Shown here: positions 1-36,371 of the stretch, piece by piece
How the letters are laid out: each line of letters starts with the position of its first letter
Numbering within the stretch: position 1 is the stretch's first letter
Source of the DNA: Chloroflexota bacterium
Lineage (GTDB): Bacteria; Chloroflexota; Dormibacteria; CF-121
Length of the DNA stretch: 36,371 nucleotides
Reading direction: 5' to 3'
NCBI GenBank assembly: GCA_005880395.1
Contig: VBHQ01000047.1
Coordinates: 1 to 36,371, forward strand
Notes under the pieces: model-generated
Databases searched by the model: none
Told to the model about the DNA's origin: nothing
What the model saw: the letters and a program-made list of their open reading frames with translations, nothing else
Program-made: the position numbers and the translations under genes

Positions 1-463
1 TCGTCTCTGGGACCCGGAACCAGGTCTTGCCGGTGGCAAAGGTCACGGCGATATCGGTCGAGCCGAACCCCGCGGAGAAGCAGCCCAGCGCGCCGTAGGT
101 CGTGCTGTGTGAATCGGCGCCGACGACGATGCCGCCGGGCCGGACGAAGCCTTTCTCCACCATCAGCTGATGGCAGATACCTTCCTGAAAAACGTGGCGA
201 ACGCCAAACTCGCTGGCGAACTCGCGAACCTGCCGATGGAGTCCTGCGGCGGCGACCGTGTTTGCCGGCAGGATGTGATCGAAGACAAAGATCACGCGGT
301 CCGGATCCCACAGCGGCACCCCGAGCTGGCGGAAGGCTTCGATCGCGAGCGGCCCGGTAACGTCATGGGCCATCGCGTAGTCGACCGGTGCGACCACGAT
401 CTCACCGGCGTGAACGCTGCGGCCCAGCCGCGCAGAGAAGATCTCTTCGGTGAGGGTTCCCAT
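1..463 (-). CDS. leuC/hacA-like: 3-isopropylmalate dehydratase / homoaconitase large subunit (truncated at window edge)
   Basis: Minus-strand reading MGTLTEEIFSARLGRSVHAGEIVVAPVDYAMAHDVTGPLAIEAFRQLG...FVFDHILPANTVAAA...GGIVVGADSHSTTYGALGCFSAGFGSTDIA matches the aconitase-superfamily IPMD/homoaconitase large subunit; TGATG overlap with the upstream gene stop. Confidence 0.88.
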   Translation of the reverse strand, partial: MGTLTEEIFSARLGRSVHAGEIVVAPVDYAMAHDVTGPLAIEAFRQLGVPLWDPDRVIFVFDHILPANTVAAAGLHRQVREFASEFGVRHVFQEGICHQLMVEKGFVRPGGIVVGADSHSTTYGALGCFSAGFGSTDIAVTFATGKTWFRVPET

Positions 464-1487
464 CAGGCCGGTACCCTGCCGCGAAGCAAATCATCGAGCT
501 CATCAGTGCTGAGCGGTCTGGCGTCGGCTCGGCGCTTGACCTCCGCCGTAATCGTCCGAATCTCCTGATCGTTGAGGCTCAGCCCAAGCAGCGAAGCGCG
601 GTGGGCGATCACATGCCGGCCGGTTAGCCGGTGGCCGGTCATCAGCGTGCGCTCGCGGCCGAACTGCGCCGGATCGAAAATTTCGTAGGTCGATGGATCG
701 TTCAATACCGCATTGGTATGCATCCCCGCCTTGTGATGGAAGGCCGTGGCGCTGGTGATCGCGGCGTTGAAGGGGACCTCGATACCAACCATCTCGGCGA
801 CCATCCGATCGAGCTCCGGAAGGATCTCGAGCCGGTATTGGGAGACCAGCTCGGGGTTGATGCTCAGGAGGCGGGCGATCATGCCGCTCAGCGGCACGAT
901 GCCATTGCGCTCACCGATGCCGAGGATGGTGGTGTCGACGTGGGTGGCGCCCGCTTCCAGGGCGGCGAAGGCATTCGCGATCGCACATCCCGTGTCGTTG
1001 TGGGCGTGGAACTCGATATCGCAGTCGACCGCCTTGCGCACCATTGACACCAGCTCGAAGACCTGGCTGGGGGTGGCGATCCCAACTGTGTCGGCCAGCC
1101 CCACCCGTTGCGGGTGCAGACCACTTCCGTGCCAGATTCAATGATCTCGTCCACGCTCTTGCCGTGCGAGAAGGTGCGCAGCGTGGACGAGGTACCAAAC
1201 AGGACATCGATCCCGTCCGCGCCCGTTTGGACCGCGACCCGAGCGTCGTCCATGTGGCAGCGCACATGCGTGAGTACCTTGGCGCGCAATGGAAGGCCAG
1301 CCACCGTTCGGACGTCGGCCTCGGATTGAGGCGAAGCACAGGGCGACGTCAGCTCGAGGTATTCGACACCGAAGTCATCCAGGGTTTTTGCGATCGCGAC
1401 TTTCTGCGCCGGCGTGAAGTGAGCCAGCGCGAACTGCTCGCCTTCTCGAAGCGTCGACTCGATGATCTTGAACGCTCGTATTGACAT
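463..1487 (-). pseudogene. Homocitrate synthase (LYS20/NifV-type), disrupted by an internal loss of about 35 codons plus frameshift near 1106-1123
   Basis: N-part [49 protein letters not shown]...[50 protein letters not shown] and C-part [20 protein letters not shown]...[38 protein letters not shown] are both homocitrate-synthase like but in different frames, without the usual VRFSxEDxFRS segment between them. Confidence 0.85.
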
Positions 1488-1504
1488 GGCACCTCCAAGA
1501 ACAC

Positions 1505-1528
1505 AAAAAGCCTTCGTCCACCGGGACG
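1505..1528 (-). terminator. T-box intrinsic terminator
   Basis: Minus strand TCGTCC CGGT GGACGA AGGC TTTTT; mutually exclusive with the antiterminator. Confidence 0.85.
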
Positions 1529-1667
1529 AGAGGCTTCTCTCGTGGTACCACCCGACTTCGCCTGCCGCTCGCGCGGCCGGCCTCTTCGAGTCCGCGGCTC
1601 CTGTGCTTGAAGACTCCAGCCCGATCACGGGGGCCATCCGGCTCGGCCTACTGCGAACCTCCAGGTT

Positions 1668-1704
1668 CTCCCTCTCCCTCCGGGGGAGGGTCGGGGTGGG
1701 GGCT
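1668..1704 (+). repeat. Dispersed hairpin/G4 repeat, copy A (inside T-box leader)
   Basis: tctccctctccctccgggggagggtcggggtgggggct. Confidence 0.8.
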
Positions 1705-1842
1705 TCTGTTCGACCGGCGGCTCCGAGGCCTTTTTCGGCGGTGCCCTGGACCCTCCTTCTCAGCTGCCGGAGGTTCTCTGGAGTCCCAGCGTTCGCGTAC
1801 TCTCCCTCATCAACGCCTTTGCGTATGAACTTGTTGGCGCGA

Positions 1843-1871
1843 ACAATAACGGCATCGGTGCCCGGTGTCAA
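1843..1871 (-). promoter_or_regulatory. Sigma70-like promoter for the T-box/homocitrate synthase transcript
   Basis: Minus strand TTGACA (1866-1871), 17-nt spacer, TATTGT (1843-1848); the -35 overlaps the lysX stop codon. Confidence 0.75.
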
Positions 1872-2716
1872 GCGACGGCTTCGGTTTTTCGGACATGCAG
1901 CAGGTAATCGATGATCAGGTCCGGCACCGGAATGCCGGTTGCGCTCATGAAGCCATGGAATTCCGGCGTGTAGTTGAGCTCGTTGACGAGCAAGCCGTCC
2001 TCATGCTCCAACAGATCGATCGCGAGAAATCCGCCGCCGACGGCGTTCGCGGCCTCCTGGCAGAGTTCATGGATCTCCGGCGTCACGGGACACGGCGATG
2101 CCTGGCCGCTGCGCGCGGTGTTCGTGATCCAGTGTTCGGAGCTACGGTAAATCGCGCCGATCGTCTGCTCGCCCATCACGATCGCGCGAATGTCGCGCTC
2201 GGGCTTGTGCACGTATTCCTGGATATAGAAGATCCCGTGCTGGTATGACCCCAGCGTTTCCTTGTGCTCGAGCACCGCTTCTGCCGCGTCCCGGTCGTTG
2301 ATCTTGGCGAGCAGCCGTCCCCAGGAGCCGACCATCGGCTTGAGCACGACTGGATAGCCCATCTTCTCGATCGCTTCCAGCGCTGCTTCGCGAGTGAAGG
2401 CCACGACCGTCTTTGGAATGGGCACGCCGGCGGAAGCCAGTGTCGACGACGTCAGGATCTTGTCACCGCAGATCTGCGCGACGTGCCCGCTGTTGACGGT
2501 CGGGACGCCGGCCGCATTCAAGAGGCTGAGCGCGTAGAGCGAGCGGCCATGGTGGATGGACCGGTCCAGCACGACGTCCGTTGCCGGCACGTCTCCACCG
2601 ATCGGAAATTGCAGCTCGTCTTCGTTGAGCCGCTCAAAAGGGATGCCGCGACGACGCAAAGCCTCAAACAGGGCCTTCTCTTCGAAACGGACGCGGCTGC
2701 AGAGGATGCCGATCAC
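1868..2716 (-). CDS. lysX: LysX-like alpha-aminoadipate/glutamate--LysW ligase (RimK/ATP-grasp)
   Basis: [35 protein letters not shown]...[26 protein letters not shown]...[16 protein letters not shown]...[17 protein letters not shown]; typical LysX/ArgX. Probable GTG start at 2716, start uncertain. Confidence 0.9.
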
Positions 2717-2722
2717 GGTAGC

Positions 2723-2758
2723 TTGCGTAATTATACATACCTCCGTATACTTATGCGA
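2723..2758. promoter_or_regulatory. Divergent lysX/argG-like promoter with two candidate ARG boxes
   Basis: Box 1 TTGCGTAATTATACAT (2723-2738) and box 2 CCGTATACTTATGCGA (2743-2758), centres 20 bp apart; inverted arms GCGTAATTATAC / GTATACTTATGC. Plus-strand promoter TTGCGT-17-TATACT overlaps both; minus-strand -10 TATAAT at 2730-2735. Confidence 0.6.
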
Positions 2759-2782
2759 CAAAACCGGAACAGGAGGCTGCGC

Positions 2783-4027
2783 ATGCTGGCTGTAAAGAGC
2801 AAATTACTGGACAAGATCGAGGCGACGCCGGTGAAGACCGCAAAGAAAGTCGCGCTCGCATACTCGGGCGGTTTGGACTCATCGCTCTGCGCCGTGCTGG
2901 CGAAAGAGAAGTACCACGTCGAGGAGCTGTTTGCGATTACCGTCGACGTCGGACAGGGGCAGGACGAAATGGATGCCGCGATCCAGAAGGCGAAGGTCCT
3001 TGGCATCACGCCAATCGTCATCGACGCCAGGGCGGAGTTTGCCGAGCTGTGGCTGACCAAAGCCATCCAGGCGAACTCGAACTACGAGGGCTATCCCGTC
3101 TCTACGTCGATGACGCGGCAACTGATCGCCTCGAAAATCGCCGCCCTCGCCCTCAAGCTTGGCTGCGACGCGATCATGGAGGGCAGCAGCGGCAAGGGCA
3201 ACGACCAGTACCGCATGCATAACGTGTTCAAGCTGTTCGCGCCGCAGCTCGATGTCCTGGTCCCTGTGCGCGATTTCGACCTGACCCGGGGCGAGGAAGA
3301 AGAGCTCTCCAAGGAACTCGGCATACCGATCACCGAAGTCATGCAAGGCGGCGATGACAAGACGATGTGGTGCCGCAGCCTGGCGTCGGGCGCCATCGGG
3401 CTCAACCAGCCGATCCCGGAACACGCCTGGCTGTGGTGGAAGTCGGCGGGAAAGACGAAGTCCACCCCGACAAAGGTTTCGGTGACGTTCGAGCATGGCA
3501 TCCCGGTCGCGTTCGACGGCAACGAGCTATCGCTCCCCGAGATCGTCTCGCAGCTCAATGTGGTCGCCGGCAGCCACGGCATCGGGAAGATCGATATCTT
3601 CGAAGACGGCATCATGGGCCTGAAGTCGCGGGAGCTCTATGAGGCGCCCGCCGCCGCCGTGCTGCTCAAACTGCACCATGACCTCGAGCAGTTCTGTCTG
3701 ACCAAAGAGGAGCTCGAGTTCAAGGCGTTGGTCGACCAGAAGTGGGGATCCCTCGTCTATCACGGCGCCTGGTTCAGCCCGCTGAAGGATGCGCTCGACG
3801 GCTTCATTGCGACCACCCAGGCGCATGTCAGTGGTACCCAGGTCGCGACGCTGTTTCAGGGCGCGATCGACATCGACTCGCGGCAGAGCGATCAGTCGTT
3901 GTTCTTTCCGGAGATCCGGGGTTTGCAGAGCCGTAGCTTCAACCAGCAGCTCTGCGGCCCGGCGGCACAAATCGCCGGATTGTCCTGGGAAGTGCTGGCC
4001 AAGCGGATGGCGAAGGTCAACCACTGA
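2783..4027 (+). CDS. Argininosuccinate synthase-like protein (divergent paralog)
   Basis: SD AGGAGG then [25 protein letters not shown]-loop, [35 protein letters not shown]; lacks the canonical HGxTGKGNDQVRF and SPYSxDENLWGRSIE blocks. Confidence 0.85.
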
Positions 4028-5337
4028 GCCAGCAGCCCTGGGGCGGGCGCTTCAAGGAAGAGCCGGACCCGCTCATCGATCGCTTCACGCGGTCGCTGGC
4101 GGTCGATAGCCGGCTTTTCCACGAGGACATCACCGGCAGCCGGGCCTACGCAAAGGCCCTGGTTGGCGTCGGTGTCCTCACGCGCGATGAGCAAGCGCAA
4201 ATCGACGGAGCCCTGGCTGCCATAGAAACCGACCTTACGAATCACCCGTTCTCTTCCCCTCCCCCTCTGGGGGAGGGCAGGGTGGCGGCTCCCGTCGCCG
4301 AAGACATTCACATGTTTGTCGAGCAACGCCTGATCGAAAAACTCGGGCCCTTGGGCGGCAAACTCCACACCGGCCGAAGCCGGAATGACCAGGTCACCCT
4401 CGACCTCCGCCTCTACGTCAAGGCGGCCGGTGCCGACCTCCTCACTGCGATAGCAGCGTTGCAATCCGCCCTGGTCGGCCGGGCCAGAGAACAGATCGAG
4501 ACGGTTATGCCCGGCTACACCCACACCCAGCGAGCTCAGCCGGTGTTGCTCGCGCATCATCTGCTGGCCTACGTCGAGATGTTGCACCGCGATCATGGCC
4601 GTATCAAGGACGCCGTCAAGCGCGCTGATTTATCTCCCCTCGGGGCGGGCGCCCTGGCCGGCAGTGGGTTCCCGATCGATCGGCAGGTGTCGGCCTGCAG
4701 CATCGCGATGATCCATCTCTCGCGCCTCTGCGGCGAGATCGTGCTCTGGACCAGCGTCGAGTTCTCCTTTGCGACGCTCCCCGATGGGCTCGCAAGCGGC
4801 AGTTCGATGATGCCCAATAAGAAGAATCCGTGCGCCGCCGAACTGGTTCGCGCCAAAAGTGGTCGGGTCGCCGGCGATCTCGTGAACCTGTTGATGGTCC
4901 TCAAGGGCCTGCCCCTCGCCTACAACCGCGATTTGCAGGAAGACAAAGAGGCGCTCTTCGATGCGGTCGACACCACGCACGACTGCCTGCAGGTGACGGC
5001 AACGCTCGTCGAGGGTCTTCGATTCGATGTCGACCAAATGCGGGCAGCAGCGGTCACCGGCTACACGCTCGCCACCGAACTGGCGGATTATCTCTCGAGA
5101 AAGGGCATGCCCTTTCGGGACGCCCACCGCGTGATTGGTCAACTGGTCGCCTCGGCGGCCGCTTCCAACCGAAGCCTCGAATCCTATTCGGTCGGCGAGC
5201 TCAGTGCATTTTCGCCGCTGTTTGGTGCCGACGTGGCCGAGCATCTGACCCTCGAAGGCGCGCTCAAATCGCGCGACGTGCTTGGTGGCACCGCACCGTC
5301 ACGAGTTCGCGAGGCGCTGGCGCATGTCGAAACGTAA
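4024..5337 (+). CDS. argH: Argininosuccinate lyase
   Basis: [45 protein letters not shown]...AEDIHMFVEQRLIEKLGPLGGKLHTGRSRNDQVTLDLRLY...GSSMMPNKKNP. Apparent CTG start at 4024 overlapping the upstream TGA. Confidence 0.93.
   Translation: MSQQPWGGRFKEEPDPLIDRFTRSLAVDSRLFHEDITGSRAYAKALVGVGVLTRDEQAQIDGALAAIETDLTNHPFSSPPPLGEGRVAAPVAEDIHMFVEQRLIEKLGPLGGKLHTGRSRNDQVTLDLRLYVKAAGADLLTAIAALQSALVGRAREQIETVMPGYTHTQRAQPVLLAHHLLAYVEMLHRDHGRIKDAVKRADLSPLGAGALAGSGFPIDRQVSACSIAMIHLSRLCGEIVLWTSVEFSFATLPDGLASGSSMMPNKKNPCAAELVRAKSGRVAGDLVNLLMVLKGLPLAYNRDLQEDKEALFDAVDTTHDCLQVTATLVEGLRFDVDQMRAAAVTGYTLATELADYLSRKGMPFRDAHRVIGQLVASAAASNRSLESYSVGELSAFSPLFGADVAEHLTLEGALKSRDVLGGTAPSRVREALAHVET
4251..4290 (+). repeat. 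Dispersed CCCTCCCCC-TCT-GGGGGAGGG hairpin/G4 repeat, copy B (inside argH)
   Basis: tcttcccctccccctctgggggagggcagggtggcggct; 9-bp perfect arms. Confidence 0.8.
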
Positions 5338-5806
5338 GCGGCAGGAGGCGATCCTCTCGATCATCGCCAAGCATCCGGTGTCCACGCAGGAAGAACTGGT
5401 TGAGCGGCTGCAGCGCGCCGGGATTGCCACCACGCAGGCGACCGTCTCCCGCGATATCGCCGAGCTCGGCCTGGTACGCGTCGCCGGCGCCGACAGCCAC
5501 TACATCAAACCGGATGAGGGGATGGGCGCAGCCTCGCCGGCCGGTCGAGAAGATCGCTTGCGACGGTTGTTGCGCGACCTGCCGATGACGGTCCGGCGTG
5601 GCCAGGGCCTGGCGGTGCTGTCGACGACGCCGGGGTCGGCGAACCCTCTCGCCTCCGCAATCGACGGTGCCGGATGGCCCGAAGTCCTGGGGACCGTGGC
5701 GGGCGACGACACCATCTTCGTCGCGCTCGCCGTGCAGCCCCGCGCGTATAGCGGCCTGGCCCAGCGGCTTGCCCGGCTGGGCGCCTACGTCCAACCGGAG
5801 GACTGA
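5324..5806 (+). CDS. argR: Arginine repressor ArgR
   Basis: MSKRKRQEAILSIIAKHPVSTQEELVERLQRAGIATTQATVSRDIAELGLVRV...; ArgR N-terminal wHTH and C-terminal domain. Confidence 0.93.
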   Translation: MSKRKRQEAILSIIAKHPVSTQEELVERLQRAGIATTQATVSRDIAELGLVRVAGADSHYIKPDEGMGAASPAGREDRLRRLLRDLPMTVRRGQGLAVLSTTPGSANPLASAIDGAGWPEVLGTVAGDDTIFVALAVQPRAYSGLAQRLARLGAYVQPED

Positions 5807-7155
5807 TGCCCGAGAAGATCGTGCTCGCGTATTCCGGCGGGCTCGACACCACCGTCGCGGTGAAGTGGCTGACGGAAACTCGCGGCTTCGACGTGATCGC
5901 CCTGACCGTCGATCTCGGCAGCCAGCCGAAGCTGGCCGCCATCCGCCAGCGCGCCCTCGCAGCAGGCGCGAGCAAAGCCTTTGTCTTCGACGCTCGTACG
6001 CCCTTCATCGAGCGCTTTTGCTGGCCAGCCCTCAAGGCCGGTGCGCTGTACCAGGACCAGTACCCGCTGGCGACGGCGCTAGGGCGGCCGCTGATCGCTC
6101 AGCTGTTGGTTGAAGTCGCGACGCGGGAGGGCGCCACCTGGATCGCACACGGCTCGACTGGCAAGGGCAACGACCAGGTCCGGTTCGATATCGCGACCGG
6201 TGCCCTGGCGCCGCATCTGAAGGTGCTGGCTCCCCTCCGGGACGGCATGACGATGAGCCGTGAGCAGGAAATCGCCTACGCCCAAGAACATGGCTTGCAA
6301 ATTGAAATCAGACCCGAGTCGCCGTACAGTGTGGATGAGAATCTGTGGGGGCGCTCCATCGAAGCCGGCGTGCTGGAGGATGCGATTCTCAAGCCCCCCG
6401 AGGACGCGTTTCTCTGGACCGCCTCGGTGGACACCGCCCCCGCCAGCCCAACGGTCATCGAGCTCGGCTTTGAACAGGGGATACCTACCAGTCTCAGTCC
6501 ATCTCCCTCCCCCTCTGGGGGAGGGCAGGGTGGGGGCCTCGGCCTCGTCAGCGAGCTCAACCGTATCGGCGGTATTCACGGCGTCGGACGCATCGACATG
6601 ATCGAGGATCGGTTTGTCGGCATCAAGTCTCGCGAGGTCTACGAGGCGCCTGCCGCCGTGATCCTGCATCATGCGCACCGCGCCCTGGAAGAGCTCGTAC
6701 TCGATGGCGAAGCGGCTCGCTTCAAAACGTCCGTCGCCCAGGAATATGCCCGGCTCGTCTACCAGGGCAAGTGGTTCAGCCGGCACCGGCGCGACCTCGA
6801 TGCCTACGTCGACAGCACCCAGGCATTGGTGACGGGCAAAGTGTTCGTGAAACTGCACAAGGGGAACGCCCAGGTCGCAGGCCGCTCGTCGCCATACTCG
6901 CTCTATCGGCCGCGGCTCGCGACCTACTCGTCAGGCGACCAGTTCGACCACCAGGCGGCCGTCGGTTTCATCAAGCTGGTCGGTCTTCCGATTCGAACCC
7001 AGGCCGAGGTCCAGGGCACCGCGAACGTTGCTTCGCTACTGCAGGATGACCGCCATGTTGTTGAAGTCGGTCCAGGAGCCCTCGAAGGCGGCCTTGCTGA
7101 ACCAGTACTGGCTGCCACTCTTCCAGGGATCGTTGACCCGAACCTGGGTCGCTGA
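5806..7155 (+). CDS. argG: Argininosuccinate synthase (canonical)
   Basis: [22 protein letters not shown]...ALYQDQYPLATALGRPLIAQLL...HGSTGKGNDQVRF...SPYSVDENLWGRSIEAGVLED; carries a low-complexity insert [19 protein letters not shown]. Confidence 0.95.
   Translation: MPEKIVLAYSGGLDTTVAVKWLTETRGFDVIALTVDLGSQPKLAAIRQRALAAGASKAFVFDARTPFIERFCWPALKAGALYQDQYPLATALGRPLIAQLLVEVATREGATWIAHGSTGKGNDQVRFDIATGALAPHLKVLAPLRDGMTMSREQEIAYAQEHGLQIEIRPESPYSVDENLWGRSIEAGVLEDAILKPPEDAFLWTASVDTAPASPTVIELGFEQGIPTSLSPSPSPSGGGQGGGLGLVSELNRIGGIHGVGRIDMIEDRFVGIKSREVYEAPAAVILHHAHRALEELVLDGEAARFKTSVAQEYARLVYQGKWFSRHRRDLDAYVDSTQALVTGKVFVKLHKGNAQVAGRSSPYSLYRPRLATYSSGDQFDHQAAVGFIKLVGLPIRTQAEVQGTANVASLLQDDRHVVEVGPGALEGGLAEPVLAATLPGIVDPNLGR
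6501..6540 (+). repeat. Dispersed hairpin/G4 repeat, copy C (in-frame inside argG)
   Basis: atctccctccccctctgggggagggcagggtgggggcctc; four G-tracts GGGGG-A-GGG-CA-GGG-T-GGGGG. Confidence 0.85.
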
Positions 7156-7737
7156 TACGCCGCTCAGCGTCACGACGTGCTCGATCAATGAATAGTTGAT
7201 TCGTCGACTACCGGTATCGGGCCACGAGGTCCAGACACCTGTGTATCCGGCGGCGCGCGCATTCTCCCAACCGGTCTCGACCCAAACCAGCACCGGATGG
7301 CCGTTCTTGAGCGCGGTGTAGACCTGTGCCGCCGTTACGCCTTCGCCGCCGGTCGACGAGGGCGCGCCATGTGTCTGTGCGATCGACAAGATCAGCGGGT
7401 AATAGACCCCGTAACCGGTTGGACCCAGGTCGCTGCCGTTGACGTTGCCCACGAAGTTGGTGTACGGGTTTCCCCACTGCAGCACCCGTTTGCGATTGTT
7501 CGGATCAAGTACCGGTGACCGCGTATCGGGACTCTGAGGCGCGAACAGGGTCTGCTGCGAGTACGTATGGCCCAGCGCCGCGAGCCCCATCTGGAGGGCA
7601 GCGGTCTCGCAGTCGAGCGCCATGACCTGCTTGTAGACCGGCATCGCGATCGTGACCTGGCCGTTTGGGACGGTCACGGTGCCCGCGGCGACGGCAACCA
7701 GCGTCAGCAGCAGCAGCAGAATTGTTGTTTTCTTCAT
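7036..7737 (-). CDS. Secreted C39-like (papain-fold) peptidase family protein
   Basis: Signal peptide MKKTTILLLLLTLVAVAAGTV; ALDCETAALQMGLAALG...LIEHVVTLSGVSATQVRVNDPWKSG (Cys/His/Asp arrangement of Peptidase_C39_2). Confidence 0.8.
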   Translation of the reverse strand: MKKTTILLLLLTLVAVAAGTVTVPNGQVTIAMPVYKQVMALDCETAALQMGLAALGHTYSQQTLFAPQSPDTRSPVLDPNNRKRVLQWGNPYTNFVGNVNGSDLGPTGYGVYYPLILSIAQTHGAPSSTGGEGVTAAQVYTALKNGHPVLVWVETGWENARAAGYTGVWTSWPDTGSRRINYSLIEHVVTLSGVSATQVRVNDPWKSGSQYWFSKAAFEGSWTDFNNMAVILQ

Positions 7738-7846
7738 CCAATCTCCGTCCGCCTACCGGGGAGGTTCGGACTGTGGGCCGGCCGGAACATAATCCCGCGC
7801 TCCAGTTTGCGGATTGTATCGAACCTTCGTCCCTTCCGCCCTCCTG

Positions 7847-8452
7847 TTACAACCAGCCTTGTTCCTCCGCCACGCGCGCCGCTTCGGTTCGATTGCCCAC
7901 GTCAAGCTTTTGAATCGCCGCCGACAGATAATTGCGCACGGTTCCCTCCGACAGGAACAGCGACCGCGCGATCTCGGCGATGCTCGCGCCACCCTGCCCC
8001 GCCTTCAGCACGTCGCGTTCCCGGTCCGAGAGCGGGCTGCTCCCGGTGCTCAGCGCGGCCGCGGCCAGGCCCGGATCGACGACCCGCTCACCATGCATGG
8101 TCTTGCGGATCGCCAGCGCCAGCTCCTGGGCCGGCGCATCTTTGAGCATGAACCCGGAGGCACCGGCCTCCATGGCGCGGCGGAGAAAGCCAGGGCGGCC
8201 AAAGGTTGTCAGGATCAGTGTTTTGCAGGAAGGTAATTCCTTCCGAAGCTGGCTCGCGGTGGTAATCCCATCGCCGCCCGGCATCTCGATATCGAGCAGG
8301 GCGACGTCGGGTTTGCACTGGTTGGCGGGCTCGACCACGCGGTCGGCCCGGTCCACTTCCGCCACGATCTCGATGTCATCCTCCATCGCCAGCAGCGCTT
8401 TGAGCGCTCCCCGAACCATCGCCTGGTCCTCGGCGATCAATACCCGGATCAT
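7847..8452 (-). CDS. NarL/DesR-like response regulator
   Basis: MIRVLIAEDQAMVRGALKALL...VALLDIEMPGGDGI...LSDRERDVLKAGQGGASIAEIARSLFLSEGTVRNYLSAAIQKL; REC + LuxR HTH. Confidence 0.95.
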   Translation of the reverse strand: MIRVLIAEDQAMVRGALKALLAMEDDIEIVAEVDRADRVVEPANQCKPDVALLDIEMPGGDGITTASQLRKELPSCKTLILTTFGRPGFLRRAMEAGASGFMLKDAPAQELALAIRKTMHGERVVDPGLAAAALSTGSSPLSDRERDVLKAGQGGASIAEIARSLFLSEGTVRNYLSAAIQKLDVGNRTEAARVAEEQGWL

Positions 8453-9600
8453 GCGGTTTGCTTGGCGACAGCTCCCTCATCGGCTTGCGGTTGAGAACCT
8501 TGGCCAACCGGGATCAGCGGCAAGCTCACCCGCAGCCGAAAGCCCTCGTGCGGCAGCGGCGCCGCACTCATCGTTCCGCCCCGTTCGCGGATCCGCTCGG
8601 CGAGTCCCCGCAGGCCGCTCCCTGGCTCAGGCGTGCCGCCACGTCCGTCGTCAACCACAACGACCGTAGCCTCGCCGTCCTCCCGCGTGATGCGGATCGA
8701 GCAGCGCCGGGCGGCACTATGCCGCATGACATTAGTGGCCCCTTCGCGGACCGCCCAGGCCAGCACGGCCTCGACGGCAGGGAGGAAGGTGACCTCCTGC
8801 GCGTCGACGCGACATTCGATTCCGGCGACGGTGAGGGCCTCGCGTGCTCCAGCGAGCTCAGCAGCAAGCGTCGGTAGCCGATAACCGGAGACAGCGTCGC
8901 GGACTTCATGCAGGGCATCGCGTGCCACTTTTTCAATGTCCCGCACCTCGTGTTCGGCCAGGCCAGGCGACCGCTTGAGCAGGCGGCCGGCCAGCTCGCT
9001 TTTGAGCGCGATAACCGAAAGGCTGTGGCCCAGCAGGTCATGAAGGTCGCGCGCGAAGCGCAGCCGCTCCTCGCCCACAGCCAGGCGAGCAATCTGCTCG
9101 CGGGCCAGGGAAAGCTGCTGGTTGGCCTCGATCAGGAGCCGTCCGGCGACGGCGGCGGCGCCGACGAGGGCGTCATTGAGCACGTCACCACTCGCCTGCA
9201 GCAACCCGGTGCCGCGAACGACATCAAGGACGCCGCTGAGCGCCGCCGCGGCAAGGGCGAGCGGGAGGGCGAGGCGCCAGGGAAACGCGGCCCCGATCAA
9301 CAGGACCGCGTACACAAACAAGCTTCCGTACTGAGGAGGCGTCATGAGCGTGAAGCCGGCAATCAACAGCGAACCGAGGGCGACGGCCACCCACCGGAAG
9401 CGCCCGTCGGGTCCGCCGGCAATGCGGGTCCAGAACCAGGCCCAGATGAGTCCGCTTCCGAGCAGGAGCGTCAACGCGATCACCCGGTCCATCGCCGCGA
9501 AAGGCTTGGTGAGGATGGTGGCGATCGGGAGCGCGTAAAACAAGAGAAAGGCCACCATGAAGAGGCGGCCTAACTTGATCGTTCGCTGGTTGAGGGTCAT
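8449..9600 (-). CDS. Sensor histidine kinase (HisKA_3 / DesK-like)
   Basis: N-terminal TM helices; ERLRFARDLHDLLGHSLSVIALKSELAGRLL; HATPase DDGRGGTPEPGSGLRGLAERIRERGG. Confidence 0.95.
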   Translation of the reverse strand: MTLNQRTIKLGRLFMVAFLLFYALPIATILTKPFAAMDRVIALTLLLGSGLIWAWFWTRIAGGPDGRFRWVAVALGSLLIAGFTLMTPPQYGSLFVYAVLLIGAAFPWRLALPLALAAAALSGVLDVVRGTGLLQASGDVLNDALVGAAAVAGRLLIEANQQLSLAREQIARLAVGEERLRFARDLHDLLGHSLSVIALKSELAGRLLKRSPGLAEHEVRDIEKVARDALHEVRDAVSGYRLPTLAAELAGAREALTVAGIECRVDAQEVTFLPAVEAVLAWAVREGATNVMRHSAARRCSIRITREDGEATVVVVDDGRGGTPEPGSGLRGLAERIRERGGTMSAAPLPHEGFRLRVSLPLIPVGQGSQPQADEGAVAKQTA

Positions 9601-9612
9601 CGGGCCTTTAGC

Positions 9613-10344
9613 CTAGGCGATCGCTCCCTGCAGGTCGGCCCCGCTCAGGAATTTCTGTTCGGGCGTGGCCCGCACGTCGGAGACGACCTTTCCATCTTTG
9701 AGCCGGATTACTCGATCCGTCTGGGCAGCGACGTCGGTGTCGTGGGTGACGAGGATGAAGGTCACGCCATGCTCGCGATTCATCCGTCGCATCAGGCCGA
9801 CGATCTGCTGGCTGGTCTCGCTGTCGACCTCTCCGGTCGGCTCGTCGCCGAGCACCAGCGATGGCTTGTTGATCAGGGAGCGCGCGATCGCGACCCGCTG
9901 CTTTTCGCCTCCCGACATCTGATCAGGGCGGTGATGGATGCGGTCGATCAACCCGACTTCATCCAGCAGCGCGGCAGCGCGCGCCTTGCCATCCTTGCCG
10001 TGCTTGCTGTAGCGCAAGGGCAGCATCACGTTCTGGATAGCGTCGAGTCCGGGCAAAAGGTTGAAGTCCTGGAAGACGAATCCGAGCTTCCGCGCTCGCA
10101 ATTCTGCTCGAGCCCCGTCGCGAAGCTTTCCTGTATCGACGCCGTCGATCATGACCTGGCCGCTGGTCGGCCGCAGCAACAGGCCAAGCAGGTCGAGTGT
10201 GGTCGTCTTGCCGCTGCCCGACCGGCCAACAATCGAGATGAACTCTCCGGCATCAACGGTAAGGGTGATCCCGTCAACGGCCCTGACAATCGTATGCGCT
10301 TGCTTGTAGTGCTTGGTCAACTCATGAAGTTCGATGCTTGCCAT
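9613..10344 (-). CDS. ABC transporter ATP-binding protein (MacB/LolD-like)
   Basis: MASIELHELTKHYKQAHTIVRAVDGITLTVDAGEFISIVGRSGSGKTTTLDLLG...QMSGGEKQRVAIARSLINKPSLVLGDEPTGEVDS. Confidence 0.96.
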   Translation of the reverse strand: MASIELHELTKHYKQAHTIVRAVDGITLTVDAGEFISIVGRSGSGKTTTLDLLGLLLRPTSGQVMIDGVDTGKLRDGARAELRARKLGFVFQDFNLLPGLDAIQNVMLPLRYSKHGKDGKARAAALLDEVGLIDRIHHRPDQMSGGEKQRVAIARSLINKPSLVLGDEPTGEVDSETSQQIVGLMRRMNREHGVTFILVTHDTDVAAQTDRVIRLKDGKVVSDVRATPEQKFLSGADLQGAIA

Positions 10345-10354
10345 GTGACTCCTC

Positions 10355-11554
10355 CTACGCCGCCCGCAGCGCGCGCACCGGATCCATCCGGGCAGCACGC
10401 AGGGCGGGGATGATGCCGGCGACGGCGCCGAGCCCGACCGAGAACAGGATGGCGATGATGACGAGCCGCCAGCTGAGCAGGAAGAGCGTGAGGTTCGCCG
10501 AGGCGGTCGCCGCGTTGATCAGGCTGGTCAGGCCCCAGCCAAGCAGCAGGCCGATCGTGCCGCCAATCGCACCGATCAGGACCGCTTCCAGCACGTACTC
10601 GCGAAGGATATGACGGGTCCGCGCGCCAACCGCTTTCTTGAGGCCGATCTCACGCACCCGCTCGGTGACGGCCATCAGCATGGTGTTGATCACGGACAGG
10701 CCGCCGACGATGAGGGCAATCAGCGCGGCGCCGGTGGTGATTGCCGTAAAGAGCGCGCCCCCGGAGTTGAAGCTTGCCACCAGGGTGCTCGGCTTGGTCG
10801 CCTTGACGCCTGGAACCTCGGCATTGATCTTGTCGGCGAGCTTATCGAGATCGACGCCGGGCTTGCCGTAGACCGTTGCGCCGTTGACGAGCTTCGTCGT
10901 ATCGATGCCGCTTCGGATGCTGGCCGGCAGAGTCTCCTTGAGGAGCGTCTGGCTATCGGCAAGGCTGACGTACGCCCCGGTATCGGGCGCCGTCTGCGTC
11001 TTGGCCAGGATCCCGACCACGGTGAAGCGATGGTTGACGAAGTCAGGCGGCGCGTCTTTCGCCTTGATGGGGAGGTCGATGCTCTGCCCAACCTGCTTCT
11101 TGAACTCGGTGGCGAAGTCTGAGCCCAAAACCACTTCGCCGTTGCTGTTCACGTCGCGTCCCTGCGCAAGCTGGAGCTTGAACGCGCTGTAGTCGTTGGC
11201 GCGCGGATCGTAGTTCGAGATGTAGTCGGGGATCCCAAATGAGACGGTGTTCGTGCTGCCCGGCTTGGCGCCGACGCTCACATCGGGAAATGCCGCCGCG
11301 ACACCGTCGACCTGTTGCAGGGCCGCAACCCGGTCGAGCGTAAGCAGACCGCCGCCGAAGCCGCCGACCGCGCCGCTGGAGCTGTCCGCGACCTGGACGT
11401 TTGAGCCAAAGTAGGTTGCGCCTCCTGCCAGCAGAGCATTGAACTTCTCGGCCATGGCGCCCATGGTGACGAGCGCCAGAACGCCGATCACGATGCCGCT
11501 GATGGTCAGGATGTTGCGCAATTTGCGTCGCGTCAGGTTTCGAATGATTTCCAT
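10355..11554 (-). CDS. ABC transporter permease (MacB/FtsX family)
   Basis: MEIIRNLTRRKLRNILTISGIVIGVLALVTMGAMAEKFN...VINTMLMAVTERVREIGLKKAVGARTRHILREYVLEAVLIG. Confidence 0.93.
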   Translation of the reverse strand: MEIIRNLTRRKLRNILTISGIVIGVLALVTMGAMAEKFNALLAGGATYFGSNVQVADSSSGAVGGFGGGLLTLDRVAALQQVDGVAAAFPDVSVGAKPGSTNTVSFGIPDYISNYDPRANDYSAFKLQLAQGRDVNSNGEVVLGSDFATEFKKQVGQSIDLPIKAKDAPPDFVNHRFTVVGILAKTQTAPDTGAYVSLADSQTLLKETLPASIRSGIDTTKLVNGATVYGKPGVDLDKLADKINAEVPGVKATKPSTLVASFNSGGALFTAITTGAALIALIVGGLSVINTMLMAVTERVREIGLKKAVGARTRHILREYVLEAVLIGAIGGTIGLLLGWGLTSLINAATASANLTLFLLSWRLVIIAILFSVGLGAVAGIIPALRAARMDPVRALRAA

Positions 11555-11740
11555 CTCGTCTCCTCTTCGTTCGGTCGTCTTGCGATTTGTTAGCGGATCG
11601 AGTCTGGTCCGTGGATGCCGCGGTTTGATGCCGAATCCGGCGCGGATTGCCATCCATGACGGTATCGGCGGACCGGGCGCTCAGCCAGTCGCAGCGGTCA
11701 CGACTTCCCTATGACACCCGTCATGCGGCAGGATAAAGAC

Positions 11741-11965
11741 ATGGAACCAAACAGCGAGCAGATCCGAGAACGTCGGGAACCGGCGGATCCCAACCGGGAA
11801 GCCGGACAGAGCGAAGAGGATCCCACGGTGCGAACCGGCGAAGAGCCGGCGACCGGCCAGTCGGCGCCGCCCAGTGAAAATCCCAAGGTTCCTCCGGCGA
11901 GCGAGGCCTGGGTACAGGGGCAGCCCACCTCGGACGCCGACTACGGTCCCCCCTCAGAGTCCTGA
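11741..11965 (+). CDS. Small disordered hypothetical protein
   Basis: MEPNSEQIRERREPADPNREAGQSEEDPTVRTGEEPATGQSAPPSENPKVPPASEAWVQGQPTSDADYGPPSES; coding-like but low complexity. Confidence 0.4.
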   Translation: MEPNSEQIRERREPADPNREAGQSEEDPTVRTGEEPATGQSAPPSENPKVPPASEAWVQGQPTSDADYGPPSES

Positions 11966-11967
11966 GC

Positions 11968-11996
11968 TTGACGCCGCGATAAAAAATCTCTATAGC
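11968..11996 (+). promoter_or_regulatory. Sigma70-like promoter of LysR gene (leaderless)
   Basis: TTGACG (11968-11973), 17-nt spacer, TATAGC (11991-11996), then 7 nt to the GTG start at 12004. Confidence 0.65.
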
Positions 11997-12003
11997 TAAA
12001 GCC

Positions 12004-12906
12004 GTGCTGCTCGGACAGATCGAGGGGTTCCTCGAAGTTGCCAGGCGCGGCAACGTGAGCCGGGCGGCGGAAGCCATGTTCGTGACGCAGCCAACGCTGA
12101 CCGCGCGCCTGCATGCGCTCGAGCGCGAGCTCGGCGAGCCCCTCTTCGCGCGAACTCGTCGGGGGATGCGCCTGACCGACGCCGGCCGTGCCTTCCTGCC
12201 CTACGCCGAGCGGGCCATCCGGGCGGTTCGCGACGGTCGCCAGGCGCTGACCGACGCACGCTCGGCTTCAGCCGGCCGGTTGGTCCTCGGCGCGGCGCCC
12301 GCGGTGAGCACCTACGTGCTCCCGGCGCTGCTGCAGCGTTTCGCCGCCGCCTACCCGCGGGTTGAGGTCGCCGTCCGCACCGGTCATTCGGAGGACGTGC
12401 TCCAGATGCTCCTCCGAGAAGAAGTCCAGCTGGCGATGGTCCGTACGCTCCGTCACCCGGACATCGAATCGATTCCCCTTTACGAGGAGGCGCTGGTCCT
12501 GGTTGTCCCTCGGGATCACCCGTTCGCGAAGCGCTCGAGGGTGGGGATCGCCGACGTCGCGACGGAGCGGTTGATCTTTTTCGATCGGACCTCGAGCTAC
12601 TACGAGCTGACCCAGTCGTTCTTCTTGAGTCTGGGGGTCACGCCACGCGAGGTGATGGAGCTCGACAACATTGAATCGACCAAGAAGATGGTCGAGCGAA
12701 AACTGGGCATCGCACTGCTCCCTCGGAGCGCGGTGGCCGGCGAGCTGAGCGGCAAAACGCTGGTCGAGGTTACGGTCACCGACGCGCCGGCCGTGACCCA
12801 AAAGATTGTGCTGATCAGGCGGCGCGACCAGGGCCGGCCATCGGGGACGGTCGCCGCTTTCCTGAACCTGGTCCGCGAATCGGACCCGACCGCGCTGGCG
12901 TCCTAG
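12004..12906 (+). CDS. LysR-family transcriptional regulator
   Basis: IEGFLEVARRGNVSRAAEAMFVTQPTLTARLHALERELGEPLFARTRRGMRLTDAGRAFL plus a LysR substrate-binding domain. Confidence 0.95.
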   Translation: MLLGQIEGFLEVARRGNVSRAAEAMFVTQPTLTARLHALERELGEPLFARTRRGMRLTDAGRAFLPYAERAIRAVRDGRQALTDARSASAGRLVLGAAPAVSTYVLPALLQRFAAAYPRVEVAVRTGHSEDVLQMLLREEVQLAMVRTLRHPDIESIPLYEEALVLVVPRDHPFAKRSRVGIADVATERLIFFDRTSSYYELTQSFFLSLGVTPREVMELDNIESTKKMVERKLGIALLPRSAVAGELSGKTLVEVTVTDAPAVTQKIVLIRRRDQGRPSGTVAAFLNLVRESDPTALAS

Positions 12907-14075
12907 ACGACGCGGTCTTCCGGCAGCTCCTCGACGAACTCCTTCCCCAGCCGGGCGGCGTCGTATGCCTTGCCGAGCAGGTGGTGGTACGGCACTCCAG
13001 AAAAGAAGTGATGGCTCTTTGTCGGGACGTCCTGCCCCTGCTCGAACTCCTTGCGCTGCAGGGCGATGTAGCCGTCCTGCTGCTGCTTCGACATCGCCTG
13101 CAGGAGCTCGCTCAGCCCAAAGCCCTCGGCGTGCTGCGCCCCCAGCGTGATGAAGATGAACTTCATCCCCATCTCGCCAAGCTCGGCAAACGTCAGCGGA
13201 TTGGGATCTTTGAACCACTTGAACGAGGACGACCAGTTGAAGGCGAAGCGGGCGTCGGGAAAGCGCTTGCGGATCGCCCCGGTGAAGGTTTCGACCGGAC
13301 CGCGTTCCGAGGTGGGGAACTCGCACCAGAGCAGGTCAGGGATGCCGGTGTCCAGGTAGCGCAGGCCGCGATCGATGGCCAGGTCCATCTTGCGCAGCGG
13401 CTCCGGGGCGTCGACGGCGCTCAGCCCGTCGGTGCGGGCGATGACGACGAAATCGCGATTGCCCAGATCATCGGCAACCGCGCGCGCCATGCGCAGCTTG
13501 CCCACCATCTCGCTCACCGGGATCAGCGCCTTGCCCCCGATGTGCCCGCAGCGTTTGGGCAGGACCTGGTCTTCGATGTGGGTTGCCGCCACGCCGGCGT
13601 TGACGTAGAGCTCGGTCGTCCGCTGGACATTGAAGATGTTGCCGTACCCACCGTCCATGTCGACAACCACCGGCGGGATGTCCAGGTGCTTGGGTTGGAC
13701 GCCCTTTTCCGGATCTCCCACCGCCATCGTCAACTGGAACTTGCGCAACGCGCTCACGGTGCGACGGGCGGCATCGGCGATCTCGACATTCGAATAGAGG
13801 TCCATGTCGGTCGTGCCCAGGTGGCCGATGGCAAAGGAATAGCCGCTGAAGTAGACCGCCTTGAAGCCGTAGTACATGACGAGCTCGGCGCCCATCGGGT
13901 CGTATACGCCCGGCCCGAACAGGAATGGCTCGGTGTCAAGTAGGGCCCGCATGCGCGTGCTCGGATTCACGTAGCGAGACGCCGGGACCTTGAACCCTTC
14001 CGGCAGCAGCGGGCTGGCCACCAACTGGCGCGAACCATCACTCGCCCCTTGGGGGAGGGTCGGGGTGAGGGCCAC
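12903..14075 (-). CDS. aceA-like: Isocitrate lyase family protein (start uncertain)
   Basis: VVVDMDGGYGNIFNVQRTTELYVNAGVAATHIEDQVLPKRCGHIGGKALIPVSEMVGKLRMA; KRCGH resembles the ICL KKCGH signature. N-terminal MALTPTLPQGAS is encoded by repeat copy D. Confidence 0.85.
   Translation of the reverse strand: MALTPTLPQGASDGSRQLVASPLLPEGFKVPASRYVNPSTRMRALLDTEPFLFGPGVYDPMGAELVMYYGFKAVYFSGYSFAIGHLGTTDMDLYSNVEIADAARRTVSALRKFQLTMAVGDPEKGVQPKHLDIPPVVVDMDGGYGNIFNVQRTTELYVNAGVAATHIEDQVLPKRCGHIGGKALIPVSEMVGKLRMARAVADDLGNRDFVVIARTDGLSAVDAPEPLRKMDLAIDRGLRYLDTGIPDLLWCEFPTSERGPVETFTGAIRKRFPDARFAFNWSSSFKWFKDPNPLTFAELGEMGMKFIFITLGAQHAEGFGLSELLQAMSKQQQDGYIALQRKEFEQGQDVPTKSHHFFSGVPYHHLLGKAYDAARLGKEFVEELPEDRVV
14041..14075 (+). 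repeat. Dispersed G4 repeat, copy D (5' end of isocitrate lyase ORF)
   Basis: ctcgccccttgggggagggtcggggtgagggccac; left arm truncated. Confidence 0.65.
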
Positions 14076-14272
14076 CTTACTCGTTGCCGTGGTCGCGCTC
14101 GCAATCGTCGGGACAGGCGCACTCTACGGTCTCGGCGCGGCAGCCCCGGACGTCGTCACCGTCGCTCGTCGGTAACCGGAACCCTTCCATGCTAATCATG
14201 GAAGCCAAACTATCAGCTAAGCCGTCATCGAGTCCAATCGTTTGTGGCGATGGGCCTGATAGGCGATGCCTA

Positions 14273-14494
14273 TTACTTGAAGCTGGCAGCCATCTCGACG
14301 GCGAGGGCGGCGCTAGCGACCACGAGGATGGTGCCCACCACCCTCGCGTCGTTGCTGGCGGCAACCGCCCAGGCGCGAATCGCACCCGCCCCACGCTTCA
14401 GTCGCTCTCGCAGCGTGGACTCCGAGTGGAGTCGCACCGGCAACTGGAATCTGGTTGACCCAGGCAGCCGACGATGGCCGGAAAACAATCCCAT
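14273..14494 (-). CDS. Small single-TM hypothetical protein
   Basis: 73 aa with SD (AAGGAGGGAAGCTGAATG) and C-terminal hydrophobic VVGTILVVASAALAVEMAASF. Confidence 0.4.
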   Translation of the reverse strand: MGLFSGHRRLPGSTRFQLPVRLHSESTLRERLKRGAGAIRAWAVAASNDARVVGTILVVASAALAVEMAASFK

Positions 14495-14580
14495 TCAGCT
14501 TCCCTCCTTCCCCCTCCGCGAACGGGTCTCCTGCGGGCCACGCTAACAGATGACGGAGGGTGCTCGTCAAGTCCGCCAGC

Positions 14581-15150
14581 TCAGGGAAGCGGCTGGTTCC
14601 AGCGCCAGATGACGGCGTTTTCATGCTCGTAACCGAGCACGCTGAGTCCTGCTGTCTCGAGTGCGTAATAGCGTCCGGTTTCCGGCATCTCCCCCAGCCA
14701 GCGGGCGGTCAACACGCGGAGGACATGACCATGGGAGAAGAGCAGGACGTCGCCGCTCACCCTGCGGACTCCGGTGATCAACCGGTCAACGCGCCTGGCG
14801 ACATCGGCGGCGGTTTCTCCACCCGGGCCGCCGTCGGTCCACAGCGACCAGCGCGGCTGTTCGGTGGCGATCTCCGCCGAGGTCTTGCCCTCGTACCTGC
14901 CGTAATCCCATTCGGCCAGATCCGGGCGAAGCTGGACGACATCGCCGTAGCCGGCGAGCCGGCACGTATCCAGCGCCCGCTGGAGTGGGCTGCTGAGTAC
15001 GAGCGCAAACTGCCAGCGCGCCAGCTCCGACCCGAGCCGGAGCGCCTGCTCCCGGCCAACCTGCGTCAGCGGGATATCGGTGGTCCCCGTGTGCCGCCCG
15101 TCCTTGCTCCACTCGGTCTCGCCGTGGCGAACCAGCACAACGTGCGGCAA
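14581..15150 (-). CDS. Histidine phosphatase family protein (phosphoglycerate mutase-like)
   Basis: MPHVVLVRHGETEWSKDGRHTGTTDIPLT...EWDYGRYEGKT...VLLFSHGHVLRVL; RHG motif. Confidence 0.95.
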   Translation of the reverse strand: MPHVVLVRHGETEWSKDGRHTGTTDIPLTQVGREQALRLGSELARWQFALVLSSPLQRALDTCRLAGYGDVVQLRPDLAEWDYGRYEGKTSAEIATEQPRWSLWTDGGPGGETAADVARRVDRLITGVRRVSGDVLLFSHGHVLRVLTARWLGEMPETGRYYALETAGLSVLGYEHENAVIWRWNQPLP

Positions 15151-15156
15151 TCAGGA

Positions 15157-15962
15157 CTATTCCGTGTGCAAGTCGAGGTGCGAAACGCCGCCACTGACCC
15201 GAATGTCGAACCGGTCGGTCGCGCCGTTGTAGCCGCTGCTCTGCTTGCTGAAATCGCCGATTCCTCCCGAGCTCTGGCCGTTGATCGTCGCGCTGCTGAC
15301 GCCGCCCGTCAACCCAACGCTCCACGGCGAGCCGTTCGGGATTCGCAGCGAGACGTTGCTCGCGCCGCCGCTGATGTTGACGGCGAGCGTGCCTTTCGGC
15401 TTGCCCAGGTTCCCGTCGACCGAGCTGGCGCCGCCGTTGATCTGGAGGTTGGTCAGCTGCAGGGCTCGGAGATCCATCTGCAGGCCGGAGGCGCCACCGC
15501 TGATACGGATCGTCCAGGGAATCGCTGTCGACAGCGTCACCGTGAGCTTGCGGTTGCTCGAGCCGAATAGATGCAAACCGCCGAAGTTGGAGCTCTCGTG
15601 GCCTGGATGTTGACGGAAGCGGCGCTGTAGTTCAACTCCAGGATTCCGGCGCTGAGCCCGCCAATCCGTTCCGAAGAGCTGGCGTGCTGCGTGCCGAACG
15701 CCGTCGAGGGCGCGAGCGCGGCGTAAATCACCGCCGCGATCAGGATCAGAGCGGTCACGGCCAGGCCGATGACGGTCGCCTGTTGCCGCGGCATGGTGTA
15801 GTTCAAGATCAGCTGAAGGCCGACGATCACCAGGAGCAGTGGCCAGAGGTCCGCGAGCCGCTGCAGGGCCTGTGAGGAAAGGACGCCAACGTTAGCCAGC
15901 AGGACGAGCACACCGATGGCGATCAGCACCAGCGGAAAGAAGAGGCCGCGGCTCCGGATCAT
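15157..15962 (-). pseudogene. LiaF/DUF5668-type membrane protein with toastrack-like C-terminus, disrupted near 15585-15605
   Basis: N-part MIRSRGLFFPLVLIAIGVLVLLANVGV...ELNYSAASVNIQA and C-part HLFGSSNRKLTVTLSTAIPWTIRISGGASGLQMDLRALQLTNLQINGGAS are in different frames. Confidence 0.75.
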
Positions 15963-15966
15963 GGTG

Positions 15967-16488
15967 CTACCGGCGGCGAACGAGAAAAAGCAGGCCGACC
16001 GCGATCAGGACCACCGGCCAGAAGAGGTCCCAGCGGACGGCGTTGAACACCCCGAGGTTGTCGAGCAGAAAATAGGCGCCGAGGACGATCAAGATCATGC
16101 CGATCCAGATTCCCTGCTGCGCGCCCCGGCCCGACGTCGCGACTGCCTGAGGCGATGGTGGGGGCGGCGGCACCGGCGTCGCCGCCGGGCTTCCCGGGTT
16201 GAAACCGGTCCGAAAGTCCTCCCGAATTTCGTCGCCCATAGTTCGAAGCCGCTGGCTGAGCGACCGGCTGCCCGCGGCGAACGCTCCGGCGGGCGGCTCC
16301 ATCAGCAGCCAGAGGATCGGGTAGAGAACGATGCCGATGCCATGTGCGAGCGCGAGGACGACGAACACGATGCGCACGAGGAGAGGGTCGACGCCGAAAT
16401 AATGGCCGAGGCCGGAGCACACTCCGCCGAGCACGCGATCGGGGCCCCGCCGTAAGACGCGCCCCGCCGTCTCACTCACGCCCGGCAT
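15967..16488 (-). CDS. PspC-domain plus DUF5668 membrane protein
   Basis: RVLRRGPDRVLGGVCSGLGHYFGVDPLLVRIVFVVLAL...GIWIGMILIVLGAYFLLDNLGVFNAVRWDLFWPVVLIAVGLLFLVRRR. Confidence 0.9.
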   Translation of the reverse strand: MPGVSETAGRVLRRGPDRVLGGVCSGLGHYFGVDPLLVRIVFVVLALAHGIGIVLYPILWLLMEPPAGAFAAGSRSLSQRLRTMGDEIREDFRTGFNPGSPAATPVPPPPPSPQAVATSGRGAQQGIWIGMILIVLGAYFLLDNLGVFNAVRWDLFWPVVLIAVGLLFLVRRR

Positions 16489-16547
16489 TATCGCAGGTGA
16501 TTTCGTCGTTTCCGTGTCGGGGGCGTCGTCGAAATCGCACAAAAAAA

Positions 16548-16566
16548 GGGCGCGCCGGGCGCGCCC
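16548..16566 (-). terminator. Rho-independent terminator
   Basis: Minus strand GGGCGCGC CCG GCGCGCCC followed by TTTTTTT. Confidence 0.9.
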
Positions 16567-16585
16567 CCGCTTTGCCTGCCTCTTG

Positions 16586-16741
16586 CTAGACCGCTCGGCG
16601 ACCGACCAGCAAGTTGTAGATGATGCCGATGATCGCCAGTATCAGCAATAAGTGGATCAGCCCTCCGGCAACGTGCAGGGCGAATCCAAGCAGCCAGAGG
16701 ACGAAGAGTACGACGACGATCGTCCAGATCAAACTAACCAT
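16586..16741 (-). CDS. lmo0937-family small membrane protein (51 aa, absent from the ORF track)
   Basis: MVSLIWTIVVVLFVLWLLGFALHVAGGLIHLLLILAIIGIIYNLLVGRRAV*, SD GGAGGT. Confidence 0.9.
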   Translation of the reverse strand: MVSLIWTIVVVLFVLWLLGFALHVAGGLIHLLLILAIIGIIYNLLVGRRAV

Positions 16742-16788
16742 GAGAACCTCCCGCGCAGAATATCGTGCTACTTGATAGCATGACTGTA

Positions 16789-16817
16789 ATTTTAGTGGAA
16801 TGCTGGTTTGTTGTCAA
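16789..16817 (-). promoter_or_regulatory. Near-consensus sigma70 promoter of lmo0937-like gene
   Basis: Minus strand TTGACA (16812-16817), 17-nt spacer, TAAAAT (16789-16794); inverted repeat TGCTA-tcaag-TAGCA (16766-16780) just downstream. Confidence 0.75.
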
Positions 16818-16856
16818 CTGAGCTTGGAGAGCCGGCTCAGCCGCGGTCGTGGAGGG

Positions 16857-17204
16857 TCACCTGGTAGCCGTCGGGTCCGCGAATGTAAAAGTGCGGCCGA
16901 ACGGCCCGTCGACGGGCGCTGAGACGATCGTCGTGCCGGCAGCGGCGAGGACGTCGTGGATGTTCTGCGCGTCGGAGGCATGCAGCCACAGCGCCATTCC
17001 CTGCCCCGGCTGCGCGATCGCGTCCAGGTCGACGCCCGCGACGAGGTCGCGGACAGCGAACGCGATCGGCTTGGTGTCGAACACGACGGCGTGCGGCGGT
17101 CCTGCGTCGGAGCGCTTCAGCCCCAGGTACTGCTCGTAGAAAGCGGCGGAACGCTCCAGGTCGCGAACCTGCAATGAAATGAAGTCGGGTCCGGTGACGG
17201 CCAT
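16857..17204 (-). CDS. Glyoxalase/VOC family protein (probable 1-nt frameshift at C-terminus; expected end about 16836)
   Basis: MAVTGPDFISLQVRDLERSAAFYEQYLGLKRS...VDGPFGRTFTFADP; the next frame continues DGYQVTLHDRG*. Confidence 0.88.
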   Translation of the reverse strand: MAVTGPDFISLQVRDLERSAAFYEQYLGLKRSDAGPPHAVVFDTKPIAFAVRDLVAGVDLDAIAQPGQGMALWLHASDAQNIHDVLAAAGTTIVSAPVDGPFGRTFTFADPTATR

Positions 17205-17223
17205 GATTCCTGCCTCCTCTTGT

Positions 17224-17269
17224 ATGTCAGTGGTCTGACACACGCCAGTATATGTCAAACTACTGACAT
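17224..17269. promoter_or_regulatory. Two MarR-type operator palindromes
   Basis: ATGTCAGTGGTCTGACAC (17224-17241) and ATGTCAAACTACTGACAT (17252-17269), between the glyoxalase and MarR genes. Confidence 0.75.
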
Positions 17270-17783
17270 GAGTCAAGGCGAGCCCGGAATCGAGCTGGAC
17301 ACATCGCTGGGGTACATGTTGAAGGCGGCCGCGAGCGCCCTGCACTCTGCCCTGGAGGCCGTGCTGAGGCCGCTTGGCATGACGATCACCCACTACGCCT
17401 GCCTGGAGCTGCTTGCCCAGCGACCGGGTCTGTCCAACTCCGAGCTTGCCCGCGGCGCCTTCGTTACCCGGCAGTCGATGAATGTCCTCCTGCAGGCCCT
17501 CGAACGCCAACGACTCGTTGTCCGCGCGGCACAGGCACCCGTCGGCAGGGCCCTGCCGACCGAGCTGACCGCCCGCGGGCGCCGCCAGCTTAAGGTGGCC
17601 AGCGCCGCGGTTCGCCGCGTCGAGCAAGACATGCTGGCCAATCTGGAGTTCAGCGAACAAGATCAGATGCGGCGCCTACTCGCTGCATGCATCGCATCAC
17701 TGACTGAACCGCCCGCATCGGCGTCGTTGACGTCTCCGTCCGTCCGGCGCGGCTGGCGCCGTCGCCGTCGGCCAGAGTTCTAG
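17268..17783 (+). CDS. MarR-family transcriptional regulator
   Basis: MSQGEPGIELDTSLGYMLKAAASALHSALEAVLRPLGMTITHYACLELLAQRPGLSNSELARGAFVTRQSMNVLLQALERQRLV. Confidence 0.93.
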   Translation: MSQGEPGIELDTSLGYMLKAAASALHSALEAVLRPLGMTITHYACLELLAQRPGLSNSELARGAFVTRQSMNVLLQALERQRLVVRAAQAPVGRALPTELTARGRRQLKVASAAVRRVEQDMLANLEFSEQDQMRRLLAACIASLTEPPASASLTSPSVRRGWRRRRRPEF

Positions 17784-17987
17784 TAAGGAACTTTGGCTGG
17801 AGAGCCCGGACCCGGGCTCGGCGCTCGTTCTCAACAGCCGGGCTGGCCAGGATGGCCACAACACGGTTGAGGCGGCAGGTGCATCCGGTTGCGGAAAAGC
17901 AGCCTGACCTTTTCAGCCAGCGGCATCGGCTGGCGGAGGTTCTCCCAGAACGCGCTGCTCGAGCGTCGCGGACGGTGCATCCCGAAG

Positions 17988-18980
17988 CTACGCCATCGCG
18001 GCCTGCGGTTTGGCTTGCGCTCGACCCAGCCCCAGCCGTGGGATGACCTCCCGCTGGTAAAAGCGAAAGAACCCATCCTGCTCGGGGCCGACCTGATGCA
18101 CGTAAACATGGTCATAGCCGGCGTTTTCATACTCGCGGATTCTGGCCACATGCGCATCGGGATCGGGTCCACAAACGATCGTCTTGCTGATGTCCTCTTC
18201 GCGAACGGTGGTGGTCGCCTGCTCGAAGTGGGCCGGGAGCTTCAGCTCCTGGGTCAGCTCGCTGCTGAGCCCCGCGGTTGGCCAGAGTTCTCGCGCCGTT
18301 TTCCGGGCGCGACTTTGGTCCTCGGCCCAGCAAACCGTCATCTGCCCGTACCTTGGTTTGCCGCGGCCACCGGCGTTCTCGAACGTCGTGATCGCCTCCG
18401 GCTTCGGTGCCGTCCCGATGTAGCCATCGCCGATCTTTCCGGCCAGGCGGGCGGACTTGGTGCCGCTGCCGGCGACCAGCATTGGCGGCGGTTGCGACGG
18501 CCGGGTGTAGATCCGCGCGTTCTCCACCAGGTAATACCGTCCCCGGTGGCTGACCGTCTCGCCACGCCAGAGGAGACGGATGATTTCAACGGCCTCTTCG
18601 AGCATCTCGAGCCGGACGTCGACGTCGGGCCAGTGCGTTCCCAGGATGTGCTCGTTCAGGTTTTCGCCGGTGCCCACGCCGAGGAAAAAGCGTCCGGGCA
18701 GCATCGCCGCCGACGTTGCGGCGGCCTGTGCGATCACCGCCGGATGGATCCGGATCAGCGGGCAGGTGACGCCGGTCCCCAGCCGCAGCCGGCTGGTGGC
18801 CTGAGCGATCGCCCCGATGACCGTCCACACAAATGGACTCTGCCCCTGCCGCTCGGTCCATGGGTGGAAGTGGTCCGAGATCAGCGCGAATGAGAATCCG
18901 ACTTCCTCGGCCTGGCGCGCCTGCGCGACCAGCTCCTTCGGGCCATGTTCTTCGCTCGAAAGCGAGTAGCCAAGCTCCAT
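17988..18980 (-). CDS. LLM-class F420-dependent oxidoreductase (TIGR03557-like)
   Basis: MELGYSLSSEEHGPKELVAQARQAEEVGFSFALISDHFHPWTERQGQSPFVWTVIGAIAQATSRLRLGTGVTCP...FFLGVGTGENLNEHI. Confidence 0.93.
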   Translation of the reverse strand: MELGYSLSSEEHGPKELVAQARQAEEVGFSFALISDHFHPWTERQGQSPFVWTVIGAIAQATSRLRLGTGVTCPLIRIHPAVIAQAAATSAAMLPGRFFLGVGTGENLNEHILGTHWPDVDVRLEMLEEAVEIIRLLWRGETVSHRGRYYLVENARIYTRPSQPPPMLVAGSGTKSARLAGKIGDGYIGTAPKPEAITTFENAGGRGKPRYGQMTVCWAEDQSRARKTARELWPTAGLSSELTQELKLPAHFEQATTTVREEDISKTIVCGPDPDAHVARIREYENAGYDHVYVHQVGPEQDGFFRFYQREVIPRLGLGRAQAKPQAAMA

Positions 18981-19037
18981 CAGGTCCTCCGGCGCCACAG
19001 TGGCAATATCAGGATTTGCGATATCATCACTTACATT

Positions 19038-19403
19038 ATGGACGTGAAACAGGCACGCGGGCGCTTGATGGAAGAACAGCAGAACCGGCGGGCACTGGCC
19101 GAACGATTACGCGGTCATGTCGCCGACGTCGTCGAGGACCGCGAGTTGTCTAAGGTCGATCAGCATGCTGGCGAGCTGGGGACCGAGACCTTCGAACGGG
19201 AGCGAGACCTGACGACCCTCACCATGCTCGAAGCCGAGCTCGACGATATCCAGCACGTCCTCCAGCGCATCGAGGATGGTAGCTACGGGACCTGTGAGGA
19301 GTGCGGCAAGGCGATCGGTGACGAGCGGCTCGAGGCCAAGCCGTGGGCGCGGCTCTGCATCGTGCACCAGGCCGAAATGGAGAAGGCCGTTAGCCGCCGC
19401 TAG
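19038..19403 (+). CDS. TraR/DksA-family C4 zinc-finger protein
   Basis: LEAELDDIQHVLQRIEDGSYGTCEECGKAIGDERLEAKPWARLCIVHQAEMEK; CxxC...CxxxH zinc-finger-like region. Confidence 0.92.
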   Translation: MDVKQARGRLMEEQQNRRALAERLRGHVADVVEDRELSKVDQHAGELGTETFERERDLTTLTMLEAELDDIQHVLQRIEDGSYGTCEECGKAIGDERLEAKPWARLCIVHQAEMEKAVSRR

Positions 19404-20685
19404 GCACTGTTGCCCTCCCCTGTTGGGGAAGGGCCGTGGCGGGGGTGCCTCCGTCGAGATCCTTGACAACCTCGCCGCCAAGGACGACCAGGCGAACATG
19501 GTTCGCCTGGCCAAAGATGTCTGGATTCGCAAGCGGGTCCGCGTCGAGCACGATCAAGTCGGCGCGCTTCCCTTCTTCGAGGGTGCCAACCTCCTGCTCC
19601 ATCCGGAGCAGTTGGGCGTTGGTGCGCGTCGCGGCCACGATCGCGTTCATCGCGCCCATGATGCGGGCCTGGCAGGCGATCTCCTTTCCCTTTTCGCCTT
19701 GCATGTCGGCGAGCACGTCGGAGCCCGATCCGATCCGCAGGCCCTTTTCATAGGCAAGCCCGAGCGCGTCATAGGCTCCCGTCAGCGCCTGCCGGATCTT
19801 GCGAACGTTGTCCGCGGTCCATCCGTTGCCGGCCTCGAGGTGAGAGAGCAGTTCATAGGTGATGACCGTCGGCACCAGGTAGGTATCCGATTGGCTCAGC
19901 ATCTGGTCCGCCGTCTCCTCGTCGAGGAAATTTCCGTGCTCGATCGATCGCACGCCTGCCCGCAGGCAGGCCTGAATCGCCCCCGGCCCGTAGGCATGGG
20001 CCAGCACGTAGGTCCCAACGCCGCGAGCCACCCCAACGGCCGCCGAAAGTTCGTCGACCGAGTACTGCACATGATCGAGCTCGTCGGTCGGTGACGCGGC
20101 GCCTCCGCTCGCCATCACCTTGATCTGATCCGCGCCGCGGCGCAGTGCCTCGCGGGCGGCGCGGCGCACCTCATCGGCGCCATCGGCAAGGATCGTCTCC
20201 GTCGTCAGGCCAGGGATGGCGTGAAACGGCTCCCTCGCGGTCCGCGGCCGCTGGTTGTCGCCGTGTCCGCCGGTTTGCGAGAGAAAGGGGCCGCTGATGA
20301 ACAAGCGGGGCCCGCGAATCAACCCGCGGTTGACGGCATCCTTGAACCCCCAGTCGAGCCCGCCGGCGTCGCGAACGGTCGTGAATCCGGCCTGCAGCGT
20401 CTCCTCGATCTGCCGCGCGATTCGCAGCGCGATCACGGCCGGCGCCAGCGCGACTTCGGCCACCGGATCAAGATCGAGGCTCGCCAGGTGCACGTGCGCA
20501 TCGAGCAATCCCGGCATGAGCGTTCGTCCCTGGCAATCGATCACGCGGGCGCCCTTAGGAGCCGACGGGCCATTGCTCCGGCTGATTCGGCTGATGCGAC
20601 CGTCGTCGACCACGACCCGCGACTCCGGTTGTGGATCGCGTCCGGTGCCGTCGAGCAGCGTCGCATGTTCTAAGACGAGGCTCAC
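19390..20685 (-). CDS. Amidohydrolase family protein (imidazolonepropionase/prolidase-like)
   Basis: GRTLMPGLLDAHVHLASLDLDP...AGFTTVRDAGG...VLAHAYGPGAIQACLRAGVRSIEHGNFLDEE...GSDVLADMQGEKGKEI. Confidence 0.93.
   Translation of the reverse strand: MSLVLEHATLLDGTGRDPQPESRVVVDDGRISRISRSNGPSAPKGARVIDCQGRTLMPGLLDAHVHLASLDLDPVAEVALAPAVIALRIARQIEETLQAGFTTVRDAGGLDWGFKDAVNRGLIRGPRLFISGPFLSQTGGHGDNQRPRTAREPFHAIPGLTTETILADGADEVRRAAREALRRGADQIKVMASGGAASPTDELDHVQYSVDELSAAVGVARGVGTYVLAHAYGPGAIQACLRAGVRSIEHGNFLDEETADQMLSQSDTYLVPTVITYELLSHLEAGNGWTADNVRKIRQALTGAYDALGLAYEKGLRIGSGSDVLADMQGEKGKEIACQARIMGAMNAIVAATRTNAQLLRMEQEVGTLEEGKRADLIVLDADPLANPDIFGQANHVRLVVLGGEVVKDLDGGTPATALPQQGRATVPSGG
19410..19450 (+). repeat. 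Dispersed hairpin repeat, copy E (3' end of amidohydrolase)
   Basis: ttgccctcccctgttggggaagggccgtggcgggggtgcc; diverged, encodes the C-terminal tail GTPATALPQQGRA on the minus strand. Confidence 0.6.
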
Positions 20686-20697
20686 AGCCGACTCAGT

Positions 20698-21282
20698 CTA
20701 CGCGGCGATATACGTGAGAAATAAATCGGTCGCATAGCCGAGCAGAAAGCCGGCCAGCAGTCCCCATGCCATCGCGACCGGCGAATTGAGCCGCCGTCCA
20801 ATGTGAAACATCTCGTTGATGACGTAAAGCAGCGCGCCCGCCGCGAGCGCCAGGAACAGGACATAGATATAGGTGGAGGTGAAGACGTAGCCGATCACGG
20901 TCCCGAGAAACGTTGGTCCGCCGCCGACCAACCCGGCAAGGGCAAGAAACCCCCAGGAGGGCATCGTGGTCTCCATCGCCAGCGGCGCCGCGATCCCGAA
21001 GCCTTCGGTGACGTTGTGCAACGCAAAGCCGATGACCAGCACGATGGCAAAGGCGATCGCGCCGGTCGCGGCCGACTGCCCGATCGCCAGGCCTTCCGAG
21101 AGATTGTGAAAGCCGAGGCCGGTCGCGATCATCATCGCCAGCGTTCGGGGCGCGGCCGGCGGTGCGTTCTTGGTTCGGCCGAACAGCCGAGCGTTCACGT
21201 AGACAAGCGAGAGCAGTCCGGCGCCGATGCCGAAGGCAAAGATCGCAACCTGGATCACGAAACCGTGGTCGCCCCGGTGCAT
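20698..21282 (-). CDS. ZIP-family metal transporter
   Basis: MMIATGLGFHNLSEGLAIGQSAATGAIAFAIVLVIGFALHNVTEGFGIAAPL; HNxSEG / HNxTEG motifs. Confidence 0.93.
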   Translation of the reverse strand: MHRGDHGFVIQVAIFAFGIGAGLLSLVYVNARLFGRTKNAPPAAPRTLAMMIATGLGFHNLSEGLAIGQSAATGAIAFAIVLVIGFALHNVTEGFGIAAPLAMETTMPSWGFLALAGLVGGGPTFLGTVIGYVFTSTYIYVLFLALAAGALLYVINEMFHIGRRLNSPVAMAWGLLAGFLLGYATDLFLTYIAA

Positions 21283-21364
21283 CGCGGCCAGCGCCGTTTC
21301 GACCGGGGCCGACCGGCGATCGCGCCGAGGGCGGCGGCGGAGAGGTGGCTCAAGGTTGTGTACT

Positions 21365-21402
21365 GTTAGCTGATGCGAACCTCACGATTAGCTGAGGCTA
21401 AC
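21365..21402. promoter_or_regulatory. Tandem DtxR/MntR-type operator candidates
   Basis: GTTAGCTGATGCGAAC (21365-21380) and ATTAGCTGAGGCTAAC (21387-21402), 22 bp apart, overlapping the start of the DtxR gene and facing the ZIP gene. Confidence 0.65.
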
Positions 21403-22107
21403 ACAGGGGCGGCGAAACCCTCCGAGGTCGTCGCCCATTACCTGGAGGCGATTTACTACATCCGGGCTGAAGGCGAGGTGGTCCGCAGCGCCCGGCTGGC
21501 TGACTGGCTCGGTGTCAGCCGGCCCACGGTGACGGCGGCCTTGCGGCGGATGACGCGTGATGGCATGGTGCGCCTCAGCAGCAAGAAGGAAATCGAGCTG
21601 AGGCCGCAAGGCGAGACGGCGGCCGCGGCGATCGTTCGGCGCCATCGCATCATCGAGCGCTGGCTGACGGATGCGCTGGATCTCGACTGGGTCACCGCCG
21701 ACACCGAGGCAGAACGGTTGGAGACGGCACTGTCGGACCAGCTTGCAAACAAACTGTATGAGTCGCTCGGCAAGCCGCAGACCTGCCCCCATGGCAATCC
21801 CATTCCAGGCTCGTCGACGATGCGGGCCGACGAGCTGCGGCTCTCGGCGCTCCAGGGAGGCGAGATGGCGACCATCACGCGAATCTCCGAAGTTGCGCAG
21901 CGCGAGGCGCCGCCGCTCTTGCAGTACTTGCACGATCGCGGCCTGAGGCCGGGCCAGCGGATCGTCGTGGAAGAAGTCGATCAGGTCGCTCGGACGATGC
22001 GGCTCCGCGCGGCTCGCTCGCTGACGCTGAGCATCGAGACCGCGTCGAAACTATCGGTCGTGCGGGCGGCTAGGCGGAAATCGCGACGGGCTGCCGCTCC
22101 TCGCTGA
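21373..22107 (+). CDS. DtxR/MntR-family metal-dependent regulator with FeoA-like C-terminus
   Basis: SEVVAHYLEAIYYIRAEGEVVRSARLADWLGVSRPTVTAALRRMTRDGMVRL...CPHGNPIPG...LHDRGLRPGQRIVVEEVD. Confidence 0.93.
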   Translation: MRTSRLAEANTGAAKPSEVVAHYLEAIYYIRAEGEVVRSARLADWLGVSRPTVTAALRRMTRDGMVRLSSKKEIELRPQGETAAAAIVRRHRIIERWLTDALDLDWVTADTEAERLETALSDQLANKLYESLGKPQTCPHGNPIPGSSTMRADELRLSALQGGEMATITRISEVAQREAPPLLQYLHDRGLRPGQRIVVEEVDQVARTMRLRAARSLTLSIETASKLSVVRAARRKSRRAAAPR

Positions 22108-22210
22108 CCACGACCGCCGGCTTGACAGTCTTTGGTGCGTGCGGCAAGACGAGCCAACCCGTGAAGACGAGAACGCTGCAGGCGATCGCCATGATCGTTG
22201 TCGGATCCAT
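22070..22210 (-). CDS. Small single-TM protein downstream of amtB
   Basis: MDPTTIMAIACSVLVFTGWLVLPHAPKTVKPAVVVSEERQPVAISA; SD GGAGG before ATG; follows amtB by 13 nt. Confidence 0.65.
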   Translation of the reverse strand: MDPTTIMAIACSVLVFTGWLVLPHAPKTVKPAVVVSEERQPVAISA

Positions 22211-22223
22211 TGTTTCCTCCTTA

Positions 22224-23471
22224 CTAAAAGGCGCTGACGTCGGCGTAGGCCGGTTCACCATGTTGTGAGAGATCGAGGCCGAGCGCTTCTTCGTCTTCCC
22301 CGACACGCAGGGGAACGATCAGGTTGACGAGCTTGAGGATCGCGAAGGTTCCAATGATCGACCAGCCCCATGAGGCGCCGATCGCGACCAGCTGGATCAG
22401 GGCCTGCTTTGGATTGCCGTAGAAGAGCCCGTTGGCGCCGGCCGTATTGATCGCGACCGTGGCGAACAGGCCGGTGGCCAGCGCGCCCCAGGTGCCGCCG
22501 ATGCCGTGGACGGCCCAGACATCGAGCGCATCGTCCACCCGGATCCGCTCACGAAGCTGGATGGCGGCGTAGCAGACGACGCCGGCGCCGAAGCCGATCA
22601 CGATCGCGCCCATCACGTTGACGAAGCCGGACGCCGGAGTGATCGCCACCAGGCCGGCGACGGCACCCGCGGCGGCGCCCAGGACGCTCGGCTGCCGTTT
22701 GTGCCACCAGCTGACGGTCATCCAGGTCAGCGCCGCCATGGCGGTCGCCGTGTTGGTCACGACGAACGCGCTGGTCGCCAGCGTGCCGGACGTCACGGCG
22801 CTTCCCGCGTTGAAGCCGAACCATCCGAACCAGAGCAGGCAGGCGCCGAGTACGGTCATGGTCGCGTTATGGGGCTCGAACTTCCCCTGGCCGAAGCCGA
22901 TCCGTCGACCCAGCACGAGCGCTGCCACCAGCGCGGAGACGCCGGAGCTGATATGGACGACCGTGCCACCGGCGAAGTCGAGCGTGCCGAGGTTGTGCAG
23001 CCAGCCGCCCGCGCCCCAGACCCAGTGCGCGATCGGGTCGTACACGAACGTGGCCCACAAGAGCGAGAACAGCACGAAGGCCTTGAAGCGTTGTCGCTCG
23101 GCGAAGGCGCCGCTGATCAGGGCCGGCGTGATGACCGCGAACATCATCTGAAACAGCATGTAGGCCTGGTGCGGAATGGTCGGCGCGTAATCGGCGTTCG
23201 GTGTCAGGCCGACGTGGTTCAGGCCAACCCAGTCGAGGCCGCCGATAATGTGCGCCTTGTCCGGCCCAAAGGCCAGGCTGTAGCCCCACAACACCCACTG
23301 GACGCTGATCAGGCACAGGATGAAAAAGCTGTGCATGATCGTCGAGAGCACGTTCTTCCGCCGGACCAGCCCGCCATAGAAGAATCCGAGGGCGGGCGTC
23401 ATCAACATGACGAGCGCCGCCGACATCAGGACCCAGGCGGTATCGCCACTGTCGATTTTCATGCCCGGCAT
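22224..23471 (-). CDS. amtB: Ammonium transporter
   Basis: DTAWVLMSAALVMLMTPALGFFYGGLVRRKNVLSTIMHSFFILC...WVWGAGGWLHNLGTLDFAGGTVVHISSGVSAL. Confidence 0.96.
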   Translation of the reverse strand: MPGMKIDSGDTAWVLMSAALVMLMTPALGFFYGGLVRRKNVLSTIMHSFFILCLISVQWVLWGYSLAFGPDKAHIIGGLDWVGLNHVGLTPNADYAPTIPHQAYMLFQMMFAVITPALISGAFAERQRFKAFVLFSLLWATFVYDPIAHWVWGAGGWLHNLGTLDFAGGTVVHISSGVSALVAALVLGRRIGFGQGKFEPHNATMTVLGACLLWFGWFGFNAGSAVTSGTLATSAFVVTNTATAMAALTWMTVSWWHKRQPSVLGAAAGAVAGLVAITPASGFVNVMGAIVIGFGAGVVCYAAIQLRERIRVDDALDVWAVHGIGGTWGALATGLFATVAINTAGANGLFYGNPKQALIQLVAIGASWGWSIIGTFAILKLVNLIVPLRVGEDEEALGLDLSQHGEPAYADVSAF

Positions 23472-23572
23472 TGTCCGACGAGAGCCGGGTCAGGCGTAAT
23501 GGACCGGCGTCACGGAAATGTCGTGTACTTCTTCGTGCGCCGGGCACAAATGTCCCCCATGGCCGGGGAGGG

Positions 23573-24244
23573 TCAGAGTGCCGTTTTATGCATCCAGGTG
23601 CGCTTGTCGTGGCAGAAGTGAACCGCCGTCGGCTTCACCTCTCGCAGGCGTTGCAGGGACCGCAGCGCCGCCGGCATGTCGTCCATCATCGGCCCCTGCG
23701 GCGGCTTGCCCTCGAACATCTCGACCGTCCAGCAGGCATCGCCGGCGATCAGCGCCGGGCCGTCCGTCGTTTCGATCTCGATGCTGTGATGGCCAATGGT
23801 GTGGCCTGGGGTCGTGACCACCCGCACGCCTGGAACGACCTCGGCGTCACCATCGAGCAGCTCGAAACGCGCGCCCGCGTACTCGAGCCAGGCGGCCGGC
23901 GTTTCGTACTGTTGGCGATTCTCCCACTCGCGATGCTGCAAATACTCCGGCGCCTGCGGAAAGACGGCATTCTGGCCGCAATGATCGAAATGCAGGTGCG
24001 AGTTGATCACCCAGCGAATATCGGACGGGTGGATATCATGCCGCGCAAGCGCATCCGCGACCGAGGCGTTGACCGGGCGATAGTCCTTGATCAATTCCAG
24101 CGGCGTTCCATAGCCGGTGTCGACGAGGCCGGCGCCATCGGGATGCTTGATGAGAAAGCCGTGGACCGGAATCTGCATCTTCAGGTACGAGAGCCACAGC
24201 CTGCCGAGGTTCAAGCGAACGATGGCATCGGGCGCGAGCGGCAC
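23573..24244 (-). CDS. MBL-fold metallohydrolase, AHL-lactonase-like
   Basis: VINSHLHFDHCGQN (HxHxDH), TTPGHTIGHHSIEIE, IAGDACWT. Confidence 0.9.
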   Translation of the reverse strand: MPLAPDAIVRLNLGRLWLSYLKMQIPVHGFLIKHPDGAGLVDTGYGTPLELIKDYRPVNASVADALARHDIHPSDIRWVINSHLHFDHCGQNAVFPQAPEYLQHREWENRQQYETPAAWLEYAGARFELLDGDAEVVPGVRVVTTPGHTIGHHSIEIETTDGPALIAGDACWTVEMFEGKPPQGPMMDDMPAALRSLQRLREVKPTAVHFCHDKRTWMHKTAL

Positions 24245-24291
24245 GCGCTGATGCTACACACGAGAAATCCGGTGACCCTGACGACGCGCGA

Positions 24292-25399
24292 CTAGGCCTT
24301 CAGCAGCGGCAGCATCTCGAAATGCCCACCGAGCAGGTCGGACGCGGGAGCCTTCAGGTAATCCTGAAGCACCGAGGCATAGACCGACCGGAAGTCGGTC
24401 GTGAATTTCAGGTTGCCGTTGTCGAGGTCACTCAGGCTCGGTTCTGAGCCGTAGAGCCCGCCCTTGACCGGGGCACCCAGGAGGAACATCGGCGCGGCGG
24501 TTCCATGGTCGGTCCCGGCGCTGCCGTTCTCGTTGACGCGACGGCCGAACTCCGACCAGGTCATGACCATGACGCGATCGGCCAGGCCGTGGCCCGCCAG
24601 GTCCTGCATGAACGCGGCGAGCGCCTGGTCCATTCACCGGATAGGCCGCCTTTGCCTGATAACTCGCATCGGTCGCCTGCAGGGCATGGGATGCCTGGAG
24701 CGCCTCGCTCAAGGTGGTGTCGAGCAGCGCGCCGAACGGCGCCGGTCCGCTGCTTTTGAAGGCGCCATAGAACCTCATCAGCGGGTTCTCGACGTCGACC
24801 TGGGTGCCATGCTCATTGACCGGCTGCAGCCTGAGGCCTTTCACCGAGCTCAGCGCCGTGACCGGTGTTTTCGACCGCATTTCCGGCGGGACGAGCGAGC
24901 CGGCGCTGATGCCTTCCAGTGCGTGGTTCGGCGATTCGCCAACCTGGTCCAGGTAGTTCAGATAGCGCCCGAGCCAGCCGTCGCCGATCCCGCCCTGGAC
25001 GTTTGCCGTCTCCCAGATCGACATCGAGGCAAAGTGCGACAGGCTCGCGTTCGGATAGCCAACGCCCTGGACGATCGCGAGCTGTCCGGCGTCCCAACTG
25101 GCCTTCAGCCCCTTGAGGTTCGGATGCAGGCCGACGTGATTGTTCAGCGTCAACACGCCCTGGTCCTGCCGCAGCGTGGGCCGGGCGTCATGGTAGGCGC
25201 CGTCCTGGTACGGGATCAGCGTATTGAGGCCGTCGTTGCCGCCGGCCAGCTGCACCAGGACGAGGATCCGGCTGTTTGGCGAGGCGTTCGGTGAGTCTGC
25301 CGCCGCGGCGGCAACGCCGTTGGCGAACACCGACGGCACCGTCGAGCCGGCCATCACCGGGAGCAAACCCTGCTTCAGAAAGTCACGCCGGCTAAACAT
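24292..25399 (-). pseudogene. DUF1501 family protein, disrupted near 24628-24645
   Basis: N-part MFSRRDFLKQGLLPVMAGS...LVLVQLAGGNDGLNTLIPYQDGAYHDARPTL and C-part LAAFMQDLAGHGLADRVMVMTWSEFGRRVNENGSAGTDHGTAAPMFLLG are DUF1501-like but in different frames; middle segment missing. Confidence 0.85.
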
Positions 25400-25414
25400 T
25401 GCCCCTCATCTCCA

Positions 25415-26758
25415 TTAGTTCAGTTGAAATTCCGGCGTCGCCATCACCATGAAGAGCAGCCCGGCCTGGTCGCCGGGATGCTCCTTCGCGTAAGCCTGCA
25501 GCGCGTCTTTCGTGGATTGGCTGACGTTGGCGTCCACGAGCGTGTGCAACAGCTGGTCAAGCGACTGAGCCGGCAACGCCACAGTCATGCGCTGGGCGGC
25601 CGCGTTGGCAAAGTTGATACGGGCGAGCAGCGTCGAGCCGTTGATCCATGACGTCCCGCCCGGCCAGCCCGCCACGTTCGGCGGATAGAACAACAGCTGT
25701 CCCATCGGCGCCATCGCCTGTGCGGCGAGCACGTAGCTCCGCTCGTCCGCTCCGCTGGCCTTGATCGTTTGCGCGACGAGCTCGGCCGGGCTCTTGACCA
25801 GGGCGCGGTAGACCTTCTCCGAATAAAACGCGTTGGTACTGAGGCGCTCGGCCGTCGCGCGCAGCGGCACCAGCATCTCGATGATGTCGTCGCCAGTGAA
25901 ATTCCCCGTCTTACGCATGAAGGTCTTGCTGGCGTCGTCATGGAGCCGCGGAACGAAGGTCGAGCCCGTCGTCAGTCGCAACTGGCGGGCGCCCGTTAGG
26001 GTCCATCCGGTAAAGGCGCGCGCCGACTCGCGAACATCAATTTCGGTGTAGTGCCCGACGCCGGTCGTGAACAGCTCCATCAGCTCGCGCGCATAGTTCT
26101 CGTTCGGCTTGCCCTTCCGGTTCGTTTCCGTATCGAGGTAGACCATCATCGCCGGGTCTTTGGAGACGGCCTTCAGCAAATCGTCGAAATTGCCAAGTGC
26201 CATCGATCGGAAGAGCGCGTTCTGGGTGAACACCTGTGCCGGCCCCGCCTTGTCCAGCCCGCTGGTGAGCAGCCCGTGCCAGAACAGCGTCATCTTTTCT
26301 TCCAGCGGCCGGGCGGTCTCCGTCATGCGCTGCAGCCACCACCCCTGGATGGCCCCGGCACTGGCGGCAGGCCGCGCGCCGCTGAAGTCGATGATGGGCA
26401 GCTTCGTGTCCAGTGCCGCGTTCGAAACTTTCTGATAATCGAGCAAGGCCGTCGTTGCCGCGGTCGTTCCCATCGTGGCGTAACGATCCAGCTCGCCCGG
26501 CGTCGCCCCGAAGCCCGCTCGTCGCAGCAGATGGCTGACTCGAACCCGCTCATCCCTCAAGGCTCCCGGGTAGCCGTGGGTAAGGTCGCGGACCCGGTCC
26601 ATGACCTGGGTCAGGTCGTTGCCCTTCCAGAGCACCGCGACCGCGGTGGCTGCCGCCGCCGCACCTCCAGTGGCGAGAACGGTCCGACGAGATACGCGCC
26701 GCTTCCACGCCGGCATTCGCGCCGGCGCCGATGACGCCACGGTTGGGACGTGGTCCAT
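25415..26758 (-). CDS. DUF1800 domain-containing protein
   Basis: RVSHLLRRAGFGATPGELDRYATMG...EEKMTLFWHGLLTSGLDKAG...NENYARELMELFTTGVGHYTEIDVRESARAFTGWTL. Confidence 0.93.
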   Translation of the reverse strand: MDHVPTVASSAPARMPAWKRRVSRRTVLATGGAAAAATAVAVLWKGNDLTQVMDRVRDLTHGYPGALRDERVRVSHLLRRAGFGATPGELDRYATMGTTAATTALLDYQKVSNAALDTKLPIIDFSGARPAASAGAIQGWWLQRMTETARPLEEKMTLFWHGLLTSGLDKAGPAQVFTQNALFRSMALGNFDDLLKAVSKDPAMMVYLDTETNRKGKPNENYARELMELFTTGVGHYTEIDVRESARAFTGWTLTGARQLRLTTGSTFVPRLHDDASKTFMRKTGNFTGDDIIEMLVPLRATAERLSTNAFYSEKVYRALVKSPAELVAQTIKASGADERSYVLAAQAMAPMGQLLFYPPNVAGWPGGTSWINGSTLLARINFANAAAQRMTVALPAQSLDQLLHTLVDANVSQSTKDALQAYAKEHPGDQAGLLFMVMATPEFQLN

Positions 26759-26927
26759 GGTGGTGAGCCTAAGAGCCTGGTGTTAGTCCGCCCTGAGAGG
26801 GCCCTGAGAAGAACAACCTGAAAAACGGCGATCGTCTTTCGCCGGTCGCGCCGGCGCCGCGGCAGCCTGACGACCTGCCTTCATATACTGGCCACGAGGG
26901 GCCATCGCGGCGCAGGAGGGCGTTCAC

Positions 26928-29900
26928 ATGGCAGTCGAGCGTGAGGGGGGACTCGGCCTCGGCACGCTGGGACGTTTGGGGATGGCGCCCCAACCGATGT
27001 CCCACGAGTCGATCGTCAAGGCGCCGCGCACGCGCGCCGCGGACAAAGTCGTGGAGTCGGTCTGTCCCTATTGCGCCGTCGGCTGCGGCCAGCTCGTTTA
27101 CGTCAAAGACAAGACCATCATCGATATCGAGGGAAACCCCAACTCGCCCATCAACGAGGGAACCCTTTGCCCCAAAGGCGCCGCCACCTATCAGTACGTG
27201 GTCAATCCGCATCGCGTCAAGACCGTGCGCTATCGGGCGCCCCACTCCGACCACTGGGAAGATCGGCCGCTTGAGTGGGCGATGGACCGGATCGCGAAGC
27301 TGATCCAGGAGACTCGGGAGAAGACCTTCCTCGAGCGGAGCGCCGACGGCAAACTCGTCAACCAGACCCAGGGAATCGCGACGCTCGGTGGCGCCACGAT
27401 GGACAACGAAGAAAACTATCTGATCAAGAAGCTGTTCAACGGCGGCCTGGGCGTGGTCTCGATCGAGAACCAGGCCCGTATATGACATAGCGCGACCGTC
27501 CCCGGTCTGGGGACAAGCTTCGGACGAGGCGGGGCAACGCAGTTCTTGCAGGACCTCGCCAATGCCGATGCCATCTTGATCATGGGCAGCAACATGGCCG
27601 AGGCCCACCCGGTGGGCTTCCGCTGGCCGATGAAAGCGAAAGAAAAAGGCGCGACTCTGATCCACGTCGATCCACACTTCAGCCGGACATCGGCCTGCTG
27701 CGATCTCTACGTGCCCACGCGTGCGGGCACCGACATCGCCTTCCTGGGCGGCCTGATCAATTACGTGCTGAGCAACGATCTGTGGTTCAAGGACTATGTG
27801 GTTGCCTATACGAACGCTTCGAGCATCGTCAGCGATCAATACCGGGACACCGAGGACCTCGACGGCATGTTCTCGGGATTCGATGCGAGCACCCACAAGT
27901 ACGACAACAGCAGCTGGGTGTATCAGGGCCCCGCGATGGAGGGCCCGGAAGACGCGGCGTCGCACTCCGGCCACGGTCAGGAGGGCACCAGCCCCGCCAA
28001 GCACCAGCCAGATCGTGACGAGACGCTGCAGCATCCGCGCTGCGTCTTCCAGATCCTCAAGCGTCATTACGCCCGCTACACGCCCGAGATGGTCGAACGC
28101 ATCTGTGGTGTGCCGCAGGATTTGTTCCTGCGCGTCGCCGAGACCCTGACCAAAAACTCGGGCCGCGAGCGGACGACAGCGATTTGTTATGCCGTGGGCT
28201 GGACGCAGCAGAGTTACGGCCCACAGATCATTCGCGCCGCCGGCATTCTCCAGCTGCTCCTCGGCAACATGGGGCGGCCGGGTGGCGGCATCATGGCGCT
28301 CCGCGGCCATGCCTCGATCCAGGGCTCGACCGACGTGCCGACGCTGTTTGATCTGCTGCCCGGCTATCTCCCCCAACCGGCCAGCTTCAAAGATGATCAA
28401 ACGCTCGAAAGCTACTTGAAAGGCGCCACGGTCAAGGGTGGGTACTGGAACAACCTTCCGAAGTTCATGGTCTCGATGCTGAAGGCCTGGTATGGCGAGG
28501 CTGCCAGAAAAGACAATCAATTCGGCTACGACTGGCTGGGCAAGATCACGGGCGATCATTCGCACATCGCGACCGCGGCGGCGATGGCGGATGGGAAAGT
28601 CAGCGGCTTCATCGTCTTCGGCCAGAACCCCGCAGCGGGCAGCCCGCATGCATCGCTGCAGCGCAAGGCGCTCAAGCAGCTCGACTGGATGGTCGCCATC
28701 GATCTCTACGAGACCGAGACCGCGGCCTTCTGGTACGCCGGTCCGGAGCGGCCGAACCCAAGCGACATCAAGACCGAGGTCTTCTTGATCCCGACCGCGG
28801 CGCCGGCCGAGAAGGACGGGACCTTCACCAACACCCAGCGGCTGCTGCAGTTTCACGACAAGGCCGTCGACCCGCCCGGGGATGCGCGATCCGACCTCTG
28901 GTTCGTCTATCACCTCGGGCGAAGACTGAAAGATCTCTACCGCGACTCGACCAGGCCGCGCGATCAGGGGCTACTGAATCTGACCTGGGATTACCTGCCC
29001 GACCGCCCTGGTCCTGAGTTTCGAATCCAGGATGAGCCCTCGGCCGAGAAGGTCCTCAAGGAGATCAACGGTCGTACCGTTAGCGACGGGAAGCTGCTCA
29101 AGGACTTCGAGCACCTCAAAGCGGATGGCTCGACCGCCTGCGGCGTGTGGATCTATTGCGGCGTCTTCCCCGAAGAGGGAAAAAACAAGGCCCGAAATCG
29201 GACGCCAACTCCCGACAACTATGTCTCTCCTGAATGGGGCTTTGCGTGGCCCGCCAACCGCCGCATCCTATATAACCGGGCCTCGGCGGATCCCGCCGGC
29301 AAACCGTGGTCGGAGCGCAAGAAATATATCTACTGGGATGCGGCCAAGAAGCGCTGGACCGGTCCCGATGTGCCCGACTTCCCGCAAACCAAGGCGCCCG
29401 ACACCCCGGCGAAACCAGAGGGGCACGGCATGGAGCTGCACTCCGGCGCGGATCCGTTCAGCCTCAAGCCCGATGGGCGTGGCTGGCTGTTCGCTCCCAG
29501 TGGGCTGAAAGACGGGCCCTTACCGACGTTCTATGAGCCGCTCGAATCGCCCGTTACCAACCTTCTCTATGACCAGCAGAGCAGCCCGGCCGTCAACCGG
29601 GTGCCGCGCAAGGACAACCCGTTCAGTCCACCCGGCGATCCACGATTCCCCTACGTCGCCACGACCTACCGGGTGACCGAGCAATATCTCTCGGGGGTCA
29701 TGTCTCGTTGGGTCCCCTGGCTGTCCGAGTTGATGCCGGAGATGTTTGCCGAGATCAGCCCCGAGCTCGCCGCCGAGCGCGGCGTCAAGAATGGTGAATG
29801 GATCGTGGTCAGCTCGGTGCGGAAAGAGATCGAGTGCCGCGCGCTGGTCACCAGGCGGGTCCACCCCCTGGCCGTCGACGGCCGGACCATACACGTCGTC

Positions 29901-30044
29901 GGGTTGCCGATTCACTTTGGTTATAAGGGCCTCGTCAAAGGAGCGATGGTGAACGATCTCGTCGCCTTGAGCGAAGAACCGAACGTCTACATCCAGGAGG
30001 ACAAGGCGTTCACTTGCAATGTCCGTCGCGGCCGTCTCTCATGA
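26928..30044 (+). CDS. fdhA/fdnG-like: Formate dehydrogenase alpha subunit, selenocysteine-containing (Sec = TGA 27483-27485)
   Basis: CPYCAVGCGQLVYV [4Fe-4S]; IENQARI-U-HSATVPGLGTSFGRGGATQFLQDLANADAILIMGSNMAEAHPVGFRWPM continues in frame across TGA to ...EDKAFTCNVRRGRLS*. Confidence 0.94.
27486..27514 (+). promoter_or_regulatory. SECIS-like element of fdhA
   Basis: GTCCCC (27498-27503) - GGTCT loop (27504-27508) - GGGGAC (27509-27514); loop starts 18 nt after the TGA. Confidence 0.85.
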
Positions 30045-30883
30045 TCGAGGCCTATCAGCGCGTCATGAACGTCGAATCGCCACCGGCGCCGAAGACGCCG
30101 AAAGGCTTTTTCACGGACACGAGCCTGTGCATCGGCTGCAAGGCCTGCGAGGTCGCCTGCAAGCAGTGGAACCAACTGCCCGCCGACGGCTACCGGCTCT
30201 CCGGGGACAGCTACGACAACACCGGGAGATTCAGCGCCACCACCTGGCGCCATGTCGAGTTCGTCGAGCAGGCGAAGGCGAACAGCCGTCGGGATGGCCA
30301 GCGCTGGCTGATGATGTCGGACGTCTGCAAGCATTGCGCGAACGCCGCCTGCCTGGAGGCTTGTCCCACCGGGTCGCTGATTCGGACCGAGTATGGCACC
30401 GTCTATGTGCAGCAAGATATTTGCAACGGCTGCGGATTCTGCGTCCCCGCCTGCCCCTTCGGTGTGATCGATCGCGCGCCCAAGCATGGGACGTTCGAAC
30501 CGGGCACGGCGCATAAGTGCACGCTCTGCTACGACCGGCTGCGCGATGACATGACGCCCGCCTGCGCCAAGGCCTGTCCGACGGCGTCGATCCAGTTCGG
30601 TGACGTCGAGGAGCTGCAAGCACGCGCCCGCCGCCGGCTCGGCGAGCTACGAACGCGCGGTGAGAGCAGGGCTCAGCTGTACGGCATGCCGGAGAACGAA
30701 GAGGCACGCGAAGTGGGACCGCTTCACGCGTTTTTTCTCTTGCTCGACAAGCCGGCGGTCTACAACCTTCCGGAAGTCCCACGCTTGCCGCGAAAGTCGA
30801 TGGCGCAGCGCTACGCCTGGAGTGGCGCGGTCGCGATCGGCGCGGCCGTGCTTTCGGCGCTGGTCTTCGGTCGCCGTGGCTGA
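30041..30883 (+). CDS. fdhB/fdnH-like: Formate dehydrogenase beta (4Fe-4S ferredoxin) subunit with C-terminal TM helix
   Basis: DTSLCIGCKACEVACKQWNQL...CKHCANAACLEACPTGSLI...CNGCGFCVPACPFGVIDR...CTLCYDRL...CAKACPT; ATGA overlap with fdhA. Confidence 0.95.
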   Translation: MIEAYQRVMNVESPPAPKTPKGFFTDTSLCIGCKACEVACKQWNQLPADGYRLSGDSYDNTGRFSATTWRHVEFVEQAKANSRRDGQRWLMMSDVCKHCANAACLEACPTGSLIRTEYGTVYVQQDICNGCGFCVPACPFGVIDRAPKHGTFEPGTAHKCTLCYDRLRDDMTPACAKACPTASIQFGDVEELQARARRRLGELRTRGESRAQLYGMPENEEAREVGPLHAFFLLLDKPAVYNLPEVPRLPRKSMAQRYAWSGAVAIGAAVLSALVFGRRG

Positions 30884-31838
30884 AGCCAATCTTTCTCCCT
30901 CGCCCTCTGGGGGCTATTACAACTATCCCGTCATCCGGCGTCCGGTTTGGACCTGGGAGATTCCCGTCTACTTCTGGCTCGGCGGCATTGCCGGCGGCGC
31001 CTATCTGACCTCGAGTGCCGCGGGACTGTTCGGCGATGACGACGATCGCCGGGCAACCGGTGGCGGCTTCTACATCGCCGCCGGTGCCCTCCTTCCCTGC
31101 GCGCCGCTGTTGATTGCCGACCTCGGCCGTCCCGATCGGTTTCATTTCATGCTTCGCATCTTCAAACCGCTCTCGCCGATGAACCTCGGCGCGTGGACGC
31201 TCGCTGGTTTCACGCCGATGGCCGTGGCACGAGCCATGGCGCAAGCCGGTGGCGAGGCACGATTGCCAATGCTGCTGAGCCTGCTGTCCCGGCTGGTTCC
31301 CAGCCGCCTGCTCGAGCTTTCCGGCAGCGTGTTCGGATTGGTGCTGGCCGGCTACACCGGGGTCTTGCTTGGTGCCACCAACGTGCCGCTCTGGGCTAAA
31401 AGCAAACTGCTGCCGGGGCTGTTCACGGCGTCGGCGGTCTCAGCCGGTGCCGCGGCGGTCAGTTGGTCAGCCGAGCGCTCGGCGTCCGACAGAACCCTCG
31501 CAAAGCTCGCGACCGTCGAAACCGCGGGGACGCTCGGCGAGCTGGGACTTGCGTTCGGTTATATCCGGCAATCGGGCCGGGCGGCGCGGCCGCTGATGGC
31601 GCGACCGTACGCGCTGCCCTTCTGGGGCGGCGCCGTCGGGCTGGGCGGCATCGTCCCGCTCGTCCTGCGCCTGGCCGCGCGAGGTGGCAGCAACCGCACG
31701 AAGCGTCGGCTGGGGACCGTCGCCGCCGCCTGCACCATCATCGGATCGCTCGCGCTGCGCTGGAGCATCTTCGAAGCCGGCAAAAAATCATCCGAAGACC
31801 AGCAGGCGTCCATGGAGATGGCCACGCCCAAAGAGTGA
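30876..31838 (+). CDS. NrfD/PsrC-like membrane subunit of formate dehydrogenase
   Basis: VWTWEIPVYFWLGGIAGGAYLTSSAAGLFG...LPCAPLLIADLGRPDRFHFMLRIFKPLSPMNLGAWTL; GTG start overlapping the fdhB end. Confidence 0.93.
   Translation: MAEANLSPSPSGGYYNYPVIRRPVWTWEIPVYFWLGGIAGGAYLTSSAAGLFGDDDDRRATGGGFYIAAGALLPCAPLLIADLGRPDRFHFMLRIFKPLSPMNLGAWTLAGFTPMAVARAMAQAGGEARLPMLLSLLSRLVPSRLLELSGSVFGLVLAGYTGVLLGATNVPLWAKSKLLPGLFTASAVSAGAAAVSWSAERSASDRTLAKLATVETAGTLGELGLAFGYIRQSGRAARPLMARPYALPFWGGAVGLGGIVPLVLRLAARGGSNRTKRRLGTVAAACTIIGSLALRWSIFEAGKKSSEDQQASMEMATPKE
30891..30915 (+). repeat. Partial dispersed repeat, copy F (5' end of nrfD-like gene)
   Basis: tctttctccctcgccctctgggggct encodes LSPSPSGG in the same frame as copy C. 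Confidence 0.5.
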
Positions 31839-31875
31839 AATCGTCGGCGGCGGCCACGCCGCTTACGATTTCGGC

Positions 31876-32646
31876 GTGCAACTCGATCTCAACGCCGATC
31901 TTGGCGAGGGCTTCCCCGAGGTCGACGCCGCGCTGATGCCGGTGATCACGTCGGCCAACATCGCGTGCGGTTTGCACGCGGGCGACCCCCAGGTGATGGC
32001 AAGCACCGTGAGGCTCGCGGTCCGGCATGGTGTCGCGGTTGGCGCGCATCCCGGCTTCGATGACCGGGCGGGGTTTGGCCGCCGGCCGCGCGATCTCTCA
32101 CGCGACGAAGTCCGCGAGCTCCTGCTCTATCAATTGGGCGCGCTGGCGGCGATCGCGGCACGCGCGGGCGCCGACTTGCGGCATGTCAAGCCACATGGCG
32201 CGCTCTACAGCCAGGCCGAGTCGGATCGGTCGATGGCCGTGGCGATTGTCAGTGCCATCCGGGGCTTCAGCCCTCGGCTACGGCTGCTTGGCCGTGCAGG
32301 CTCGGCGATGCAGATGGCGGCAGCGGAGCTGGACCACCCGTTCACCGCCGAAGCCTTCGCCGATCGCCGGTACGGTCCGGATGGCTCCCTCGTGCCTCGA
32401 GGCGAGCCAGGCGCGGTATTGAGCGCTCCCGACGACGTCGCCGCGCAAGTCCGCCGGCTCGTCACTGCCGGTGAAGTTCTGGCTGCTGACGGCAGTCGCG
32501 TGCCGGTGACGTTCCAGTCTTTGTGCATCCATGGCGACACGGCCGGGGCGCCGGCACTCGCCTCGCGCGTCCGGCAGGAGCTGGAAGCCTGTGGCGTGCG
32601 CGTTTCCGCGCCGCCTTCGCTGGACATGGGTATCCTCCCGCCCTGA
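31876..32646 (+). CDS. pxpA: 5-oxoprolinase subunit A (LamB/YcsF family)
   Basis: VQLDLNADLGEGFPEVDAALMPVITSANIACGLHAGDPQVMASTVRLAVRHGVAVGAHPGFDDRAGFGRR...HVKPHGALYSQ. Confidence 0.95.
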   Translation: MQLDLNADLGEGFPEVDAALMPVITSANIACGLHAGDPQVMASTVRLAVRHGVAVGAHPGFDDRAGFGRRPRDLSRDEVRELLLYQLGALAAIAARAGADLRHVKPHGALYSQAESDRSMAVAIVSAIRGFSPRLRLLGRAGSAMQMAAAELDHPFTAEAFADRRYGPDGSLVPRGEPGAVLSAPDDVAAQVRRLVTAGEVLAADGSRVPVTFQSLCIHGDTAGAPALASRVRQELEACGVRVSAPPSLDMGILPP

Positions 32647-33590
32647 TCGCCGCGCTCATCGTCGTCGTGATCGCAGCCGCCGCGCTGGGCCTCGAGCTGG
32701 GCGCCGGATCAACCAGGACATTCACGGCTGCCCCAAAGCATCTGACGATCGACAATCCGTATGAGCAGCAGGGCACCTGGTACAAGGGCAACCTCCAGGC
32801 TGCATCGGTCCGCGGCCTCGGCCGCGATCTTCCATCCGCCATCGGCCGCTGGTACGCGGATCACGGCTACGCGTTCCTCGGCATCAGCGACGTGAACACC
32901 TACACATGGACGTCGGAATTCAGCGGGCCGCGCCTGACCGGCGTGCCGGTCGTCGACGCGAGCTATCCATTCGGCGACGTGCTGGCCGTCGGAGACGATC
33001 ACTGGCTACCCGCCTCGACGGCGCAGGAGGCGATCGATTGGATTGCCGCCGGCGGCGCGCTCCCGGTCCTCGCGGAATCATCTGTCAAGCGATTCGGTCG
33101 CCAGGCGATTCCCGCAATCCAGCGGCTGTTCGGGCTCGAGATCCATGACGCCAGGCTCGCAGCTGAAGGCCAGCCGGATGTGACGGGACTATGGGATCAG
33201 TTGCTCTCGTCCGGCAACCGGGTTTACGCCTTCGCCGGCGACGACGCCGTGAGCCTGCAGGATCCGTCGATCGGCCATGCCTGGATCAATGTGCAGGCGG
33301 CAGCCCCTGGGCTCGTCCCGTTGCTGAGCTCGCTTCGGCGCGGCGCCTTCGTCGCCTCGACCGGCCCGGCGTTTACGAGCATTTCCGTCCAGGGTTTGAC
33401 GATCACGGCCGAGGCGTCCCCCGGAACCACGGTGCGCTTCATCGGCAACGACGGCCGGCTCCTCAAGGCGGCCGACGCGTCGACCGCCACTTATACCGTC
33501 AGTGGCACCGAGAGGTACGTCCGCATCGAGGCGATCGACGCAGACGGGAGCCGAGCCTGGAGCCAGCCCTTGTTTCTGGTCTGGCGCTAG
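32643..33590 (+). CDS. PHP-like membrane-anchored/secreted protein lacking metal ligands
   Basis: N-terminal hydrophobic LIAALIVVVIAAAALGLEL; GTWYKGNLQAASVRGLGRDLPSAIGRWYADHGYAFLGISDVNTYTW resembles PHP WYKGNLHTHT...FLAITDHN. Start uncertain (CTG 32643 or GTG 32667). Confidence 0.7.
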   Translation: MIAALIVVVIAAAALGLELGAGSTRTFTAAPKHLTIDNPYEQQGTWYKGNLQAASVRGLGRDLPSAIGRWYADHGYAFLGISDVNTYTWTSEFSGPRLTGVPVVDASYPFGDVLAVGDDHWLPASTAQEAIDWIAAGGALPVLAESSVKRFGRQAIPAIQRLFGLEIHDARLAAEGQPDVTGLWDQLLSSGNRVYAFAGDDAVSLQDPSIGHAWINVQAAAPGLVPLLSSLRRGAFVASTGPAFTSISVQGLTITAEASPGTTVRFIGNDGRLLKAADASTATYTVSGTERYVRIEAIDADGSRAWSQPLFLVWR

Positions 33591-33760
33591 GGCGTCGATT
33601 GCACCGTGACGTTCACGCTGTTCCCGAACCAGTGACCGCCGCCAAAGAAGCCGTACCAGGCCACCAGCAAGATCAGGACGATCAAGACCATGGCGAACAC
33701 GGCGACCACGCCGGTGGTCGATCCGTGGCCGGCCTGGCGCTGCCGCCTCGATCGTGACAA
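33587..33760 (-). CDS. Small single-TM hypothetical protein (TTG start)
   Basis: LSRSRRQRQAGHGSTTGVVAVFAMVLIVLILLVAWYGFFGGGHWFGNSVNVTVQSTP; SD AAGGAGGTG precedes TTG. Confidence 0.6.
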   Translation of the reverse strand: MSRSRRQRQAGHGSTTGVVAVFAMVLIVLILLVAWYGFFGGGHWFGNSVNVTVQSTP

Positions 33761-33833
33761 CTTGCTCACCTCCTTGGTGTCCACGATAGGGAGAGCCGGC
33801 CACGTCGAGCTAGTCGCCGAATACAGATCGCGG

Positions 33834-35714
33834 CTAGCGGCTGGCGGCCGCCGTCTGGGTCGAGGGGCTCGGCGCGGCGCCGGACGCGGTGGTGAAGTGC
33901 CAGACTTTGTGCCCGGCAACACCGTTCAGCGTGTAGGTCAGGTCACAGCTGTAGGTCGTTCCAGGCTGGAGCGGCAGGTTGGCCAGGTAGACGAACGAGT
34001 TCTCGGTTTCACTGCTCGGTTGCAGGGTCACGCCGGGCAGCTCCTTGCCCGAAGCATCGAGAAAATGGAAGGCCTGGATCGTCACCCGCGCATTGCGATC
34101 AAAGGTCGCCGTCACCGGGTAGCCCGTCGGGTAGCTGATCGAGGAACCGGCCTTGCTCACCGGATCCGGAATCTCGTTCCCATTGAACGCGGCCGGCACG
34201 TTGACCTGATTCGCGGCCGGGTAGAGGATCACTCGACCGGTGGTCGTCTCGCTGTAGGACATATCCATCACCTGGACCGTCAACGGACCCAGGTATGCGT
34301 CCCCGTAACCCAGCTCGAGCAGATCGGCGCGGAGAATGGGAATCCGGTGGTACACGGAGTCGATCCAATCGCTGACCGCGCCGGCCGGATCCGACCGGTG
34401 CGTGATGACTTCGGCCATTGATCGCTGCGGGTAGCCGAAATGCTGCGCTCGGGCCAGCACGTTGTCGCCTGTATAGCCCAGGCCGCTCGAGTCTTCCTGG
34501 TGAATGCCGAGATCGCGAATCTTTGGCGATGCGCCGTTGAAGAACGTATAGAAGGCGTGCGCCAGCGCGGACTGCTCGATGACACTGGACGTTGCCACCG
34601 GTCCGAGACCGGCGAGCTTGCGGTAGCGATTGACGGCCGCCAGCGCCGCCGTCTGCCGGTCGAGCGCCGCCTTGTTCAGATCGACGTACGTGGCGGCCGG
34701 TCCTGGACCGGGGCCAGGCGCGACGGTTGACTTCGCGGCCTGCTCCGCCGCCGCCTGGTCCTTGAGTAGATACCGCAGGACCGCCACCAGGTAGGCGCCG
34801 GCTTCCTGGTCGGTCGGTTGCGCGGCGACGGCGGCGCGCTCGTCATTGCTCGCCGTCGTCGTGTCCTGATCGAGCGCAACCGCGAGGTCGCCGAGGATTT
34901 TCAAGTCAAACGCGCTGCGCGGCTGCAGTTTGAGCGCGGCCTGGTAGGCGGTCTTTGCCACGCCGTAGTCCTGGGCGAAGATCGCGACCTCGCCGAGCTG
35001 CTCCCGTAGGCCGGCGTCATCCGGCGAGAGCGTCGCCGCCCGCTGCAGGTACTGGGTGGCGCCCAGCAGGTCTTGCCGTCCGATCGAGAAGCGGGCCAGC
35101 TCCAGCAAGCGCTCCACCCAGCTCGGCTGGGCGCCGGCGGCCAACTTCAGATAGTTCAGCGCCTGCGTGTAGTCCTTGCGATCGCGGTAGTAGTTGGACC
35201 AGTTGCGGTCGATCTCGGCCTTTTCATAGGCGGAGCCTTTTTTCGCCAGGGCTGCCCCTTTGTTGAGCTGGGCCTGCGCGTCCGGATAGCGCCCCACGTC
35301 GGCCAGCGCCTCGCCGTAGAAGGCGCGGGCGAGCACCGAGTTGGGTGACAGCTTGACCGCCGTGGCTCCGTCCGAGGCCGCCGTCTGGACATTGTTATTC
35401 CAGTCCTCGATCCGCGTGGCGACGGTCATGACGAAGCCATCGCTGGGAGCGAGTTGCTGCGCCTTGTGCGCCTCATCGAGCGCCTGCGTTTGTTTGGTCT
35501 CGTAATTGAGGACCAGCGCGTAGGTGGCGTGATCGCGCGCGTCCTGCGGATGCGCCTTGATCAGATCCTGGAGCTGTCCAACCGCCGCCGAGTACCTGTT
35601 CTGGAACATCAGGTCCAGCGCTGATTGCGCGGTCGGCCCGGGTGGCTTGGGGGCGACGGAATCGCAGGCAGACAGCAGGACTGCCAGCAGAATGACCGCG
35701 CCCCGCCGCCTCAC
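33834..35714 (-). CDS. Lipoprotein with TPR repeats and CAP/SCP-like domain
   Basis: Lipobox LLSACDS; TPR-like repeats; AALAAVNRYRKLAGLGPVATSSVIEQSALAHAFYTFFNG...GENV-like GDNVLA...WIDSVYHRIPIL. Confidence 0.85.
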   Translation of the reverse strand: MRRRGAVILLAVLLSACDSVAPKPPGPTAQSALDLMFQNRYSAAVGQLQDLIKAHPQDARDHATYALVLNYETKQTQALDEAHKAQQLAPSDGFVMTVATRIEDWNNNVQTAASDGATAVKLSPNSVLARAFYGEALADVGRYPDAQAQLNKGAALAKKGSAYEKAEIDRNWSNYYRDRKDYTQALNYLKLAAGAQPSWVERLLELARFSIGRQDLLGATQYLQRAATLSPDDAGLREQLGEVAIFAQDYGVAKTAYQAALKLQPRSAFDLKILGDLAVALDQDTTTASNDERAAVAAQPTDQEAGAYLVAVLRYLLKDQAAAEQAAKSTVAPGPGPGPAATYVDLNKAALDRQTAALAAVNRYRKLAGLGPVATSSVIEQSALAHAFYTFFNGASPKIRDLGIHQEDSSGLGYTGDNVLARAQHFGYPQRSMAEVITHRSDPAGAVSDWIDSVYHRIPILRADLLELGYGDAYLGPLTVQVMDMSYSETTTGRVILYPAANQVNVPAAFNGNEIPDPVSKAGSSISYPTGYPVTATFDRNARVTIQAFHFLDASGKELPGVTLQPSSETENSFVYLANLPLQPGTTYSCDLTYTLNGVAGHKVWHFTTASGAAPSPSTQTAAASR

Positions 35715-35852
35715 TCCCGTCAGTCTATCGATCGCTTTTTAAGAACTCATGAGCGCTGATTTGCCTCGTCCGGCACGGTCGGCCGTGCCCGTCACCAACT
35801 TGTCACCACGTCGTATCTTCGAGCCCAAGCAGCGTCGAATATCCTCCGGCGC

Positions 35853-36371
35853 ATGACCGAGAGGGCTCGCAAGCTGGACGCGAGCCGCCTCAAGGTCCTA
35901 CCGGGCGGCAGCCCAACCCCGGCGCCCTCGTACCGGCTGCTGACGCAGGTCAGCGTTGCGCTGAGCACCTCGCTCGACTTGGACCGCACCCTGAAGCAGA
36001 TCCTGGAGCGGCTCAATGCCCTCGTCGCCTTCGACGCCGCAACGATCTTTCTTCTGAACGATGAGCGAACGGAGCTGCACGTCAAGGCCGCGCTCGGCGT
36101 CCCGGTTGCCCTCACGGAAGTCAAGAGCTTCAAGGTTGGGGAAGGCGTGGTCGGCTGGGTCGTGCGCCAGGGGACGACGGCGTTGATCCAGGATTCAGGT
36201 AAAGACTCTCGATATAAGCCGACGGGTCCGCCGCGCCGTGCCAAGACGGTGCTGGCGGCGCCGCTGCGCGCCCAGGACACTCTGCTCGGCGCGCTGGTCC
36301 TCGTCCGCGCCGCCAAAGAGCCGTTTGGCCCGGAGCACCAACGACTCGTCGAAGCGATCGCCAGCCAGGCG
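35853..36371 (+). CDS. GAF-domain protein (truncated at window edge)
   Basis: MTERARKLDASRLKVLPGGSPTPAPSYRLLTQVSVALSTSLDLDRTLKQILERLNALVAFDAATIFLLNDERTELHVKAALG...GEGVVGWVVRQGTTALIQDSGKDSRYK; open to window end, not in ORF track. Confidence 0.9.
   Translation, partial: MTERARKLDASRLKVLPGGSPTPAPSYRLLTQVSVALSTSLDLDRTLKQILERLNALVAFDAATIFLLNDERTELHVKAALGVPVALTEVKSFKVGEGVVGWVVRQGTTALIQDSGKDSRYKPTGPPRRAKTVLAAPLRAQDTLLGALVLVRAAKEPFGPEHQRLVEAIASQA

Follow-up and report, generated by a model that had tools for sequence, protein, structure and literature searches.

Organization of the Locus

The window analyzed in this study (the whole 36,371-nucleotide stretch of contig VBHQ01000047.1) belongs to a Chloroflexota bacterium whose closest named relatives are soil Chloroflexi MAGs. 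On its minus strand, a leader (1836-1488) separates a lysX-type gene, which ends at 1868, from a homocitrate synthase (HCS) gene with its ATG at 1487; HCS is followed by a homoaconitase or LysT-type gene that is cut off at the contig edge (Table 1). The leader presents the full set of T-box elements, namely stem I with its S-turn and distal T-loops, stem II, stem III, the antiterminator, and a competing terminator, and its promoter overlaps the lysX stop codon. Each of the 17 leaders in the family of the window has a promoter of this kind (TTGACA-N17/18-TATNGT) at a comparable distance.

In relatives, the T-box heads the gene order HCS-lysT-lysU-lysW-lysX-lysK-lysY-lysZ which, judged by its gene content, is the complete LysW/aminoadipate lysine operon. 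A second lysX is located inside this operon; the lysX of the window is a paralogue of it, about 64-67% identical, and its position upstream of the conserved promoter places it outside the T-box transcription unit. The initial annotation had named the LysW lysine pathway as the target and had drawn the adjoining lysX into this argument; the complete operon of the relatives bears out the pathway, but not the role of lysX, which is not controlled by the leader. Based on its paralogy and its place beside argG/argH, the window lysX may serve arginine synthesis. argH lies between two distinct genes for argininosuccinate synthase (window 2783-4027 and 5806-7155), the first of them divergent from lysX. 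Regarding the DAP pathway, neither dapA nor lysA scored over the cut-off in the 18 family genomes, with sub-threshold lysA-like proteins in three of them (the window's genome included) and dapA-like proteins in all 18. In one relative (L094:4059-4833, genome G037), HCS, LysT, and LysU match only as short pieces of 51-74 residues, as if internally collapsed.

Table 1. Features of the T-box leader and neighboring genes (window positions).
Feature	Position	Strand	Basis
T-box leader, stem I to antiterminator	1519..1822	-	RF00230 match (cmscan 56.6 bits, E 9.4e-12) and covariation
Stem I, GA/K-turn-like base	1721..1820	-	Alignment to RF00230; invariant columns in leader alignment
Specifier-loop strand GAAAAAGG, read GAA-A-AAG-G	1729..1736	-	RF00230 alignment; AAG invariant across HCS leaders
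Specifier codon AAG (Lys)	1732-1730	-	RF00230 alignment
Stem II, S-turn strands GAA (1711-1709) and AGUA (1652-1649)	1644..1716	-	RF00230 match; leader alignment
Stem III, purine-rich flanks	1561..1587	-	RF00230 match; covariation; flank motif as in PMC7583486
Antiterminator CGGG-UGGUACC-ACGAG / CUCGU-CCCG	1522..1554	-	RF00230 match; helix pairing in alignment
Putative intrinsic terminator AGCCU..CGUCC/GGACG.AGGCU, then UUUUU	1505..1535	-	Hairpin 1535-1509, -16.3 kcal/mol; U-run
Putative sigma-70-type promoter, -35 TTGACA (1871-1866), 17-nt spacer, -10 TATTGT (1848-1843)	1843..1871	-	Sequence; conserved in family
Homocitrate synthase (HCS, TIGR02146), interrupted	463..1487	-	Family match; comparison with relatives
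Homoaconitase / LysT-type large subunit, ends at contig edge	2..463	-	Family match
LysX-family ATP-grasp ligase, upstream of promoter	1868..2725	-	TIGR02144, 338.6 bits (cut-off 275.6)

Architecture and Conservation of the T-Box Leader

The closing pairs of stem I are formed by GAGG (1808-1805) with CCUC (1728-1725), the S-turn contains AGUA at 1801-1798, and the distal T-loops place AGAGA (1779-1775) opposite GCUGAGA (1764-1758); both the AGUA/GAA S-turn and the T-loops align to RF00230 and are conserved. The closing pairs, the AGUA S-turn, and the distal AGAGA hairpin, together with the antiterminator and the competing terminator with its T-run, had been proposed in the initial annotation, and all of them were recovered on this strand, at the proposed positions or close to them. 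Stem II carries an insert of ~50 nt whose length differs between relatives, and the purine-rich flanks of stem III correspond to the motif described for T-box discriminators (PMC7583486). The T-box sequence UGGUACC occupies 1550-1544, of which UGGU (1550-1547) is complementary to the ACCA end of tRNA. The terminator and antiterminator overlap through a common CUCGUCC and are therefore mutually exclusive.

The assignment to the T-box class is backed by a match to RF00230 over the full model length (1-219), although its score falls below the curated gathering cut-off of 93 bits, probably as a consequence of the ~50-nt insert and the high G+C content. A chance match is ruled out by the E-value and by covariation. 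The HCS leader L118, from another Chloroflexota family, reached 103.8 bits and thus exceeds the cut-off. The minimum-free-energy fold of the whole leader did not yield the T-box fold and had an uninformative z-score of -1.3, and automatic folding of the antiterminator region favored the terminator, as expected without tRNA. No match to the lysine riboswitch (RF00168) was obtained in the window or the leader with covariance-model searches.

T-boxes in general are widespread, occurring in 359 of 400 genomes of the phylum, and a class-wide search detected them in 56 of 110 genomes. In the window's own family, a T-box immediately precedes HCS in 17 genomes, counting that of the window. A T-box also stands before HCS in f3, another family of this class (L016/L094, L018/L096, L032/L097, and L081), and in five more Chloroflexota families, represented by L099, L115, L118, L143, and L144. 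An alignment of 20 HCS leaders, in which 46 RF00230 pairs were scored, showed these pairs formed in 88.6% of cells, with changes on both sides in 24 pairs; shuffling gave 6.3 such pairs, and sliding the partners gave no more than 8. Both-side changes affected six of the seven pairs of helix 8 (stem III), and antiterminator helices 9 and 10 were paired in 98.8-100% of cells. The terminator helix was paired in 93.4% of cells, but without covariation beyond shuffles in the same alignment. One leader, L144:1687-1941, combines an AAG specifier with an unusual antiterminator bulge, UGGGAUC in place of UGGNACC.

A whole-genome search returned the window copy and one weaker T-box. A second T-box was observed in the family (L002:1501-1741(-), L085-L089, L092, and L093), most copies having a very short stem I. 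Downstream of it lie a small ORF resembling ribbon-helix-helix proteins and a TPP enzyme similar to acetolactate synthase; the specifier of this T-box is ambiguous, being either CUC (Leu) or UCA (Ser).

Hairpins with U-runs are present in the window's family, L118, L143, and L099, and were recognized by eye in L115 and L144. No U-run terminator was found in the HCS leaders of family f3 (L081, L096, and L097), an absence which suggests that the T-boxes of that family may act on translation. That the leader of the window would control the start of translation rather than the termination of transcription, a form that may exist in f3, is very unlikely, as the hairpin and U-rich run overlap the antiterminator in the window's family, L099, L115, L118, L143, and L144. 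It is very unlikely that the leader is a decayed, non-functional element on a broken gene of this genome, as might be suggested by the stem II insert and by HCS itself, which lacks 103 bp (near 1104-1110) present in its relatives and is thereby out of frame. The core residues of the T-box are all preserved, as is the promoter, HCS is whole in related species, and the 103-bp deletion is probably an assembly error, given that argH (window 4282-5337), on this contig too, is split into two family matches and that the assembly is 79% complete and comprises 221 contigs.

Specifier Codon and Cognate tRNA

The specifier column reads AAG (Lys) in all 26 HCS leaders, which represent seven Chloroflexota families, whereas the base before it varies among A, C, and G (position 4) and the base after it among G, A, and C (position 8). 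The lysine specifier predicted earlier as AAA or AAG is thereby retained, with AAG rather than AAA as the codon; covariance-model alignment placed it there and not at a non-lysine codon such as Leu, one of two outcomes that would have contradicted the prediction, and the conservation anticipated for orthologous leaders was found. A specifier for leucine or another amino acid was seen in no HCS leader. Because of five consecutive C residues, the L118 leader can alternatively be read as AAA, likewise Lys. Internal controls behaved as expected: before aspS (L015), this column shows GAC together with a UGGC bulge, and before ileS (family f4) it shows AUC, the identities of these genes being taken from inspection of their translated starts.

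Among the 30 of 42 tRNA matches in the genome from which tRNAs were drawn, a tRNA-Lys(CUU) ending in ACCA was identified, complementary to both AAG and UGGU. The tRNA-Arg(CCU) of the genome also ends in ACCA, discriminator base A73 being common to both, so the UGGU end alone would also accommodate a specifier read one base later (AGG). Such a tRNA-Arg sensor, which would tie HCS to arginine supply and for which the AGG or AGA codons at +1 in most leaders, the divergent argG/argH genes, and the adjoining second lysX-like gene could be invoked, is highly improbable, because L118 would then have a serine codon (AGC) at +1, the specifier is set at AAG both by the covariance model and by the '+0' convention of TBDB (PMC7778990), the downstream operon is a lysine operon, and a lysine riboswitch precedes its ortholog in another clade.

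Proposed Mechanism of Regulation

We are confident that the leader is a transcription-attenuating T-box that would sense tRNA-Lys(CUU) and control an aminoadipate/LysW lysine operon starting with HCS. This reading draws on sequence evidence, namely the anatomy and covariation of the T-box, the conserved AAG, the genes that make up the operon in relatives, the cognate tRNA gene, and promoter- and terminator-like sequences, while tRNA binding, the response to charging, and the direction of regulation are predicted from the established T-box mechanism. Transcription would start just downstream of lysX, and the nascent leader would recognize tRNA-Lys via the AAG specifier of stem I. With uncharged tRNA-Lys, the ACCA end would pair with UGGU, allowing the antiterminator to form and the operon to be transcribed; with charged tRNA-Lys, the terminator hairpin would form and transcription would stop. 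The net effect would be an operon that is switched on when lysine runs out.

Lysine-Responsive RNAs on Orthologous Operons

A lysine riboswitch (RF00168) was found directly upstream of HCS at nine of ten loci in families f32 and f45, the covered upstream sequence of the tenth comprising only 195 bases. Elsewhere in Chloroflexota, then, a lysine-responsive RNA stands on the same operon, in independent support of the lysine reading. Riboswitch matches of 41-85 bits stand in place of the T-box before orthologous HCS at L105, L107, L109, L110, L111, L112, L113, L114, and L116. When the presence of the T-box was traced on the HCS tree, at least six changes were needed, as estimated by a quick method on a tree with long branches and with the rows labeled as 'none' including L109 and L113, later found to carry the riboswitch. 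This number of changes suggests that the T-box was gained or lost several times, or that it is old and was patchily lost. It is likely that two interchangeable RNA sensors occupy one place on the LysW/aminoadipate operon of Chloroflexota, with a T-box for tRNA-Lys(CUU) in seven or more families and a riboswitch for free lysine in a separate clade. If true, control of the aminoadipate lysine route by tRNA sensing would be seen here for the first time.

Comparison with Known Systems

The T-box is a well-known type of switch, and its target pathway here is apparently new. The initial annotation knew of no such combination, and our literature search, whose reach ended short of two key surveys (Vitreschak 2008 and Gutierrez-Preciado 2009), likewise returned no T-box on the LysW pathway or associated with homocitrate synthase and lysine. 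Every element of the long-stem-I transcriptional class of RF00230 is shared by the window leader, including the UGGN bulge, S-turns, distal T-loops, and competing terminator; however, the leader has a lower score, probably due to its high G+C content and insert, and its target operon is without report in the literature covered.

The lysine T-boxes of Firmicutes have a lysine specifier and tRNA-Lys as ligand, as predicted for the window leader. In Bacillus cereus, the lysK T-box controls a class I LysRS (PMC2916919), and in B. halodurans a Lys T-box controls a lysine permease (PMC2494555). In contrast with these synthetase or transporter targets, the only ones found for known lysine T-boxes, a whole aminoadipate-route biosynthetic operon of Chloroflexota would be under tRNA-Lys control here, through an AAG specifier. 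According to TBDB, Lys specifiers are among the least common, and 3'-A is always favored over 3'-G (PMC7778990). The T-boxes described in Dehalococcoides, before ileS, trpE, and a trpB-like gene (PMC2494555), also belong to Chloroflexota but differ in their amino acids and genes. In addition, the T-box finding supports the lysine assignment of these LysW operons in an uncultured lineage. The lysine riboswitch (L-box, RF00168) is likewise found on lysine genes, but it binds free lysine instead of tRNA and has an unrelated RNA structure; the two thus offer a natural comparison between the sensing of charged tRNA and of free lysine on one orthologous operon.
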